Source: Paracoccaceae bacterium
GTDB lineage: Bacteria > Pseudomonadota > Alphaproteobacteria > Rhodobacterales > Rhodobacteraceae
Reading direction: 5' to 3'
DNA: 64,000 bases
NCBI GenBank assembly: GCA_024742455.1
Contig: JANSYL010000009.1
Span: 1-64,000, forward strand
Shown: positions 1 through 64,000 of the stretch, in pieces
How the letters are laid out: each line of letters starts with the position of its first letter
Position numbering within the stretch: the first letter of the stretch is position 1
Notes under the pieces: generated by a model
What the model saw: the letters and a program-made list of their open reading frames with translations, nothing else
Database searches by the model: none
What the model was told of the DNA's origin: nothing
Program-made: the position numbers and the translations under genes

Positions 1-210
1 AACGACATTGCCATAGGCGTCGGCGACGGGCGACAGGACGTAACGGTCAACACCCACGTTGAACCGATGCACCTCGCGATTCTGCGCCTCGTCCCGGTCC
101 ACCACGCTGTCGCCCGATGGAATCGGGGCGGGACCACAGGCGGTCAGCACGCCGAGCATGGCCAGAACGGCAAAACGGGTCGCACGCGGGGAGGCGGTAG
201 TCGTCGTCAA
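1..210 (-). CDS. mlaA: MlaA (VacJ) family lipoprotein, N-terminal part, cut by window edge
   Basis: The first 70 residues are visible and the frame stays open to base 1. A basic, hydrophobic signal ends in a lipobox LTAC with the lipidated Cys at residue 25. The next stretch, with NREVHRFN and DRYVLSPVADAY, matches the N-terminal region of MlaA, the outer-membrane lipoprotein that removes phospholipid from the outer leaflet with the MlaBCDEF transporter. The TTG start at 208-210 is preferred because AAGGGA lies about 10 bases upstream; the next ATG (157-159) would leave too short a signal peptide. The gene is divergent from the type I secretion genes. The rest of the protein is outside the window. 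Confidence 0.75.
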   Translation of the reverse strand, partial: MTTTTASPRATRFAVLAMLGVLTACGPAPIPSGDSVVDRDEAQNREVHRFNVGVDRYVLSPVADAYGNVV

Positions 211-375
211 AATTCTATCCCTTGCAGCAGACCCGGGGCGTTGAAATGAGCACGGGCAACGATTTGGAAGCGTAAAACTGTTGTATCGATCTCTCGTAAG
301 CCGTTACTCGGATTTGCAAGTTAAGGAGTCAAGACTTGACCGGGATCGGGGGCAAAGCGGTCGGCAAGTGCGGAA

Positions 376-2106
376 ATGGGGTCACGGATGACACAACCAC
401 CGGTCACGGATCTGGCGACGTTCCGCCGCGACAACGGGTGGCTTCTGGTCTCGGTCGCAGGGTTCAGCGCGGCGGTCAACCTGCTGATGCTGACCGGGCC
501 GCTTTACATGCTGCAGGTCTATGACCGGGTGCTGGGGTCCGGGTCCGAGGAAACCCTGCTGGCCCTTTCGATTCTGGTGACCTTCCTGTTCCTGATGATG
601 GGGGTGCTGGATTTCGTGCGTGGCCGGATTGCGGCCCGCTATGGCGCGCGGCTTCAGGAAAATCTCGATGCACGGGTGTTCGAGGCCAGCCTTCAGGCCG
701 CCCGCCGCACCCGGCAGCCCCAGACCGGGCTGCGCGACATCGCCATGGTGCAGCGGCTGTGCGGCTCGCCGGTCTTCATGGCGGTTTTCGACCTGCCCTG
801 GACGCCTCTGTTCATCGCCGCGATTTTCGTCTTTCACCCCTGGCTGGGATGGGTCGCGCTGTTGGGCGGCGCGGTTCTGGTCGCACTGACGCTGGCCAAC
901 CAGCGGCTCAGCCGCGCGCCATTGGATGCATCGGCGTCGGCGGGCCGCCAATCGGACCGCATGGCCGAGGACATGCAAACCCAGTCCGAGGCGATCGGCA
1001 GCCTCGGCATGACGCAGGCGGCGCTTGACCGGTGGCGGTCGGCGCGGCGCCGGGCGCTTGACGAAGGGATGCGCGGGGCAGACCGGGTCGGCGGGTTCAC
1101 AACGATGACGCGGACCCTGCGCCTGTTCCTGCAATCCGCCATCCTCGGGGTCGGCGCGTATCTCGTTCTGCAGGGGTCGCTGACGGCGGGGGCGATGATC
1201 GCGGCCTCGATCCTGCTTGGACGGGCGCTGGCGCCGGTGGAACTGGCCATCGGGCAATGGGCGATGATTGCCGAGGCCGCACAGGGGCGTCGGCGGCTGA
1301 AGGCGCTGCTTGCCAGTGAACCCGTCCCACCGCCACGGATGGCCCTGCCGCGCCCCAGCGCCCAGCTTGATATCACACGCTTGTCGGTGGTGCCGCCCGG
1401 GGCCGCGCTGGCCACCCTGACCGACGTGAGCCTTCGGGTCCTGCCGGGCGAAGCCGTTGGCGTGATCGGACCGACCGGGTCCGGCAAATCGACGCTCGCC
1501 CGGGCGGTGACCGGGGTATGGCCGCCTGCGGCCGGGCAGGTCAGGCTGGATGGCGCGACGCTTGACCAGCACGACCCCGACGCGCTGGGCAGCTATATCG
1601 GCTACCTGCCGCAGACCGTGCGTCTGTTCGACGGCACGATCGCCGAGAATATCGCCCGCCTGTCCGAGGCGCCCGATGGCGACAAGGTGGTCGAGGCCGC
1701 GATGCGGGCCGCCGCGCATGAAATGATCCTCGATCTGCCGCAAGGCTACGACACGCCGCTGCACGGCAATGACGCCACCCTGTCGGGCGGGCAGCTGCAG
1801 CGCATCGGCCTTGCCCGCGCGCTCTATGGCGACCCGGTCCTTCTGGTGCTCGATGAACCCAATTCGGCGCTCGACAATCACGGGTCGGTGGCGCTCAACA
1901 CGGCGGTGAAGGACCTGAAGGCCAAGGGTGGCGCGGCCCTGATCATGGCCCACCGCCCCAGCGCCATCCATGAATGCGAGAAACTGCTGGTTCTGCAGAA
2001 CGGCAAACCCGCCATGTTTGGACCCACCCAGGAGGTTCTGAAGAAGACCATGGCCAATTACGCTGATCTCAAGGTGACCGGCAAAACTCCTGGGGGCGTG
2101 ACATGA
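376..2106 (+). CDS. Type I secretion ABC permease/ATPase (PrtD/HlyB-like)
   Basis: This is the inner-membrane ATPase of a type I secretion system, which drives one-step export of RTX-type proteins through a TolC channel. The 576 residues have an N-terminal membrane domain (hydrophobic spans near 22-45, 60-80, 135-180 and 250-290) and a C-terminal ABC domain. Walker [10 protein letters not shown] is near 365-373, the signature LSGGQLQR near 469, Walker B LLVLDEP near 489 and the switch His in MAHRP. There is no N-terminal C39 peptidase domain, so PrtD type rather than bacteriocin exporter. A second ATG at 388 is an alternative start. Its stop overlaps the next start (ATGA). No substrate or TolC gene is adjacent. 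Confidence 0.9.
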
Positions 2107-3422
2107 CCCGCGCGTCCGGCGCCGGTCCGGCGCAATCCTGGTCGGTGCGCCGGCCCCTGATCCTGGGCCTTGCCGCGCTGTTGATCCTCGTGGCCGGGTT
2201 CGGCGGATGGGCAGTGTTTTCGACCCTTGCCGGCGCCGTCGTCGCGCGCGGCCAGATCGAGGTGGACCGCAACCGCCAGGCGATCCAGCACCCTGATGGC
2301 GGCGTGGTGGCAACGCTGGACGTCGATGAAGGCGACCGGGTGCGCGAGGGACAGTTGATCCTTGCCTTCGACCCGGCCGAGTTGCAGGCCGCCCGCCGCG
2401 TGGTCGAGGCGCAGCTGTTCGAGCTGCAGGCGCGGCGCGCGCGTCTTGAAGCGGAACGCGACGGGGCGGCGCAGATCGCATTTCCCGACGCGCTCACAGC
2501 CCAGACCGGAACGGACCCGGACCTGGCCGAGTTCCTCGAAGGTCAGGCCCGGCTGTTCGATGCGCGACGGACGGTGCTCGACCGCGAGACCGAGCAATTG
2601 CGCGCCCGCATCACCCAGATCGGGGCGCAGATCGGCGCGCTCGATGCGCAGGAGGCGGCCCTGCGCGAACAGCTCGATCTGGTGGAACAGGACCTCGCGC
2701 GCCAGACCGATCTTCTGGAACGTGGGCTGATCCAGTCTGATCCGATTCTCCGGCTGCAACGCGATGCGGCGCAGATGCGCGGCGCATTGGGCGAGATCGC
2801 CGCCCGCCGCGCCGAGGCCGCCGAACGGGTGACCGAGACCGAGCTTGCGATCACCCAGCTTGGAACCGCACGAATCGAGCGCGCGATCTCGGAATTGCGC
2901 GAGATCCGCGTCCGCGAAGAAGAATTCCGTGCCCGGGCCGCCGATCTGAACCGCCGCATCGCCGCGCTGGAAATCCATGCGCCGGTCGGCGGCACGATTC
3001 ACGGGCTTCGCGTGTTCGGGCCGCAATCGGTGGTCGCGCCGGGCGAGCCGGTGGCCTTCATCGTTCCCGATGACCGGCCGCTGATCATCTCGAGCCGGGT
3101 GCCAGCGATCCATGTCGACGAGGTCTTCGTCGGCCAGGCCGTGGTGCTGCGCTTTCCCGCCTTCGACATGCGCGCGATCCCCGACCTGCATGGCGAGGTA
3201 TCACAGGTTTCGGGCGACGTTTTCCGGGATGATGCGACCGGGGCGGCTTTCTACCGCGCCGAGGTGACGATCGCGCCCGGTGAGCTTGACCGGCTCGAAG
3301 GGCGCAGCCTGCTGCCCGGGATGCCGGTCGAGGCGTTCATCCGCACCGCTGACCGGCGCCCGCTCGACTATCTTCTTGCGCCGGTGGCCGCTTATTTCAA
3401 CCGCGCGTTCCGGGAAAGCTAG
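2103..3422 (+). CDS. HlyD/PrtE-type membrane fusion protein of type I secretion
   Basis: This 439-residue periplasmic adaptor couples the preceding ABC transporter to an outer-membrane TolC-like channel. It has one N-terminal membrane span (about 16-38), then a lipoyl/barrel-sandwich half motif ([12 protein letters not shown], near 60), a long alpha-helical hairpin rich in Glu, Arg, Ala and Gln (about 95-285), a second lipoyl half ([12 protein letters not shown], near 293) and a C-terminal beta-barrel. This is the standard HlyD order and length. The start overlaps the ABC gene stop by 4 bases, so the two are probably translationally coupled. No outer-membrane partner is encoded nearby. Confidence 0.9.
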
Positions 3423-3513
3423 GCGCGGTGCCCGCGTATCTCATTCAGGTCTTCCGCTTGTCATGCCCCGCCGTTAGCGTGCGCGCGACACGGCACAACG
3501 GAGGGTGCGCAAA

Positions 3514-3981
3514 ATGACCTCGAATTTCGAAAAACGGCTGTCGGACATGGGCGTGACGCTGGATGCGCCGCCGGCGCCGGCCGCCAATTACGTTCCCTTC
3601 GTCGCGGTGGGTTCGATGCTGTTCGTCTCGGGGCAGGTGTCGATGACTGCCGAGGGCATGATCAAGGGCCGCATGGGCGAAGACATGTCCGTGGAAGAGG
3701 GCGCTGCCGCCGCGCGCGTCTGCGCGATCAACCTGCTGTCGCAGGTCAAGGTCGCTTGCGGCGGGGATCTGGGCAAGCTCAAGCGGGTGGTCAAACTGAC
3801 CGGTTTCGTGAACTCCACCCCCGATTTCGGCGATCAGCCCAAGGTGATCAACGGCGCGTCCGATTTCTTCGTCGAAGCGCTGGGCGATATCGGGCGGCAC
3901 AGCCGGTCAGCGGTCAGCGCCGGGGCATTGCCCTTCGGCCTCGCGGTCGAGATCGAGGGGATTTTCGAAATCGACGTCTGA
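3514..3981 (+). CDS. RidA/YjgF family enamine/imine deaminase-like protein
   Basis: 155 residues of the RidA (YjgF/YER057c/UK114) superfamily. Family members hydrolyse reactive enamine/imine intermediates made by PLP enzymes, or act in catabolic side reactions. The N-terminal AANYVPFVAVGSMLFVSGQ and the C-terminal half with RSAVSAGALPFG give the RidA fold pattern, the latter holding the Arg normally used for carboxylate binding. ATG 3514 is chosen over the upstream GTG at 3505 because GGAGG at 3500-3504 sits 9 bases before it. It lies 3 bases before a glycerophosphodiesterase gene and probably shares its transcript. The subgroup and substrate are not determined. Confidence 0.85.
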   Translation: MTSNFEKRLSDMGVTLDAPPAPAANYVPFVAVGSMLFVSGQVSMTAEGMIKGRMGEDMSVEEGAAAARVCAINLLSQVKVACGGDLGKLKRVVKLTGFVNSTPDFGDQPKVINGASDFFVEALGDIGRHSRSAVSAGALPFGLAVEIEGIFEIDV

Positions 3982-3984
3982 CCC

Positions 3985-4749
3985 GTGTCGCTGCCCCGTG
4001 GTTTTCGGAACACGTCGCTGGCACACCGGGCGCTGCACGACCGTGCGACCGGTGCGGTCGAGAACAGCCCCTTAGCGATCCGCCGCGCGATCGCGGCCGG
4101 ATACGGCATCGAGATCGACCTGCAACTGTCCCGCGACGGCGTGGCGATGGTGTTCCATGATCCTGAACTGGACCGCCTGACCGACCAGTCCGGGCCGGTA
4201 TCGGGTCGTGACGCAACAGAACTGGGCCGGATCCGCCTGTCGGGCACGCAGGACACGATCCCGACGCTGGCCGAGGTGCTTGATCTTGTCGATGGGCAGG
4301 TACCGGTCCTGCTGGAGCTCAAGGACCAGTCCGGCTGTCTAGGGTCCGGTCCCGCCACGCTTGAACGCGCGGTCGCAAGGGATCTTGCCCGCTACGCCGG
4401 CGATGTCGCTGTGATGTCGTTCAACCCCCATGTCGTCGCCGCGTTGGCTGCGCATGCCCCCGACATTCCGCGCGGGCTGGTGACCTCGGATTTCCCGCCC
4501 GAAAAATGGCCCGCCGTGCCCGAGGCCGAGCGCGCAAGGCTGCGGCGGATCGCCGATTTCGATACGGTGGGCGCCAGTTTCGTCAGCCACTACTGGGCCG
4601 ACCTCGACCGACCGCGACTCGCAGAACTGGCGGCGCGGGGCGTGCCCATCCTGTGCTGGACGACCAAAACCCCCGATGACCACGCCGAGGCCCTGAAGAT
4701 CGCCGAGACCGTCACCTTCGAAGGCTACCTGCCGCCGCCGCGAGATTGA
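3985..4749 (+). CDS. Glycerophosphodiester phosphodiesterase family protein
   Basis: 254 residues of the GDPD TIM-barrel family, which cleaves glycerophosphodiesters to sn-glycerol-3-phosphate and an alcohol. AHRALHD near residue 13, ENSPLA, then EIDLQLSRDG and VFHDPELDRLT give the family order HR...E.D....DG...HD, so the catalytic His pair and acidic metal ligands are present. LELKDQSG and the late CWTTK fit the rest of the barrel. No signal peptide is visible, so it is probably cytoplasmic. The start is GTG, 3 bases after the RidA stop. It is shorter than periplasmic GlpQ enzymes and resembles the cytoplasmic UgpQ class. Confidence 0.85.
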   Translation: MSLPRGFRNTSLAHRALHDRATGAVENSPLAIRRAIAAGYGIEIDLQLSRDGVAMVFHDPELDRLTDQSGPVSGRDATELGRIRLSGTQDTIPTLAEVLDLVDGQVPVLLELKDQSGCLGSGPATLERAVARDLARYAGDVAVMSFNPHVVAALAAHAPDIPRGLVTSDFPPEKWPAVPEAERARLRRIADFDTVGASFVSHYWADLDRPRLAELAARGVPILCWTTKTPDDHAEALKIAETVTFEGYLPPPRD

Positions 4750-4757
4750 CCTTGGCG

Positions 4758-4790
4758 GTTTTGCCCCCATGTTTTTCGGGGTCACAAAAC
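4758..4790 (+). terminator. Hairpin between GDPD and acyltransferase genes, possible terminator
   Basis: GTTTTG (4758-4763) pairs with CAAAAC (4785-4790), and inner CCCC pairs with GGGG (4778-4781) around a T-rich loop. A three-base bulge lies on the right arm. It sits in the 54-base gap between two plus-strand genes and could be a terminator or an mRNA-processing hairpin. No T tract follows it. Confidence 0.35.
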
Positions 4791-4803
4791 ACGGCAGGCC
4801 CCC

Positions 4804-5994
4804 ATGGACGGCACCCCCCCGATCGAGATCGAGGTTCTGACATCGCTCGCCGATATCGCGGCCGAGGACTGGGATGCCTGCGCCTGCCCGGAAGCCGCCG
4901 ATGGCGGCCCGCCCGATGATCCGTTCACGACCCACAGGTTCCTGCGGGCGCTTGAAACGTCGCGTTCGGTGGGCACCGGCACCGGCTGGCAGCCCCGCCA
5001 CCTCGTGGCCCGCTGCGAGGGGCAGGTGATCGCCACCGCGCCGATGTATGCCAAGGGCCACAGCCAGGGCGAATACATCTTCGATCACAACTGGGCCCAT
5101 GCCTATGAACGGGCTGGGGGGCGGTATTACCCGAAGCTGCAGATCGCCGTGCCCTTCACCCCCGCCACCGGGCGCCGGTTCCTCGTCAGACCTGGATGGG
5201 AGGCGACGGGGCGGGCGGCACTGGTGCAGGGGGCGGTGCAACTGGCCTCGGACAACCACCTGTCTTCGGTCCACGTGACCTTCTGCACAAAGGATGAGGC
5301 ACAGGCCGGAGAACGCATTGGGATGATGGCGCGGGCCAGCCAGCAGTTTCACTGGGAAAACCGCGGCTATGCCGATTTCGACGGGTTCCTGGCCGATCTC
5401 AGTTCGCGCAAGCGCAAGAATATCCGCAAGGAACGTGCCACGGCGCAGGGGTTCGGCGGCGATATCGTGCAACTGACCGGCGATGACCTGACGCCTGCCC
5501 ATTGGGACGCGTTCTGGGTGTTCTACCAGGACACCGGGGCGCGAAAATGGGGCACGCCCTACCTGACGCGCGCGTTTTTCGATGTCGCGCAGGAGGCCTT
5601 GCGCGACGACATGTTGCTGGTCCTGGCGGTGGATGGCGACCGGCCCGTGGCGGGCGCGCTGAACTTCATTGGGCGGCACACGCTTTATGGCCGTTACTGG
5701 GGCTGCATCGAGGATCATCCCTGCCTGCATTTCGAGCTGTGCTATTATCAGGCCATCGACGCGGCCATCGCGCGTGGGCTGGAACGGGTCGAGGCGGGCG
5801 CGCAGGGCGAACACAAGCTGGCGCGCGGCTATCTGCCGGTGCAGACGCATTCGCTGCACTGGGTGCGGGACGCAGGCTTTGCCGAGGCGATCGCGGCCTA
5901 TCTGCAGGCCGAACGCGACGCGGTGGATCAGGATATCGAGGTGCTGACCAGCTACGGGCCGTTCAAGCGATCACAGGGAGAGGAACCGGAATGA
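4804..5994 (+). CDS. FemAB-like/GNAT N-acyltransferase (DUF482, COG3146 type)
   Basis: 396 residues matching the predicted N-acyltransferase family of COG3146 (formerly DUF482, 'peptidogalycan biosynthesis' family). Recognisable blocks are GEYIFDHNWAHAYE, YYPKLQIAVPFTPATG, the basic SRKRKNIRKER and the C-terminal GAQGEHKLARGYLP with HSLHWV. The fold is GNAT/FemAB-like and the acceptor is unknown. There is no signal peptide or membrane span, so it is probably cytoplasmic. Its last codons overlap the PhhB start (ATGA). The cluster with RidA and GDPD is one I associate with Rhodobacteraceae, but it does not reveal the substrate. Confidence 0.8.
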   Translation: MDGTPPIEIEVLTSLADIAAEDWDACACPEAADGGPPDDPFTTHRFLRALETSRSVGTGTGWQPRHLVARCEGQVIATAPMYAKGHSQGEYIFDHNWAHAYERAGGRYYPKLQIAVPFTPATGRRFLVRPGWEATGRAALVQGAVQLASDNHLSSVHVTFCTKDEAQAGERIGMMARASQQFHWENRGYADFDGFLADLSSRKRKNIRKERATAQGFGGDIVQLTGDDLTPAHWDAFWVFYQDTGARKWGTPYLTRAFFDVAQEALRDDMLLVLAVDGDRPVAGALNFIGRHTLYGRYWGCIEDHPCLHFELCYYQAIDAAIARGLERVEAGAQGEHKLARGYLPVQTHSLHWVRDAGFAEAIAAYLQAERDAVDQDIEVLTSYGPFKRSQGEEPE

Positions 5995-6287
5995 GCGCAG
6001 AGAAACTGCAGGGCGCCGCGCGGCACGCGGCGCTGTCCCGGCTGGCCGAGGCCGGGTGGGGCACGATGGAAGACCGCGACGCGATCACGAAAAGCTTCGT
6101 GTTCGCCAATTTTGTCGACGCCTTCGGCTGGATGGCCAAGGTCGCGATCCATGCCGAGAAACTGAACCACCACCCCGAATGGTTCAACGTCTACAAGACG
6201 GTCGAGGTGACTCTGACCACCCATGATGTCGATGGTCTGTCCACCCTCGACATCGCGCTGGCCGAAAAGATGGACGCGCTGGTCTGA
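5991..6287 (+). CDS. phhB: 4a-hydroxytetrahydrobiopterin dehydratase (PCD/DCoH family)
   Basis: 98 residues covering the complete pterin-4a-carbinolamine dehydratase fold. The active-site signature AEKLNHHPEW, near residue 61, carries the paired His and Pro, followed by VYKTVEVTLTTHD. The enzyme recycles 4a-hydroxy-tetrahydropterin formed by aromatic amino-acid hydroxylases; in bacteria lacking such a hydroxylase its role is less certain, and none is seen here. The ATG overlaps the stop of the acyltransferase gene (ATGA). A convergent hairpin follows the stop. Confidence 0.9.
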   Translation: MSAEKLQGAARHAALSRLAEAGWGTMEDRDAITKSFVFANFVDAFGWMAKVAIHAEKLNHHPEWFNVYKTVEVTLTTHDVDGLSTLDIALAEKMDALV

Positions 6288-6295
6288 ACTGGCGG

Positions 6296-6328
6296 CCTGA
6301 GGCTGCGCCGGTGCGGCACAGCCTCAGG
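6296..6328. terminator. Bidirectional terminator between phhB and peroxiredoxin gene
   Basis: A perfect 10-base inverted repeat, CCTGAGGCTG (6296-6305) and CAGCCTCAGG (6319-6328), encloses a 13-base GC-rich loop. It lies exactly between two convergent stop codons, 8 bases after phhB and 5 before the peroxiredoxin stop. There is no T tract on either side, as is common in GC-rich alphaproteobacteria. Confidence 0.7.
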
Positions 6329-6333
6329 GCGGA

Positions 6334-6822
6334 TCAGATCGCCTTGAGCAGGGTTTCCCCGGCCGAGATGTCGCAGACACCGGGGCCTTCCTCGACGTTC
6401 AGCACCTTGACCACGCCGTCCTCGGCGTAAAGGGCATAGCGCTGCGACCGGTCGTAGAACCCCACGGGCGGGGCGGTCAGGGTCAGGCCGATGGCCTTGG
6501 TGAACTCGCTGGCCGCGTCGCCCAGAAGGGTGATGCCCGCCGCCGTGCCGCCGGTCTGTTCACCCCAGGCGTCCATGACGAAGGGGTCGTTGACGGCCAC
6601 GCAGATCACCTCGTCCACGCCCTTGGCATCGAAACCGTCCTTGGTGCGGATGAAGCTTGGCATATGGGCGGCGGTACAGGTGCGGGTGAAGGCACCGGGC
6701 AGGCCGAAAATGACCACCTTGCGGCCCTTCAGCTTGTCGGCCATCTGCACCTGTTCCGGCCCGTTCTCACCAACGCGCAGCAGCGTGGCATCGGGCAGCG
6801 TATCACCCACGGAAATCGTCAT
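6334..6822 (-). CDS. Peroxiredoxin, Prx5 (AhpC/TSA-redoxin) type
   Basis: 162 residues of the Prx5 class, which reduces peroxides using glutathione/glutaredoxin or thioredoxin. The peroxidatic motif PGAFTRTCTAAHMP holds the catalytic Cys at 49, with the supporting Thr and the conserved Arg later in the chain (DRSQRYALY). Further Cys residues occur in EVICVAV and GPGVCDIS. The length matches stand-alone Prx5 proteins without a fused glutaredoxin. The start has an upstream CCCTTAG leader without a strong ribosome site. It is divergent from a FAD oxidoreductase with an 84-base shared upstream region. gshA at 61.9 kb would supply the likely reductant. Confidence 0.9.
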   Translation of the reverse strand: MTISVGDTLPDATLLRVGENGPEQVQMADKLKGRKVVIFGLPGAFTRTCTAAHMPSFIRTKDGFDAKGVDEVICVAVNDPFVMDAWGEQTGGTAAGITLLGDAASEFTKAIGLTLTAPPVGFYDRSQRYALYAEDGVVKVLNVEEGPGVCDISAGETLLKAI

Positions 6823-6906
6823 CTCAAAGTCCCCTTAGCTTGTCTTGTCGTTCCGCCCGCATATAGGGTCCGCCCGGCGACAGGCCAGAGACAGGGTGAG
6901 GGTCGG

Positions 6907-8115
6907 ATGAAAAACATCGTGGTGGTGGGCGCGGGTCAGGCGGGGGCCGCTACGGTGGCCAGGCTGCGCGCCCTGGGCTTCATGGGCCAGATCACCCTGA
7001 TCGGCGAGGAACACGCGCCGCCCTACCAGCGCCCGCCGCTGTCCAAGGCTTACCTGCTTGGGGAGATGGGGATCGACCGGCTCTATCTCCGGCCCGAAAG
7101 CTATTATGCCGAGAACCGGATCGATCTGCGGCTCGATACCCGTGTCGATGCCATCGACCGCGCTGACAAGGTGGTGATCGCTGGCGGGCATACGGTGCCC
7201 TTTGATGCGCTTGTTCTGACCACGGGATCGGTGCCGCGGCGGTTGCCGTCGGACATGGGCGGCGATCTGGCGGGGGCGCATGTGGTCCGCACGCTGGCCG
7301 ATGTCGACGGCATGGCGCCGGGCGTGGTGGACGGGGCGCGCGCTTTGGTCATCGGCGGCGGCTATATCGGGCTCGAGGCGGCGGCGGTCCTGCGCAAACG
7401 CGGGATGGAGGTCACCCTGATCGAAGCCGCAGAGCGCATCCTGCAACGGGTCGCGGCCCCCGAAACCTCGGCCTATTTCCGCGATCTGCACAGGGCCCAC
7501 GGGGTCACGCTGCGCGAAGGGGTCGGGCTGACCTGCCTGACCGGCGTCGACGGGCGGGTGACGGGCGCCATCCTGGCGGACCTGACCGAGCATCCTTTCG
7601 ACCTCGCCGTCATTGGTATCGGCATAACGCCGGCCACCGCTCTGGCCGAAGCGGCGGGGCTCGAGATCGAGAACGGCATCAGGACCGATGCAATGGGCCG
7701 CACCTCGGACCCTTCGATCTATGCCGCCGGCGATTGCGCAAGCCTGCCCTATCGCGGCGGGCGCATCCGGCTGGAAAGCGTGCAGAACGCCATCGACCAG
7801 GCCGAGGCGGTGGCGGCCAACATCCTGGGCGCGGACACGGCTTATGTGCCGATGCCGTGGTTCTGGTCGGACCAGTATGATGTGAAGCTGCAGATCGCCG
7901 GGCTGAACACCGGGTATGACCGGGTGGTCGTGCGCGACGGTGGCGCGGCGCGGTCGCATTGGTATTTCGCGGGGGACACCCTGCTGGCGGTCGACGCGAT
8001 GAACGATCCGCGCGGCTACATGGTGGGCAAGCGGCTGATCGAGGCGGGACGGTCGCCCGATCCTACGGCCATCGCCGACCCTGTCACCGACCTGAAGGCG
8101 TTGCTTCAGGCGTGA
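6907..8115 (+). CDS. Ferredoxin reductase-like FAD/NAD(P)H oxidoreductase
   Basis: 402 residues of the pyridine-nucleotide-disulphide family. An FAD Rossmann motif GAGQAGAATVARLR lies at the N-terminus, PYQRPPLSKAYL follows, the NAD(P)H-binding VIGGGYIGLEAA is in the middle and YAAGDCA closes the FAD site. The C-terminal reductase domain begins near PMPWFWSDQYD. This architecture is that of reductases feeding electrons to [2Fe-2S] ferredoxins of P450 or dioxygenase systems. No ferredoxin, P450 or dioxygenase is nearby, so its partner is unknown. The ATG at 6907 follows GAGGG; the longer frame upstream runs into the divergent peroxiredoxin gene. Confidence 0.88.
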   Translation: MKNIVVVGAGQAGAATVARLRALGFMGQITLIGEEHAPPYQRPPLSKAYLLGEMGIDRLYLRPESYYAENRIDLRLDTRVDAIDRADKVVIAGGHTVPFDALVLTTGSVPRRLPSDMGGDLAGAHVVRTLADVDGMAPGVVDGARALVIGGGYIGLEAAAVLRKRGMEVTLIEAAERILQRVAAPETSAYFRDLHRAHGVTLREGVGLTCLTGVDGRVTGAILADLTEHPFDLAVIGIGITPATALAEAAGLEIENGIRTDAMGRTSDPSIYAAGDCASLPYRGGRIRLESVQNAIDQAEAVAANILGADTAYVPMPWFWSDQYDVKLQIAGLNTGYDRVVVRDGGAARSHWYFAGDTLLAVDAMNDPRGYMVGKRLIEAGRSPDPTAIADPVTDLKALLQA

Positions 8116-8684
8116 GGATTGTCGGGGGCAGGTGGCGCGGGCGCAAGCTGGCTGAACTGGGCGCGGGCGACGCCGCCGCCCATCTGCGCCCGACAACGGA
8201 CCGGGTGCGCGAGACGCTGTTCAACCTGCTTGTGAACGGGCGCCACGACGTGCGGATCGAGGGTGCGCGCGTGCTTGACCTTTTTGCGGGGACGGGCGCG
8301 CTCGGGCTTGAGGCGCTCAGCCGGGGTGCGGTGCAGTGTACCTTCGTCGATGACGGCACGGCGGCGCGCGCGCTGATCCGGGAAAACATCGCGCTTTGCG
8401 GTCAGCAGGGAACAACCCGTGTGTTCCGCCGCGATGCCACCCAACTCGGTCCGGCGCTCGAAACCTGCGATCTGGTGTTCCTTGATCCCCCTTACGGCAA
8501 GGGGCTGGGCGAGGCGGCGCTGGCTTCCGCGCGGCAGGGCGGCTGGCTTGCGCCGGGCGCGGTCATCGCCTGGGAGGAAAGCGCGCCGCCAATGGTGCCC
8601 GAGGGCCTCGAGACGCTGGAACAGCGGCGCTATGGCGGCACATGGATCACGCTTTTGCGGATGGTCGAAGCGGCCCTGCCATGA
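8112..8684 (+). CDS. rsmD: 16S rRNA (guanine966-N2)-methyltransferase RsmD
   Basis: 190 residues of a class I SAM methyltransferase that modifies G966 of 16S rRNA during 30S maturation. RIVGGRWRGRKL is the typical RsmD N-terminus, RPTTDRVRETLFN follows, VLDLFAGTGALGLEAL is SAM motif I and LDPPYG is the catalytic DPPY motif. GTG 8112 overlaps the TGA of the flavoprotein gene by 3 bases, which explains the lack of a separate ribosome site. Length and motif order are standard. Confidence 0.93.
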   Translation: MRIVGGRWRGRKLAELGAGDAAAHLRPTTDRVRETLFNLLVNGRHDVRIEGARVLDLFAGTGALGLEALSRGAVQCTFVDDGTAARALIRENIALCGQQGTTRVFRRDATQLGPALETCDLVFLDPPYGKGLGEAALASARQGGWLAPGAVIAWEESAPPMVPEGLETLEQRRYGGTWITLLRMVEAALP

Positions 8685-9016
8685 GCGATGCGCCGCATTT
8701 CTGCCCGGGTTGCGGGGCGGAGCGGAAAGCCTTTCCGCGCTATCCCTGGCATTTCTGCACAGACTGCCGGAGGAGTGCGACCGATGGAGCGGGGCGGCGG
8801 CTCGTTTTCGGCAATGTGTCGGCCAGCGGGGGGCTTTGCTGGCGCTATGCCACGGAAGACCCCGATGCGGCTCAGGTGGTCCGCGCTGTCTTGTGCCTGA
8901 TCGGCGGGCGGCCCGTTCTGGTGCGGGAGGCGCGGTTCGGCGGTGTCGTGGCCGAGCCGCTTCTGTCCGGGCCCGCGCCGCGCGAGGCGTTGGACCTTAC
9001 GCGGCGCGTTGTGTAA
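8681..9016 (+). CDS. Small zinc-ribbon-like protein of unknown function
   Basis: 111 residues, function not recognised. The N-terminus contains CPGCGAER and, about 19 residues on, CTDC, a four-Cys pattern fitting a zinc ribbon. The remainder (LVFGNVSASGGLCWRYA, RAVLCLIGGRPVLVREARFGG) reads as a compact soluble beta-rich domain. There is no signal peptide or membrane span. The ATG overlaps the rsmD TGA (ATGA), so it is coupled to rsmD, and a convergent hairpin follows. Co-transcription with an rRNA methyltransferase hints at RNA or ribosome work, but that is only context. Confidence 0.75.
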   Translation: MSDAPHFCPGCGAERKAFPRYPWHFCTDCRRSATDGAGRRLVFGNVSASGGLCWRYATEDPDAAQVVRAVLCLIGGRPVLVREARFGGVVAEPLLSGPAPREALDLTRRVV

Positions 9017-9017
9017 G

Positions 9018-9047
9018 GCGCGCGGTCCGTACGATCCGGCCGCGCGC
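9018..9047. terminator. Hairpin between convergent zinc-ribbon and TRAP genes
   Basis: GCGCGCGG (9018-9025) pairs with CCGCGCGC (9040-9047) around a 14-base loop. It lies in the 36-base gap between two convergent stop codons and so can serve both directions. No T run is present. Confidence 0.6.
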
Positions 9048-9052
9048 TCACA

Positions 9053-10117
9053 TCATTCCGTGTAGGGACCCGGGGCGCTGCCCCGTTCTGCCTCCACCGC
9101 GGCGCGGGCGGCGTCGACCAGCGCGGCCCCGTCAAGGCCCCGCTCGGAGGCCTCGGCGAGCCAGGCTTGGGTGATCTCTTCGCCAAGGGCGCGGATTTCT
9201 GCGGTCAGCTCCTCCGACATCACGGCAATCTGGTTGCCCGCCGCCGCCATCGCGTCGCGGCCCACGGCATCGCCTGTGTCATGGGCGCGCCCCGCCCAGG
9301 CGCTGGCCATCAGGCCGGAATTGGCGTCGATCACGGCGCGCAGATCGTCGGGCAGGCCTTCGTAGACGTCGCGGTTCATCGCCCAAATGAAATAGAGGTT
9401 ATAGAGGGAATAGTCGCCTGCCACGTCGGTATGGCTGTTGGCCAGTTCGTCCAGCCTTAGCGAAGGCGACATTTCCCACGTGATGACACCGCCATCCACG
9501 ACCCCGCGCGACAATGCCTCGGGGAAGGCGGGCACCGGCATGCCGATGGGCGAGGCGCCGAGCCCCTCCAGAAGCAGGGTGGCTGGCCGCGACGGGCCGC
9601 GCAGGCGAAGACCGTCGAAATCGCTCATTTCATCGATGGCGTCCCCGCGCAGGTGGACGAGACCCCGGCCATGCATATGCGCCGCGATGACATGCACATC
9701 GGCGAAATCATCCATCAGAAATTCCTGGGTAAAGGCCCAGGCCGCGCGGCTGGCTTCCTCGCCCGACTTCGTGGTCATGAAGGGCAGTTCCAGCGCCTCG
9801 GCTTCGGGAAAACGGCCCGGCTGGTAGCCGGGGATCACCCAACCGCCATCGATCGCACCATCGCGGATCAGGTCATATTGCGAGGTGGCGGCGCCGCCCA
9901 GCTGCATGAACGGGTAAAGCTCGACCCGGATGCGCCCGTCCGATTGTTCCTTGATCGCATCGGCCCAGGGCTGCATGAAATAGGTCGGGTTCGCCGAGAG
10001 GGGCGAGACGAAATGCTGAAAGCGCAGCGTCACCTCCGGCTGGGCGTCCTGGGCCATCGCGGCCGTGGTCAGGGTGAGGCCCGCAAGGGCGGCGGTCAGG
10101 GTCCCAATGAAACGCAT
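9053..10117 (-). CDS. TRAP transporter solute-binding protein (DctP family), orphan
   Basis: 354 residues with a clear Sec signal peptide (MRFIGTLTAALAG, cleavage near AMAQD). The mature part has the DctP-family order: TLRFQHFVSPLSANPTYFM, then a region around 155-220 with GLRLRGPSRPA, which includes the Arg that usually binds the substrate carboxylate, and the ITWEMSPSLRL/NLYFIWAMN hinge region. It would bind an organic acid in the periplasm and deliver it to DctQ/DctM permeases. Neither permease gene adjoins it within the window: recQ lies on one side and the zinc-ribbon gene on the other. The ligand is unknown. Confidence 0.88.
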   Translation of the reverse strand: MRFIGTLTAALAGLTLTTAAMAQDAQPEVTLRFQHFVSPLSANPTYFMQPWADAIKEQSDGRIRVELYPFMQLGGAATSQYDLIRDGAIDGGWVIPGYQPGRFPEAEALELPFMTTKSGEEASRAAWAFTQEFLMDDFADVHVIAAHMHGRGLVHLRGDAIDEMSDFDGLRLRGPSRPATLLLEGLGASPIGMPVPAFPEALSRGVVDGGVITWEMSPSLRLDELANSHTDVAGDYSLYNLYFIWAMNRDVYEGLPDDLRAVIDANSGLMASAWAGRAHDTGDAVGRDAMAAAGNQIAVMSEELTAEIRALGEEITQAWLAEASERGLDGAALVDAARAAVEAERGSAPGPYTE

Positions 10118-10151
10118 TCGAGACCTCCTTTTGATGAGATCGGGTTCGTCA

Positions 10152-10202
10152 CGCTGCTAGCGCAGCGCGACAACGGATATAAGCATGATCACTGCAATTG
10201 CA
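10152..10202. promoter_or_regulatory. Palindromes in the 204-base gap between the TRAP gene and recQ
   Basis: The gap 10118-10321 separates two divergent genes. It holds CGCTGC-TAGC-GCAGCG (10152-10167, 6-base arms) and the 10-base palindrome TGCAATTGCA (10193-10202) in a locally AT-rich stretch. Either could be an operator for the TRAP gene or recQ; no known motif is matched. Confidence 0.3.
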
Positions 10203-10321
10203 AATCAGTCGCATAACTTACCCCGTTTCCTATGATGGGGCCGGTCTTGTTAACGCCCCCGCAACATGGGACAGTCGATAAAACCCGAGCGACATAAATC
10301 CTCCGACAGGCCCCACCCCCC

Positions 10322-12373
10322 GTGACCCAAGACGGCACTGATCTTCTGTCTCAAGTCTTTGGCTTTGACACCTTCCGCCCGGGTCAGGCCGAGATCGTCA
10401 GGGCCGTGGCCAGCGGGCAGGACGTGCTGGCGATCATGCCCACCGGGGGCGGCAAGTCGCTGTGTTTCCAGTTGCCCGCCCTGATGCGGGACGGGGTGAC
10501 CGTGGTGATCTCGCCGCTCATTGCGCTGATGCGGGACCAGGTGCGGGGCTTGAAGGAACTGGGGGTCGAGGCGGGCGCGCTGACCTCGGGCAACACCGAG
10601 GAAGAAACCAATGCTGTCTGGCAGGGCCTGCATGCGGGCAGTCTGAAGCTGCTTTATATCGCGCCGGAACGGCTGGCCTCCTCCGGCACGGAACGGATGC
10701 TGCGCGATGCGGGCGTCGGTCTGATCGCCGTGGATGAGGCCCATTGCGTCAGCCAATGGGGCCATGATTTCCGCCCCGATTACCTTCGCATCGGCGCGTT
10801 GCGCCGCGCGCTTGACGTGCCTCTGGCCGCCTTCACCGCGACCGCAGATGCCGAAACGCGGGCTGAGATCATCGTGCGGTTGTTCGGCGAAGCGGACCCG
10901 CAGGTGTTCCTGCGCGGCTTCGACCGGCCCAACCTGTCGCTGGCCTTCGAGGTGAAGAACCAGCCACGCCGCCAGATCCTCGACTTCGCCGCCGCGCGCA
11001 AGGGGCAGTCGGGCATCGTCTATTGCGGCACCCGTGCGAAGACCGAAACCATCGCCGCCGCCCTGCGCGAAGAGGGCCACAGCGCCTGCCATTACCACGG
11101 CGGGATGGAGGCAGATGACCGGCGGCATGTCGAAGGGCGCTTCGCGCAGGAGGATGGATTGATCGTGGTGGCAACCGTGGCCTTCGGGATGGGTGTTGAC
11201 AAACCCGATATCCGCTGGGTCGCCCATGCCGACCTGCCGAAATCCATCGAGGCCTATTACCAGGAAATCGGCCGCGCGGGCCGGGATGGCGCGCCCGCTG
11301 ATACGCTCACGCTTTACGGGGCCGATGACATCCGGTTCCGCCGCCAGCAGATCGACGAAGGACTGGCCCCGCCGGAACGACGCAGCGCCGATCACGGGCG
11401 GCTGAACGCGCTCCTGGGTCTGGCCGAGGCGCTGGGATGTCGGCGGCAGGTGCTGCTGGGCTATTTCGGGGAAGCGGCGGAGCCCTGTGGGAATTGTGAC
11501 CTCTGTGATGCGCCGCCCGAAGTCTTCGATGCCTCCACCGCCGTTCAAAAGGCGCTGTCGGCGATGCTGCGCACCGGCGAAAGCTTCGGCGCGGGCCACC
11601 TGATCGACATCCTCACGGGTCGCGCCACCGACAAGGTGCGCCAGCGCGGCCATGACAGCCTGCCGACCTTCGGCGTCGGAACCGAATTCGACGCCAAGGG
11701 CTGGCAGGCGGTGTTCCGGCAGATGTCGGCCCATGACCTGATGCGCCCTGACCCCGACCGTCACGGCGCCCTGAGGATGACCGAGGCTGCACGTCCGATC
11801 CTGCGGGGCGAGGCAGGCATAAGTTTCCGCAAGGACACGATGGCCGCCACGCGCCACCGGCCCGAAGCGCGCGCGCTGGTCGCGGAAGAAGACGCGCCGC
11901 TGCTGGCCGCGCTCAAGGCGAAACGCCGGGCCCTGGCCGAGGAGGCGCGGGTGCCCGCCTATGTCATCTTCACTGACCGGACGCTGATCGAAATGGCCGA
12001 GACGCGGCCGCAAACACTGGATGCACTGGCGCGGGTGTCCGGCGTGGGGGCCAAGAAACTCGACCGCTACGGCGCTGCATTTCTGGAAATCATCACCGGC
12101 GACGCCCCGGACGCCGTCCACCCCGCGCGCCGCAAGCTGGCGGGCCGCGCGGCGGGCGATCTGTTCGACCGTCTGCTTGCGGTGCAGCAGGACCTGAGCC
12201 GGGGCGAAGACGGCACCGGCAAATACCTCAGCTGCACCCATTCGACCCTGAAACAGATCGCCGAGCGTCGCCCGTCCTGCAAGGACAGCCTGGAACGGAT
12301 CACCGGCATGGGCGCGCAGAAGGTCGACCGGTTCGGCGACGCCTTTCTCGACGTGCTGCGCGACGCTGGATAG
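10322..12373 (+). CDS. recQ: ATP-dependent DNA helicase RecQ with two HRDC-like modules
   Basis: 683 residues of a 3'-5' DNA helicase for recombination and fork repair. Walker A PTGGGKS is near 40-46, VDEAHCVSQWGHDFRP near 138, and the second RecA lobe has QEIGRAGRDG. The zinc-binding part of RQC has CGNCDLC near 391. The C-terminus carries an HRDC domain (about 515-595, FTDRTLIEMAE...GVGAKKLDRYG) and then a second similar unit (about 605-680, CTHSTLKQIAERRP...GMGAQKVDRFG). E. coli RecQ (about 610 residues) has one HRDC. Start is GTG; no strong ribosome site is visible. Divergent from the TRAP gene. Confidence 0.95.
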   Translation: MTQDGTDLLSQVFGFDTFRPGQAEIVRAVASGQDVLAIMPTGGGKSLCFQLPALMRDGVTVVISPLIALMRDQVRGLKELGVEAGALTSGNTEEETNAVWQGLHAGSLKLLYIAPERLASSGTERMLRDAGVGLIAVDEAHCVSQWGHDFRPDYLRIGALRRALDVPLAAFTATADAETRAEIIVRLFGEADPQVFLRGFDRPNLSLAFEVKNQPRRQILDFAAARKGQSGIVYCGTRAKTETIAAALREEGHSACHYHGGMEADDRRHVEGRFAQEDGLIVVATVAFGMGVDKPDIRWVAHADLPKSIEAYYQEIGRAGRDGAPADTLTLYGADDIRFRRQQIDEGLAPPERRSADHGRLNALLGLAEALGCRRQVLLGYFGEAAEPCGNCDLCDAPPEVFDASTAVQKALSAMLRTGESFGAGHLIDILTGRATDKVRQRGHDSLPTFGVGTEFDAKGWQAVFRQMSAHDLMRPDPDRHGALRMTEAARPILRGEAGISFRKDTMAATRHRPEARALVAEEDAPLLAALKAKRRALAEEARVPAYVIFTDRTLIEMAETRPQTLDALARVSGVGAKKLDRYGAAFLEIITGDAPDAVHPARRKLAGRAAGDLFDRLLAVQQDLSRGEDGTGKYLSCTHSTLKQIAERRPSCKDSLERITGMGAQKVDRFGDAFLDVLRDAG

Positions 12374-12424
12374 AGGCGTGATCTCGGTTATTATCGTGCG
12401 GCAAAGCCAAAGGGGGAACCTGCC

Positions 12425-13201
12425 ATGCTGACCGTGATTTCGCCTGCCAAACGGCTCGACTGGACCGTGCGCGAGGTCGAGATGACCACGCCCGCCTTTC
12501 AGGACGAGGCCGAGGTGCTAGCGCGGGCGGCAAAGCGGCTCAGCCAGGCGGAACTGGCCAGCCTGATGGACCTGTCGCCGGACCTGGCGAAACTGAACGC
12601 CGACCGGTTCAGGCGGTTTGCCGAGGACAAGGACGACATCCGCCCCGCAGCGCTGGCCTTTGCCGGCGACACTTACCAGGGGCTGGAGGCTGCGACACTG
12701 GACGACGACGCGCTGCGCTATGCCCAGGATCACCTGCGTATTCTGTCGGGGCTTTACGGCCTTCTGCGCCCGCTGGATGGCATTCAGGCCTATCGGCTGG
12801 AAATGGGCAGCCGGTTGAAGACGCGCAAAGGTCCGAACCTCTATGCCTATTGGGCCGACAGGCTGGCCCGGGCGCTGAACGATCAGGCCCAGGCGGTGAA
12901 AGCAAAGGCGCTGATCAACTGCGCCTCGGTCGAATATTTCTCGGCAGTGCCCGAAGACGCTTTGACCATCCCGGTCGTCACCCCGCAATTCTTCGAGGAC
13001 AAACCGGGCGGCCCCAAGATCGTCAGCTTCTTCGCCAAGAAGGCGCGCGGCGCGATGGCCCGCTTCATCGTCGAACGGCGTCTGACCGACCCCGAGGACA
13101 TCACCGCCTTCGATACCGGCGGCTATGTCCATGCGCCCGACCTCAGCACGCCCGGCAAACCGGCCTTCATCCGCAGCGCGGACGCGGCGAAAGCGGCCTG
13201 A
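12425..13201 (+). CDS. yaaA: YaaA family peroxide-stress protein
   Basis: 258 residues, the usual YaaA/DUF328 length. MLTVISPAKRLDW is the diagnostic N-terminus, and GDTYQGLEA, LSGLYGLLRPLD, YWADRL and INCASVEYFSAV follow in family order. E. coli YaaA lowers free intracellular iron and so limits Fenton damage during peroxide stress; it binds DNA through a helix-hairpin-helix fold. The gene lies 51 bases after recQ with AAAGGGGGA upstream of the ATG. It may share a transcript with recQ, which would pair two DNA-protection functions. Confidence 0.93.
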   Translation: MLTVISPAKRLDWTVREVEMTTPAFQDEAEVLARAAKRLSQAELASLMDLSPDLAKLNADRFRRFAEDKDDIRPAALAFAGDTYQGLEAATLDDDALRYAQDHLRILSGLYGLLRPLDGIQAYRLEMGSRLKTRKGPNLYAYWADRLARALNDQAQAVKAKALINCASVEYFSAVPEDALTIPVVTPQFFEDKPGGPKIVSFFAKKARGAMARFIVERRLTDPEDITAFDTGGYVHAPDLSTPGKPAFIRSADAAKAA

Positions 13202-13252
13202 AGCGTCGCCCGCAACGGGCAAACCGGTTTTCGGAAACGGGTGCGCGGCCCC

Positions 13253-13444
13253 CTAAAGCCCCTTGCGGGCCAAGGCAAAGGCGTCTTCCAGCACCTGCCG
13301 GTTGCCGATGTGATTGGCTAGTATCAGCACCAGCTGCGCGTTCATCGCGTGGCTTTGCGCCTCGCTCAGCCCCTCATGCGCCTTGAGCAGGGCGGCATAG
13401 ACCTCATCGGCCTCGGCGAGGTTGGGGGCGGTGACAAGCGCCAT
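13253..13444 (-). CDS. DUF2783 domain protein
   Basis: 63 residues, one compact helical domain of the DUF2783 family (function unknown). Family-like segments are LAEADEVYAALLKAHEGLSE and LVLILANHIGN near the C-terminus. The ATG at 13442-13444 overlaps the TGA of the FAD monooxygenase gene, so translation is coupled. DUF2783 genes recur next to such monooxygenases, suggesting a small accessory or stabilising subunit; this is inference from position. Confidence 0.85.
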   Translation of the reverse strand: MALVTAPNLAEADEVYAALLKAHEGLSEAQSHAMNAQLVLILANHIGNRQVLEDAFALARKGL

Positions 13445-14997
13445 CAGACGCCCTCCCACATCGCGGCCAGTGCCGCCGTGATGTCGTCGGCCGTTGTGCG
13501 CGTCCAGCGCGCCGCGATCACCTGGTCAGGGCGGATGAGGTAGATCGCCTGCGATGCATCGCCCAGGTATCGGCGAGCGATTTCGGGCGTCGGTTTCACG
13601 TGCAACGCCGCTGCGCCGGAAATCCCGGGCGCGTCGCATCCGATGGCCAGCACCACCGGGTCGGTGCCCATCGCATCGATCAGCCAGCCATTGCCCATCG
13701 GCGCATCGGGCGCCACCGCCCCGGGGCGGCTGACACCGGGCAGGCCGGGTGCATCGGGCGCCCCCGGCAGCGGGTAGATACAGGGTTTCGACAGGCGCCC
13801 CGAATTGACCATGGGCCGCGCGAAATCGGCCTTGGCCGCCAGCGCCAGGACCTGATCGCGGAACAAGCGCTCGATCCCGTCCGCGGGCGTCATGAAGCGC
13901 GTCGCACGGGTGGAATTGGCGATGTTCTCATCGGCGCCGAACTGCCGTTCCCGGTCATATGCGGCCAGGGACCGCGCGGGCGCGCGCCCCTGCAGCACGG
14001 CCGCCAGCCGCCAGCCCAGCGCATCCACATCCTGCAGGCCGCCATTGCCGCCACGTGCGCCGAATGGGCTGACCACATGGGCGCTGTCGCCGACAAAGAT
14101 CACCCGGTCATGGACGAACCGGTCCAGCCGACGGCACTGGAACGTGTAGACGCTGACCCAGTCCAGCCGGAAATCGGAATGCCCCACCACCTTTTCGATG
14201 CGCGGGATCACGACCTCGGGCGACTTCTCGACCTCGGGGTCCGCGTCCCACCCCAGTTGCAGGTCGATCCGATAGATGTTGTCGGGCTGCTTGTGCAGCA
14301 GGGCCGACTGGCCGGGGTGAAAGACCGGTTCGAACCAGAACCGCCGTTCACTGGGGAAATCGGCCTCCATCTCGATATCGGCGATCAGGAACCGTTCCTC
14401 GAAAAGCTCGCCGTTGAATTCCAGCCCCATCATCGACCGGACCGGCGATTTGGCCCCGTCGCAGGCGACCAGGTAGTCGGCCGCCAGGGCATAGGCGCCG
14501 TCCGGGGTTTCGACCGTCACCGTGGCCCCATCCGCATCCTGCGCAACCTCGGTGACGCGATTCTTGAACCGCAGGTCGATCAGGTCATTGGCCTGGCATT
14601 CTTCGACCAGGAACTGTTCGACGTAGTATTGCTGAAGGTTCACGAAGGCGGGCATCTTGTGCCCGTCCTCGGGCAGAAGGTCGAAATTGAACACCTCGGC
14701 ATCGCGGTGAAAGGTGCGCCCGACCTTCCAGGTCACGCCCTTTTCCGCCGCCCGCGCGCCCACCCCGATCCGGTCGAGGATTTCGAGGCTGCGCTTCGAC
14801 CAGCAGATCGCGCGGCTGCCCACCGACACCACGTTGTTGTCATCGAGCACCACCGATGCCGTGCCGTGGCGTGCAAGCTCCAGCGCCATGGCCAGCCCGA
14901 TGGGGCCTGCGCCCACGATGATGACTGATTTCTTTTCCTCCGCTGCGCTCAGCCCCCTGGGCGGCACATAGGGAAAGGGTCGGTAGTCATAAGGCAC
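13444..14997 (-). CDS. FAD-dependent aromatic monooxygenase (PheA/TfdB, MhpA-like)
   Basis: 517 residues of the class A flavoprotein hydroxylase family. After an N-terminal extension the FAD motif GAGPIGLAMALELARHG begins near 29. The ribose-binding/NADPH DG motif appears as CDGAKSPVR and the second FAD motif is VIFVGDSAHVVSPFGARGGNGG. These enzymes hydroxylate phenolic or related rings using NAD(P)H and O2. The C-terminus has the thioredoxin-like extension typical of PheA/TfdB members. It lies in a minus-strand operon between two tiny membrane proteins and DUF2783. The substrate is unknown; no ring-cleavage dioxygenase is adjacent. Confidence 0.85.
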   Translation of the reverse strand: MPYDYRPFPYVPPRGLSAAEEKKSVIIVGAGPIGLAMALELARHGTASVVLDDNNVVSVGSRAICWSKRSLEILDRIGVGARAAEKGVTWKVGRTFHRDAEVFNFDLLPEDGHKMPAFVNLQQYYVEQFLVEECQANDLIDLRFKNRVTEVAQDADGATVTVETPDGAYALAADYLVACDGAKSPVRSMMGLEFNGELFEERFLIADIEMEADFPSERRFWFEPVFHPGQSALLHKQPDNIYRIDLQLGWDADPEVEKSPEVVIPRIEKVVGHSDFRLDWVSVYTFQCRRLDRFVHDRVIFVGDSAHVVSPFGARGGNGGLQDVDALGWRLAAVLQGRAPARSLAAYDRERQFGADENIANSTRATRFMTPADGIERLFRDQVLALAAKADFARPMVNSGRLSKPCIYPLPGAPDAPGLPGVSRPGAVAPDAPMGNGWLIDAMGTDPVVLAIGCDAPGISGAAALHVKPTPEIARRYLGDASQAIYLIRPDQVIAARWTRTTADDITAALAAMWEGV

Positions 14998-15001
14998 GGT
15001 C

Positions 15002-15268
15002 TCATCCCCCGGCCAGCAGATAGCTCGAGCCGATCATTGCAAATAAAACGACCGTAAGGAAGAGCAGGAGATTGCGCCAGGGCCGCGTCGCGGGCGCGCG
15101 GCCCCATTCCCCCATCGCAGACAGAAAGGGCACCGGACCCGGAAACGTGCTGCCGGTCTTTCCTGCGGCGATGCGGCGGACGTCGAACAGCATCTTGAAC
15201 ATGCAGAACGCCCAGACAAGAAACACCAGAAATTGCAGGGTCAGCCGGATGATCACGGCGGTGGTCAT
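15002..15268 (-). CDS. Small membrane protein, 88 residues, unknown function
   Basis: Not recognised as a named family. It has two hydrophobic spans: about 5-25 (LTLQFLVFLVWAFCMF) and about 66-86 (LLLFLTVVLFAMIGSSYLLA). Between them is a basic loop (DVRRIAAGKTG). The ATG at 15266-15268 overlaps the stop of the preceding 67-residue membrane gene (ATGA), and its own stop is 4 bases before the monooxygenase ATG. This tight packing makes it part of the monooxygenase operon; a role as membrane anchor or electron-transfer partner is possible but there are no cofactor ligands visible. Confidence 0.75.
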   Translation of the reverse strand: MTTAVIIRLTLQFLVFLVWAFCMFKMLFDVRRIAAGKTGSTFPGPVPFLSAMGEWGRAPATRPWRNLLLFLTVVLFAMIGSSYLLAGG

Positions 15269-15468
15269 GGATGATCTCCCTTCAGCAGTGCACGCAGCGA
15301 CAGCACCGCGCCGCCGCCGAAGAACAGGCCGCCGATCACCATGACCTCGACCCAGCCGACCCCTTCGAACCCGTGCCAGGAGGCGGCAAGCCCCGTCATC
15401 GCCAGCCCCGCCACGCTGATCACGAGGCGCAGCTTCAGCTCCCCCCGCGTGGGTCCGTATTTCTTCAT
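15265..15468 (-). CDS. Small membrane protein, 67 residues, unknown function
   Basis: Not recognised. After a charged N-terminus (MKKYGPTRGELKLR) come two hydrophobic helices, about 16-33 and 39-60 (VMVIGGLFFGGGAVLSL). The ATG at 15466-15468 overlaps the TGA of the MBL gene and its stop overlaps the next small membrane gene, so three genes are chained by ATGA junctions. The pair of small two-helix proteins may form one membrane complex; that is inference from adjacency only. Confidence 0.72.
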   Translation of the reverse strand: MKKYGPTRGELKLRLVISVAGLAMTGLAASWHGFEGVGWVEVMVIGGLFFGGGAVLSLRALLKGDHP

Positions 15469-16415
15469 CCCTGCAGCGCCGCCCACATGTCCTGATCGCG
15501 TTCGGCGGTCCAGATGCGGGGATGGGCGATGCCGCACGCCTCGTCATAGGCGCGGGCGACGTTGAAGGGCAGGCAGTGTTCGTAGATCGCAAAATCGCTG
15601 AACTTGGGGTCACAGGTGGCGCGCACGGCGTCCCATGCCTCTTTCAGCGACCCGCCCCGCGCGGCGACCCGGGCGGCGGCGGCATAGGTGCTGTCGACGA
15701 AATCGCGGGTCGAGGCGATGGCCTTGCCCACCATCTCGGCCCCGACCAGCGCGTCGCCCCGCCCCGGTACGATGGCGCGTGGCTGGTAGCCCGCGATCAC
15801 GTCCAGCGTGCCGCCCCATTCGGTCAGATGCCCGTCGCCGCAATAGCAGGCGGAGTGGTATTCGACGATGTCGCCGGTGAACATCACCTCCTGATCAGGC
15901 ACCCAGACCACCGCGTCGCCCGCCGTATGCGCGCGCCCGGGGCGAAAGACCTCGATCCGCCGGTCGCCCAGATAGACCGTCATCCGGTCGGAAAACGTCG
16001 TGGTGGGCCAGGTCAGGCCGGGGATTTCCTCATGCCCTTCGAACAGCCGCGGGAAGCGGGCGAATTCACTGTCCCAATCCTCCTGCCCGCGTTCGGCGAC
16101 CATGCCGCGCGCGGCCTCCGACATGATGATCTGGCCCGCGCCATAAGCCGAGGCACCCAGAACGCGGACGGCATGGTAGTGGGTCAGCACCAGGTGGCTG
16201 ATCGGCTTGTCGGTGACGGACCGGACGCAGTCGATCACCTTGCGTGCCAGCCGCGGGGTGGCCTGTGCCTCGACGATCATCACGCTTTCATCGCCGATGA
16301 TGACGCCGGTATTGGGATCGCCCTCGGCGGTGAAGGCATAAAGCCCGTCACCGATCTGGCTGAAACTGATCGTCTTCTCGGTCAGATCGCCCGCGCTGGC
16401 GAAACCCTTGGCCAT
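15465..16415 (-). CDS. MBL-fold metallohydrolase-like protein with altered HxHxDH motif
   Basis: 316 residues with the metallo-beta-lactamase fold: NTGVIIGDESVMIVEAQAT, then LTHYHAVRVLGA, then GRAHTAGDAVVWVPDQEVMFTGD. In hydrolases the first metal motif is HxHxDH. Here it reads H79-Y-H81-A-V83-R84, so the Asp and last His of the second metal site are replaced. The later His (RAHTAGD) and Asp (TGD) are kept, so one metal could still bind. It lies upstream of the monooxygenase in one operon and could act on the oxidised product or be a non-hydrolytic partner. The ATG at 16415 is preferred over the long upstream frame running into azlD. Confidence 0.8.
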   Translation of the reverse strand: MAKGFASAGDLTEKTISFSQIGDGLYAFTAEGDPNTGVIIGDESVMIVEAQATPRLARKVIDCVRSVTDKPISHLVLTHYHAVRVLGASAYGAGQIIMSEAARGMVAERGQEDWDSEFARFPRLFEGHEEIPGLTWPTTTFSDRMTVYLGDRRIEVFRPGRAHTAGDAVVWVPDQEVMFTGDIVEYHSACYCGDGHLTEWGGTLDVIAGYQPRAIVPGRGDALVGAEMVGKAIASTRDFVDSTYAAAARVAARGGSLKEAWDAVRATCDPKFSDFAIYEHCLPFNVARAYDEACGIAHPRIWTAERDQDMWAALQG

Positions 16416-16474
16416 GGTGCCCTCCCTCTCTCTGGGGTGAGCTTGGCAAAGCGCGCCCGCGCTTTCCAGCCCCT

Positions 16475-16804
16475 TCAACCGATCAGAAAACCCAATCCGT
16501 ACAGCGTGACCACCCCCGCCAGCATCGCCCAGAGCACGTTCCTGGTGATGTAGCCCGCCGCCAGAGTGGCCGTCGCGGCGGCGATTTTCACCGGGTCGGG
16601 GGCGTTGGTGGCAGCATCGGGGGCCAGCACCAGCGGCATGACCATCGCGGGCAGGATCGCCACGGCGGTATAGCGCAGATGCCGCAGCAGCCAGGGCGGC
16701 AGGTCGCGGTCGCCGATCAGCCCGAGGAAGGAAAACCGCACAAGGAAGGTGCCAAGGCCCAGAAGCCCGATGATCAGCCAAAGCTCGAAACCGTTGTAAC
16801 TCAT
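16475..16804 (-). CDS. azlD: AzlD family small subunit of branched-chain amino-acid exporter
   Basis: 109 residues with about four hydrophobic spans: WLIIGLLGLGTFLVRFSFL, YTAVAILPAMVMPLVLA, KIAAATATLAAGYI and a last span ending in LYGLGFLIG. AzlD is the small partner of AzlC; together they export branched-chain or related amino acids. The ATG overlaps the azlC TGA (ATGA). About 60 bases downstream the MBL gene begins on the same strand, so the exporter may be co-transcribed with the monooxygenase operon. Confidence 0.88.
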   Translation of the reverse strand: MSYNGFELWLIIGLLGLGTFLVRFSFLGLIGDRDLPPWLLRHLRYTAVAILPAMVMPLVLAPDAATNAPDPVKIAAATATLAAGYITRNVLWAMLAGVVTLYGLGFLIG

Positions 16805-17520
16805 GCCTGCCGCGCCTTCCAAAGCTCGGTGCGCCGTTCCACCTCGGCCCCGACCATCATGCCGACAAGACCCGCCGCGATCAGCCAGAGGTTCCAGGGC
16901 AAAAAGGAAAGCGCCAGCGCCGTTGCGATGGCCGCGAAGGCCGCCGCGATATGGGCGGGGGTGCGCAGGGCCGGCCCGATAATCGCCAGGAACATGATCG
17001 GAACGGCGAATTCCAACCCGAATTCTTCCGGGATCGCGGTTCCCAGAACCGCCCCCGCATAGCTTGAGATCAGCCAGAGCGGCAGGATCGGCGTGGCCGA
17101 GCCGAAATAGAACGCGACCTTGGCGGCGGTGCTGTCTGCCGGGCGATCCTCGTAATCGACGACCGACAGGGCATAGGTCTGATCGAACAGCAGATAGGCC
17201 GCACAGGCCCGGGTCCAGAATGGCGCGGGACCCAGATGCGGTGCCAGCGCCGCCGAATACATCGCCATCCGCAGGTTCACCGCCAGAGCCGACAGCACCA
17301 CCACCCAAAGTGGCGCATCGTCCATCATCAGTTGCAGCGCGGTCAGCTGCGACGCCCCGGCGATGACCAGCACCGTCATGCTCATCGCTTCCAAAAGGTC
17401 CAGACCGGCCTCGATCGCGATCACCCCGAAGATCGTGCCGAAAGGCACCACCATCAGCGAAAAGGGCAGCGCAGCGCGAAAGCCGCGCCAAAAGGCGGTT
17501 CTGGGACGGGAGGGTGACAT
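16801..17520 (-). CDS. azlC: AzlC family exporter large subunit
   Basis: 239 residues with several hydrophobic spans. The family pattern is seen in FRAALPFSLMVVPFGTIFGVIA, GASQLTALQLMMDDAP and LRMAMYSAALAPHLG, a conserved AzlC segment. It forms a two-component exporter with AzlD, in B. subtilis linked to 4-azaleucine resistance. It is first in a minus-strand series and divergent from an uncharacterised gene, with 97 bases between that hold the promoters. The ligand exported here is not known. Confidence 0.9.
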   Translation of the reverse strand: MSPSRPRTAFWRGFRAALPFSLMVVPFGTIFGVIAIEAGLDLLEAMSMTVLVIAGASQLTALQLMMDDAPLWVVVLSALAVNLRMAMYSAALAPHLGPAPFWTRACAAYLLFDQTYALSVVDYEDRPADSTAAKVAFYFGSATPILPLWLISSYAGAVLGTAIPEEFGLEFAVPIMFLAIIGPALRTPAHIAAAFAAIATALALSFLPWNLWLIAAGLVGMMVGAEVERRTELWKARQA

Positions 17521-17617
17521 CTGTGTCGAAAGCGTTGGGTTCTGTGCCCCGTTGCCCTAAACCCCGGGGTGTGGGGATGCAATTCACCACCCGTGGGATG
17601 CCGGATCAGGGAACGGA

Positions 17618-18478
17618 ATGACGGGCGGGTTCGATCAGGTTGTGATGGTGGATTGGTCGGCGCGGTCGGCCCCGTCCCCTGCGCGTCCCACCAAGGACGC
17701 TATCTTTGTCGCGGTGGCCGATGGGGGCCGCACATCCGTGACCTATCACCGGACCCGGGCCGATGCGCTGGCCTGTCTGACCGGCCTGTTCGACGCCGCG
17801 CTGGCGGGAGGGCGGCGCGTGCTTGCAGGCTTCGATTTCCCCTTCGGCTACCCAAGGGGCTTTGCCCGGGCCGTGACCGGCACGCCCGACCCATTCGCGG
17901 TCTGGGACTGGCTGGCCACGCGGATCGCAGACGATGACCGCAACGCCAACAACCGCTTCGACGTGGCCGAGGCGCTGAATGGCCTGTTCCCCGGCGTGGG
18001 ACCGTTCTGGGGCTGTCCCGCCGCGCGCGCCACCGCCGCCTTGCCGATGAAAGGCAGCCTGCGCCACGGGCACGGCATGGCCGAACGCCGTGTGGTCGAG
18101 GCACGGATGAGAACCGCGCAGCCGGTGTGGAAGCTTTTCACCACCGGGTCGGTGGGCAGCCAGTCCCTGCTCGGCCTGCCCCGCCTGCAGAACCTGCGCC
18201 GACGTTACGGCCCCGCGCTGGCGGTCCGGCCTTTCGAGGACCGCGACGCCCCGATCATCCTGGCCGAGATTTACCCGTCGCTACTTGCAGCAGAGGTCAA
18301 GCGCCGACAGGGCGAGGACGAAATCCTCGACGCCGCGCAGGTCGTCGTGATGGCGCAGGCTTTCGCCGGTCTCGATCCCACGCGCCTCGACGCGATGCTG
18401 CGCGAAGGCGACCGTGAAGAAGGATGGATATTGGGCCTCGGTCATCATGACGACTTGATCGCCACCATCAACAGGTAA
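17618..18478 (+). CDS. Uncharacterised protein, possible RNase H-like/DUF429-like fold
   Basis: 286 residues, not assigned to a known function. The start MTGGFDQVVMVDWSAR places a conserved Asp after a short hydrophobic strand, and VLAGFDFPFGYPRGFA gives a second Asp on a strand, the acidic pattern seen in DUF429/RNase H-like proteins. NNRFDVAEALN, GPFWGCP and LAEIYPSLL are further blocks that look family-conserved. It is soluble, with no signal. The gene is divergent from azlC and convergent with a membrane protein 6 bases away. I treat the fold as a suggestion. Confidence 0.65.
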   Translation: MTGGFDQVVMVDWSARSAPSPARPTKDAIFVAVADGGRTSVTYHRTRADALACLTGLFDAALAGGRRVLAGFDFPFGYPRGFARAVTGTPDPFAVWDWLATRIADDDRNANNRFDVAEALNGLFPGVGPFWGCPAARATAALPMKGSLRHGHGMAERRVVEARMRTAQPVWKLFTTGSVGSQSLLGLPRLQNLRRRYGPALAVRPFEDRDAPIILAEIYPSLLAAEVKRRQGEDEILDAAQVVVMAQAFAGLDPTRLDAMLREGDREEGWILGLGHHDDLIATINR

Positions 18479-18484
18479 CGCGGC

Positions 18485-19492
18485 CTAGTCAAAGGTGCCT
18501 GTCACCCGCCCGAGCAGCATGAAGGCCCGCGAGGTGCGGGTATTGGCCATCGCCGCGATATCGGCATCGCTGGCGGTTTTCTCGAACTCGGTGAAGGTCC
18601 GGTCGAAATGGCGCAGGAAGTGATGCACCACGTCGCGGAACACCGGGTCCTTGCGCATCCGCCCTGCCGCCAGCACCAGCGATGACCGGTCATGGATCCC
18701 GCCCAGATCGGCAATCGCGCGCCCGCGTTCGCCATGCGCGAATTTGCGCCAGATCTCGGGGCGCGCATGGTCGGGGCGCAGGTCGTCCATGTAGACACCG
18801 TCCTGGCTGAGCAGGGTCAGCGCGTCCTGGCTCGCGCGGATCAGCCGTTCGGTCGCCGGGTCCTCCAGCGCGCGGCGCAGCGTGCGGAACCCTTCCTTGT
18901 CATGCTCGTTCTCCGGGAAATTCATCGCCTTGATGAAATCCACCACGCTGATCGGGGCCTTCGGGGCGGGCGTGCTCAACCCCAGGGTCTGCTGCGGCTG
19001 ATCGGACACGGGGGCCTTGGGCGGCACGGCGGCCCGGCTGTCGGCGGGCGCCTGCCCGCGCAGCGAGGTGAAGGTGGGGTGGGCCGCCGCCGTGCGCTGC
19101 GCGGCCACCAGTGCGTCCAGCTTCTCCATGACGCCGCTGCTCAGGTTGATCCCGGCCTTGTGCTGCTGTTCGACATAGGTGGCGCGCATCGCGTCGATCG
19201 AGGCCTGCAGCCGGGCGGCCTCCTGGCGGAGGGTGCGGGCGGTGCGCGCGGCCGAGGCCGCCACCCAGATCAGCGCCACCGGCATCAGCACGGCCAGCGC
19301 GGTCAGAACCGTGTTCACCGTGCCCTGGGGCAGCCCTTCACCATCGCCTTCCAGCCCGTAAAGCACCACGACGCCCAGCCATGCCGCCGTCAGCACTGTC
19401 GCCGTCACTTCGACCCCGGTCACACGGCGTGGCGGCGGGTCCCCCGGATAAAGGCCCAGATCCAGGTTCGAAGGCGTCTTGTCGTCGGGCAT
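18485..19492 (-). CDS. Conserved membrane protein with coiled coil, unknown function
   Basis: 335 residues. Two hydrophobic spans lie near 26-46 (VTATVLTAAWLGVVVLYGL) and 60-82 (VLTALAVLMPVALIWVAASA), then a helical region rich in Ala, Arg and Gln (about 84-135, RTARTLRQEAARLQASIDAM) that fits a coiled coil. A Pro/Ala-rich linker leads to a soluble helical C-terminal domain (about 190-335). The N-terminal 20 residues are polar, so both termini are probably cytoplasmic. It is 34 bases upstream of greA on the same strand. I do not recognise a named family and infer no role. Confidence 0.7.
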   Translation of the reverse strand: MPDDKTPSNLDLGLYPGDPPPRRVTGVEVTATVLTAAWLGVVVLYGLEGDGEGLPQGTVNTVLTALAVLMPVALIWVAASAARTARTLRQEAARLQASIDAMRATYVEQQHKAGINLSSGVMEKLDALVAAQRTAAAHPTFTSLRGQAPADSRAAVPPKAPVSDQPQQTLGLSTPAPKAPISVVDFIKAMNFPENEHDKEGFRTLRRALEDPATERLIRASQDALTLLSQDGVYMDDLRPDHARPEIWRKFAHGERGRAIADLGGIHDRSSLVLAAGRMRKDPVFRDVVHHFLRHFDRTFTEFEKTASDADIAAMANTRTSRAFMLLGRVTGTFD

Positions 19493-19526
19493 GACAGGTC
19501 CGCGTCAAGGCCGCCGGGCAGCGCCC

Positions 19527-19994
19527 TCAGACGTAGGAGATCGAGACGATTTCATAGTCCTTGGTGCCGCCCGGCGTGGTCACTTCGACACTGTCACCTT
19601 CATCCTTGCCGATCAAGGCGCGGGCGAGCGGCGACTTGATGTTCAAAAGCCCCTTCTCGATATCGGCCTCGAGCTCGCCGACGATCTGGTAGGTCTTTTC
19701 GACGTCGTCCTCATCGACCAGAACCACGGTCGCGCCGAACTTCACCGGCCCCGACAGTGTTTTCGGGTCGATCACCTGCGCCAGGCCCAATGTGCCCTCA
19801 AGCTCCTTGATGCGGCCCTCGATGAAGGACTGCTTTTCGCGCGCGGAATGGTATTCGGCGTTCTCCGACAGGTCACCATGCTCGCGCGCCTCCGAAATCG
19901 CCTTGATGATCGCGGGACGTTCGACGGATTTCAGGGTCTTCAGCTCGGCATCAAGGGCCTTGTAGCCCGCCGGGGTCATCGGGAATTTTTCCAT
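19527..19994 (-). CDS. greA: Transcription elongation factor GreA
   Basis: 155 residues, the normal GreA size. [18 protein letters not shown] begins the N-terminal coiled coil; the tip carries [15 protein letters not shown], with the acidic pair (D, E) that enters the RNA polymerase secondary channel to stimulate cleavage of backtracked RNA. The C-terminal FKBP-like domain follows ([28 protein letters not shown]). Start at 19994 is supported by the family N-terminus; the upstream extension in frame is not conserved-looking. It follows argH and the small lipoprotein gene on the same strand. Confidence 0.96.
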
Positions 19995-20090
19995 CGGTTC
20001 GCTTCGTTTGCTGCGTGTCGGTGGCGGGACGGTCTTGGACGAAAAACCGGAGCGTAGGGGCAATCCTGCGCGGGTTCAACGGGGATCGGG

Positions 20091-20231
20091 TCATCCGGAA
20101 ATGCCGACCTCGACCGTGCCGGTGATGGTGATCCCGGTCGCCGGGCGGGGTTCGGGCCGTTCAGGCTCGCCATCCACCCCGCAGGCAACAAGCGCGCTGA
20201 ACAGCGCCACGCAGGCGACGATCCGGATCAT
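20091..20231 (-). CDS. Very small lipoprotein next to argH, LptM (YifL)-like
   Basis: 46 residues: a basic N-terminus, a hydrophobic core and a lipobox LVAC with Cys at 17, followed by [13 protein letters not shown]. The Cys-Gly-x-x-Gly-x-Pro pattern right after lipidation resembles LptM/YifL, the small lipoprotein that helps LptD maturation and is often encoded beside lysA or argH. The remaining tail is short. The ATG overlaps the argH stop (ATGA), so the two are coupled. The LptM assignment is tentative because the matching part is short. Confidence 0.65.
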
Positions 20232-21619
20232 GGCAGCTTCTCCTTCCAGCGGGCGATCTGGGCACGTACCTGCACCGGTGCCGTGCCTCCGTAGGACATG
20301 CGCGAGGCGACCGAATTCGCCACGCCCAGCACGCCGAACACATCCTCGGTAATCTGCGCCTGAACCGATTGCATGTCCAGCAGGCTCAGATCGGAAAGAT
20401 CGCATCCGCGATCTTCGGCCATTTTCACCAGCGCGCCGGTGACGTGATGGGCCTCGCGGAAGGGCAGGCCAAGGGCCCGCACCAGCCAGTCGGCCAGGTC
20501 GGTGGCGGTGGAAAACCCGCTGGCCGCGGCGGTTTCAAGTGCTGCGCGGTTGGCGGTCATGTCGCGCACCATCCCCGTCATCGCCGCCAGTGCCAGCATC
20601 AGGTTGTCGGCCGCATCGAAGACCTGTTCCTTGTCCTCCTGCATGTCCTTGGAATAGGCCAAGGGCAGCCCCTTCATCACCGTCAGCAGCGCCACGTTCG
20701 CCCCAAGTATCCGCCCGATCTTGGCGCGGATCAGTTCGGCGGCATCGGGGTTCTTCTTTTGCGGCATGATCGAGGAGCCGGTGGAAAACCTGTCCGACAG
20801 CGTGACGAAGCGGAACTGGGCCGAGGACCAGATCACCAGCTCTTCGGCGAACCGGCTCAGATGCATGGCGCAGATCGTGGCGGCGGCCAGAAACTCCAGT
20901 GCGAAATCCCGGTCGCTGACGGCATCCAGCGAATTGGCCGCCGGCCGGTCGAAGCCGAGCGCGGCCGCCGTCATCTCGCGGTCGATGGGAAAGGAGGTGC
21001 CGGCCAGCGCGGCCGCGCCGAGCGGGCATTCGTTCATCCGCGCCCGCGCGTCGATCAGGCGCGAGCGGTCTCGGGCGAACATCTCGACATAGGCCATCAT
21101 ATGGTGGCCCCAGGTGACCGGCTGCGCCGTTTGCAGATGGGTGAAGCCCGGCATGACCCAATCGGCCCCGGCCTCGGCCTGTGCGAGAAGCGCCCGCATG
21201 AGCGCCTCCAGCCCCTGGATCGCCGCGTCGATCTGGTCGCGCACCCACAGCTTGAAATCCGTCGCCACCTGGTCATTGCGCGACCGCGCCGTGTGCAAAC
21301 GGCCCGCAGGTTCCCCGATCAACGCCTTCAGCCGTGCCTCGACATTCATGTGAATGTCTTCCAGCGCAGTGGAAAAGGTGAAATCTCCGGCCTCGATCTC
21401 TGACAAGACCGTGAGAAGCCCTTCCCGGATCGCCGCCGCATCGTTATCGGTGATCACACCGGTGGCCGCCAGCATGGCCGCGTGGGCACGGGACCCTGCG
21501 ATGTCCTGTTTCGCCAACCGCTTGTCGAACCCGATCGAGGCATTGATCGCTTCCATGATCGCGTCCGGCCCGGCGGCGAAACGCCCGCCCCACATGCTGT
21601 TGGTGTCCTGGTCCGACAT
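20228..21619 (-). CDS. argH: Argininosuccinate lyase
   Basis: 463 residues of the fumarase/aspartase superfamily, catalysing the last step of arginine synthesis (argininosuccinate to arginine and fumarate). [11 protein letters not shown] is the typical N-terminus, [12 protein letters not shown] the first signature, [14 protein letters not shown] contains the general-base region and [12 protein letters not shown] is the superfamily signature loop. Length is standard. Start ATG at 21617-21619 has CGTATGTC context and lies 30 bases from the divergent tlpA-like ATG. The downstream small lipoprotein overlaps by 4 bases. Confidence 0.97.
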
Positions 21620-21649
21620 ACGTATTCGCCCTTTGCGGGAGGTTTCTCG

Positions 21650-22213
21650 ATGATCCGCCATCTGGCTGCTGCCGCCCTCTACATCTCTGCCGCGCTCAGC
21701 GCAAACCTGGCGCTGGCGCAGGGCCCGGCCGATCTGGCCGTGGGCGAGATGCGGGGGCTGGTATTCCATGACACCCCTGTGCCCGCCTCGGCCGAACCCT
21801 TCCTGAAAATGGATGAAACCGAAGGTGTGCTGGCCGATTATGCCGGTCGGTATGTGCTTTTGAATTTCTGGGCCACCTGGTGCGCGCCCTGCCGCCACGA
21901 AATGCCCGCGCTCAACACGCTGCAGCAGACCTATGGCGGTGAGGATTTCACGGTCGTCACGCTGGCCACAGGCCGCAACCCGCCGCAGGCGATCCAGAGG
22001 TTTTTCGATGAGGAAGGCCTGACCGACCTGACGATGTATCGCGACATCAACCAGCAGATCGCGCGCGAGATGGGGGTGTTCGGCCTGCCGATCACGGTGC
22101 TTCTGAACCCCGAAGGCCAAGAGATCGCACGGCTGAGGGGGGATGCCGAATGGGCCGGCGAGGATGCCTTCGCCCTGATCGAGGCGGTGCTGGCGCAAGG
22201 GGCCGACGACTGA
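21650..22213 (+). CDS. TlpA-like periplasmic thiol:disulfide oxidoreductase
   Basis: 187 residues with a Sec signal ([23 protein letters not shown]) and a thioredoxin fold. The active site is [14 protein letters not shown] (CxxC as WCAPC) and the cis-Pro loop is FGLPITVLL. TlpA/ResA-type proteins reduce periplasmic cysteines, for example in cytochrome c or CuA assembly. The mature N-terminal part (about 24-60) is a short extra region. GGGAGG precedes the ATG by 8 bases. It is divergent from argH with only 30 bases between the start codons and convergent with tag. Confidence 0.9.
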
Positions 22214-22252
22214 GAGGGGCGATTTCCGTCCCGATTTTCTGCGGAAGATCAC

Positions 22253-22825
22253 CTAGGGCCCGGCCACCTCGGCGTGCCGGAAACAGGTTGTCAGGTGGTC
22301 GTTGACCACCCCGGTCGCCTGCAGCCAGGCATAGACGATGGTCGGCCCGCAAAACCGGAACCCGGCCCTTTTCAGGTCTTTCGACATCTTCTCGCTCATC
22401 GGGGTGAAGGCGGGCACCTCGGACAGGCTGCGCCAGCTGTTCTGCACCGGCACCCCGCCCACGTAATCCCACACGAACCCGTCAAATCCCCCCCGTGCCT
22501 CCATCGCCTGCCAGGCGCGCGCATTGCCGATCGCGGCCTCGATCTTGCCGCGATGCCTGACGATCGCGGGGTCCTGCAGCAGCCGCGTCACCTCCGCCTC
22601 GCCCCATGTCGCGACCACGTTCGGATCGAACCCGTCGAAGGCCCGCCGAAACCCGTCGCGCTTGCGAAGGATGGTGATCCAGGCGAGCCCCGCCTGGAAC
22701 CCGTCGAGGATCAGCTTTTCCCACAACGCGCGGCTGCTTCTTTCGGGCACCCCCCATTCGGTGTCGTGATAGGCGACGTAAAGCGGATCATCCCCGCACC
22801 AGCCGCAGCGCCCCCGCCCGTCCAT
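22253..22825 (-). CDS. tag: DNA-3-methyladenine glycosylase I
   Basis: 190 residues of the Tag family, which removes 3-methyladenine from alkylated DNA in base excision repair. The N-terminal CGWCGDDPLYVAYHDTEWG holds the zinc Cys and His ligands and the base-binding region; LILDGFQAGLAW and RRAFDGFDPNVVA follow, and the C-terminal FVWDYVGG and FRFCGPTIVYAWLQA complete the family order with the late Cys and His. Length is standard. A near-SOS box lies 17 bases upstream of the ATG. Confidence 0.95.
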   Translation of the reverse strand: MDGRGRCGWCGDDPLYVAYHDTEWGVPERSSRALWEKLILDGFQAGLAWITILRKRDGFRRAFDGFDPNVVATWGEAEVTRLLQDPAIVRHRGKIEAAIGNARAWQAMEARGGFDGFVWDYVGGVPVQNSWRSLSEVPAFTPMSEKMSKDLKRAGFRFCGPTIVYAWLQATGVVNDHLTTCFRHAEVAGP

Positions 22826-22842
22826 TGCCGTCCCTCAAATTA

Positions 22843-22857
22843 GAACAAAAGTGGAAT
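22843..22857 (-). promoter_or_regulatory. Candidate LexA/SOS box upstream of tag
   Basis: Plus strand GAAC-N7-GAAT (22843-22846 and 22854-22857); on the tag coding strand it reads ATTC-N7-GTTC. The alphaproteobacterial LexA site is GTTC-N7-GTTC, so 7 of 8 core bases match with correct spacing. Its place just upstream of a DNA-repair gene start suits a repressor site. One core mismatch keeps this tentative. Confidence 0.4.
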
Positions 22858-22920
22858 ATTCATGCCTCCTTAAGGGGTGCGGCGGCATCAGCGCAAGTGT
22901 CGTGACGCGGAGGTTTCAGG

Positions 22921-23742
22921 ATGGGACGGATCGGGCGCAAGCTCATTGACGAGGGTGTCGAAAGTCCGCTCGACGTGGCGGTGTCGCAGCGCGACCGCGG
23001 CACCATGGCGATGGTGCGCCAGGCGCTGGAACGCGGCGATGCCGTTCTGGCCTATCAGCCGGTGGTGCGTGCGGACGGGGCGGGGGTGGCCTTTTACGAA
23101 GGTCTGATCCGAATCCTCGACGAAACCGGGCGCGTGATCCCCGCGCGCGATTTCATCACCGTTGTCGAAGACCAGGACCTTGGCCGCCAGATCGACTGCG
23201 CCGCGCTCAGGATCGGGCTGAACGCGCTCAAGGCCAACCCGTCGCTCAGGCTGTCGATCAACATGTCGGCCCGATCCGTGGGCTATCCGGCCTGGATGCA
23301 GATCCTGCGCCGCAACGTGCGCGACCGCCCGGACGTGGCGCAGCGCCTGATCCTGGAAATCACCGAAACCTCCGTGATGCAGATGCCCGAGATCGTGAAA
23401 ATCTTCATGGAGGATTTTCAGGACAAGGGGATCACCTTCGCGCTGGACGATTTCGGGGCGGGCTATACCGCGTTCCGCCACCTGCGCCATTTCTGTTTCG
23501 ACATCCTCAAGATCGACGGCCAGTTCGCCCGCAGCGTCGATCAGGACGCCGACAACCAGGTGCTGTGCGAGGTGCTGATCTCGCTGGCGCGCCATTTCGA
23601 CATGGTCGTCGTATCCGAAGCCGTCGAAACACTGGGCGAGGCGGATTGGCTGACCGCCGCCGGGGTGGATTGCCTGCAAGGCTATTACTATGCCGCCCCG
23701 TCCATGACCCCGCCCTGGGCGAACGCGCAGATGCCCCGCTAG
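22921..23742 (+). CDS. EAL-domain protein, probable active c-di-GMP phosphodiesterase
   Basis: 273 residues, essentially one EAL domain with about 35 extra N-terminal residues and no membrane or sensor domain. The catalytic pattern is intact: Glu60 (EGLIR in place of EAL), Asn114 (SINMSAR), Glu146 (LEITET), Asp176-Asp177 (LDDFGAGY), Lys198 (LKIDG), Glu233 (SEAVET) and Gln253 (LQGYYY). These residues bind Mg2+ and hydrolyse c-di-GMP to pGpG. It therefore looks active. GGAGG precedes the ATG. It is divergent from tag and lies upstream of phaA with 166 bases between. Confidence 0.9.
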   Translation: MGRIGRKLIDEGVESPLDVAVSQRDRGTMAMVRQALERGDAVLAYQPVVRADGAGVAFYEGLIRILDETGRVIPARDFITVVEDQDLGRQIDCAALRIGLNALKANPSLRLSINMSARSVGYPAWMQILRRNVRDRPDVAQRLILEITETSVMQMPEIVKIFMEDFQDKGITFALDDFGAGYTAFRHLRHFCFDILKIDGQFARSVDQDADNQVLCEVLISLARHFDMVVVSEAVETLGEADWLTAAGVDCLQGYYYAAPSMTPPWANAQMPR

Positions 23743-23908
23743 GCAAGACGCGCGCCACCCGGGGACCAAACGCGGCGGCTGAGACACCGTGTCCGGTATC
23801 GGGCGCTGCCCCCTGCGGCATATCACTCGCGTGTAACGTGTGGCGCCGCCGTCATGGTTCGCCCGGCGGCCACTTGTCCACTGCCCGTGTCCAATGGAAG
23901 GGATCTCC

Positions 23909-25084
23909 ATGACCAATGTCGTCATTGCCTCCGCCGCCCGCACGCCGGTCGGCAGTTTTCTCGGCTCCTTCGCCAACACGCCTGCCCATGACCTGGGCAC
24001 AACGGTGATCGAGGCGCTGATCGACCGCGCGGGCATCGACAAGTCGGAGGTGTCCGAAACGATCCTCGGCCAGGTGCTGACCGCAGCCCAGGGCCAGAAC
24101 CCCGCGCGCCAGGCCCATATCAACGCAGGCCTGCCCAAGGAAAGCGCGGCCTGGAGCATCAACCAGGTCTGCGGTTCGGGCCTCAGGGCCGTGGCCATCG
24201 GGGCGCAGCATATCATGCTGGGCGATGCAGATATCGTTGTCGCGGGCGGCCAGGAGAACATGTCGATGTCGCCCCATGCCGCGACGCTGCGCCAGGGTCA
24301 GAAGATGGGCGACCTGAAATACATCGACACCATGATCCGCGACGGGTTGTGGGACGCCTTCAACGGCTACCACATGGGTCAGACTGCCGAAAACGTGGCC
24401 GAGCAATGGCAGATCAGCCGCGACATGCAGGATGAATTCGCCGTCGCCAGCCAGAACAAGGCCGAGGCCGCGCAGAAGGCTGGCAAGTTCGCCGATGAAA
24501 TCGCCCCCGTCACCATCAAGACCCGCAAGGGCGACATCACCGTCGACAGCGATGAATACATCCGCCACGGCGCCACCATGGATGCGATGGCGAAACTGCG
24601 CCCGGCCTTCACCAAGGACGGATCCGTCACCGCCGCCAATGCCTCGGGCATCAATGACGGCGCGGCGGGCACCCTGCTGATGACCGCCGAGGCGGCCGAG
24701 AAACGGGGCATCGAACCTCTGGCACGGATCGTGTCCTACGCCACGGCGGGTCTCGACCCCTCGATCATGGGCGTCGGCCCGATCTATGCGTCGCGCAAGG
24801 CGCTGGAAAAGGCGGGCTGGAAGGTCGACGATCTCGACCTTGTGGAAGCCAACGAAGCCTTCGCCGCCCAGGCCTGCGCGGTGAACAAGGACATGGGCTG
24901 GGACCCCGAGATCGTGAACGTCAATGGCGGGGCCATCGCCATCGGCCACCCGATCGGCGCCTCGGGCTGCCGCGTGCTGAACACCTTGCTGTTCGAGATG
25001 CAGCGCCGCGATGCCAAGAAAGGCCTCGCAACGCTGTGCATCGGGGGCGGCATGGGTGTTGCCATGTGCGTCGAACGCCCGTGA
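23909..25084 (+). CDS. phaA: Acetyl-CoA C-acetyltransferase (beta-ketothiolase)
   Basis: 391 residues of the biosynthetic thiolase family, condensing two acetyl-CoA to acetoacetyl-CoA. The nucleophile is in [10 protein letters not shown] (Cys near 89), the catalytic His in [15 protein letters not shown] and the second Cys in [15 protein letters not shown] precedes the ATG. phaB follows after 84 bases, so this is the entry into polyhydroxybutyrate and, in Rhodobacterales, the ethylmalonyl-CoA pathway. PHA synthase is not in the window. Confidence 0.95.
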
Positions 25085-25168
25085 TATGGATCAAGGCAGC
25101 GCGTCCGCGCGCCGCCTACCCATCAACATGACCCGGAAACCGGGCATCCCGATCTGGAGGAGACATTC

Positions 25169-25894
25169 ATGGGACGTGTGGCACTGGTCACCGGCGGCAG
25201 CCGGGGCATCGGCGAGGCTATCTCGAAAGCGTTGAAAGCCGAAGGGTATGAGGTCGCCGCGACCTATGCCGGCAACGATAAGAAGGCCGCCGCCTTCACC
25301 GCCGATACCGGCATCAAGACCTACAAGTGGAACGTCGCCGATTACGACGCCTCCAAGGCCGGGATCGCCCAGATCGAGGCCGACCTTGGCCCCATCGACA
25401 TCGTCGTGGCCAACGCGGGCATCACCCGCGACGCCGCGTTCCACAAGATGACGCCCGAGATGTGGAACGAGGTGATCGCCACCAACCTCACGGGGGTCTT
25501 CAACACCGTCCACCCGGTCTGGGGCGGGATGCGCGACCGGGGCTTTGGCCGGGTGATCGTGATCTCGTCGATCAACGGGCAAAAGGGCCAGATGGGTCAG
25601 GTCAACTATGCCGCGACCAAGGCGGGCGATCTCGGCATCGTCAAATCGCTTGCGCAGGAAGGCGCGCGGCGCGGTATCACCGCCAACGCGATCTGCCCGG
25701 GCTATATCGGCACCGAAATGGTGCGCGCGATCGACGAGAAGATCCTGAACGAAGTGATCATCCCGCAGATCCCCGCCGGTCGTCTGGGCGAGCCCGAGGA
25801 AATCGCACGCTGTGTGGTGTTCCTGGCCTCCGACGATGCCGGGTTTATCAACGGCTCCACGATCTCGGCCAACGGCGCGCAGTTCTTCGTCTGA
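25169..25894 (+). CDS. phaB: Acetoacetyl-CoA reductase
   Basis: 241 residues of the short-chain dehydrogenase family, PhaB type, reducing acetoacetyl-CoA to (R)-3-hydroxybutyryl-CoA with NADPH. TGGSRGIGEAIS is the cofactor loop, NAGITRD the structural motif, ISSING carries the catalytic Ser and YAATKAG the Tyr and Lys. GHH-like CoA-pocket residues fit the YIGTEMV region. GGAGGAGA precedes the ATG by about 7 bases. A strong hairpin follows the stop. It forms an operon with phaA. Confidence 0.95.
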   Translation: MGRVALVTGGSRGIGEAISKALKAEGYEVAATYAGNDKKAAAFTADTGIKTYKWNVADYDASKAGIAQIEADLGPIDIVVANAGITRDAAFHKMTPEMWNEVIATNLTGVFNTVHPVWGGMRDRGFGRVIVISSINGQKGQMGQVNYAATKAGDLGIVKSLAQEGARRGITANAICPGYIGTEMVRAIDEKILNEVIIPQIPAGRLGEPEEIARCVVFLASDDAGFINGSTISANGAQFFV

Positions 25895-25920
25895 CGGCGC
25901 GTCGCCCGACGCGCGCAGCA

Positions 25921-25953
25921 TGGGCCGGGCGGGGGTGACCCCGCCCCGGCCCA
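25921..25953. terminator. Strong GC hairpin terminator after phaB
   Basis: TGGGCCGGGCGGGG (25921-25934) pairs with CCCCGCCCCGGCCCA ending at 25953, with a single-base bulge and a short GTGA loop. It lies between phaB and the convergent 49-residue small gene, 27 bases after the phaB stop and 11 before the small-gene stop, so it can act in both directions. No T tract is present. Confidence 0.7.
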
Positions 25954-25963
25954 GCCAGCCGTA

Positions 25964-26113
25964 TCAGACGGCAGCAGTGGCGCCGCGCAGAACCGGTTTC
26001 GGCTCGGGGCGGGCAAAGATCGACGCCCACATCCCTTTAAGGAATTCTGCGCGGGCGGCTTCGGCGCGTTCGAAACCGGCGCGCGCTTCGGGGGTGATAC
26101 CACGATAATACAT
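25964..26113 (-). CDS. Small protein, 49 residues, unknown function
   Basis: A short reading frame that ordinary length cut-offs miss. It starts ATG at 26111-26113 with AAAGGA about 7 bases upstream and stops TGA at 25964-25966. The protein begins MYYRGITPEARAGFERAEAA, is rich in Arg, Ala and Glu, contains KGMWASIF and ends in a Pro/Ala tail. It is probably a helical, soluble small protein. The codon third positions are GC rich as in neighbouring genes, and a terminator sits directly after the stop, which supports a real gene. No family is recognised. Confidence 0.6.
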   Translation of the reverse strand: MYYRGITPEARAGFERAEAARAEFLKGMWASIFARPEPKPVLRGATAAV

Positions 26114-26252
26114 CTGGTGTCCTTTCTGCTCTGATCTTGGGGATAAGATGGGTCAGCCTTGCTGACATGACCATTTCGGATTCTGCATTGCGGCATCTCG
26201 GCTGGCGCAAGGCTTGTGAATGAATTTGTTAAGGGTCATGTCGGCGCGCTGT

Positions 26253-26309
26253 CTCGTTTGTGTGTCTTGAGGCCTTACATGCGCCCTTGCGGGCCGTGCG
26301 ACAAACGAG
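26253..26309. promoter_or_regulatory. Long-spaced inverted repeat upstream of the LysR-type gene
   Basis: CTCGTTTGT (26253-26261) and ACAAACGAG (26301-26309) are perfect 9-base inverted copies separated by 39 bases, in the AT-richer gap between the small gene and the regulator gene. Two half-sites on a DNA loop, or a long mRNA leader hairpin, would both fit. No known protein motif is matched. Confidence 0.35.
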
Positions 26310-26326
26310 TCTTTCCAAGCAGTCAG

Positions 26327-26341
26327 TTAAGCTATACTTAA
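26327..26341 (+). promoter_or_regulatory. LysR-type operator candidate overlapping the regulator's ribosome site
   Basis: TTAAGCTATACTTAA is a perfect palindrome of two 5-base arms (TTAAG/CTTAA) around CTATA. It contains the T-N11-A spacing of LysR-type sites. It ends 5 bases before the ATG at 26347 and so covers the translation initiation region (AAGTGGG), which suits negative autoregulation. Confidence 0.45.
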
Positions 26342-26346
26342 GTGGG

Positions 26347-27300
26347 ATGAGCGACCGTCTGCCCCCGCTGACCGCCTTGCGCGCGTTCGATGCCGCTGCG
26401 CGGCATATGAGTTTCGCGCGCGCGGCCGAGGAACTGAACGTCACGCCCGCCGCGCTCAGCTTTCAGATCAAGTCGCTCGAGGATCATCTGGGCACCCCGG
26501 TGTTCCGCCGCCTCAACCGTGCCGTGGAACTGACCGCCGCGGGCCAGGCGCTGGCCCCGGGGGCCGCCGACGGATTCGCCACGCTGCAATCGGCCTGGCG
26601 CGCGGCGCAGCGCAGCACCGATACGACCGGCCTGACCGTCACCGCCGGTCCCGCCTTCACCGCGAAATGGCTGGCACCGCGCCTGTTCGGGTTCGCGCAG
26701 GATCACCCCGAGATCGAACTCAGGTTCGCGGCCTCGCTCAGGCTGATGGATTTCGACCGCGACAATGTGGATGTGGCGATCCGCTTCGGCATCCCGCGCG
26801 ACGAACAGGGCCTTTTCTCGCGCCAGATCGTATCGGAATGGGTCACGCCGATGATGACCGCCGAGATGGCCGCGAGATACCCTGAACCCGCGGACCTGCT
26901 GACCGCCCCGCTGCTCAGCTCGGACGATATCAGGCTCCTGTTTCCGGAAATCGGATGGAAAAGCTGGTTCGCGGCTGCCGGTCTGCCGATGCCCAAGGGC
27001 GAGGGCACAAGGTTCAGCCAGGCCGATCATGCATTGGATGCTGCGGCGGCCGGGGCGGGCGTGGTGCTCGGCCGGGTGATCCTTGCTGAAAAGGACCTGC
27101 GCGAGGGGCGGCTGGTCATGCCCTACGATCTGGCGCTGACCACCTCGGCCGCCTATCGCTTCGTCTGTCCCGAAGGGGTCCAGACCCGGCCTCAGGTGCA
27201 AGCCTTCCTTGCCTGGCTGGAAAGCCAGATCGCGGATCTGGATACCTATGAGGCGGGGCACCGGTTCGTGCCGGCCCCCGCCGCGCGTCCCGGCGCCTAG
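26347..27300 (+). CDS. LysR-family transcriptional regulator, GcvA-like
   Basis: 317 residues. The N-terminal winged helix-turn-helix (residues 5-65) reads LPPLTALRAFDAAARHMSF...AAEELNVTPAALSFQIKSLE, very close to GcvA-type LysR proteins. The C-terminal effector domain (about 90-300) has the usual order GPAFTAKWLAPRL, DVAIRFG and GVVLGRV. The target genes are not identified; the nearest divergent gene is the 49-residue small gene. The stop codon shares the four bases CTAG with the convergent YdcH stop. The palindrome before its start suggests autoregulation. Confidence 0.9.
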   Translation: MSDRLPPLTALRAFDAAARHMSFARAAEELNVTPAALSFQIKSLEDHLGTPVFRRLNRAVELTAAGQALAPGAADGFATLQSAWRAAQRSTDTTGLTVTAGPAFTAKWLAPRLFGFAQDHPEIELRFAASLRLMDFDRDNVDVAIRFGIPRDEQGLFSRQIVSEWVTPMMTAEMAARYPEPADLLTAPLLSSDDIRLLFPEIGWKSWFAAAGLPMPKGEGTRFSQADHALDAAAAGAGVVLGRVILAEKDLREGRLVMPYDLALTTSAAYRFVCPEGVQTRPQVQAFLAWLESQIADLDTYEAGHRFVPAPAARPGA

Positions 27301-27461
27301 CTGTCGAGGCGCGAGATTTCCTCTTTCAGACGCAGTTTCTGTTTCTTCAGATCACGGAGGGTCACGTCATCCATGCCGGGGCAGCGTTGCGCCTCTTCCA
27401 CGCGGTCGGACAGGTGGGCATGCTTTTTCTTCAACTCCGACAGATGGGCGTCGATCGACAT
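27297..27461 (-). CDS. YdcH family (DUF465) small helical protein
   Basis: 54 residues of the YdcH/DUF465 family, function unknown. It is a short two-helix, Lys/Glu-rich protein: MSIDAHLSELKKKHAHLSDR, then DVTLRDLKKQKLRLKEEI, the segment conserved in the family. AAAGGAGGA lies 6 bases before ATG 27461, a strong ribosome site that fixes the start. Its TAG stop overlaps the LysR TAG (CTAG, 27297-27300). Confidence 0.9.
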   Translation of the reverse strand: MSIDAHLSELKKKHAHLSDRVEEAQRCPGMDDVTLRDLKKQKLRLKEEISRLDS

Positions 27462-27487
27462 CTGCGTCCTCCTTTCGCTGATTACAC

Positions 27488-27520
27488 TGCACAAAGTGCA
27501 ACACGAAACCCGAGTCGTGT
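27488..27520 (-). promoter_or_regulatory. Two adjacent inverted repeats upstream of YdcH
   Basis: TGCAC-AAA-GTGCA (27488-27500) is followed at once by ACACGA (27501-27506) and its inverse TCGTGT (27515-27520). They lie 27-59 bases upstream of the YdcH ATG in an otherwise AT-richer gap. They may be an operator and/or a leader hairpin; no specific regulator is suggested. Confidence 0.3.
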
Positions 27521-27566
27521 CACGCATCTGTTGCAAAGCATTGTGCGAACGGCACCGGGCCGCGGC

Positions 27567-28325
27567 TCAATCCCAGGGCAGCGCCTGAGCGTCGCGCAGG
27601 ATCGCGCGGGCGATGTCCGTCTGGTCCTCGCCGTCGCCCGCATGGTGCGGCGCGGCATGCAGCACGGCAGGGGCCAGCAGGCGAAACGGGGCGCGCCCGC
27701 CTTTGCGGGCACGGACCAGCACCTGCCCCGCCTCCCGCCCCGCGCGTCCGGCGACCGGGCGCACCGCGACCGATCCAAGCCCGTTCATCGCGGCCAGGGC
27801 ATCCGGCAAACGGTCCGATGACAGGATCAGCGTCAGCCATCCCCTGGGGGCCAGCCGCGCCCGGCCCACCGCGATCCAATCCGCCAGCGGCGTGTCCTCG
27901 CGCAGCGCCGCCTCGCGCCCCGGATCGGCGGCGGCGGTGCCCGTTTCCGGCGGGAAATAGGGGGGATTGGCAACAACCTGGTCAAAGCTTTGCTGCCGCA
28001 GCTCGCCCGGCAGGTCGGCCAGGTCGGCGGTCACGATCTGCGCCTCGAGCCCTGCCTCCGCGACGTTCCGCCGGGCCAGATCGGCATAGCTGCCCTGGCG
28101 CTCAACCCCCGTGACCCGCAGCCCCGGCACCCGCGCCGCAAGGCACAGGCTGGCCACCCCCACGCCACAGCCAAGCTCCAGCACCGATTGTCCCGCCCGC
28201 GCCTCCACCGCTGCGGCCAGCAGCACCGGGTCGGTTCCGGCACGGTAACCCGATGCCGGCTGCCATGCCCGCACCCGGCCATCCAGGAATGCGTCATGGG
28301 TCAGGTCGGTCGCGTTCGCGCTCAC
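27567..28325 (-). CDS. tRNA1(Val) A37-N6 methyltransferase TrmN6-like
   Basis: 252 residues of the class I methyltransferase group of TrmN6/YfiC. SAM motif I is VLELGCGVGVASLCLAARVP, an acidic ribose-binding residue is in VTGVERQ, and the N6-adenine catalytic motif is NPPYF. The N-terminal DLTHDAFLDGRVRAWQPASGYRAGTD is characteristic of this family. Start GTG at 28325 overlaps the TGA of the DUF2007 gene (GTGA). The C-terminal part is Arg/Ala rich and could bind tRNA. Confidence 0.85.
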   Translation of the reverse strand: MSANATDLTHDAFLDGRVRAWQPASGYRAGTDPVLLAAAVEARAGQSVLELGCGVGVASLCLAARVPGLRVTGVERQGSYADLARRNVAEAGLEAQIVTADLADLPGELRQQSFDQVVANPPYFPPETGTAAADPGREAALREDTPLADWIAVGRARLAPRGWLTLILSSDRLPDALAAMNGLGSVAVRPVAGRAGREAGQVLVRARKGGRAPFRLLAPAVLHAAPHHAGDGEDQTDIARAILRDAQALPWD

Positions 28326-28537
28326 TCGCTTACCGGCAGGTCGTTGTCGCGCAGAACGGCCCGCGCGCGGAACGCGTCCGCCCGCGCCACCAGCAACCGG
28401 CGCGGCAAAATGCCGATCGACCCTTCGAGGACGCTCATGTGGACGTCCATTTCGAACACTTCTATATCCTCGCCCGACAGCAATGCGTTGGCGAAGGCGA
28501 TGACGGTCGGATCGTTGGAGCGCAGGACCTCGAGCAT
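28322..28537 (-). CDS. DUF2007 family small protein
   Basis: 71 residues matching the DUF2007 (putative prokaryotic signal transducing) domain: MLEVLRSNDPTVIAFANALL, FEMDVHMSVLEGSIGILPRR, and LLVARADAFRARAVL. Members adopt a small alpha-beta fold resembling PII-like proteins; function unknown. Start at 28537 is chosen by the family N-terminus. It is divergent from the polyprenyl synthase gene and overlaps the TrmN6-like gene by 4 bases. Confidence 0.88.
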   Translation of the reverse strand: MLEVLRSNDPTVIAFANALLSGEDIEVFEMDVHMSVLEGSIGILPRRLLVARADAFRARAVLRDNDLPVSE

Positions 28538-28614
28538 GTCGGGGATGTATGCCCGCCACCGGCGGTTGTCGAGACAAGGGCCGGACGGCCCCACGAGGGA
28601 AGGACCCGCGCGCC

Positions 28615-29616
28615 ATGAGCCTGGACCAGGCCGCTACCAAACCCCATGACCGCCTGTCGGCCCATCTGGCCGATGATCTGGCGGCGGTGAACGCGTTGAT
28701 CCGCGACCGGATGGCCTCGGAACACGCGCCGCGCATTCCCGAGGTCACCGCCCATCTGGTCGAAGCCGGGGGCAAGCGCATCCGTCCGATGCTGACATTG
28801 GCCGCCGCGCGGCTCTGTGGCTATGAGGGTCAGGATCACCGGAAACTGGCCGCCACGGTGGAATTCATCCATACCGCGACGCTGCTGCATGACGACGTGG
28901 TCGATGAAAGCCAGCGCCGCAGGGGGCGCCCGACCGCGAACCTGCTCTGGGACAACAAATCCAGCGTGCTGGTGGGTGATTACCTTTTTGCCCGGTCATT
29001 CCAGCTGATGGTCGAAACCGGGTCGCTCCGGGTGCTGAACATCCTGTCGAACGCCGCCGCCGTGATCGCCGAGGGCGAGGTGCTGCAGCTTTCGGCGGCG
29101 ATGAATATCGCGACCACCGAAGACACCTACCTGCAGGTGATCCGTGGAAAGACCGCCGCCCTGTTCGAAGCGGCCTGCGAGGTCGGCGGTGTGATCGCCG
29201 ATCAGCCCGACAATGTCGTCACCGCGCTTGCCGCCTATGGCGACGGGCTGGGCATCGCGTTCCAGATGGCTGATGACCTTCTGGATTGGGGCGGGGCTGC
29301 CGGGGTGATTGGCAAGAACACCGGTGATGATTTCCGCGAACGCAAGCTGACCCTGCCGGTCATCCGCGCTATCGCCCGCGCCGATGCGGGCGAACGCGAC
29401 TTCTGGAAAAGGACCATCGAAAAGGGCGACCAGCAGGACGGCGACCTGGAAACAGCCCTCGGGCTGTTGCGCAAACATGGCACTCTGGATGAAACCCGGG
29501 CCGAGGCCGAAGCCCATGCCGCCCGCGCTGCCGGTGCGCTGGAGGCGCTGCCCGATCACCCGCTGCGCGACATGATGCGCGATCTGGCGTCCTACGTCGT
29601 CGCGCGGCTGGCCTAG
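28615..29616 (+). CDS. All-trans polyprenyl diphosphate synthase (ubiquinone side chain)
   Basis: 333 residues of the trans-isoprenyl diphosphate synthase family. The first Asp-rich motif DDVVD is at 93-97 after LLH, followed by RRGRPTANLLW, and the second is in QMADDLLDW. RPMLTLAAARLCG and GDYLFARSFQ are further family blocks. The bulk around the first motif fits a long-chain (octa/decaprenyl) enzyme, which supplies the ubiquinone tail later joined by UbiA (59.6-60.6 kb). GAGGGAAGGA lies upstream of the ATG. The TAG stop shares CTAG with the convergent ispE stop. Confidence 0.93.
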   Translation: MSLDQAATKPHDRLSAHLADDLAAVNALIRDRMASEHAPRIPEVTAHLVEAGGKRIRPMLTLAAARLCGYEGQDHRKLAATVEFIHTATLLHDDVVDESQRRRGRPTANLLWDNKSSVLVGDYLFARSFQLMVETGSLRVLNILSNAAAVIAEGEVLQLSAAMNIATTEDTYLQVIRGKTAALFEAACEVGGVIADQPDNVVTALAAYGDGLGIAFQMADDLLDWGGAAGVIGKNTGDDFRERKLTLPVIRAIARADAGERDFWKRTIEKGDQQDGDLETALGLLRKHGTLDETRAEAEAHAARAAGALEALPDHPLRDMMRDLASYVVARLA

Positions 29617-30452
29617 GGCGCGGCCAGCACCGGCGCGGAGGCCACCCACCAATCGGGCTGATCGCGGCCCAGCGCCCTGGCCGCGTCGGTTGCGGCATCC
29701 TCGGCGCCGAACAGTCCGAAACAGGTGCCGCCCGACCCGCTCATCCGCGCCAGCAGGCATCCGGGCCGCGCCTCCAGGTGGTCGAGCACGGTACCGATCT
29801 CGGGCACCAGGTCCCGCGCCGGGGGCCAGAGGTCGTTCCGCGCGATACACAGCCAGCGCACGAAGCCGGGCAGGTCGGACCAGTCCGGGTCGGACAGGGG
29901 CGGGTTTTCGGCCGTCGCAAGGCGCGAGAATACGGCCCCCGTGGGCACCGCGACGCCGGCATTCGCCAGCACGATCCACAGCGGCGGCAAGGGCGGCACC
30001 GGCTCGATCACGTCGCCAATGCCCCGCATCCGGCAGGGTGCGCCATGCACGCAGACTGGGATATCCGCCCCGATGGCCAGTTGTGCCGCAAGCCCCGGCA
30101 GGGGCCTGTCCCACAGCGCCGCCAACCCGTGCAGCGCCGCCGCCGCATCGGCCGATCCGCCCCCGATCCCGCCCGCATGGGGCAGGTGCTTGTCCAGAAT
30201 GATCCGCGCGCCAAGGGGCGGGTCGAACGCCTGCGCCGCCTTCCAGATCAGGTTGCGATCATCGGTCGGCACGCCCTCGGACCGGGGGCCGGTGACATCG
30301 AGGGTCAGGGCGCCATCGGCCGCGACCGAAATCCAGTCGCCCGCGCCCGCAAAAACCACCAGCGAATCCAGCAGGTGATACCCGTCCGCCCGCCGCCCGG
30401 TGACATGCAGCGCCAGGTTGACCTTGGCCGGGGCGAACCGCCGGTGGCTCAC
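29613..30452 (-). CDS. ispE: 4-diphosphocytidyl-2-C-methyl-D-erythritol kinase
   Basis: 279 residues of the GHMP kinase family, catalysing the ATP-dependent 2-phosphorylation step of the MEP isoprenoid pathway. FAPAKVNLALHVTGRRADGYH is the IspE N-terminus with the substrate-binding residues, LPHAGGIGGGSADAAAAL is the ATP-binding glycine loop, and ARMSGSGGTCFGLF the GHMP motif 3. Start is GTG overlapping the TPR gene stop (GTGA). It feeds the same pathway as the convergent polyprenyl synthase. Confidence 0.94.
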   Translation of the reverse strand: MSHRRFAPAKVNLALHVTGRRADGYHLLDSLVVFAGAGDWISVAADGALTLDVTGPRSEGVPTDDRNLIWKAAQAFDPPLGARIILDKHLPHAGGIGGGSADAAAALHGLAALWDRPLPGLAAQLAIGADIPVCVHGAPCRMRGIGDVIEPVPPLPPLWIVLANAGVAVPTGAVFSRLATAENPPLSDPDWSDLPGFVRWLCIARNDLWPPARDLVPEIGTVLDHLEARPGCLLARMSGSGGTCFGLFGAEDAATDAARALGRDQPDWWVASAPVLAAP

Positions 30453-32155
30453 TGAATGGCGCCGACGCCGCCCTCGGCCTCCAGCACCTCGTAAAGGCCC
30501 ATATCCAGCTTCCGGCGGATACGGTCGGCGACATCGGGCTCGGGCTCGAAACTCAGGGCCCGGTTCCACTGGAACTCGGCCTCGCGGTAGCGTCCGACCA
30601 TCCAGTACACATCGCCCAGATGGTCGAGGATGATTGGCTCATAGGGGGCCAGTTCCACCGCGCGCTCCATCGGAGCCACCGCCTCTTCGAAGCGGCCGAG
30701 CCGGTACAGGACCCAGCCCAGACTGTCAGTGATGTAGCCCGAATCGGGCCGCCCCGCGACGGCGCGTTCGATCATGTCGAGCGCCTCGTCGAAGTTGCGG
30801 CGCTGTTCGACAAGCGAATAGCCGAGGTAATTCAGAACGTTGGGCTGTTCGGGGTTCAGTTCCAGCGCGCGCCGGAAATCGGCCTCGGCCGGGGGCCAGT
30901 TGTCGGTCTGCTCGTAGCAGATGGCGCGGGTGTAGAACAGGAACCAGGCGCTTTCCTGGCTGTCATCCATCGCGTCGATGGCCTCGCTATAGGCTTCGAT
31001 GGCCTCGCCGCAGCGGTCTTCGCGGCGCAAAAGATCGCCGAGCGCGGCATAGATCGACGACAGGCCCGGCCTCTCGGCGGTCACCGCCCGCAGGAGGGCA
31101 ATGGCCTCATCGGCGGCACCCGCTTCATAAAGCGCCTCGGCCCGGCCCGCCTGCGCCTCGACGTAATTGTCGCTGTCGGGGGGCACGGTGGCGAAGCTTT
31201 CGGCCGCCAGTTCATGCTGCCCCTGTTCAAGAAACATCCGCGCCACGAACATCGCCGCCTGCCCGTGGTCCGGGTCGATGCCGCGTGCGGCCTGGCCGTA
31301 AAGAACCGGCAACCCGCCGGCCTGGCCGTCCGCCTCCAGCGCCCGCGCGACGGAAAAGAACACTTCGGCCACGCCCTGTTGCGCGGTGGTGATGAAGGCA
31401 TAGGGCCGGGGCGCGGTTTCCGTTGTCAGCCGCGCCTGCAGCGCCAGGATCGAAGGGTCCGGGACGGCATCGGTAAAGCGAGTGAGCAAGGCCACCGCCT
31501 CGTCGCGCCGGTCCAGTTGCGCCAGGATCTCGGCCCGGGCCCGGATCGTGCGTTCTGTCATCGTGACCAGGCCGAAAGCCTCGCCCGACAGGATCAGGTC
31601 GGCCCCTTCGAAGTCGCCGACCGCGGCCCGTGCATATCCCAGATGGGTGCGGGCGAGGTTGGCCAGCGTGGGCTCCTCTGCCACGGCTTCGAACGCGGCA
31701 ACGGCACCGGTCATGTCACCGCCGCCAAAACGCAGCCACGCATCGGCCAGCCCGTCGATCAGGGGGCCGCCGGCTTGCTGGGCGGCAATCGCCTCGGCGG
31801 CCTCTGCGAAATTACCGCTCCGCACCGCCAGAACGAACCGCGCCAGATCGGCCAGTTCGCGCGCCCCGGGCGTGTCGTCCGCCGCATCGGCAAGCTCGGC
31901 GGCCCGGGCCCAGTCGCCCATCGCGGCCCATGCATAGATGGCATTCCCCGCGATCAGCCCGTTGCCCGGGTCCGCGATCAGCGCCCGTTCGAAAAACCGC
32001 GCCGCCGCCCGCTGATCCCCGTCCAGTGCGGCCGCCCGACCGGCAAGGTAGGCGCCCGACAGGCCCGGCCCGGGCTCGGCCTGCGCAAGGACGGCTGCGG
32101 GCGACAACAGGGTCGTCCCGATGTAAAGGGCAAACGCTGCAAACGCGCGGGGCAT
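30449..32155 (-). CDS. Periplasmic TPR-repeat protein
   Basis: 568 residues with a Sec signal peptide (MPRAFAAFALYIGTTLLSPAAVLAQ, cleavage near 25) and no further membrane span. The mature protein is built of tetratricopeptide-type helical pairs, e.g. AARFFERALIADPGNGL, RALELNPEQPNVLNYLGYSL and RAVELAPYEPIILDHLGDVY, at least five in the C-terminal half. TPR superhelices scaffold protein complexes; here it would be periplasmic. The stop overlaps the ispE start, so ispE is co-translated, but a functional link to IspE is not obvious. It lies 110 bases after ETF-QO. Confidence 0.88.
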   Translation of the reverse strand: MPRAFAAFALYIGTTLLSPAAVLAQAEPGPGLSGAYLAGRAAALDGDQRAAARFFERALIADPGNGLIAGNAIYAWAAMGDWARAAELADAADDTPGARELADLARFVLAVRSGNFAEAAEAIAAQQAGGPLIDGLADAWLRFGGGDMTGAVAAFEAVAEEPTLANLARTHLGYARAAVGDFEGADLILSGEAFGLVTMTERTIRARAEILAQLDRRDEAVALLTRFTDAVPDPSILALQARLTTETAPRPYAFITTAQQGVAEVFFSVARALEADGQAGGLPVLYGQAARGIDPDHGQAAMFVARMFLEQGQHELAAESFATVPPDSDNYVEAQAGRAEALYEAGAADEAIALLRAVTAERPGLSSIYAALGDLLRREDRCGEAIEAYSEAIDAMDDSQESAWFLFYTRAICYEQTDNWPPAEADFRRALELNPEQPNVLNYLGYSLVEQRRNFDEALDMIERAVAGRPDSGYITDSLGWVLYRLGRFEEAVAPMERAVELAPYEPIILDHLGDVYWMVGRYREAEFQWNRALSFEPEPDVADRIRRKLDMGLYEVLEAEGGVGAIQ

Positions 32156-32265
32156 CGTGCATCTCCTCGGGTCGTGCGCTCGAAACCTAGGCCTCCGCGC
32201 CGCGCAGGGCAATGTCGCGCAGCCGTTCCCGCGCCGTGCTGACCGGTATGTGACCGGCCGACCCC

Positions 32266-33918
32266 TCACATGTTGGGATAGTTCGGCCCGTCTCCCCCCT
32301 GCGGCACGGTCCAGTTGATGTTCTGGCTCGGGTCCTTGATGTCGCAGGTCTTGCAGTGAACGCAGTTCTGGAAATTGATCACGAAACGCGGGTCCTTGCC
32401 GTCTTCCTTCACCACCTCGTAGACGCCTGCCGGGCAATAGCGTTCGGCGGGTTCGGCATAGGTCGGCAGGTTCACCAGAATCGGCACCGACGGATCCTTG
32501 AGCTTCAGATGCGCGGGCTGGCTTTCCTCGTGATTGGTCATGGAGAAACTGACATTGGTCAGCCGGTCAAAGCTCAGCACGCCATCGGGGCGGGGATACT
32601 CTATCGGTTTGTGGTCGTCGGCCTTGCCGGTCGCCTCGGCATCCGATTTGCCATGGCTCAGCGTGCCGAAGGGCGAGATGCCGATCAGGCTGTTCAGCCA
32701 CATGTCCAGCCCGCCCAGGCCAAGACCGCCCAGAAGCCCGTATTTCGACCACAGCGGCTTGACGTTGCGCACCGGTTTCAGATCGCGCGCCACGGCGCCG
32801 CTGCGCAACTCGGCCTCATAGGCGTCCAGTTCGTCGCCCGACCGCCCGGCGCTCATCGCTTCGAACGCGGCCTCTGCGGCGGCCTTTCCCGACAGCATCG
32901 CGTTGTGGTTGCCCTTGATGCGCGGCACGTTCACCAGCCCCACACCACAGCCCAGAAGCGCCACCCCCGGCGCGACCGCTTTGGGCATCGATTGCCAGCC
33001 ACCTTCGGAAATCGCCCGTGCGCCATAGGCGATGCGTTTGCCGCCCTTCAACAGCTCGGCGACCATCGGGTGATGCTTGAACCGCTGGAACTCCATGTAG
33101 GGGTACAGATGCGGATTGGCGTAATTCAGGTGGGTGACGAAGCCCACATAGACCTGATTGTTATCAAGGTGATAGATGAACGACCCGCCGCCTGCGTTCT
33201 TGCCCAGCGGCCAGCCCATCGTGTGCATCACCAGGCCTTCGCGGTGCTTCTCGGGATCGACCTCCCAGATTTCCTTCATGCCGAGGCCGAATTTCTGCGG
33301 ATCGCGCCCGGCCGACAGGTCGAATTTCTCCATCACTTCCTTGGTCAGCGACCCGCGCACGCCTTCACCCAGGAACACGTATTTGCCATGCAGTTCCATG
33401 CCCGGTTCGGTGTTCTCGCCGATCGAGCCATCGGGTTCGAGGCCGAAGACACCGGCCACGACACCCTTCACCGCGCCATCCTTGCCATAGACAAGTTCCG
33501 AACAGGCCATGCCGGGGAAGATCTCGACGCCCATCGCCTCGGCCTGCTCGGCCATCCAGCGGCAGACATTGCCCATCGACACGATGTAATTGCCGTGATT
33601 GTTCATCAGCCGCGGCATCATCCAGTTGGGCAGCCGGATCTGCCCGCCTTCGCCCAGCATGTAGAACTCGTCGTCGCGCACCGGCACTGTGATCGGCGCC
33701 GCCTTGTCACGCCAGTCCGGGATCAGCGCGTCCAGCCCCGCGGGGTCCAGCACCGCGCCCGACAGGATATGCGCGCCCACCTCGGACCCTTTTTCCAGCA
33801 CCACGACGCTCAGATCGGGGTCGAGCTGTTTCAGACGGATCGCCGCCGAAAGCCCCGCCGGCCCGGCGCCGACGATCACCACATCATACTCCATGCTTTC
33901 GCGTTCGATCTGGGTCAT
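32266..33918 (-). CDS. Electron transfer flavoprotein:ubiquinone oxidoreductase
   Basis: 550 residues, the usual ETF-QO length. It carries electrons from ETF, loaded by acyl-CoA dehydrogenases and related enzymes, into the ubiquinone pool. DVVIVGAGPAGLSAAIRL is the FAD motif; the middle has the ubiquinone-binding/membrane-surface region. The C-terminal [4Fe-4S] ligands are CPAGVYEV and NCVHCKTCDIKDP. The peripheral membrane protein sits on the cytoplasmic face of the inner membrane. ATG at 33918 has GGGACC upstream. It begins a minus-strand run with the TPR and ispE genes. Confidence 0.96.
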   Translation of the reverse strand: MTQIERESMEYDVVIVGAGPAGLSAAIRLKQLDPDLSVVVLEKGSEVGAHILSGAVLDPAGLDALIPDWRDKAAPITVPVRDDEFYMLGEGGQIRLPNWMMPRLMNNHGNYIVSMGNVCRWMAEQAEAMGVEIFPGMACSELVYGKDGAVKGVVAGVFGLEPDGSIGENTEPGMELHGKYVFLGEGVRGSLTKEVMEKFDLSAGRDPQKFGLGMKEIWEVDPEKHREGLVMHTMGWPLGKNAGGGSFIYHLDNNQVYVGFVTHLNYANPHLYPYMEFQRFKHHPMVAELLKGGKRIAYGARAISEGGWQSMPKAVAPGVALLGCGVGLVNVPRIKGNHNAMLSGKAAAEAAFEAMSAGRSGDELDAYEAELRSGAVARDLKPVRNVKPLWSKYGLLGGLGLGGLDMWLNSLIGISPFGTLSHGKSDAEATGKADDHKPIEYPRPDGVLSFDRLTNVSFSMTNHEESQPAHLKLKDPSVPILVNLPTYAEPAERYCPAGVYEVVKEDGKDPRFVINFQNCVHCKTCDIKDPSQNINWTVPQGGDGPNYPNM

Positions 33919-34096
33919 CGCGTGGTCCCTTGCACCTGGTGTCTGGAGGGGAGGATTGGGCCGAACCCCCAGTCGGGCAAGGGCCTAGCGCGAAGGTGTC
34001 GCAGAGGTCAATTCCAACGCCACGTCGCAAAGGCCGGGCTTGGCGGCGCGCGGCGCGTGGCCTAGCTGTGACCAAACCGTCCCAAGGAGGTCCGAT

Positions 34097-34423
34097 ATGA
34101 CCGTCACCCGCCTGGTCTATGCCGCCCTGCTGATCATCGGCACCGTGCTGCCCTGGAGCTATTTCTACGCATGGTTCGCTGAAAACGGCTGGTCGCTCGG
34201 CGCGATGATCGATGCCTGGTATGTCAACCTCGCCACCACGGGGCTGGTCTATGACCTGACCGTCGCGGCGGCGGCGCTGACCGTCTGGGCGCTCTACGAA
34301 GGGGTCGTTCGGCGCGATTACTGGTATCTGCTGGTGATCCCCGTGACCTTCGGCATCGGCGTCAGCGCCGGGCTTCCGCTGGCGCTCCTGCTGCTCACGC
34401 GTCGGTCTGGGGCTTCGGCGTAG
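34097..34423 (+). CDS. DUF2834 small membrane protein
   Basis: 108 residues with about three hydrophobic spans: LVYAALLIIGTVLPWSYF, LTVAAAALTVWALYEG and LLVIPVTFGIGVSAGLPLALLLL. The loop FAENGWSLGAMIDAWYVN is characteristic of the DUF2834 family, whose function is unknown. AAGGAGG stands 7 bases before the ATG. The last 29 bases overlap, on the opposite strand, the end of a YdhR-like gene. Confidence 0.85.
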   Translation: MTVTRLVYAALLIIGTVLPWSYFYAWFAENGWSLGAMIDAWYVNLATTGLVYDLTVAAAALTVWALYEGVVRRDYWYLLVIPVTFGIGVSAGLPLALLLLTRRSGASA

Positions 34424-34736
34424 GCACGCCGTCGACCCGCACCTCGCCCGCGATATTGTCGAGCACCACGGGATTGTCCCAGATCGTCACCGAGGGCCGG
34501 GCGCCGAACCGGCCCTCCATCCAGTCGGCCCAGTCGGCGTTGAACCAGGCCTCGGCGGCGGCCCGGCTTTCGAATTCATAGACCCCGCCGCCCCCCGTTT
34601 CGCCGTTCAGGAAGTATTTCCGCCGCAGCCCCGGCACCTCCTGGAAAATCGGGGCATCGGCGACCGACCGGTCGATCACGGCCTGCCGGTCCCGCTTGGG
34701 ACCGGGCAGGGGGATGGTCACCACCGCGATGATCAC
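34395..34736 (-). CDS. YdhR-like/ABM-type dimeric alpha-beta barrel protein
   Basis: 113 residues of the dimeric alpha-beta barrel type, similar to YdhR and antibiotic-biosynthesis monooxygenase-like proteins. IIAVVTIPLPGPKRDRQAV, GLRRKYFLNGETGGGGVYEF and EAWFNADWADWMEGRFG follow the YdhR pattern. The last part (about 96-113) is a short polar tail. No metal or cofactor residues are obvious, so activity is unknown. GTG start at 34736 overlaps the TGA of the quinone oxidoreductase gene (GTGA). Its 3' end overlaps the DUF2834 gene by 29 bases antiparallel. Confidence 0.82.
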   Translation of the reverse strand: MIIAVVTIPLPGPKRDRQAVIDRSVADAPIFQEVPGLRRKYFLNGETGGGGVYEFESRAAAEAWFNADWADWMEGRFGARPSVTIWDNPVVLDNIAGEVRVDGVPTPKPQTDA

Positions 34737-35707
34737 AGCGTCAGCACCGTCGACCCGGTGGTCTTCCGCGCCTCCAGCGCGCGATGCGCTTCGGCCACCT
34801 CTTCCAGCGGGAAGGTCTGGTCGATGCGGATCTTCACCGCGCCGCTTTCCACCTTCTCGAACAGCTCTTTCGCCATCTGCTGGCAGGTGGCGTGATCGGC
34901 GATATGGGTGAACAGCGTGGGCCGCGTGATCTTGAGCGATCCTTTCGGTCCGAGCGTGGCGATGGAAAACGGCGGCACCGGGCCCGAGGCATTGCCGAAG
35001 GAAATCATGAAACCCAGGGGTCGCAGGCTGTCGAGCGATCCGTCGAACGTGTCCGCGCCGACCGCGTCCATCACCACGTCAACGCCCTTTCCGCCGGTCA
35101 GCGCCTTGACTTCGGCCACCCAGTCCGCGGACTTGTAGTTGATGCAGGCATCGGCCCCGTGCTCCCGGGCCAGCGCGCATTTTTCATCGGTGCCCGCCGT
35201 CCCGATCAGGCGGATCCCGTCCGAGGCCGCCCATTGGCAGGCGATCAGCCCGACACCGCCCGCGGCGGCGTGAAACAGCACGGTGTCGCCCTTGGCGATG
35301 GGCGTGGTGCGGCGGAACAGGTAATGGGTGGTCAGCCCCTTGAGCATCATCGCCGCGCCTTCCTCGAAGGAAATCGCGTCGGGCAGGGGGCAGACCTGGG
35401 CCGCGGGCATCACGCGGGCCTCGGTATAGGCCCCGGGCGGCATCGCGGCATAGGCGGCGCGGTCGCCGGCGGACAGATGCGTGACACCCTCGCCCACCGC
35501 CTCGACGATGCCCGCCGCCTCCATGCCCAGCGCCTGCGGCATGGTCAGCGGGTAAAGCCCCGTGCGCTGGTAGACATCGATGAAATTCAGACCCACCGCC
35601 TTGTGGCGGATACGGATCTCGCCCGGTCCGGGCTCGCCCACCTCCAGGTCGACGATCTTGAACTGCTCCGGCCCGCCCGGTGCTTCGATGATTGCGGTTC
35701 TGGCCAT
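34733..35707 (-). CDS. qor: NAD(P)H:quinone oxidoreductase, zeta-crystallin (Qor) type
   Basis: 324 residues of the zinc-free MDR family. The N-terminal GroES-like fold carries RHKAVGLNFIDVYQRTGLYP; the cofactor Rossmann part has VLFHAAAGGVGLIACQWA; and GADACINYKSADW shows the NADPH-binding region. Qor enzymes reduce quinones by one electron. No catalytic zinc ligands are seen. ATG start at 35707 is followed by ARTAIIEAPGGPEQ, the family N-terminus. It overlaps the downstream YdhR-like gene by 4 bases; co-translation suggests a quinone-related role for that partner. Confidence 0.92.
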   Translation of the reverse strand: MARTAIIEAPGGPEQFKIVDLEVGEPGPGEIRIRHKAVGLNFIDVYQRTGLYPLTMPQALGMEAAGIVEAVGEGVTHLSAGDRAAYAAMPPGAYTEARVMPAAQVCPLPDAISFEEGAAMMLKGLTTHYLFRRTTPIAKGDTVLFHAAAGGVGLIACQWAASDGIRLIGTAGTDEKCALAREHGADACINYKSADWVAEVKALTGGKGVDVVMDAVGADTFDGSLDSLRPLGFMISFGNASGPVPPFSIATLGPKGSLKITRPTLFTHIADHATCQQMAKELFEKVESGAVKIRIDQTFPLEEVAEAHRALEARKTTGSTVLTL

Positions 35708-35867
35708 GCCTCACCCTCCTTTTGTCCCGGGTCAGAACCTAGCGCGCGCCGGGCGCGCGGAAAACTCGAGTTTTCCGGCCCGAAAAACTTCGGATGTTCA
35801 TGCGCCCCTTTGCCCGGCGCAGACCCCCGTGCTACCTGCCGCAGGCTGCCGGAAAGGACGCACGCGC

Positions 35868-37133
35868 ATGGACCATTTTCTTTACCGTGACGGCATCCTG
35901 CATGCCGAGGACGTGCCGGTCCCCCGGATCGCCGCGTCGGTCGGCACGCCGTTCTATGTCTACTCCACCGCAACGCTGACCCGGCATTATCACCTGTTCA
36001 AGGATGCGCTGGTGGGTATCGACAACCTCGTCTGTTTCGCGATGAAATCGAATTCGAACCAGGCCGTGATCGCCCATCTGGCGGGTCTCGGCGCGGGGAT
36101 GGACGTGGTCTCGGGCGGGGAATATGCCCGTGCGCGGGCCGCCGGCGTGCCCGGCGACCGGATCGTTTTTTCCGGCGTCGGCAAGACCGAAAACGAGATG
36201 CGCGCGGCACTGACCGGCGGCATCCGCCAGTTCAACGTCGAATCGGAGCCCGAGCTGGATCGCCTGTCCGCCGTGGCCACATCGCTCGGCCTGACGGCCC
36301 CGATCACCGTCCGGGTGAACCCCGATGTCGACGCGAAAACCCACGAGAAGATCGCCACCGGCAAATCCGACAACAAGTTCGGCATCCCGATTTCCCGCGC
36401 CGATGCCGTCTATGCCCATGCCGCGGCCCTGCCGGGGATCGAGGTGGTGGGCATCGACGTTCATATCGGCAGCCAGCTGACCGACCTGGCCCCGTTCGAA
36501 GCCGCCTATCAAAAGGTCCGCGACCTGACGCTGCACCTGCGCGCACAAGGCCACGCCATCCGCCGCCTCGATCTGGGCGGGGGCCTGGGTATCCCCTATG
36601 AACGCTCGAACACCGCGCCCCCGCTGCCCACCGAATACGGTGCGCTGATCAAGCGGGTGGTGGGCGATCTGGATGTCGAGGTCGAGATTGAACCGGGGCG
36701 CCTGATCTCGGGCAATGCGGGCATCCTCGTGGCGGGCGTGATCTACGTGAAACAGGGCGAAGGACGCGATTTCCTTATCCTCGATGCCGCGATGAACGAC
36801 CTGATCCGCCCGGCGATGTATGGGGCCTGGCATGACATCGTGCCGGTGGTCGAACCGGAGGTGGGCGTCGATCAGGCGCCCTATGACATCGTCGGCCCGG
36901 TCTGTGAAACCGGCGACACCTTTGCCAAATCCCGCCCGATGCCCCCCGTGGCGCCCGGCGATCTGGTCGCCTTCCGGTCCGCCGGGGCCTATGGTGCGGT
37001 GATGGCCAGCGAATACAACACCCGCCCCCTGATCCCCGAGGTGATGGTGAAGAACGAACACTTTGCCGTCATCCGCCCCCGCCCCACATTTGACGAGATC
37101 ATAAACCGCGATATCGTTCCGGAGTGGGTATGA
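35868..37133 (+). CDS. lysA: Diaminopimelate decarboxylase
   Basis: 421 residues, the PLP-dependent fold III enzyme that makes L-lysine from meso-diaminopimelate. FAMKSNSN holds the PLP-binding Lys, VDVHIGSQL-like IDVHIGSQ the phosphate-binding region, DLGGGLGIPY the glycine loop and VGPVCETGDTFA the catalytic Cys near the C-terminus. The long frame is trimmed to ATG 35868, where MDHFLYRDG is the expected N-terminus, with GGAAAGGA upstream. It is divergent from qor. It usually follows argH and a small lipoprotein; here argH is 14 kb away. Confidence 0.96.
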   Translation: MDHFLYRDGILHAEDVPVPRIAASVGTPFYVYSTATLTRHYHLFKDALVGIDNLVCFAMKSNSNQAVIAHLAGLGAGMDVVSGGEYARARAAGVPGDRIVFSGVGKTENEMRAALTGGIRQFNVESEPELDRLSAVATSLGLTAPITVRVNPDVDAKTHEKIATGKSDNKFGIPISRADAVYAHAAALPGIEVVGIDVHIGSQLTDLAPFEAAYQKVRDLTLHLRAQGHAIRRLDLGGGLGIPYERSNTAPPLPTEYGALIKRVVGDLDVEVEIEPGRLISGNAGILVAGVIYVKQGEGRDFLILDAAMNDLIRPAMYGAWHDIVPVVEPEVGVDQAPYDIVGPVCETGDTFAKSRPMPPVAPGDLVAFRSAGAYGAVMASEYNTRPLIPEVMVKNEHFAVIRPRPTFDEIINRDIVPEWV

Positions 37134-37176
37134 CCCCTTCGACCGGCAACGGGACGCATCTCCCGGGAAAGGCCCC

Positions 37177-39771
37177 ATGAATGGCCAAATGACCGATAGC
37201 TCCGCCACCGACCAGGCGCTGGCCCGCCTGATCTGGCCCCTGCGGCTGACCCGGCTCGGCCTCGTCGCGGAACGCGCCGTGGTGGCCTTCTGGCCGGTCT
37301 GGTCTCTGATCTTCGTGGCGTTTGCCGCCCTGGCGTTCGGCGCTGCGGGCGCCGTGCCGCGGATCGTTTTCTGGGTGATTCTGGGTATCTGGGGCGCGGC
37401 ACTGGTCGCCGCCACCTATGTCGGGTGGCGGCGGTTCTCGCTGCCCACCCATGCCGATGCGCTGGCCCGACTCGATGCCACCATGCCCGGCCGTCCGATC
37501 TCGGCGCTGCTCGATGCGCCCGCCATCGGCGGCAGCGACCCGGCCAGCCTGTCGGTCTGGGCTGCTCATATCCGCCGCATGGCCGCCCGCGCGGAAACCG
37601 CGCGCGCCCCGCAGCCTGACCTCCGGCTCAGCCGCCGTGACCCCTTCGCCCTGCGCTATGTCGCGGCGACGGCGCTGGCCATGGCGCTTCTCTTCGGCAC
37701 GCTAGGCCGGGTGGGCGAGGTCGGCGATGCCGTTACGCTGGGTCCCGGCGCGGCAGTGGCCAGCGGCCCGTCCTGGGAAGGCTGGGTTGAACCGCCGGTC
37801 TATACCGGCCTGCCGTCGCTATACCTCAACGACATTCTCGCGCCCCGGTTCGAGGCCCCCGAGGGCGCCCGCGTGACCCTGCGCAATTACGGCGCGCCGG
37901 GTGAGATCACGCTGCAGACCGATATCGGCCCGATGCCCGACGCCCCCGAGGATGCCAGCGTGCAATCGGTCACGCTGGAACGGGCGGGCACCCTGACCGT
38001 CGACGGCCCCGGCGGGCGCAGCTGGAACATCGCGATGCGCGCCGATACCGCGCCCTCGGTCGTGCTCGATGGCGAGGTGCAGGGCGAACCGCCCGGCCAG
38101 ATGCAGTTCAGCTTTACCGCCACCGATGATTACGGCGTCACCTCGGGGCAGGCGCGGTTCAGCCTCGATCTGGCCGCCGTGGACCGCCGCTACGGCCTCG
38201 CCACCGCGCCCGAACCGCGCGAAGCGGTCGCCGTCGATCTGCCGATGCCGTTCCGCGGGTCGCGCGCGGAATTCACCGAGGTGGTGATCGAAGACCTGTC
38301 CGAACATCCCTTCGCCAACCTGCCCGTCACCATGACCCTGACGGTCACCGACGATCGCGGCCAGATCGGCACGGTCAGCTATGACCTGCCGCGCCTGCCG
38401 GGCCGCAGCTTTTTCGACCCGCTGGCCAATGCCGTGATCGAGATGCGCCGCGACATCCTGTGGTCGCGGGAAAACGCGCCCCGCGCCGCGCAGCTTTTGC
38501 GCGCGATCACGGTCGCGCCCGAGGACGGGCTGGATGAAAGCGTCTACCTGATGCTGCGCAGCGCGATCCGGCGGCTCGAATCAGGTGTCGACAGCATTTC
38601 CCCCGACACCCGCGACGAGGTGGCCGGGATCCTGTGGGAGGCGGCGCTCGAGCTTGAGGTCGGCGATCTCGACAACGCGCTCGAGGCGCTGCGCCGGGCG
38701 CAGGAACGCCTGTCCGAGGCGATGGAACGCGGCGCCACCGACGAGGAAATCAGCCAGCTGATGCAGGAACTGCGCGAGGCGATGGACAATTACATGCGCG
38801 AGCTGGCCGAGAACGCGCAGCCCGGCGAAGACCGCCCCGACCAGAGCGGCGAGCGGATGGAAATGTCGATGTCCGACCTCGAAGAGATGATGCGCCAGAT
38901 CGAGGAACTGATGCAGCAGGGCCGCATGGCCGAGGCGCAGCAGATGCTTCAGGCGCTGCAACAGATGCTGGAAAACATGGAGGTCACGCAGGGCGAAGGC
39001 GGCGGCGACGGCCCCCAGACACCCGGCCAGCAGGCCATGGAAGACCTGCAGGACACGCTGCGCGATCAGCAGGAACTGAGCGATGACGCCTTCCGCGAAT
39101 TGCAGGACCAGTTCAACGGGCGTGAGCAGGGTCAGCAGGACGGCCAGCAACAGGGGCAACAACAGGGCCAGCAGGACGGGCAGGATGGGCAGCAGCCCGG
39201 TCAGAACCAGCCCGGCCAGCAGCCCGGTGACGGCCAGGGCGGCGAGAATGCCGAGGGGCAAAGCGATGCCGATGGCCGCAGCCTCGCCGAGCGGCAGGAA
39301 GCCTTGCGCCGGCAACTGGCCGAGCAATCGGGCCGTCTGCCGGGCTCGGGCACCGAAGCGGGCGATGAGGCGCTGCGCCAGCTCGACGAGGCGGGCCGCG
39401 CCATGCGCGAGGCCGAGGAAAGCCTTGAGAACGGCGATATCGCCGGTGCGCTCGACGAACAGTCCCGCGCGCTCGAGGCGCTGCGCGAAGGCATGTCGGA
39501 ACTGGGCCGGGCCCTGGCCGATGAACGCGGCGAAGACCCGGGGCAGGGTCAGGCGATGGGCAACATGGCCCCCGACAACCCCCTGCAGGACCCGCTCGGC
39601 CGTCAGGCGGGCAATTCCGGGGCGTTCGGCTCGGACGCCGACATGGACGCCCAGGCCGAAGCTTCGCGCCGGGCCCGCGACCTGATGGAGGAATTGCGCC
39701 GCCGCTCCGCCGAACAGGACCGTCCCGAGGTGGAACGCGATTACCTGCGCCGCCTGCTCGACCAGTTCTGA
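37177..39771 (+). CDS. TIGR02302/DUF4175 family membrane protein
   Basis: 864 residues. N-terminal hydrophobic spans (about 45-68, 70-92 and 160-178) anchor a large periplasmic region. Blocks GWVEPPVYTGLPSLYL and RRDILWSRENAP are typical of TIGR02302 (DUF4175), a family conserved in alphaproteobacteria and of unknown function. After residue 480 the protein becomes highly helical and Glu/Met/Gln rich (about 520-640), then has a Gln/Gly/Asp low-complexity linker (about 649-695), and a final helical part. It immediately follows lysA (43 bases). The helical tail could be a structural or envelope-spanning element. Confidence 0.88.
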   Translation: MNGQMTDSSATDQALARLIWPLRLTRLGLVAERAVVAFWPVWSLIFVAFAALAFGAAGAVPRIVFWVILGIWGAALVAATYVGWRRFSLPTHADALARLDATMPGRPISALLDAPAIGGSDPASLSVWAAHIRRMAARAETARAPQPDLRLSRRDPFALRYVAATALAMALLFGTLGRVGEVGDAVTLGPGAAVASGPSWEGWVEPPVYTGLPSLYLNDILAPRFEAPEGARVTLRNYGAPGEITLQTDIGPMPDAPEDASVQSVTLERAGTLTVDGPGGRSWNIAMRADTAPSVVLDGEVQGEPPGQMQFSFTATDDYGVTSGQARFSLDLAAVDRRYGLATAPEPREAVAVDLPMPFRGSRAEFTEVVIEDLSEHPFANLPVTMTLTVTDDRGQIGTVSYDLPRLPGRSFFDPLANAVIEMRRDILWSRENAPRAAQLLRAITVAPEDGLDESVYLMLRSAIRRLESGVDSISPDTRDEVAGILWEAALELEVGDLDNALEALRRAQERLSEAMERGATDEEISQLMQELREAMDNYMRELAENAQPGEDRPDQSGERMEMSMSDLEEMMRQIEELMQQGRMAEAQQMLQALQQMLENMEVTQGEGGGDGPQTPGQQAMEDLQDTLRDQQELSDDAFRELQDQFNGREQGQQDGQQQGQQQGQQDGQDGQQPGQNQPGQQPGDGQGGENAEGQSDADGRSLAERQEALRRQLAEQSGRLPGSGTEAGDEALRQLDEAGRAMREAEESLENGDIAGALDEQSRALEALREGMSELGRALADERGEDPGQGQAMGNMAPDNPLQDPLGRQAGNSGAFGSDADMDAQAEASRRARDLMEELRRRSAEQDRPEVERDYLRRLLDQF
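39121..39260 (+). repeat. In-gene low-complexity Gln/Gly/Asp-coding repeat
   Basis: The segment encodes a run of short units such as GQQ, GQQDG, GQQPG and GQNQP (residues about 649-695 of the TIGR02302 protein). Imperfect DNA repeats built on CAGCAGGACGG and CAACAGGGCC produce it. Such repeats can slip in replication and vary in length among strains. Confidence 0.75.
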
Positions 39772-39775
39772 CCGG

Positions 39776-40507
39776 TCAGCCGCCGGTGCGCTCGGCAAGG
39801 TTGCGGGCCAGGTCGTCCAGCCGGAACCGCGCCGTGTTCACCGCATCGACGAACCCGCGCACCAGCGGTTCGGCCTCCGGCACGAGGTCGATGACCAGCG
39901 CCGTGTTGTCATAGACCAGCACGCCCGAGATCGACAGGATCAGGACAGTCAGGAAGCCCAGCCGCACGCCGCGCCGCCGCCTGCGCGCGGTTTCCAGCGT
40001 CTCGACATCCGAGCTTGCGCGATCCTCGGGTGACCGGTCGCCGGTGGCGCGCAGGGTCGAATTGATCTCCTCGATATCGGGCAGCAGGTCCCGGCGCGAG
40101 GCCGGTGTTTCGGCATCCGCATCAAACGCATCGCGCGCCGCATCCAGTTCGGGGCGCGGCGGCAGCGGGCGCCGCGTGGTCTCAAGCGGCATCTCGGACT
40201 GGGTTTCGACCGGTGCAGCCGCGCGGCGCAGCCGGGCCTCGCGCTCGGCCTCCTGGCGCAGGATCTCGCGCATCGCGGTGGCGAGGTCGCGACCGGGGCG
40301 CGGCGCGGTGGCGGCCCCGGCCTCCGCGCCCTGCACCTGCGCGTTGCGTGCGACATGCACCGCGCGCGGTGCACCCGCGACGGGCCTGCGGCCCGGCTGA
40401 AACCACGTGGTGCCGCAATTGGCGCATTGCACATCGCGCCCATCCGCGCCGACCATGGCGTCATCGACCTCGTAACGGGCGCTGCAATTGGGGCATGTGA
40501 GACGCAT
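39776..40507 (-). CDS. Zinc-ribbon (MJ0042-type) membrane protein
   Basis: 243 residues. The N-terminus is an MJ0042-type zinc ribbon: MRLTCPNCSARYEVDDAMV and later VQCANCGTTWF, two CxxC pairs. A long basic and acidic, low-complexity region (about 40-180) follows, then one hydrophobic span near 183-203 (LGFLTVLILSISGVLVYDN) and a short C-terminal tail of about 40 residues. The order resembles other alphaproteobacterial zinc-ribbon membrane proteins near ftsE/ftsX. Its position divergent from ftsE suggests an envelope or division link but the function is unknown. Confidence 0.85.
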   Translation of the reverse strand: MRLTCPNCSARYEVDDAMVGADGRDVQCANCGTTWFQPGRRPVAGAPRAVHVARNAQVQGAEAGAATAPRPGRDLATAMREILRQEAEREARLRRAAAPVETQSEMPLETTRRPLPPRPELDAARDAFDADAETPASRRDLLPDIEEINSTLRATGDRSPEDRASSDVETLETARRRRRGVRLGFLTVLILSISGVLVYDNTALVIDLVPEAEPLVRGFVDAVNTARFRLDDLARNLAERTGG

Positions 40508-40666
40508 CGTCGTCCTGTCGCTTCCGGGTGCACCGGCCGTGCGGCCCGCCCCTGTTGGCCCTTGTTATAGCAACCGCCCCCTGCCTTTCCAAGCATCCGC
40601 AGGCGCCCCGATTGCAACCGCGCGGCTTCCGTTGCATCACGGGTGAAGACCTGGACGGGGCCACCG

Positions 40667-41344
40667 ATGATCGAAATGCACGATGCCGCCTATGGCTATG
40701 GGTCCGATCTGGTGCTGTCGGACCTTACGCTGCGCCTTGCGCCGGGGTCGTTCCATTTCCTGACGGGGCCGTCGGGGTCGGGCAAGACCACCTTCCTGAA
40801 ACTCTGCTATGCCGAGCTTCTGCCGGTTCGCGGGCAGGTCACGATCTTCGGCAACAGCGCCGACGCGCTGAACCGCGACGCCGTCGCGCGGGCGCGGCAA
40901 AGGATCGGCGTGGTGCACCAGGATTGCCAGTTCCTCGACCACCTGCCGCTCGACGAGAATATCGCCCTGCCGCTGACCGTGTCACGCCGCGCGAGCGCCA
41001 CGCGCACGCAGGACCTGGCCGATCTTCTGACATGGGTCGGGCTGATGCCGCGCGCCCATGCCATGCCACCGGAATTGTCGGGGGGCGAACGCCAACGCGC
41101 CGCGCTGGCGCGCGCGATCATCACCGATCCCGACCTGATCCTCGCCGATGAGCCCACCGGCAATGTGGACTGGGAAATGTCGATCCGCCTCCTGCGCCTG
41201 CTGGTCGAGCTGAACCGCATGGGCAAGACGATCCTGATCGCAACCCATGACCTGGGCCTGATACGCGCCGCCAAGCAACAGGTGGGCGCGCGGGTGCTGC
41301 GCCTCAACCGGGGCCGCATCGAAGCGGCGGCAGCCGAGCTATGA
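40667..41344 (+). CDS. ftsE: Cell division ATP-binding protein FtsE
   Basis: 225 residues, the normal FtsE length. Walker A GPSGSGKTT (near 35-43), signature LSGGERQRAALARAI and Walker B LILADEPTGNVDW are all present. FtsE with FtsX activates periplasmic peptidoglycan hydrolysis at the division site. ATG 40667 is used because MIEMHDAAYGYGSDLVL fits the family N-terminus; an upstream in-frame ATG at 40643 is less likely. It overlaps ftsX by 4 bases. Confidence 0.95.
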   Translation: MIEMHDAAYGYGSDLVLSDLTLRLAPGSFHFLTGPSGSGKTTFLKLCYAELLPVRGQVTIFGNSADALNRDAVARARQRIGVVHQDCQFLDHLPLDENIALPLTVSRRASATRTQDLADLLTWVGLMPRAHAMPPELSGGERQRAALARAIITDPDLILADEPTGNVDWEMSIRLLRLLVELNRMGKTILIATHDLGLIRAAKQQVGARVLRLNRGRIEAAAAEL

Positions 41345-42243
41345 GCGTGTTCGGTGACATCTTCGCGCTGATGCGCGGCGACCCGCAGGCCGACCGCGTC
41401 GTGCCGCGCAGCGGGCAATCGGTGCGCCTGACGGTGGCCGTGGCGGGGGCGATGGCGTTCCTTGCGGTCTTTGCGCTGGCACTGTCGGTATCGGCCGGGC
41501 GGCTGGCCGACCGCTGGTCGGACGCGCTGGCGCTGACCTCGACCATCCGGCTGTCGGCGCCCCCGGCAGAAGCGCCCGCGCAACTGGCGACCGTGATGAC
41601 GATCCTTGACCAGACCCCGGGCATCGCCCGGACCCGGGTGATCGGCGCCGAGGAACAGGCCGCGCTGCTGGAGCCGTGGTTCGGGCCCGACCTGCCGCTG
41701 GGCGACCTGCCGGTGCCGCAGCTGATCGAGATCGTCGAAACCCCCGAAGGGTATGACGATGACGGGTTGCGCCTGCGCCTGGCCGCCGAGGTGCCTGCGG
41801 CGGTTCTGGATGATCACACCCGGTGGCGCAGGCCGCTGGTGGCGGCGGCGGAACGTCTGCGCCTGCTCGGGGGGCTGGCACTGGCGCTGATCCTGGGCTC
41901 GACAGCGGCGATGGTGACACTGGCCGCACAAGCGTCGCTGGCATCGAACCAGCCGGTCATCCGCGTGCTGCGCCTCGTCGGTGCGCGCGACAGCTACATC
42001 GCCCGCGCCTTCGTGCGCCGCTTCACCCTGCGCGCCTTCACCGGGGCGCTGGCGGGCACGGGCCTCGGCCTTGGCGCCCTGCTGGCGATCCCCGATACCG
42101 GAACGGCGGGGGCGGTCCTGTCCGATCTCGGGTTCCGGGGTCAGGAATGGGCCATGCCGCTCGGCGTGCCCCTGCTGGCCGCCGTGACCGCGTTCTGGGC
42201 GACCCGCATCGCCGCCTTTCGCACCTTGAGGAGCCTGCCATGA
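41341..42243 (+). CDS. ftsX: Cell division permease-like protein FtsX
   Basis: 300 residues with the FtsX topology: a first span near 32-55 (LTVAVAGAMAFLAVFALAL), a periplasmic domain (about 60-155), then three spans near 168-195, 218-247 and 268-290. This matches the four-span family pattern, with the extracellular loop that recruits hydrolases or their activators. ATGA overlap with ftsE on the 5' side and with the acyltransferase gene on the 3' side suggests one co-translated unit. Confidence 0.92.
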   Translation: MSVFGDIFALMRGDPQADRVVPRSGQSVRLTVAVAGAMAFLAVFALALSVSAGRLADRWSDALALTSTIRLSAPPAEAPAQLATVMTILDQTPGIARTRVIGAEEQAALLEPWFGPDLPLGDLPVPQLIEIVETPEGYDDDGLRLRLAAEVPAAVLDDHTRWRRPLVAAAERLRLLGGLALALILGSTAAMVTLAAQASLASNQPVIRVLRLVGARDSYIARAFVRRFTLRAFTGALAGTGLGLGALLAIPDTGTAGAVLSDLGFRGQEWAMPLGVPLLAAVTAFWATRIAAFRTLRSLP

Positions 42244-42956
42244 TCCAGAGCCTGCGCTCACTTCTCTTCGTCGGGCAGATGTACGCGATGATGGCGCTGA
42301 TGGCCGTCTTCTTCACACCCTGGGCGATCCTCGACCGCCGGGGCGCCTTCGCCGGTGTGCATACCTATTGCCGCTGGGTCCGCTGGACCGCCGCCTGGAT
42401 GGTCGGGCTGCGAACCGAGATCCGGGGGAAGGTCCCCACGGAGGAGGTCCTGATCGCCTCGAAACACCAGAGCTTTCTCGACATCATCATGATCGTCTCG
42501 GTCGTGCCGCGCCCGAAATTCATCATGAAGGCGTCGCTGAAATGGGCCCCGATCCTGGGCTGGTATGCGCTCAGGATCGGCTGCGTGCCGGTCGATCGCG
42601 GCAAACGCGCCGAGGCGGTGCGCCAGATGGTTGAGGGCGTGGCCACGGGCTCGCAGGACCCCGGTCAGCTGATCATCTACCCGCAGGGCACGCGCGTCGC
42701 ACCGGACGCCAGGAAACCCTACAAGATCGGCACCGCCGTCCTCTATGCCGAAACCGGTCAGACCTGCATTCCCGCGGCCACCAATGTCGGCCATTTCTGG
42801 CCGCGCACGGGCATCCGCCGCAAACCGGGCCTGGCGGTGGTCGAATTCCTCGACCCCATCGGCCCCGGCCTTGATCAGGAGGCGTTCATGACCCGGCTCG
42901 AATCGGACATCGAGACCGCCTCGGACCGGCTGCTTCAAGAGGCCCGCAGCGCATGA
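42240..42956 (+). CDS. 1-acyl-sn-glycerol-3-phosphate acyltransferase (PlsC family)
   Basis: 238 residues with an N-terminal span (about 10-32) and the PlsC/LPLAT motifs: motif I HQSFLD (HxxxxD, in ASKHQSFLD) and motif III YPQGTR (usual FPEGTR; Gln replaces Glu). It transfers acyl chains to lysophosphatidic acid in phospholipid synthesis. GCVPVDRG fits motif II. The Gln-for-Glu change is seen in several alphaproteobacterial members of this family. The ATG overlaps the ftsX stop (ATGA), tying lipid synthesis to division gene expression. Confidence 0.9.
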   Translation: MIQSLRSLLFVGQMYAMMALMAVFFTPWAILDRRGAFAGVHTYCRWVRWTAAWMVGLRTEIRGKVPTEEVLIASKHQSFLDIIMIVSVVPRPKFIMKASLKWAPILGWYALRIGCVPVDRGKRAEAVRQMVEGVATGSQDPGQLIIYPQGTRVAPDARKPYKIGTAVLYAETGQTCIPAATNVGHFWPRTGIRRKPGLAVVEFLDPIGPGLDQEAFMTRLESDIETASDRLLQEARSA

Positions 42957-43549
42957 AAACCATCGACAGTCTCGACGCGCTCGACGCGCTTTTCGACAAA
43001 GCCACCCCCCGTTCGATCCAGAAGGTCGCGCGCGCGATGACTCCCCACTACCGCCGCTGGATCGGGGCGGCGCGGTTCTGCATCCTGACCACAGTCGGCC
43101 CCGAGGGCACCGATGCCAGCCCCCGCGGCGATGACGGCCCGGTGGTGCGCATCGCCGATGATCACACCCTGTGGCTGCCCGACTGGCGTGGCAACAACCG
43201 GCTCGACAGCCTGCGCAACCTCATCCGTGACCCGCGCGCCAGCCTGTTGTTCATGGTCACCGAGTCGGACACCGTGGTGCGGGTCAACGGCACCGCCCTG
43301 CTGACCGATGACCCTGCGGTGACCGGCGCGTTCGAACGGGACGAACGGCAGCCGAGACTGGTCATCGTCCTGCGCATCGGCGAGATGTATTTCCAATGCG
43401 CCAAGGCGCTGATGCGGTCGAACCTGTGGACGGCGACGCCGCCCGACCTGCCCACCCCGGGCATGTTCCTGCAGGAAATGGACGAACGTTTCGACGCTGA
43501 CGGCTATGACAGCGGTTATGCCGAATATGCCCGGTCGCGGATGTGGTAG
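42953..43549 (+). CDS. Pyridoxamine 5'-phosphate oxidase family protein (FMN-binding split barrel)
   Basis: 198 residues of the PPOX-type split-barrel fold. The visible pattern is RFCILTTVGPEGTDASPRGDDG, LWLPDWRGNNRLDSLRNL and VRVNGTALLTDD, typical of the MSMEG_1061-like subfamily. They bind FMN or F420 and reduce varied substrates; a role in PLP synthesis is not likely from the sequence. The ATG overlaps the acyltransferase stop. It terminates the ftsEX operon, ends 9 bases before a convergent CIA30 gene, and its physiological substrate is unknown. Confidence 0.87.
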   Translation: MKTIDSLDALDALFDKATPRSIQKVARAMTPHYRRWIGAARFCILTTVGPEGTDASPRGDDGPVVRIADDHTLWLPDWRGNNRLDSLRNLIRDPRASLLFMVTESDTVVRVNGTALLTDDPAVTGAFERDERQPRLVIVLRIGEMYFQCAKALMRSNLWTATPPDLPTPGMFLQEMDERFDADGYDSGYAEYARSRMW

Positions 43550-43558
43550 ACGGCCCGG

Positions 43559-44095
43559 CTAACCCGAGATCCAGCCGAACCCGGCCAGGGTCACATCGGC
43601 CGCATAATCCGCGCCATAGGCCACCAGCGCCAGCGAGGTGATGTCGCCCGCCACAGGCGCCGGAACCCGAAGCCCGCCGCGCGGCTCGAACCGGGCGAAG
43701 GGCAGATCGATCTCGGCAAATTCCGTCCCCGTATCGAACCCCGCCTGGTGGAACTGCCAAGGGGCGCGTCCGGACCGGTTGCGCAGGTGGATGAAATACC
43801 GTGCGCCATTGCCCCGCACCCGGATGCGCAGGCCGGTGGCAGCCTCCGGCGCGCCGTCGGGCAGATCGGTGCGCACCTGCAGGAACCCGCCATTGTTTTC
43901 CGTCGACACCGTGCCGGTCAGGCGCACCCCTGCGCCCTCCAACACCGCCTGGCCCTGCGACACGCCACCCATCACGCCATCCGCGATGAAGCGCCAGTCG
44001 CGCGCGGCGGGGGTGATCATCTCCACCGCGTCAGCCCGTCCGACGGGCGCAAGCATGGCGGCTGCGCCGATCAGAACTGACCGGCGCGCGATCAC
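43559..44095 (-). CDS. CIA30-family protein with possible TAT signal
   Basis: 178 residues. The N-terminus [16 protein letters not shown] has a twin Arg followed by a hydrophobic stretch, so a TAT-type signal peptide is plausible, cleaved near GRADA. The mature part has the CIA30/NDUFAF1 beta-sandwich pattern: [27 protein letters not shown] and [27 protein letters not shown]1 helps assemble mitochondrial complex I; bacterial homologues are less well understood. Start is GTG at 44095, overlapping the accA TGA (GTGA). No complex I genes are in the window. Confidence 0.82.
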
Positions 44096-45054
44096 GCGGC
44101 AAGGCCCTTGGACCCGAGGTCGAGGTATTTGCGCCGCCGCGCCGCGATCAGGTCGGCGCGGCTCGCCTCCTTCAGCGGGGCAAGCATCGAGGCGATGGCC
44201 TTGCCCACATCATGGATCGCGGCCTCGCGGTCGCGCTGCGCGCCGCCCAGCGGTTCGGCCACCACCAGATCGCAGACGCCAAGTTTCATCAGGTCCTGCG
44301 CCGTCAGGCGCAGCGCCTCGGCCGCCTCGCGCATCTTTTCGGCATCCTTCCACAGGATCGAGGCGCAGCCTTCCGGGCTGATCACCGAATAGATCGAGTG
44401 TTCCAGCATCGCCAGCCGGTCGGCGGTGGCAAAGGCCACCGCGCCGCCCGATCCGCCTTCGCCGATGATGACCGAGATCAGCGGCACCCCGATCTGCAGG
44501 CATTTCTCGGTCGACCGGGCGATGGCCTCGGACTGCCCGCGTTCCTCGGCCCCCTTGCCCGGGTAGGCGCCGGGCGTGTCGACCAGGGTGATGACCGGCA
44601 GGCCGAACCGGTCGGCGATCTCCATCAGGCGCACCGCCTTGCGGTAGCCTTCGGGCCGCGCCATGCCGAAATTGCGTTCGATCCGCGTTTTCGTATCATG
44701 GCCCTTTTCATGGCCGATCACCATCACCGGCTGGTCATGAAACCGCGCCAGCCCGCCCATCACGGCATGGTCATCGGCGAAGTTCCGGTCCCCGGCGAGC
44801 GGCGTGTATTCGGTGAACAGCGCCTCGATATAGTCGCGGCAATGGGGCCGGTCGGGGTGGCGGGCGACCTGACATTTCCGCCAGGGCGTGAGATTGCGGT
44901 AAAGCTCGCGCAGCATCTCGGCGGCTTTCTGGTCCAGCGCCGCCGCCTCGGCCTCGACATCCATTTCTTCGTTGCGGCGTGCCAGCGCTCGCAATTCCTC
45001 GGCCTTGCCTTCGATCTCGGCCAGGGGTTTTTCGAAGTCGAGATAATTCATCAT
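44092..45054 (-). CDS. accA: Acetyl-CoA carboxylase carboxyltransferase subunit alpha
   Basis: 320 residues of AccA, which with AccD transfers the carboxyl group from biotin to acetyl-CoA to give malonyl-CoA. [20 protein letters not shown] is the N-terminus, [20 protein letters not shown] and [13 protein letters not shown] the carboxyltransferase signatures, and [15 protein letters not shown] the late block. Two consecutive ATGs occur (45052-45054 and 45049-45051); either may be used and no clear ribosome site is seen. It overlaps the CIA30 gene by 4 bases. Confidence 0.96.
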
Positions 45055-45158
45055 TGCGCGTACCGGTCCAGCCACGGGGTCTGGACGCCTATATGACGGC
45101 GCGTCGGCGGCGATGCAACTCGGCCCGTCCAGGGCCGCGCCCGCTGTGAGCGGCGCTG

Positions 45159-46331
45159 TCAGAGGCGTTGCCGGGGTGCGGTATCCTCGCGGTGGGCCAG
45201 CAGGCGGTCGGCCTTTACGAACAGGGCGTGGTGGCTGATCGGGCGCATCGCCTTGCGCGCCCCGGCCCGGCTGCGCCACGCCCGCCTGCGGACAGGGGGC
45301 CTTCCGGTCAGGGCGGCGATGGTGACATCCTCGCAGTCCGGCGCGCCCAACGGCACCACCCGCGCATCAACCCGCACCTGCACCGCGTCGCCATCGGGCA
45401 GCGCGATGGCGCGTTCGGCGATGATCCGGCGGGCCTCTGCGGCCAGATCGGCCGCGCGCGCCATCTCGTCGGCGGTCAGGGCGATGCCGATGCTCTGCTC
45501 GCCCGGCTTGACCAGCATGTCGCCATGCCGGACCAGCCCGGCCACCCGTCCGCGCAGCCCTTTCAGCACATGGCCCAGGATCGCCTGCCCCCAATGGGCC
45601 GACAACAGCGCCCCGTGGCGCAGCTCCAGCACCATCACCGCCCTGACCGGCGCAACGCGTCCGGTGGCGCTGGTCTCGGCGATGCGTCGGGCGAAACCGG
45701 GCACGGTATACAGCCCCGATGAGGGGTCGATCCTTGCATCGGCCTTCATGTCATCCTCGAGCTTCAGAATGATCCGTTCCCGTTCCAGCAGCGCGCCGAT
45801 GGCGGGTATGGCGACCAGGTAGGCGGCGGCCAGCGCCGGGGCCGCCTGGCTGAAGAACCACGCCGCGTGCGGCGCAGGTAGAAGCGCAGCGCCGGTCAGG
45901 CTTGCCGAGACGCAGACCGCCAATCCCAACAGATCGCGGAACCGGCGCCGGCCCAGATGCGCCGTCATCCGGTGCCAGATCAGGCCCGCCGCCCCGGCCA
46001 GCGCGATCCCCGTCATTCCCGCGATCATGCCGATGCCGCCGATGCCATAGCGCGCGCCCAGGGCCACGGTCATGCAGGCAACAAGCCCCGCGCGCCCCAG
46101 AAACGCCCCGGCCAACGCCACGGGCACCGCACGCAGGTCGATGATCAGCCCCTCGGCGGGTTCGATGGGCGCATGCATCTGCAACAGCGCCACGAAACCG
46201 AATAGCCCCCCAAGCACCACGGGGGCCAGTTTGGCACCGCCGAGACGGCGGCGCAGGATGCCATAGCTCCATGACAACAGGGCCAGCAACGCCAGCGAAC
46301 TGGCGAAATCGATCATCAGGTCGGTATCCAT
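45159..46331 (-). CDS. Membrane protein, 5TM LytS-like sensor with degenerate GGDEF domain
   Basis: 390 residues. Multiple N-terminal hydrophobic spans (about 6-175) with [20 protein letters not shown] and [18 protein letters not shown] match the 5TMR-LYT membrane sensor. A GGDEF-like domain follows: [12 protein letters not shown] replaces the usual D.LTGL.NR, and the signature loop reads [11 protein letters not shown], not RxGGDEF. The acidic metal ligands are lost, so diguanylate cyclase activity is unlikely. A C-terminal basic tail extends to 390. ATG 46331 is favoured; an upstream GTG at 46343 is possible. It is between accA and mcl1 on the same strand. Confidence 0.8.
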
Positions 46332-46400
46332 CGCACGCCCCACGCATAGCCCGGGGCACCGTCACCCGTGGCCCGTCAACGCGGGCTTAACGCGCGCCCG

Positions 46401-47366
46401 TCACTTGCCGCGATTTGCGATCATCTCCGCCTGCTTCACGATCACCTCGGCCTGCTTGATCGAGGCGATATCGACCAGCCGCCCTTTGTAGACGGCGGCG
46501 CCCTGTCCCGCGGCCTTGGCCTCTTCCATCGCGACGAGGATCTCGCGGGCCTCCGTCACCGCCGCCTCGGACGGGGTGAAGATCTCGTTGGCTAGTGCCA
46601 CCTGTTTCGGGTGGATCGCCCATTTGCCCACCATGCCCAGCGTCGCCGACCTGAGCGCCTGCGCGCGGAACCCGTCCTCGTCCGAGAAATCGCCGAACGG
46701 CCCGTCGACCGGCAGCACCCCATGGGTGCGGCAGGCCGCCACGATGGCCGCCTGTGCCCAGTGCCACGGGTCGGCCCAGTATTTCTGTCCGTCCCGGTGC
46801 ATGTAATAGTTTTCCTGCGTGCCCCCGATCCCGGTCGTCTGCATGCCCATCGAAGCCGCGAAATCGGCGGCGCCCAGGCTCATCGCCACCAGCCGGGGCG
46901 AGGCGGCGGCGATTTCCTCGACATGGGCGATACCCGCCGCGCTTTCGATGATCACCTCGAATTTCAGGGGCCTAGTGCGGCCCTTCGCGGCCTCGACCGA
47001 ACTGACCAGCGCATCCACGGCGTAGATGTCGGCGGCATTGCCCGCCTTGGGGATCATGATCTGGTCCAGCCGGTCGCCGGCCTGTTCCAGCAAATCCACC
47101 ACGTCGCGGTACCAGTAGGGGCTGTCGAGCCCGTTGATCCGCACGCTCAGGGTCTTGTCACCCCAATCCACGTCACCGATGGCCGCGATCACGTTCCTGC
47201 GCGCCTCGTCCTTGTCGTTCGGCGCCACCGAATCCTCGAGGTCCAGGTTGATCACATCCGCCGCCGACCCGGTCATTTTCTCGAACAGTTCCGGGCGCGA
47301 GCCGGGGCCGAACAACTGGCATCGGTTCGGGCGGGAAATGGGTTGGGGCTGCAGGCGGAAGCTCAT
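46401..47366 (-). CDS. mcl1: L-malyl-CoA/beta-methylmalyl-CoA lyase (Mcl1)
   Basis: 321 residues, very similar along its length to Rhodobacter Mcl1, a CitE-like TIM-barrel lyase. MSFRLQPQPISRPNRCQLFGPG is the expected start, INLDLEDSV carries acidic metal ligands, VIIESAAGIAHVEEI the catalytic barrel segment and GKWAIHPKQ the CoA-contacting block. It cleaves beta-methylmalyl-CoA to glyoxylate and propionyl-CoA in the ethylmalonyl-CoA pathway. This fits phaA-phaB, whose products feed that pathway. ATG 47366 is the family start; the long upstream frame is rejected. Confidence 0.95.
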   Translation of the reverse strand: MSFRLQPQPISRPNRCQLFGPGSRPELFEKMTGSAADVINLDLEDSVAPNDKDEARRNVIAAIGDVDWGDKTLSVRINGLDSPYWYRDVVDLLEQAGDRLDQIMIPKAGNAADIYAVDALVSSVEAAKGRTRPLKFEVIIESAAGIAHVEEIAAASPRLVAMSLGAADFAASMGMQTTGIGGTQENYYMHRDGQKYWADPWHWAQAAIVAACRTHGVLPVDGPFGDFSDEDGFRAQALRSATLGMVGKWAIHPKQVALANEIFTPSEAAVTEAREILVAMEEAKAAGQGAAVYKGRLVDIASIKQAEVIVKQAEMIANRGK

Positions 47367-47573
47367 GACCGGGGTCCTTTTCGATCCGTGGGGCGCGGGC
47401 GGGCGCGCAAGGATATGTCGCTGTTGTCGGCGCTGCGGATAGTTTGTTGCCCGGGGGCGCGCAAGGCCCGCCCGGCGCCGTCCCGCCCCAAAACCGGTGC
47501 AACCCGGGCACAATCACGCTATTGCGCGCACCGCTTCTTGTTGAAGGGCCGGGCGCGGTCTACATCGCGCCCC

Positions 47574-48377
47574 ATGCGACAGTATCTGCCATTCCTGAAA
47601 CAAGACCCGCTGGTGCCGGTGATCCGGATGTCCGGTGCCATCGCCGCATCGCCCCGCACGGGTGCGCTCAGTGACCAGATTCTCGCGCCCGCCATCGAAA
47701 AGGCGTTCAGGCGCGGCAAACCCGTCGCCGTGGCGCTGTCCATCAACTCGCCCGGCGGCAGCCCCGCCCAATCCTCGCTGATCGCCGCGCGCATCCGCCG
47801 CCTGGCCGAGGAAAAGAACCTTCCGGTCCATGCCTTTGTCGAAGACGTCGCGGCCTCGGGCGGGTACTGGCTGGCCTGTGCGGCCGATCACATCTGGGTG
47901 GACGACAATTCCATCACCGGCTCGATCGGGGTCATCTCGGCCGGCTTCGGCCTCCACCGGGCGATCAAGAATCTCGGCATCGAACGCCGCGTCTATACCG
48001 CGGGCGAAAGCAAATCGACGCTCGACCCGTTCCGCCCGGAAAACCCCGAGGACGTGGCGCGGATCAAGGCGATCCAGGGCCAGATCCACCAGGCCTTCAT
48101 CAATCACGTCAAAACCCGCCGGGGCGACCGGCTGAGCGCCGGCACCGACCTGTTTACAGGTGAATTCTGGGTCGGGCAGACCGGGGTCGACCTCGGCCTT
48201 GCGGACGGGGTCGCGCATCTGGTGCCAAAGATGAAGGAACTTTACGGCGACAAGGTCCGCTTTGCCCCCATCGGCCCGCGCCGTGGCCTGCTGCAACGTT
48301 TCGGCGCGCAGGTTCTGGCTGATCTGGGGGGCGGCGTAGAAGACCGCGCGCTCTGGGCGCGCTACGGGTTGTCGTGA
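47574..48377 (+). CDS. S49 family (SppA-like) serine peptidase, short form
   Basis: 267 residues with one SppA peptidase domain. The catalytic Ser is in VAASGGYWLACAAD and the general-base Lys in AGESKSTLDPF, with SINSPGGSPAQ and GSIGVIS as the flanking ClpP/SppA-fold motifs. There is no clear signal or membrane span, so it is a short form, like the alphaproteobacterial small SppA/SohB-like proteins. The longer frame upstream belongs to the opposite strand of mcl1. Its stop overlaps the start of the 60-residue membrane gene. Confidence 0.9.
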   Translation: MRQYLPFLKQDPLVPVIRMSGAIAASPRTGALSDQILAPAIEKAFRRGKPVAVALSINSPGGSPAQSSLIAARIRRLAEEKNLPVHAFVEDVAASGGYWLACAADHIWVDDNSITGSIGVISAGFGLHRAIKNLGIERRVYTAGESKSTLDPFRPENPEDVARIKAIQGQIHQAFINHVKTRRGDRLSAGTDLFTGEFWVGQTGVDLGLADGVAHLVPKMKELYGDKVRFAPIGPRRGLLQRFGAQVLADLGGGVEDRALWARYGLS

Positions 48378-48559
48378 TGCTGAACATCGTCCTTCTCTTC
48401 CTGATCTTCATCGCCATCGTCGCCGTATTCGGCCGGTTCCGGTCCGGCCCGCGCATCACCCGCCGCGATGGCGGTCTGAAGAAACCGCGCATCTGCCCCG
48501 AATGCGGGCGCTACAACCTGCAAGGCGGCCCCTGCCGCGACTGCTCGAGCAACCGGTAA
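48377..48559 (+). CDS. Small membrane protein with C-terminal zinc-ribbon-like motif
   Basis: 60 residues, not recognised as a named family. One N-terminal hydrophobic span (MLNIVLLFLIFIAIVAVFGRF) is followed by a basic segment and ICPECGRYNLQGGPCRDCSS, two CxxC pairs fitting a small zinc ribbon on the cytoplasmic side. ATG 48377 overlaps the last base of the peptidase TGA; an alternative GTG start is at 48374. Coupling to an S49 peptidase suggests an accessory or adaptor role, inferred only from position. Confidence 0.72.
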   Translation: MLNIVLLFLIFIAIVAVFGRFRSGPRITRRDGGLKKPRICPECGRYNLQGGPCRDCSSNR

Positions 48560-48569
48560 GGCCCTCCCC

Positions 48570-49517
48570 TTGATCACCGAATTCGCCTTTGCGGGGCTCG
48601 GCCTCCTGATCCTGCTGCTTGCGGGCGACGTGCTGGTGAAAGGCGCGGTCAACCTCAGCCTGCGCCTGGGCATCCCCGCGCTGATCGTCAGCCTGACGGT
48701 GGTGGCCTTCGGCACGTCCGCACCGGAACTGCTGATATCGGTCAAGGCGATCCTCGATGGCGTGCCGGGCCTGGCACTGGGTAATGTGGTCGGGTCGAAC
48801 ACCGCCAATATCCTGCTGGTTCTCGGCGTGCCTGCCCTGATCTCGGGTCTCGCGGCGGCCAGCGACACCCGAAAGTCGTTCCTCGCGATGATCGCGGGCA
48901 CGCTGGTGTTCATCGTGCTGGCGTTCCTCGGGCCCTTCACCTGGTGGCACGGGCTGATCCTGCTGGCGATCCTGGCGTTCATCCTCGTGGATGCGGCCCG
49001 GCAGGCCAATGCACACCGTCAATCCGCCGAAGACGCGGGCGCCCCCGAGATCGAGGAAGCCGATCCCGACATGCCGTGGTGGAAGATCGGCGTCTTCCTC
49101 GGCCTCGGGCTTGTCGGCCTGCCGCTCGGCGCCGACCTTCTGGTCGACAGTTCCGTGGCCATCGCGCAGGCCTATGGCGTCAGTGATACCGTGATCGGCC
49201 TGACCCTTGTGGCCATCGGCACCTCGCTGCCGGAACTGGCCACCACCGTCATGGCCGCGCTGCGCCGCCATACCGATGTGGCGCTCGGCAACGTGATCGG
49301 GTCGAACATGTTCAACCTTCTGGGCATCATCGGCGTCGCCGCGCTGGTCGGGCCGATCCCGGTCGATCCCGAAATCCTGCGCTTCGATCTGTGGGTGATG
49401 CTGGCCGCCTCGCTGATCCTGATCCCCTTCGTGTTCTGGCGCTGGCGGATGGGGCGGCGGGTTGGCGTGGCGTTTTCGGCGCTCTACATCGCGTATCTCC
49501 TGATCGTCCTGAACTGA
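48570..49517 (+). CDS. Ca2+/Na+ antiporter, YrbG/CaCA family
   Basis: 315 residues with about ten hydrophobic spans in two inverted halves. Each half has the CaCA alpha-repeat: GTSAPELLISVKAI...NVVGSNTANILLVLG and GTSLPELATTVMAAL...NVIGSNMFNLLGIIG. These carry the acidic and polar ion ligands for Ca2+/Na+ exchange. A polar cytoplasmic loop (about 145-165) joins the halves. Start is TTG at 48570, 10 bases after the previous stop, with a weak ribosome site; the family N-terminus fits. It forms an apparent plus-strand run from the S49 gene to the SDR gene. Confidence 0.92.
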   Translation: MITEFAFAGLGLLILLLAGDVLVKGAVNLSLRLGIPALIVSLTVVAFGTSAPELLISVKAILDGVPGLALGNVVGSNTANILLVLGVPALISGLAAASDTRKSFLAMIAGTLVFIVLAFLGPFTWWHGLILLAILAFILVDAARQANAHRQSAEDAGAPEIEEADPDMPWWKIGVFLGLGLVGLPLGADLLVDSSVAIAQAYGVSDTVIGLTLVAIGTSLPELATTVMAALRRHTDVALGNVIGSNMFNLLGIIGVAALVGPIPVDPEILRFDLWVMLAASLILIPFVFWRWRMGRRVGVAFSALYIAYLLIVLN

Positions 49518-49529
49518 GGAGGGCGCCTC

Positions 49530-50306
49530 ATGCCCGCATTGGTCACCGGAGCCGCCAAGCGCCTCGGCCGCGCCATGGCGCTCGACCTGGCCGCGCAAGG
49601 CCATGATGTCGCCGTCCACTATGCCGGCAGCGCCGACGCCGCCGAGGCCACCGCCGCCGACATCCGCGCGCTCGGTGTCCGGGCCGTCACCCTGCAGGCC
49701 GACCTGCTGGATGATGCCGCCACCTCCGCGCTGCTGCCCGCCGCAGCGGAGGCGCTTGGTGGCCCCGTCACCGTGCTGATCAACAACGCTTCGATCTTCG
49801 AATATGACACGATCGAAACCGCTACCCGCACCAGTTGGGACCGGCACATGCAGTCGAACCTCCGCGCGCCCTTCCTTCTGACCCAGGCGATGGCCGCGCA
49901 GGGGCTGGAACCGGCCGCGGACGAAAATGGCGAACCACAGGCCACCGGCCTGATCGTCAACATGATCGACCAGCGGGTGCACAAGCTGACGCCTGAATTC
50001 ATGACCTACACGCTGGCCAAGATGGGCCTCTGGGCCTTTACCCGCACCGCCGCGCAGGCGCTGGCCCCCGCGATCCGTGTCAACGCCATCGGCCCCGGCC
50101 CCACGATGCAGGGTGCACGCCAGTCCGCCGACCATTTCGCGGCCCAGCGCGCGGCCACGGTTCTGCAGCGTGGTGCCGACCCCGAAGGCATCACCGCCGC
50201 CCTGCGCTATTTCCTCGATGCGCGCGCGGTGACGGGGCAGCTGATTTGCGTCGATGGCGGTCAGCACCTGGCCTGGCAGACCCCGGACGTTCTGGGCGTG
50301 GAATAG
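49530..50306 (+). CDS. Pteridine-reductase-like short-chain dehydrogenase (FolM type)
   Basis: 258 residues of the SDR family. The cofactor loop TGAAKRLGRAMA has the Arg-Leu-Gly of pteridine reductases rather than the common Gly-Ile-Gly. NNASIFEYD follows, the usual catalytic Ser position reads NMIDQRV (Asp as in PTR1-type enzymes), and Tyr/Lys are in YTLAKM. NADPH-dependent pterin or dihydrofolate reduction is the likely activity (FolM/PTR1 class). GAGGAGGG precedes the ATG. A 297-base AT-rich gap follows before uvrC. Confidence 0.85.
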   Translation: MPALVTGAAKRLGRAMALDLAAQGHDVAVHYAGSADAAEATAADIRALGVRAVTLQADLLDDAATSALLPAAAEALGGPVTVLINNASIFEYDTIETATRTSWDRHMQSNLRAPFLLTQAMAAQGLEPAADENGEPQATGLIVNMIDQRVHKLTPEFMTYTLAKMGLWAFTRTAAQALAPAIRVNAIGPGPTMQGARQSADHFAAQRAATVLQRGADPEGITAALRYFLDARAVTGQLICVDGGQHLAWQTPDVLGVE

Positions 50307-50603
50307 GGCGCCCGGCGCATGGAAACCTTACTTGTCCACCGAAAACCCGCATGTAACGCGCAGGTTAACGTTTCGTAACAGCCCTGCAATGCGCCGACAT
50401 ATTGCAAAAATAATGTTTCTAATCAATAACTTGCGGAAAAGCCTAAAAATCGTGCAAAACCCAGAACCGTGCCGAAAACAAAGAAAAATTCCCGATGCCC
50501 AAGATTTATCCGAAAGCTTATCCACAGAAGCGGTGGAAAGCCGACCCCTTGTCAGGGCGCACGTTTCGGTGCAGCCGAAAATGGAATCGCAACCGTCAAT
50601 TGA
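50307..50603. other. AT-rich intergenic region, no gene supported
   Basis: A 297-base gap between two plus-strand genes. It is strongly AT-rich from about 50400 to 50525, unlike its GC-rich surroundings, with several A runs (gcaaaaataat, cctaaaaat, aacaaagaaaaatt). It holds the palindromic GTTAAC (50364-50369) followed by GTAAC, and a DnaA box. Short frames crossing it are not convincing. It must carry the uvrC promoter and leader. Confidence 0.7.
50518..50526 (+). promoter_or_regulatory. Perfect DnaA box (TTATCCACA)
   Basis: TTATCCACA is identical to the high-affinity E. coli R1-type DnaA box. It ends 77 bases before uvrC, in the AT-rich gap. A degenerate copy TTATCCGAA lies just upstream (about 50506-50514). 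A DnaA-regulated promoter or a titration site is possible; a full origin is not shown. Confidence 0.6.
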
Positions 50604-52475
50604 ATGATGTCAAACTCCGCTGACACTGACCCTCTGACAGGCCATGAGGTGATCCAGGGATACCTGAAATCCCTCGATAACAGCCCAGGCGTGTATCGCA
50701 TGCTCGATGCACAATCCCGGGTGCTCTACGTGGGCAAGGCGCGCGCACTGAAAAAGCGGGTGGCGAACTATGCCAACCCCTCCGGCCACTCGCCGCGCAT
50801 CGCCCGCATGATCCGCGACACCGCGTCGATGATGTTCCTGACAACACGCACGGAAACCGAGGCGTTGCTGCTGGAACAGAACCTGATCAAGCAGCTGAAA
50901 CCGAAATACAACGTGCTGCTGAGGGACGACAAATCCTTCCCCTACATCTTCATCTCGTCCGAACACGACTTTCCCCGGATCGAGAAACATCGCGGTGCCA
51001 AAACGCGCAAGGGGCGCTATTACGGCCCCTTCGCCAGCGCGGGCGCGGTCAACCGGACGTTGAACACACTGCAGAAGGTGTTCCTGCTGCGCTCCTGCTC
51101 GGACCGCGAGGTCGAGGCGGGCGACCGCCCCTGTCTCAACTACCACCTCAAACGCTGCGCCGGCCCCTGCGGCGGCAAGATCAGCAAGGAGGATTACGCC
51201 AGGCTGGTGCGCGCCGCCGATGATTTCCTGCAAGGCAAATCGACCGAGGCGCAGGGCGCGCTCAAGGTCGAGATGGAGGAAGCCGCGCAAGCGATGGAGT
51301 TCGAACGCGCCGCAGCCCTCCGCGACCGCATCCGCGCGCTGACACAGGTGCAGACCGCCCAGGGCATCAACCCCCGTGGCGTGGCCGAGGCGGATATCTT
51401 CGCACTGCACATGGAGGGCGGGCAGGCCTGCGTGCAGGTCTTCTTCATCCGCGCCAACCAGAACTGGGGCAACCGCGATTACTACCCCCGGGTCGGGCCG
51501 GACATCGAGGAACCCGAGGTGCTCGAGGCGTTTCTGGGTCAGTTCTACGACAACCGCGAACCCACGCGGCAGATCATCCTGTCCCACCCGCTGCCGAACC
51601 CCGACCTGATGGCCGACGCGCTGGGGCAAAAGATCGACCGCAAGGTCGACGTCCTCGTCCCCCAGCGCGGGGAAAAGGCCGAACTGATCGACAGCGCCTT
51701 GCGCAATGCCCGCGAAAGCCTCGCCCGCCGCATGGCCGAAAACCAGACGCAGGCGAAACTGCTGGCGGGGCTGGCCGAGGCCTTCGATCTCGACACGCCC
51801 CCGCGCCGGGTCGAGATCTACGACAACTCCCACATCCAGGGTGCCCATGCCGTGGGCGCGATGGTGGTGGCCGGGCCGGAAGGCTTCGAGAAAGGCCAGT
51901 ATCGCAAGTTCAACATCAGGGGCGATGACCTGACCCCCGGCGACGATTTCGGCATGATGCGCGAGGTTCTGACCCGCCGCTTCCAGCGCCTGCTCAAGGA
52001 AGACCCAGACCGGGAATCAGAGGCCTGGCCGGACCTTCTGCTGATCGACGGCGGCGCGGGGCAGGTGACCGCGACGCGCCAGATCATGGAAAGCCTCGGC
52101 ATCACTGATGTGCCGTTTGTCGGTGTCGCAAAGGGCATCGACCGTGACCAGGGGAAGGAGGAGTTTCACCGCCCCGACCGCAGCGCCATGGCCCTGAAAC
52201 GCAATGATCCCGTCCTCTACTTCATCCAGCGCCTGCGGGACGAGGCGCACCGCTACGCCATCGGCGCCCACCGCGCCAAACGCGCGAAGACCATCTCCGC
52301 CACCCCGCTCGACGACATCCCCGGCGTCGGCGCCACCCGCAAACGCTCGCTGCTGACCCATTTCGGCTCCGCCAAGGCCGTCAGCCGCGCCAACCTCGCC
52401 GACCTGAAGGCGGTGGACGGTGTCAGCGAGGCGATGGCGCAGAAGATCTACGACTATTTTCATGAGAAGGGGTGA
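50604..52475 (+). CDS. uvrC: Excinuclease ABC subunit C
   Basis: 623 residues, full-length UvrC, making the 3' and 5' incisions of nucleotide excision repair. The N-terminal GIY-YIG nuclease (SPGVYRML...VLYVGKARALKKRV) is followed by a Cys cluster, the UVR UvrB-binding domain (EEAAQAMEFERAAALRDRI, near 225), the RNase H-like nuclease (EIYDNSHIQGAHAVGAMV, LLIDGGAGQ) and C-terminal helix-hairpin-helix motifs (IPGVGATRKRSLL, VDGVSEAMAQKI). Two adjacent ATGs (50604 and 50607) start it. The spacer upstream holds a DnaA box. Confidence 0.97.
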   Translation: MMSNSADTDPLTGHEVIQGYLKSLDNSPGVYRMLDAQSRVLYVGKARALKKRVANYANPSGHSPRIARMIRDTASMMFLTTRTETEALLLEQNLIKQLKPKYNVLLRDDKSFPYIFISSEHDFPRIEKHRGAKTRKGRYYGPFASAGAVNRTLNTLQKVFLLRSCSDREVEAGDRPCLNYHLKRCAGPCGGKISKEDYARLVRAADDFLQGKSTEAQGALKVEMEEAAQAMEFERAAALRDRIRALTQVQTAQGINPRGVAEADIFALHMEGGQACVQVFFIRANQNWGNRDYYPRVGPDIEEPEVLEAFLGQFYDNREPTRQIILSHPLPNPDLMADALGQKIDRKVDVLVPQRGEKAELIDSALRNARESLARRMAENQTQAKLLAGLAEAFDLDTPPRRVEIYDNSHIQGAHAVGAMVVAGPEGFEKGQYRKFNIRGDDLTPGDDFGMMREVLTRRFQRLLKEDPDRESEAWPDLLLIDGGAGQVTATRQIMESLGITDVPFVGVAKGIDRDQGKEEFHRPDRSAMALKRNDPVLYFIQRLRDEAHRYAIGAHRAKRAKTISATPLDDIPGVGATRKRSLLTHFGSAKAVSRANLADLKAVDGVSEAMAQKIYDYFHEKG

Positions 52476-52583
52476 GGGGGGCAAGTACGGTGCCTTTAAG
52501 CCCGTAGGAACCTTTCGTGCTGACTTAAATCAAAGACCAGTATGGATGCTGGAACGCAAGATTTTTCCAGAATCCATTACTGA

Positions 52584-53171
52584 CTACGTCATGAAGTTCT
52601 TGGGGTTTTGGGGGTCGAGATCCCAGAAATTCTGATGCGCAATTTGGTAAATCAAATCAAACTCTTTCCACCCAAGCATAGGGGTCCTGTGAACTTTGTA
52701 TTTTCCGAGTTGTTCGGCTTTTTGATGTTTCTCTAAACGTCCATACGACCCGCTCAAGTCTCTGTCCGCCTTCGGAGCAGCATAGCGTCCTGACCAGTAA
52801 AGTACCTGTGTCATATAGGTTAGACGGTAAGAGTCCTCTTCCGAAAGCTTGGGGAGGTCAGCTTCAGACCAAAGCTCGTAGACATCATGTGTAAAACGTG
52901 GCGCTTCATTTTTTTTGAGACACAAAATAGCTTTTGATATGAGCTCTAATGAAATTGAAGCTTCACGCAAAAAGCTTTCATAAAGTGCATAGGCAGGATC
53001 GCCGCCGTATCCTGCTTCTGAGGCTAGATCACCGTATGAATTCTCCCTGATATGTGACAAGATATACGCAGACATTCGCGCGTTGGAGGCTTTTGCGTAG
53101 AAATGAAACGGTGCTTTTCTCCGCTTTTCCCAGATGCTTTCCAGTTCCTTCCAATTATCGTTCTCGGTCAT
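52584..53171 (-). CDS. AT-rich orphan gene, HEPN-like protein of unknown function
   Basis: 195 residues. It is visibly AT-rich against GC-rich neighbours and uses A/T-ending codons, a sign of recent transfer. The centre reads ASISLELISKAILCLKK...RFTHDVYELWSEADLPKL, then VLYWSGRYAAPK, matching the helical layout of HEPN proteins (Glu-Leu-x-x-Lys-x-x-Leu, then a Thr-His-Asp-like turn). No clear catalytic R-x4-6-H is present, so nuclease activity is not supported. ATG 53171 is preferred to a TTG at 53186. No antitoxin nucleotidyltransferase is adjacent. Confidence 0.65.
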   Translation of the reverse strand: MTENDNWKELESIWEKRRKAPFHFYAKASNARMSAYILSHIRENSYGDLASEAGYGGDPAYALYESFLREASISLELISKAILCLKKNEAPRFTHDVYELWSEADLPKLSEEDSYRLTYMTQVLYWSGRYAAPKADRDLSGSYGRLEKHQKAEQLGKYKVHRTPMLGWKEFDLIYQIAHQNFWDLDPQNPKNFMT

Positions 53172-53291
53172 TGAAATTCCAATCAATGCTCAAATAAATG
53201 GCTGCTTAAGGAAGCTGCAGACGCCAGATCCTAAGGCGTTCCCTCAGTTGTTTCATAAACGAGTGGCAGTAAAGCTCGCGACCCCCTCCCT

Positions 53292-54392
53292 TCACAAAAC
53301 CCCCTCCCACACCGCCTGCGGCAGCACATGCACCCCCGCCTCTGCCGCCGCACCGTCCCCCACCACATACCCGATCCCCGCCGCCATCACTGCCAGCGTC
53401 ACGTCGAAGGCGTTCAGGCTGTCGCCTTCCCCGCCCGTCAGGTTCGCCATCGCCCCGCCCACGAACAAATGCACCCGGTGGCCCGAGGGCAGGCTGTGGG
53501 TCGTCACGCCCGGGGTCGGCGTCTCGGACGGCAGGGCCAGCAACGGCCCCAGCTCGATCTCGTCGATCAGGTGCCCCGCGTTCAGCAACAGGCACCCGTC
53601 CCGCAGCCCTCTCATCACCGGGAACGGCAGCACATGCCGCGCCCCGGTGGCGGTGACGATCACGTCGGCCTCGCCCGCCAGCGCCTCTACCGTGCCGAAC
53701 CGCCACCCGTCATAGCGCGCCTGCAACGCGCGCCCCGGGTCGACCTCGGCCACCATCACCGTCCCGCCGAAGGCCCGCGCGCTCGCCGCCAGCCCCTGGC
53801 CCACGGACCCGTAGCCCACGACCAGCACCGTCTTCTCATGCAGGCTGAGCAGCGTCCGCTGGAACAGCGCGGCCCATGTCGTCAGCCCGACCATGTGCCG
53901 GTTGTGCAGCCCCTCCTTCACCGGCAGGTCGTCCCAGTTGAAGATTGGCCATGGCGGCAGCGCGCCTTGCAGCCGGTTCATCCCCGATCCCGTCGCCTCC
54001 AGCCCCGCACGCACGGAAGGCATCGCGCGGCCGGTGGTCAGCAGGTGATGGGTGTAATCCGCCCCCATCTCGCTCAGATGCGTGGGCGCCCAGTCGATCC
54101 CCCCGGCGATCGCTGTGTCCCAATCGGCCTGCCCCATGTCCTTCCACGCGACCACCTCGGCCCCCAGGCCCCGCATCTCCGCCACCACCGCGTCGCGCAC
54201 GGTCGCGGGGTTGCAGGTGGTGATGTAGAGTTCCGCGCCTTTGGCGCGCAGCCCCGCCACCAGCGGCACCATCTTCATGTCCAGATGCATCGACATCGCC
54301 AGCCGCACGCCTTGCATGTCAGGCAGGCCCGACACGGCGCGGGCGACGCGCGGCATCTGCGCAGCGGCCCATTCCGGCGTGATCCCGGTCAC
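53292..54392 (-). CDS. S-adenosylhomocysteine hydrolase-like protein, short and altered
   Basis: 366 residues resembling adenosylhomocysteinase in its substrate and NAD domains: MSMHLDMKMVPLVAGLRAKGAE, then VLVVGYGSVGQGLA (NAD loop, GYGDVGKG in SAHH) and LNAGHLIDEIEL. It is about 100 residues shorter than typical SAHH and lacks the C-terminal Lys/Tyr NAD-closing tail. In the catalytic block VKEGLHN the Lys and Asn remain but the Asp of K...DN is His. It therefore may have changed activity. It overlaps the upstream MFS gene (ATGA). Confidence 0.78.
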   Translation of the reverse strand: MTGITPEWAAAQMPRVARAVSGLPDMQGVRLAMSMHLDMKMVPLVAGLRAKGAELYITTCNPATVRDAVVAEMRGLGAEVVAWKDMGQADWDTAIAGGIDWAPTHLSEMGADYTHHLLTTGRAMPSVRAGLEATGSGMNRLQGALPPWPIFNWDDLPVKEGLHNRHMVGLTTWAALFQRTLLSLHEKTVLVVGYGSVGQGLAASARAFGGTVMVAEVDPGRALQARYDGWRFGTVEALAGEADVIVTATGARHVLPFPVMRGLRDGCLLLNAGHLIDEIELGPLLALPSETPTPGVTTHSLPSGHRVHLFVGGAMANLTGGEGDSLNAFDVTLAVMAAGIGYVVGDGAAAEAGVHVLPQAVWEGVL

Positions 54393-55672
54393 CCGCGCCC
54401 CTCCGCGGCGTCGGCTTCCGGGCCGTCGAAGGGCAGCGCCTCCTCCTCGCCGGCGCCCAGGGCCGCGGTTTCGGGGGTCGCGCTGCGGGCGGGCACGCTG
54501 ATCTGGAAGGCGACCTTGTCTGCCTCGGGCGGGGCGGCGCGCTGCAGGATGCGCCAGACGGCGAACCCGATGATCGCCAGATGCGCCGCCACCATCGTCA
54601 GGAACAGGCCCTCCGGCCCGATCCCCTGCATCACCGCCCCGGCCGCCAGCGGCCCCAGGATCGCCCCCATCCCGAAGACCAGCAGCAACCCCCCCGACAC
54701 CTGGATCGCGGTGCCCGGCGGGGCGTGGTCATTGGCATGGGCGATGATCACCGGATACATCGAAAAGATCGCCGCACCCAGCAGCCCCACCAGCACCAGG
54801 TTCGCCGTGTCGCCTGCAGGTGCCGCGATGACGAAGGCCAGATCGGCCAGCAACGCCACCCCGGCAATCCCCACCAGCACCCAGCGCCGGTCGGTCCGGT
54901 CGCTGATCCAGCCCACCGGCAATTGCGCCAGCGCGCCTGCCAGGATCGGGATGCTGGCAAACAGCGCGATGGTGGCGATGGGCAGGCCAATGCGTTCGCC
55001 ATAGACCGCCGCCAGCGTCCCGAACGCCCCGTTCGACACGCCGACCAGCAACACCGCCCCCACCGCCACCGGCGAATTGCGCCACAGCGCGGGCAGGTTC
55101 AGCCGCACCTCGGTCAGCGGCGCGGGCGCGGCCGATGTCGACAGCGCCGTCGGCACCAGCGCCAGGCAATAGACCATCGCGCCCAGCGCGAAGAACAGGA
55201 ACCCGGTCGTGTCCCCGAGCGAGATCACCAGTTGCCCCGCCGTCGCCGCCGCCAGGTTCACCATCGTGTAGATGCCGAAAATCGTGCCCCGCGTGCGCGC
55301 ATCGGCCCGGTCGCTCAGCCAGGATTCCACGATCATCGCCGCGCCCGCGAAACAGAAGCCCGACACCGCGCGCGTGGGGATCCAGGCCCAGTCGGTCACC
55401 ACCAGGGCCTGGCTCAGGATGGCGATGGCCGCCAGCGCGCACATGACCCCGAAGGTGCGGATATGGCCCACCGCGCCCACAAGGCGTGGCACCAGCACGC
55501 AGCCCGCCACGTATCCGATGGCCCAGCCCGTGCCCAGCAGGCCCAGGGCGGTGTCCGAAAACCCTTCCTGCGCGCCGCGCACCGGCAGGATCAGCCCGTT
55601 GATCCCGCCCGCGAACAGCAGCAGGGCCGACCCGGTCAGAAGCGCGGTGATGGGAAGCAGATGCCGGATCAT
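54389..55672 (-). CDS. Major facilitator superfamily transporter (YcaD-like)
   Basis: 427 residues with about twelve hydrophobic spans. The loop RADARTRGTIFGIYTMVNLAAATAG and VESWLSDRA place it near the YcaD-type MFS group. SDRTDRRWVLVG is the usual charged loop between the halves. The last 50 residues are a cytoplasmic, acidic tail (GAGEEEALPFDGPEADAAEG). The SAHH-like gene overlaps its stop (ATGA), so both are probably expressed together and may handle the same nucleoside or sulfur compound; this is inference. Divergent from pgsA. Confidence 0.87.
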   Translation of the reverse strand: MIRHLLPITALLTGSALLLFAGGINGLILPVRGAQEGFSDTALGLLGTGWAIGYVAGCVLVPRLVGAVGHIRTFGVMCALAAIAILSQALVVTDWAWIPTRAVSGFCFAGAAMIVESWLSDRADARTRGTIFGIYTMVNLAAATAGQLVISLGDTTGFLFFALGAMVYCLALVPTALSTSAAPAPLTEVRLNLPALWRNSPVAVGAVLLVGVSNGAFGTLAAVYGERIGLPIATIALFASIPILAGALAQLPVGWISDRTDRRWVLVGIAGVALLADLAFVIAAPAGDTANLVLVGLLGAAIFSMYPVIIAHANDHAPPGTAIQVSGGLLLVFGMGAILGPLAAGAVMQGIGPEGLFLTMVAAHLAIIGFAVWRILQRAAPPEADKVAFQISVPARSATPETAALGAGEEEALPFDGPEADAAEGRG

Positions 55673-55754
55673 GACCCGATGCTAGCCTGCCCTCCCTGCG
55701 CCCGGAACCCCCGATGCTCTGGCCCCGGCGCGCGCGCTGCGCTACACCCGCGCC

Positions 55755-56420
55755 ATGCGCATGACCCTGCCCAACGCCCTGACCGTTTTCCGCCTCTGGG
55801 CCGCGCCCGGGGTGGTGCTGGCCTTTCTCGTCCTGCCGCGCCCCTATGCCGACTGGACCGCGCTGACCTTGTTCATCGCCGCCTCCGTCACCGACTACCT
55901 CGACGGCTATCTGGCGCGCAAATGGGACCAGGTGACGAAGCTGGGCACCATGCTCGACCCGATTGCCGACAAGGCGATGGTGGTGCTGGCGCTGGCGGTG
56001 GTGCTGGCGCTCAACGGTGCGATGCCGGTGCTGCTGGTGCCCGTCGCGATCATCCTGTTCCGCGAGGTTTTCGTATCCGGCCTGCGCGAATTCCTGGGCG
56101 ATACCGCGGGCACGCTGGCGGTCACCAGGCTCGCCAAATGGAAGACGACGGTGCAGATGCTGGCCATCGCGCTGCTGTTCGCCTGGGGCCTTTTCGACCA
56201 TTATTTCTACATGCAGGTCCTCGGGATGGATCCGGGCATCGTCGGCGGTATCCTGTCGGGTGAGATCGCCGATGACGTGGGCCTGAACTGGAAACGCTGG
56301 GGTCTGCTGATCACGTCGAACGGGGGCATCCTGCTGCTCTGGGCGGCGGCGCTGCTGACCCTGATCACCGGCATCGACTATTACCGCAAGGCCCGCCCCC
56401 ATCTGCAGGAGGGTCCATGA
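55755..56420 (+). CDS. pgsA: CDP-diacylglycerol-glycerol-3-phosphate 3-phosphatidyltransferase
   Basis: 221 residues with four to six hydrophobic spans. The CDP-alcohol phosphotransferase motif is complete: DGYLARKWDQVTKLGTMLDPIADK, giving D-G-x2-A-R-x8-G-x3-D-x3-D. It makes phosphatidylglycerol-phosphate, the first committed step to phosphatidylglycerol. ATG 55755 (MRMTLPNALTVFRL) or 55761 may start it. moaD overlaps by 4 bases. Confidence 0.95.
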   Translation: MRMTLPNALTVFRLWAAPGVVLAFLVLPRPYADWTALTLFIAASVTDYLDGYLARKWDQVTKLGTMLDPIADKAMVVLALAVVLALNGAMPVLLVPVAIILFREVFVSGLREFLGDTAGTLAVTRLAKWKTTVQMLAIALLFAWGLFDHYFYMQVLGMDPGIVGGILSGEIADDVGLNWKRWGLLITSNGGILLLWAAALLTLITGIDYYRKARPHLQEGP

Positions 56421-56668
56421 AGATCGAGATCCGCTATTTCGCATGGGTCCGCGAACGCGTCGGCGCCGCCTCGGAAACGCTTGAGACCGAGGCCGCCACT
56501 ATCGCCGATCTCATCGCCGAACTTTCGGCGCTGAGCGAGGGGCATCGCCACGCCTTCTCCGACCCCGAGGCGATCCGCGCCGCGCTCGACCAGACGCTGG
56601 TCGACATGGATGCCCCGATCGCGGGCGCGCATGAGGTGGCCTTTTTCCCGCCGATGACCGGCGGCTGA
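56417..56668 (+). CDS. moaD: Molybdopterin synthase sulfur-carrier subunit MoaD
   Basis: 83 residues of the ubiquitin-like fold, ending in PPMTGG; the terminal Gly-Gly is thiocarboxylated and donates sulfur to precursor Z in molybdopterin synthesis. KIEIRYFAWVRERVGAASE is the usual N-terminus. ATGA overlap with pgsA and 3-base spacing to moaE show one operon. Confidence 0.95.
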   Translation: MKIEIRYFAWVRERVGAASETLETEAATIADLIAELSALSEGHRHAFSDPEAIRAALDQTLVDMDAPIAGAHEVAFFPPMTGG

Positions 56669-56671
56669 CCG

Positions 56672-57118
56672 ATGCAGCGCGTCACCGTGCAGCACGGTCC
56701 GTTCGATCCCGGGGCGATCCTGTCGGCCTTCACGGGGCTGGCCGACGGCGCCGGGGCCGTGGTCAGCTTTTCCGGCATCACCCGCGATCTCGCCGCGCAT
56801 GATCTCGTGGCGATGGAGATCGAACATTACCCCGGCATGACCGAGGCCGCGCTCGAGGATATCCGCAGCCGGGCCATCGCCCGTTTCGACCTCATCGATG
56901 CGCTGGTGCTGCACCGGTATGGCCGCCTTGCCCCGGGCGATCCGATCATGATGGTCGCCACCGCCGCCCGTCACCGGGCCGCGGCCTTCAAGGGGGCGGA
57001 GTTCCTGATGGATTACCTGAAGTCCCGCGCCCCGTTCTGGAAAAAGGAAATCACCGCGACCGGTGCTGCATGGGTCGCGGCAAAAGACGACGATGAGGCG
57101 GCGCTCACCCGCTGGTGA
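56672..57118 (+). CDS. moaE: Molybdopterin synthase catalytic subunit MoaE
   Basis: 148 residues of MoaE. The family pattern is GAVVSFSGITRD, MEIEHYPGMTE, VLHRYGRLAPGD and the catalytic Lys block LKSRAPFWKKEI. The enzyme joins with MoaD to convert precursor Z to molybdopterin. It ends the pgsA-moaD-moaE operon and is convergent with the OmpA-associated pair. Confidence 0.95.
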   Translation: MQRVTVQHGPFDPGAILSAFTGLADGAGAVVSFSGITRDLAAHDLVAMEIEHYPGMTEAALEDIRSRAIARFDLIDALVLHRYGRLAPGDPIMMVATAARHRAAAFKGAEFLMDYLKSRAPFWKKEITATGAAWVAAKDDDEAALTRW

Positions 57119-57125
57119 CCCCCCG

Positions 57126-57145
57126 CTTCTTCTTTCCCCAAATAC
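57126..57145. repeat. Short pyrimidine-rich element resembling a Rhodobacterales intergenic repeat
   Basis: CTTCTTCTTTCCCCAAATAC stands just after the moaE stop, in the 128-base gap before a convergent gene. The CCCCAAATAC core with a preceding CTTCTT tract resembles a short element I have seen repeated in Rhodobacteraceae intergenic DNA, often near gene ends. I saw only this copy in the window, so it is a weak call. The rest of the gap is GC-rich. Confidence 0.35.
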
Positions 57146-57246
57146 GTCTCCGCCGCGCGCCACCCTGCGCATCGCCTGATCGTCCTGTCCGTGGCAACGC
57201 GGCCCGCCGACCGCCCCGCAGGGGCGCGAGGCGGGGTGCTGCCCGG

Positions 57247-57576
57247 TCAGGCCTGCTGCGTCACCCGCTCGATATAGACGCGCAATTCCTCTGCCTCGTG
57301 GCGGGCATCGCGCAGCCCGTCCATCGCGGCGCGCAGCTCCGCCTCGGTCTGGCTCAGCTGGTTGGTCAGTTCGGCCTCGCGCTGCTGCAGATAGGCGATC
57401 GCCTGGTCCCGGGTTTCCTCGGCATCGTGCAGCGATTTGGCCAGCGCCTCCATCTCGTTCAGATCGGCGCTGGTGACCTGGCTGAATTTCGTGACCAGCC
57501 AATGCGCCAGCCAGCCCAGCATGAAGGCCACGAACAGGATCACCGCGATCGCGATGATAAACTCCAGACGGTTCAT
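57247..57576 (-). CDS. Single-span membrane protein with coiled coil, unknown function
   Basis: 109 residues. One hydrophobic span near 6-28 (IIAIAVILFVAFMLGWLAH) is followed by a helical segment (about 38-105) rich in Glu, Ala, Gln and Leu, e.g. LNEMEALAKSLHDAEETRDQ, fitting a coiled coil. The ATG overlaps the stop of the OmpA-domain gene (ATGA), so it is coupled to it. No family name is recognised; a role in envelope organisation beside the OmpA protein is inferred from position. Confidence 0.78.
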   Translation of the reverse strand: MNRLEFIIAIAVILFVAFMLGWLAHWLVTKFSQVTSADLNEMEALAKSLHDAEETRDQAIAYLQQREAELTNQLSQTEAELRAAMDGLRDARHEAEELRVYIERVTQQA

Positions 57577-59531
57577 TCGTCGTCTCCCTCTGCCGCCTCT
57601 GCGGCGGCTTGGACCACGCTGTCGGGCCGCATCGCGGGCCGGAACTCGGCCAGTTCCGCCAGCCGCGCCGCCGCCTCGGCCAGTTCTTCCTCGGCCTCCA
57701 GCGCCTCTTGTTCGACCACCGCCTCCGACAACAGCCGGAAGGCGATGCGCCGGTTCTGCTCGCGCCCCTCTTCGGTGTCGTTATCGGCGATGGGCTGGCT
57801 TTCGCCATAGCCCTGCGCGATCAGGTTCGACACCAGCACATTGCGCGCCAGAAGCCCGTTCAGAACCGAATCCGCCCGCGCCTGGCTGAGGTTGAGGTTC
57901 AATTCCTCGCTGCCCTGGCTGTCGGTATGGCCGCCGATCTCCATCCGCACATGCCGGCAATCGGGCAGGATTTCCGCGATCCGGTCCAGGATCAGGCCCG
58001 CCTCCTCGGTGATCTCGACCGATCCCGGCTCGAAGACGATCTTGCCATTGTCCTCCTGCACCGCCTGCAGGCGCGCGATGCATTCCTCGGGCGAGGCCAG
58101 CGAGGCCACCGGATCGAGGCTTTCGTCATAGCGGATGTCGAGGTTGAAATCCCCTGACCGGCCCAGCCGCTCGGTCAGAAGCCGCGCCACGTCCGACCCG
58201 ATCTCGGAATCGCCGCTGCGGCCTTCCAGGCGGATCAGGTCAGGCTCCACCGTCAGCGTGCCCTCGGCCAGCAGCGCCAGCGCATCTAGCCCCACCATGG
58301 CCCGCATCGCCCAGCCCTCGGGCAGATCGGGCACCGCGCGGGTCGCCACATCGGTTTCGTCACGTCCGAAAACGGCCATCGCATAGGCGCTGACCGATGT
58401 GCCGACCGGTCCGCCGGGCACCCGGCCGCGCAACTCGACGGTGCCGGTATCGGCCAGCGTGGCGATGAACCGGGGCGGCCCGGCATTGCCCGCACCCGGC
58501 GGCGGCGGCAGCACGCCTTCCAGCGAAAACAGCTCGGGCAGCGCCACGCCCAGTTCGCCCGCGACCCGGTCGAACATGTCCTGCCCGGTGCCCGGTGCCG
58601 CCACCAGGGTCACATCGGCATCGGTGATCGTCACGGTGCCGCCGCCCAGTTCGGTCAATGCGGTGATCGCGCGGGTGACGGCATCGCCCCATTGCGGCGA
58701 CGGCGTGCCAAGCCCGACGCGGCAGGTGATCGGCTCTTCCGCGCCGGCCGCAGCAGCGGCGGCCACGATCCGGTCGCGCGCGGCATCGGTATCGGCGGCG
58801 CAGGTATCGAACCGGGCCCCGTCGGCGTCGATGATGAACCGCGTGGTGAAGGGCGTGATCACCGGGCGCGGGGCCGAGATATCCAGCATAACCTCCACGC
58901 CCTGCGGCTGGCCCTGTTCCAGCGCGGCCAGAACCTCGGCGCGTTCGGCGGCGCTTTCGCTGATCGCCTGCACCTCGACGAGATCCTCGTAGACCGTCAC
59001 CTTCGACCGGGGCAGGTCGGTCAGCGCGCGCAGCCCGAAATCCAGCGCCGCCTCCCAGGTGGCGGGGGCGGGGAAATCGGCGGTCTCGACCATGTTGGTC
59101 ACCTCGACCCCCGCCGCGATATCCGCGATCCCGTCGGTGACCGGCGCGGTCCCCGTCTCGGTGGGGACCAGGCCGATCAGCTGGATGCCGTCATCATTGC
59201 GCAGCATGTCCAGCGAAAACCGCGGCGGCGTCACCGTCTGGGTCTGCCGCACGCTCATCATGTTGATTACCCGATCGGCGTCGACCACCGTGCCGGCAAG
59301 GCGGAAGGCACTGAAATTGCTGGCTTCGTCCGGCGCGGTGCCATGCAGCATCACCTGCAGCCCGTCCGCCGTCACCTGCACCCAGTCATGGCCTTCGATG
59401 GTCAGCGCGCTGTCCACTGCTTCGACCGACCGCCGCTCCACCGTCACCGCGGACAGGAACGCCACACCCGCCGCAAGCAAGGCCGCCGCCACGAAGGAGG
59501 CCAGGGCGATGAGTTGCGGGAAACGGCTCAT
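57573..59531 (-). CDS. OmpA-domain envelope protein
   Basis: 652 residues. One N-terminal hydrophobic span (about 7-30) acts as an anchor; a long region (about 40-520) made of several repeated, BON-like and Pro/Ala-rich beta units follows. The C-terminal OmpA/MotB peptidoglycan-binding domain has GSVEITEEAGLILDRIAEIL, MEIGGHTDSQGSEELNLNLSQARADSV and a final helix. The last part is Glu/Ala rich. It would link inner membrane and peptidoglycan. The downstream coiled-coil membrane gene overlaps by 4 bases. Confidence 0.87.
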   Translation of the reverse strand: MSRFPQLIALASFVAAALLAAGVAFLSAVTVERRSVEAVDSALTIEGHDWVQVTADGLQVMLHGTAPDEASNFSAFRLAGTVVDADRVINMMSVRQTQTVTPPRFSLDMLRNDDGIQLIGLVPTETGTAPVTDGIADIAAGVEVTNMVETADFPAPATWEAALDFGLRALTDLPRSKVTVYEDLVEVQAISESAAERAEVLAALEQGQPQGVEVMLDISAPRPVITPFTTRFIIDADGARFDTCAADTDAARDRIVAAAAAAGAEEPITCRVGLGTPSPQWGDAVTRAITALTELGGGTVTITDADVTLVAAPGTGQDMFDRVAGELGVALPELFSLEGVLPPPPGAGNAGPPRFIATLADTGTVELRGRVPGGPVGTSVSAYAMAVFGRDETDVATRAVPDLPEGWAMRAMVGLDALALLAEGTLTVEPDLIRLEGRSGDSEIGSDVARLLTERLGRSGDFNLDIRYDESLDPVASLASPEECIARLQAVQEDNGKIVFEPGSVEITEEAGLILDRIAEILPDCRHVRMEIGGHTDSQGSEELNLNLSQARADSVLNGLLARNVLVSNLIAQGYGESQPIADNDTEEGREQNRRIAFRLLSEAVVEQEALEAEEELAEAAARLAELAEFRPAMRPDSVVQAAAEAAEGDDE

Positions 59532-59590
59532 GGGGATCCGGTGATACCTGCGGTTCGGGCCTTCCTATCGCCTTGTGACGGGCGGTTCAA

Positions 59591-60553
59591 TCAGACCAGC
59601 GCCGCACCGGCGAAAAACAGCGCGACCAGAAGCCCCGCGTCGCGGTTCGACCGGAACAGCCGAAGGCACAGGGCGGGGTCGGAAATGTCCAGCCGACCCA
59701 ATTGCCAGGCAAGGTGCCAGCCCATCGCCCAGACCCCGGCAATGCCCAGGACCAGCGCCAGAACATCGCCCGTCGCCGCCAGCGCCAGCACCACCGCCGC
59801 GCCGAGCAGAAGGACGGTGGCCACCAGGAACCCGCGCAGCCAGGTCTTTGTCACGTCCCCGAACAGCCGCGCGGTCGATTTCACGCCGATCAGCGCGTCA
59901 TCCTCGGTGTCCTGGTGGGCATAGATCGTGTCGTAGAAAAGCGTCCAGGCGATCCCGCCGACATACAGCAGCACGGCGGGCCAGCCCAGGCTGCCGGTCG
60001 AGGCTGTCCAGGCCAGAAGCGCCCCCCAGTTGAAGGCGATCCCCAGAAACACCTGAGGCCACCAGGTGAAGCGTTTTGCAAAAGGGTAGATGGCCACCGG
60101 GACCAGCGACAGGATGCCCAGCAGGATGGCGTTCAGGTTGAAGCTCAGCAGGATGCCGAAGGCGATCAGCGATTGCAGGACGGCCCAGATCAGCGCCTGC
60201 CGGGTCGTAACCTGCCCCGACGGGATCGGGCGCGACCGGGTGCGCGCCACGGCGGCGTCGATGTCGCGGTCGGTGATGTCGTTCCAGGTGCAGCCCGCCC
60301 CCCGCATCAGGAAGGCGCCGATCGCGCAGCCCAGAACGATCCAGAGGTCGGTGGGCGTCACTTGTCCGCTCGCTGCCGCCGCCAGCCCTACGCCCCACCA
60401 GCAGGGCAGCAGCAACAGCCATGTGCCGATCGGCCGGTCGGCCCGGCTCAGCCTCAGGTAGGGCCGCGTCGCCGGCGGCGCGATCCGGTCCACCCAGTTG
60501 CCGCGCACCGCGTCGGCGACCTGTCCCTCTGGCGTTCTGCCTGCCTCGGCCAT
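59591..60553 (-). CDS. ubiA: 4-hydroxybenzoate polyprenyltransferase
   Basis: 320 residues with about eight hydrophobic spans. The two Asp-rich sites are NDITDRDID and YAHQDTEDD, which bind the Mg-diphosphate of the polyprenyl donor. RPIGTWLLLLPCWWG and RSRPIPSGQV are family blocks. It joins 4-hydroxybenzoate to the chain made by the polyprenyl synthase at 28.6 kb, so both serve ubiquinone synthesis. Its ATG at 60553 is 12 bases from the divergent rsmE ATG. Confidence 0.95.
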   Translation of the reverse strand: MAEAGRTPEGQVADAVRGNWVDRIAPPATRPYLRLSRADRPIGTWLLLLPCWWGVGLAAAASGQVTPTDLWIVLGCAIGAFLMRGAGCTWNDITDRDIDAAVARTRSRPIPSGQVTTRQALIWAVLQSLIAFGILLSFNLNAILLGILSLVPVAIYPFAKRFTWWPQVFLGIAFNWGALLAWTASTGSLGWPAVLLYVGGIAWTLFYDTIYAHQDTEDDALIGVKSTARLFGDVTKTWLRGFLVATVLLLGAAVVLALAATGDVLALVLGIAGVWAMGWHLAWQLGRLDISDPALCLRLFRSNRDAGLLVALFFAGAALV

Positions 60554-60565
60554 AGGGTCCGCTCC

Positions 60566-61294
60566 ATGTCTGATCGCCCCAAGATACGGCTGTATGTAGA
60601 GCACCCGCTGGGGCCGGGGCAAAGCGTTCCCCTGTCGCGGGATCAGGCGCATTACCTGATATCGGTGATGCGCCTTGCGGCGGGGGCCGAGGTGGCGCTT
60701 TTCAACGGGCGCGACGGCGAATGGCGCGCCCGGATCGCCGAGGCGCACAAGCGGGGCGCGGTTCTGACCTGCGATCATCAGACCGCCCCGCAGCAGGCGC
60801 CGCCCGATCTCTGGCTCCTTTTTGCGCCGATCAAGAAGGCGCGCACCGATTTCATCGTCGAGAAGGCCGCCGAAATGGGCGCGGCGCGGATCGTGCCGGT
60901 GCGGACCGATTTCACCAATTCCGACCGCATCCGGCAGGACCGGCTGCAGGCTCATGCCATCGAGGCGGCCGAGCAATGCGGCGGCACCTACGTGCCCGGG
61001 GTGGCCGCGCTGCAAAGCCTCGACGCCGTGCTGGCGGACTGGCCCGGGGACCGTACCCTTGTCTTCGCGGATGAGGGCAGGGTCGGCGCGCATGACAGCT
61101 TTGCCGCGCTGCCGACGGGTCCCGCCGCGATCCTGATCGGCCCTGAGGGCGGGTTTTCCGAGGCTGAACGCGCGCGCCTGACCGCTCTGCCACAGGTCAC
61201 CCCGGTCAGCCTCGGCCCCCGCATCCTGCGCGCCGATACCGCCGCCGTCGCCGCGCTGGCGCTCTGGCAGGCGGCGCGGGGGGATTGGAAATGA
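60566..61294 (+). CDS. rsmE: 16S rRNA (uracil1498-N3)-methyltransferase RsmE
   Basis: 242 residues of the SPOUT methyltransferase RsmE. An N-terminal PUA-like domain (RLYVEHPLGPGQSVPLSRDQAHYL) precedes the knotted domain with LIGPEGGFSEAERARL and LGPRILRADTAAVAAL, the SAM-binding knot. It modifies U1498 of 16S rRNA. ATG 60566 is fixed by MSDRPKIRLYV. It is divergent from ubiA with 12 bases between starts and overlaps the next gene (ATGA). Confidence 0.94.
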   Translation: MSDRPKIRLYVEHPLGPGQSVPLSRDQAHYLISVMRLAAGAEVALFNGRDGEWRARIAEAHKRGAVLTCDHQTAPQQAPPDLWLLFAPIKKARTDFIVEKAAEMGAARIVPVRTDFTNSDRIRQDRLQAHAIEAAEQCGGTYVPGVAALQSLDAVLADWPGDRTLVFADEGRVGAHDSFAALPTGPAAILIGPEGGFSEAERARLTALPQVTPVSLGPRILRADTAAVAALALWQAARGDWK

Positions 61295-61827
61295 CCGGGT
61301 TCATCCGCCCCGAGGTTGCCACTGCGCTCCACCGCTGGCGCGAGGTCATCGCCGGGCTTGTCGTCATCGGCCTCGGCCTCTGGATCGCCCTGCAGCCCGG
61401 CCCCTTCGTGCAGGGTTTCGGGTGGGTGCTGATCGCGCTGGGGGCCATTGCCCTCCTGCCCGCGATCCGCCGCGCGCGGCTGTCGGGTGCGGCCCATCCC
61501 GGCAGCGGTCCCGGCATCGTCCGCGTCGACGAGGGGCGCGTGCTTTACATGGGTCCGGTCACGGGCGGCACCGTGGCCCTGCCCGACCTTACCCATCTGA
61601 GCCTGCGGCGCGACACCGGGGGGCGCACCGCCTGGGTGCTGGTCGATCCCACGGGGCTGATCACGGTGCCCACCGACGCCGCCGGGGCCGAGGCGCTGAT
61701 GGATGCGCTGCTGACGCTGGATGGGCTGACGCCCGGGCGCCTGCATGCCGCGCTGACCAACAACGCGCCCGGCACCACCCGGCTTTGGGTGCGGTCCCGC
61801 ACGGACGCGGCACTTCCGCCCGCTTGA
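61291..61827 (+). CDS. Small two-span membrane protein of unknown function
   Basis: 178 residues, not recognised. Two hydrophobic helices near 19-37 (VIAGLVVIGLGLWIALQPG) and 42-60 (GFGWVLIALGAIALLPAI) form a hairpin, followed by a soluble domain (about 65-178) with GIVRVDEGRVLYMGPVTGG and DLTHLSLRRDTGGRTAWVL. The soluble part looks like a PH-like/beta-rich cytoplasmic domain. The ATG overlaps the rsmE TGA, and gshA follows 63 bases later. No function is inferred. Confidence 0.72.
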   Translation: MTGFIRPEVATALHRWREVIAGLVVIGLGLWIALQPGPFVQGFGWVLIALGAIALLPAIRRARLSGAAHPGSGPGIVRVDEGRVLYMGPVTGGTVALPDLTHLSLRRDTGGRTAWVLVDPTGLITVPTDAAGAEALMDALLTLDGLTPGRLHAALTNNAPGTTRLWVRSRTDAALPPA

Positions 61828-61890
61828 CAGCCCGCACCCGGCGGGTCAGTCCTGCCCCACCACGTGCCACGGCTGCCGGAGACAGACCCC

Positions 61891-63261
61891 ATGTCGATCC
61901 CCCAATCGGGCGGCGGCCCCATCGAAGACAAATCCGATCTCGCCGCCTACCTCGCCTCGGGCTGCAAGCCCGCCGATCAATGGCGCATCGGCACGGAGCA
62001 CGAGAAATTCGGCTATTGCCGCGACAGCCTGAAACCGCTGCCCTATGACGGGCCACGGTCGGTGAAGGCGGTTCTGGAAGGGCTGCGCGACCGCTTTGGC
62101 TGGCACCCGGTCGAGGAGGCGGGAAACCTCATCGGCCTGGAAAAGGATGGCGCCAATGTCAGCCTCGAACCCGGCGGGCAGCTGGAACTGTCGGGCGCGC
62201 CGCTGGAGACGATCCACCAGACCTGCGACGAGGTGAACGAACACCTGCGCCAGGTGCGCGAGGTGGCCGAACGGATCGGGGTGGAATTCATCGGTCTGGG
62301 TGCCGCGCCCATCTGGCGGCACGAGGACATGGAGATGATGCCAAAGGGCCGATATGCCCTGATGACCGATTACATGGACCGGGTCGGGACCATGGGCAAA
62401 ACCATGATGTACCGGACCTGCACGGTGCAGGTGAACCTCGATTTCTCCTCCGAGGCCGACATGGTGCAGAAACTGCGCGTGGCGCTGGCGCTGCAGCCCG
62501 TCGCCACCGCGCTGTTCGCCAATTCCCCCTTCATCGACGGGGCCCCGAACGGGCACAAATCCTGGCGCTCCCGCGTCTGGCGTGACCTCGATGCCGACCG
62601 CACGGGGATGCTGCCCTTCGTTTTCGAAGACGGGTTCGGTTTCGAGGCCTGGGTGGATTACGCCCTCGATGTGCCGATGTATTTCGTCTATCGCGACGGC
62701 GGCTACATCGACGCGCGCGGCCAGTCCTTCCGCGATTTCCTCGATGGCCGTCTGCCCGCCCTGCCGGGCGAGGTGCCGACGCTCAGCGATTGGGCCGATC
62801 ACCTGACCACGATCTTCCCCGAGGCGCGGATCAAGAAATTCATCGAGATGCGCGGCGCCGATGGCGGCCCGTGGCGCAGGCTCTGCGCGCTGCCCGCGCT
62901 CTGGGTCGGGCTGACCTATGACCAGACCGCGCTCGATGCCGCCTGGGACCTGGTGAAGGGGTGGGATGCCGAAACGCGCGAAGCCTTGCGAGTCGCCGCC
63001 TCGGTCGATGCGCTGCAGGCCGAGGTGGGCGACATCCGTATGCATGACCTGGCGCGCGACGTGCTGGAGATCGCCGAGGCCGGGCTGAAGGCCCGCGCGC
63101 GCCCCGGGGCGGACGGGCTGGTGCCCGATGAGACGCATTTCCTGAACGCGCTGAAGGACAGCGTCGAAACCGGCCAGGTCCCCGCCGACGAATTGCTGGC
63201 GCAATATCACGGCGACTGGGGCGGTGACCTCAGCCGGATCTATGCGGAATTCAGTTACTGA
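61891..63261 (+). CDS. gshA: Glutamate-cysteine ligase, plant/alphaproteobacterial type
   Basis: 456 residues of the GCS2/plant-type family, the first step of glutathione synthesis. The N-terminal IGTEHEKFGY and GANVSLEPGGQLELSGAP hold Mg/ATP and glutamate ligands; MYRTCTVQVNLDFSSE and SLRLRVWR-like KSWRSRVWRDLDADRTGML are the following family blocks, and the C-terminal helical domain includes HDLARDVLEIAEAGL. Length is standard for this class. ATG at 61891 fits MSIPQSGGGPI. It overlaps the convergent DUF805 gene by 7 bases. Confidence 0.94.
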   Translation: MSIPQSGGGPIEDKSDLAAYLASGCKPADQWRIGTEHEKFGYCRDSLKPLPYDGPRSVKAVLEGLRDRFGWHPVEEAGNLIGLEKDGANVSLEPGGQLELSGAPLETIHQTCDEVNEHLRQVREVAERIGVEFIGLGAAPIWRHEDMEMMPKGRYALMTDYMDRVGTMGKTMMYRTCTVQVNLDFSSEADMVQKLRVALALQPVATALFANSPFIDGAPNGHKSWRSRVWRDLDADRTGMLPFVFEDGFGFEAWVDYALDVPMYFVYRDGGYIDARGQSFRDFLDGRLPALPGEVPTLSDWADHLTTIFPEARIKKFIEMRGADGGPWRRLCALPALWVGLTYDQTALDAAWDLVKGWDAETREALRVAASVDALQAEVGDIRMHDLARDVLEIAEAGLKARARPGADGLVPDETHFLNALKDSVETGQVPADELLAQYHGDWGGDLSRIYAEFSY

Positions 63262-63938
63262 GCCTCGGGCCGCTGGATCGAAGGCAGGACCTTCGACCGG
63301 TAGTAATCCTGCGCCTCGCGCTTGCGCATGGCCTCGAACGCACGGGCATCCGCACCGGTCAGTTTCGGGGCAAAGGCCGGATGCGCGGGCGGCGGCGCGC
63401 GCCGGTCGGGGATAGGGTCGGGGCCGAACCGGTTGCCGCCATGGGTACCGGGCAGGCACAGCACCACGAAATACCAGATGGATGCCGCAAGGGGAATCAG
63501 TGCGAAGGCGATGACAATGGCGATCGCGCCCCGGCTGACCGCCGCACCGGCGGCGAAAAAGAACATGCCCAGGATCGACAGGATCAGCGCCACGAGCGGC
63601 ATGAACATGAACCAGCCCGACCGGTTGGTGTCATGCAGCCGCCGGATCGTCAGTGTCAGGTTCGGGACCCACAGGAACAGCAGTTGGCCCGCGAACAGGT
63701 AACCCGCGATCCAGGCGAGGTCGGAGTTCTGGGTCAGCCACAACTCCAGCACTTCCTTGTCGTTCAGTTCGGCCAGAAGCGTGGGGTCGCCGAGGGCATA
63801 GATCCCGAGCCCGATCTGCGCGTCGAAGCTGACCAGAACCTGGAACAGGAAGAACCACCAGAATTCCGACCGGCGCGCCCGGCCGGTGGCGTCGAAGACG
63901 TTGGCATAAGCCGATCCGATGGCGGCGAAGAACCCCAT
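63255..63938 (-). CDS. DUF805 membrane protein
   Basis: 227 residues of the DUF805 family. The N-terminus YANVFDATGRARRSEFWWFFLFQ is characteristic, followed by hydrophobic spans near 28-47, 73-92, 110-130 and 138-162, with TIRRLHDTNRSGWFMFM, the conserved RRLHD block. The C-terminal tail (about 170-227) is hydrophilic. The function is unknown. Its last codons overlap the end of gshA by 7 bases on the opposite strand. The final 62 bases of the window hold no gene I can support. Confidence 0.88.
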   Translation of the reverse strand: MGFFAAIGSAYANVFDATGRARRSEFWWFFLFQVLVSFDAQIGLGIYALGDPTLLAELNDKEVLELWLTQNSDLAWIAGYLFAGQLLFLWVPNLTLTIRRLHDTNRSGWFMFMPLVALILSILGMFFFAAGAAVSRGAIAIVIAFALIPLAASIWYFVVLCLPGTHGGNRFGPDPIPDRRAPPPAHPAFAPKLTGADARAFEAMRKREAQDYYRSKVLPSIQRPEAQ

Positions 63939-64000
63939 GACGCACCCACGCTGCGATGGTTACTGACGCGCGCAGACATGGGGACGGAATGGGGCGAAGC

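What the first reader, a model, noticed from the sequence alone, without database searches (positions are those of the whole stretch)
52476..55754. Probable insertion between uvrC and pgsA carrying an AT-rich HEPN-like gene
uvrC and pgsA-moaD-moaE look like one conserved Rhodobacterales cluster, yet here three minus-strand genes split it. One (52584-53171) is strikingly AT-rich and HEPN-like; the others are GC-rich (SAHH-like and MFS). The composition step at about 52480-53290 marks an AT-rich acquired module. HEPN proteins are common in defence and toxin systems, so an orphan here is worth checking. I see no terminal repeats or integrase.
Basis: partly seen in the sequence, partly recalled or inferred. 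Interest (0 to 1): 0.6.

Follow-up and report, generated by a model that had tools for sequence, protein, structure and literature searches.

The report
Lone foreign HEPN gene beside uvrC
A single AT-rich gene, very probably picked up from another bacterium, lies just after a DNA-repair gene and encodes a small HEPN-type protein of a kind usually linked to RNA-cutting defence or toxin systems; it is a rare but not unprecedented sort of gene.

Summary
The ORF at 52584-53171 (-) is real (195 aa) and sits in the window's most AT-rich stretch: GC 0.45 against 0.67, ML block 52441-53273, essentially the whole uvrC-to-SAHH gap. It is a HEPN protein: PF05168 is its only Pfam match (21.7 bits, cut-off 22), and a profile of it and eight relatives aligns with stand-alone HEPN-T proteins at 97.3% (E 2.4e-11), which match solved HEPN structures. 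It lacks Rx4-6H at the expected place but keeps the residues described for AF0298-type HEPN-T and AbiV: E76/K80, H95, R129-Y130. Its close relatives form a patchy subfamily, often on plasmids or beside mobile or defence genes. Only the own genome matched credibly in 394 family and 385 class genomes. No nucleotidyltransferase partner lies beside it. The wider claim of one three-gene insertion in a conserved cluster is weaker: uvrC-pgsA is adjacent in 24 of 56 relatives, separated in 9 and unseen in 23; the SAHH-like and MFS genes have host-like composition and separate histories. Best reading: a solo, mobile HEPN-T/AbiV-like RNA-targeting effector. Function is inferred, not shown.

The parts
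52584..53171 (-). HEPN-T-type gene, 195 aa (P0001); ATG start at 53171, a TTG start at 53186 is also open
52441..53273 (.). AT-rich block (GC 0.45), maximum-likelihood borders; in practice the gap between the uvrC stop and the SAHH-like stop
52476..52583 (.). AT-rich gap between uvrC and the HEPN gene (GC 0.47), two convergent 3' ends
53172..53291 (.). AT-rich gap between the HEPN gene and the SAHH-like gene (GC 0.48); no ORF of 20 aa or more confined to it
50604..52475 (+). uvrC, left neighbour, aligned to its end with family homologues
53292..54392 (-). SAHH-like gene, host-like composition, relatives in Hyphomicrobiales; probably not part of the AT-rich acquisition
54389..55672 (-). MFS transporter gene, overlaps the SAHH-like gene by 4 bases; host-like composition
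55755..57118 (+). pgsA, moaD and moaE, right neighbours

Best explanation
The gene is a horizontally acquired, solo HEPN-T-type protein of an unnamed subfamily (about 200 aa, with a tryptophan just before the RY that ends helix 3). It most likely works like AbiV or AF0298-type HEPN proteins: probably as a dimer it binds and may cut RNA through an alternative site made of E76/K80 (helix 2), H95 (the stretch between helices 2 and 3) and R129 (end of helix 3), and so slows translation or growth when a phage or a stress triggers it. Shown here: foreign composition, absence from sampled relatives, HEPN homology by sequence, and conservation of those residues. Inferred: the helix assignments, dimerisation, RNA cleavage, the trigger and the defence role.
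For: PF05168 is the only Pfam family matched, over its cut-off in the genome-wide search. The profile of P0001 plus eight relatives aligns with six stand-alone HEPN-T proteins at 97.3%, E 2.4e-11; those match solved structures 1ufb, 1o3u, 4nqf and 1wol. E76, K80, H95 and Y130 are invariant in 15 of 15 rows and position 129 is R in 13 and K in 2, as PMC3710099 describes for AF0298-type HEPN-T and AbiV (passages). GC is 0.454 against 0.669 for the window. Only the own genome matched credibly among 101, 394 and 385 genomes (the sets overlap). Relatives lie beside an AbiTii gene, restriction and methylase genes, a phage-tail gene and tmRNA, an IS3 transposase and close to a HipA gene.
Against: No experiment and no usable structure model. 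The canonical Rx4-6H is missing at the end of helix 3. A profile of the nine own-type rows alone finds no HEPN structure in the PDB, and 3 of those 9 have no PF05168 match at E up to 1. An earlier profile comparison with six rows a side was weak. No PADLOC model matches. The neighbourhood evidence is a handful of loci without a background rate.
Confidence: 0.5

Rival explanations
1. A non-catalytic HEPN domain: an RNA- or nucleotide-binding protein, or the orphaned half of a former HEPN-MNT toxin-antitoxin pair that lost its nucleotidyltransferase.
For: The canonical Rx4-6H is absent at the end of helix 3; no MNT gene lies beside it and the genome's three PF01909 matches lie in long frames of 942 and 965 aa; PMC3710099 says HEPN domains that lack conserved polar residues may be inactive binders (passage).
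Against: E76, K80, H95 and R/K129 are kept in all 15 rows, which suggests selection on a polar site. Nine own-type relatives are likewise not seen with an immediately adjacent MNT in the loci that I looked at, so a lost partner is not needed; only the Rhizobium plasmid has a nucleotidyltransferase gene, about 2 kb away on the other strand.
Confidence: 0.25
2. A passenger: an acquired gene without a role in this host, on its way to decay.
For: Its composition is unlike the host's; only the own genome carries it among those sampled; it sits between two convergent gene ends; the one promoter-like site found overlaps the start of the gene and does not lie upstream of it.
Against: The frame is intact over 195 codons and all residues invariant in the family are kept.
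Confidence: 0.2
3. Not HEPN: another all-helical protein whose match to PF05168 is by chance.
For: The Pfam score is at the cut-off and the fold model failed.
Against: Profile comparison E 2.4e-11; the same PF05168 region is matched by 6 of 9 own-type members at E up to 1; the motif residues agree with the literature.
Confidence: 0.05

Closest known systems
HEPN-T family (Pfam PF05168; AF0298/2hsb, TM0613/1o3u)
   Same: Ex3K, the conserved H between helices 2 and 3, the R/K-Y at the end of helix 3, stand-alone architecture; members are said to cluster with restriction-modification operons (PMC3710099 Table 1, passage)
   Different: About 200 aa instead of about 125-140, an extra tryptophan before RY, extended N and C termini, score at the Pfam cut-off
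AbiV (abortive infection HEPN of Lactococcus)
   Same: Solo HEPN without the H of Rx4-6H and with the alternative H at the HEPN-T position (PMC3710099, passages)
   Different: No AbiV model matched; no sequence comparison with AbiV itself was made; phage defence untested
HepT/MntA (HEPN-MNT toxin-antitoxin)
   Same: HEPN superfamily
   Different: No MNT partner gene beside it, no Rx4-6H at the end of helix 3
AbiTii-HEPN proteins (c2405 and Ymh types)
   Same: In one relative (L156) an AbiTii gene precedes the HEPN gene in tandem
   Different: Separate genes there instead of a fusion; no AbiTii-like gene next to the window's HEPN gene

Membership tests
HEPN-T (PF05168) | Match to the Pfam profile | tested here: met
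   21.7 bits, E 2.4e-4, just below the cut-off of 22 as an annotated protein; 22.3 bits, over it, in the six-frame search: a borderline match, strengthened by profile comparison E 2.4e-11
HEPN-T (PF05168) | Polar site: Ex3K, alternative H, R/K at the end of helix 3 | tested here: met
   E76/K80, H95, R129 conserved in 15 of 15 rows, R or K at 129; the expected pattern is from PMC3710099
HEPN-T (PF05168) | Four-helix HEPN bundle | tested here: inconclusive
   Single-sequence model mean pLDDT 36.7; an alignment-based model was not admissible for these relatives
AbiV | Sequence membership in the AbiV family | tested here: not met
   No PADLOC family at E up to 10 and no NCBIfam or Pfam Abi family; whether PADLOC holds an AbiV model was not checked, so it is named only as what this may work like
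AbiV | Blocks phage | not testable with these tools
   Needs an experiment
HEPN-MNT toxin-antitoxin (HepT/MntA) | Adjacent minimal nucleotidyltransferase gene | tested here: not met
   No such ORF beside it; the genome's PF01909 matches are on other contigs, in frames of 942 and 965 aa
HEPN-MNT toxin-antitoxin (HepT/MntA) | Rx4-6H at the end of helix 3 | tested here: not met
   After R129 only a D at +7; the Rx4-5H matches at residues 17-23 are N-terminal
Integron gene cassette | attC core RYYYAAC/GTTRRRY at the 3' end of the gene | tested here: not met
   3 matches in L001, chance mean 4.5; the one within the insert lies inside the ORF. The core pattern is recalled

The most novel reading that the evidence does not exclude
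The W-signature HEPN proteins are an undescribed, single-gene, mobile anti-phage module that works as an RNase with a non-canonical H95/R129 active site, in some hosts wired to an AbiTii partner in a two-gene operon, and here dropped alone behind uvrC.
Probability: 0.25. Interest if true: 0.5.

Novelty: new member of a known kind. Interest (0 to 1): 0.25.

Why it matters
If active, it would be a compact test of whether HEPN domains without the canonical Rx4-6H motif still cut RNA, which the 2013 HEPN survey (PMC3710099, passages read) proposed on sequence and structure grounds. It also marks a patchy subfamily that the PADLOC models missed in the four members scanned. As a genome feature it is an ordinary single-gene acquisition.

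Tried and rejected
Integron cassette: no attC-like core at the gene's 3' end. Transposon or island: no convincing inverted or direct repeats and no tRNA. Phage origin: no match of P0001, the L129 protein or the L157 protein in phage records, and no relative in viral contigs with four queries. Known defence model: none for P0001. uvrC-pgsA as a defence hotspot: the 9 loci with pgsA displaced carry ORFs that, read by eye and not scanned, look like ordinary genes (for example an EF-P-like and a lysyl-tRNA-synthetase-like ORF in G025) or no clear gene. A structure from an alignment was not attempted, because the relatives come from plasmid records and whole-genome pieces that the folding tool says it does not accept. 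The 24 weak rows besides the own genome (best E 0.07, short stretches, several with stops) were treated as noise. Of 59 family genomes other than the own with a uvrC match, 56 were taken downstream; three (G012, G020, G043) were dropped because the match lacks the 3' end. Hit rows L147, L149 and L154, and one of the two HEPN-like frames each way in weaker loci, were not put into alignment A3; A3 holds 15 chosen rows. Literature: four searches and passages of one paper, PMC3710099; all other papers were seen as search listings only.

Full report
What is there. Between uvrC (50604-52475 +) and pgsA-moaD-moaE (55755-57118 +) lie three minus-strand genes: 52584-53171, 53292-54392 and 54389-55672. 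Pfam names the last two as SAHH-like (PF00670, 1.1e-27) and MFS (PF07690, 9.6e-36), and the first as HEPN (PF05168, E 2.4e-4, 21.7 bits against a cut-off of 22). The six-frame search of the own genome scored the same match at 22.3 bits, over the cut-off. No NCBIfam, PADLOC or PHROGs model matched the first.

Composition. The HEPN gene has GC 0.454 and GC3 0.480, against 0.71 and 0.91 for its two minus-strand neighbours and 0.646 and 0.853 for uvrC. The lowest 800-bp GC in the window is here, 0.453 at 52441; all 800-bp windows have mean 0.670 and sd 0.033. A two-changepoint likelihood scan of 50604-55754 puts one low-GC block at 52441-53273 (lnL gain 81.6), in practice the interval from the uvrC stop to the SAHH-like stop. 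Only this gene and its flanks are AT-rich, so the composition step does not cover a three-gene module.

Distribution. With the protein as query, only the own genome matched among 101 genomes of the relatives search at E 0.001 and among 385 of its class at E 0.01. Among 394 of its family, 25 genomes had a match at E up to 1, but the 24 besides the own were weak (best 0.07). No relative was confirmed in the named species genomes (17 pattern hits, none confirmed), in phage records or in viral contigs. Two Agrobacterium plasmids gave a 31% match over 85 residues. Through that protein came relatives on plasmids of Rhizobium and Azospirillum, and through a further one Bradyrhizobium. Profile searches found 3 of 385 class genomes, own included, and 13 of 398 phylum genomes, own included. 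The best full-length relative, L157:7718-8302, is 26% identical over 175 residues and also 195 aa long. Its plasmid search matched nine records, adding Alteromonas, Pseudoalteromonas and Burkholderia. PF05168 in general is uncommon near here: 4 of 61 genomes, own included.

Family membership. I aligned P0001 with eight own-type relatives (A4) and, separately, six proteins recovered with the same profile that look like ordinary stand-alone HEPN-T proteins (A5). Two of those six were scanned and match PF05168 strongly (7.3e-15 and 5.8e-8). The two profiles align at 97.3% probability, E 2.4e-11, over the region carrying the Ex3K, the H and the RY. A5 matches the solved proteins 1ufb, 1o3u, 4nqf and 1wol; Table 1 of PMC3710099 lists 1o3u among HEPN-T structures (passage). 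Against this: A4 alone finds no HEPN structure (only row Pvc7, E 1.3), an earlier comparison with six rows a side was weak, and A5 was recruited by a profile of this family and so is not independent. Of the nine A4 members, six match PF05168 at E up to 1.

Active site. In 15 aligned rows E76, K80, H95 and Y130 never vary, and position 129 is R (13) or K (2). A tryptophan at 126 is present in 9 of 9 own-type rows, with a gap there in 6 of 6 HEPN-T rows, so the own-type rows form a recognisable subfamily. Passages of PMC3710099 say that the canonical motif Rx4-6H lies at the end of helix 3; that AF0298-type HEPN-T and AbiV keep the R, typically lack that H and have another conserved H N-terminal to it that could replace it; and that many families carry an Ex3[KR]. 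P0001 fits that description: no H at the right distance after R129, but H95 and E76-K80. Catalysis is therefore possible but unproven.

Context of relatives. In genome G1070 the relative follows an AbiTii-domain gene (PF18864, 2e-37) in tandem on the same strand, near a plasmid-type replicase gene. On the Bradyrhizobium plasmid it lies between an Mrr-like endonuclease and a DNA methylase, with a kinase-like gene matching PADLOC PD-T4-6 models further on. In G1114 it stands between a phage-tail gene and the tmRNA gene. On the Pseudoalteromonas plasmid it is next to an IS3 transposase and a DUF3265 gene. On the Alteromonas plasmid a HipA gene lies close by, with one small ORF between. In G838 a DUF4062 gene lies about 1.1 kb downstream. 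The gene is poorer in GC than the rest of its locus in 7 of 10 loci, and not in L158, L111 and L131. The picture is of a mobile gene often near defence or mobile genes, with no fixed partner. I have no background rate for such neighbourhoods.

The junction. Of the family genomes in the relatives search besides the own, 59 had a uvrC match. I took 56 downstream pieces and dropped three with an incomplete match. pgsA begins within 200 bp of uvrC in 24, at 479-3627 bp in 9, and is absent from the piece (about 1-7 kb) in 23; all 33 found are on uvrC's strand. None of the 56 pieces matched the SAHH-like, MFS or HEPN protein at 1e-4. So adjacency is common but not universal, and unrelated ORFs occupy the gap in other genomes. 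The SAHH-like gene is 69-77% identical to 13 genes in contigs labelled Martelella, Pseudovibrio and Ancalomicrobiaceae, and one labelled Marinicella whose gene order looks like Martelella's; none has the MFS, HEPN or uvrC gene within the fetched flanks. It had no match at 1e-40 in 100 relatives. The MFS gene has close relatives (72% and 64%) in two same-family genomes. The three genes therefore probably did not arrive together.

Mechanism. My best reading is a solo HEPN-T/AbiV-like effector acting on RNA through the alternative residues. Dimerisation, cleavage, trigger and phage defence are inferences from the family. The rivals are a non-catalytic binding protein or orphaned toxin half, and a functionless passenger. 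The genome shows no small nucleotidyltransferase: its three PF01909 matches lie in frames of 942 and 965 aa on other contigs. The structure test failed for lack of an admissible alignment: single-sequence mean pLDDT was 36.7.

Verdict. A real, correctly located and correctly guessed HEPN gene of foreign composition. It is a new member of a known kind, of modest interest.

Noticed in passing
L156:1533-3052 (genome G1070, contig 143): An own-type HEPN gene follows an AbiTii-domain gene in tandem on the same strand (within about 75 bp, or overlapping if the upstream start is used), near a Replicase/PriCT gene: a possible two-gene AbiTii-HEPN module. PMC3710099 describes AbiTii fused to other HEPN types.
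   Followed up: partly
L129:1964-3178 (genome G747): A 404-aa ORF without any Pfam or PADLOC match lies on the same strand beside the own-type HEPN gene and ends its middle part with RNQFLH, an Rx4H-like string as in canonical HEPN domains (read by eye).
   Followed up: partly
53292-54392: A divergent SAHH-like protein (366 aa) whose 13 close relatives (69-77%) are all in Hyphomicrobiales contigs with varied neighbours; in two Ancalomicrobiaceae contigs it is near what look like BMP/nucleoside ABC-transporter genes (the last read by eye).
   Followed up: partly
52468-52483 and 53280-53308: G-rich strings that are roughly inverted to each other stand just after the uvrC and SAHH-like stops, at both edges of the AT-rich block. 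In a GC-rich genome this may be chance; it was not tested.
   Followed up: no
L134-L139 (genomes G013 and G028): Same-family genome G028 carries five proteins of roughly 360-410 aa matching PF05168, and G013 one of 369 aa, that look like nucleotidyltransferase-HEPN fusions; the nucleotidyltransferase part was read by eye.
   Followed up: no
L157:7718-8777 (genome G1114): The best full-length relative lies 95 bp from a tmRNA gene and downstream of a phage-tail gene, so probably at the end of a prophage-like insertion at ssrA.
   Followed up: partly
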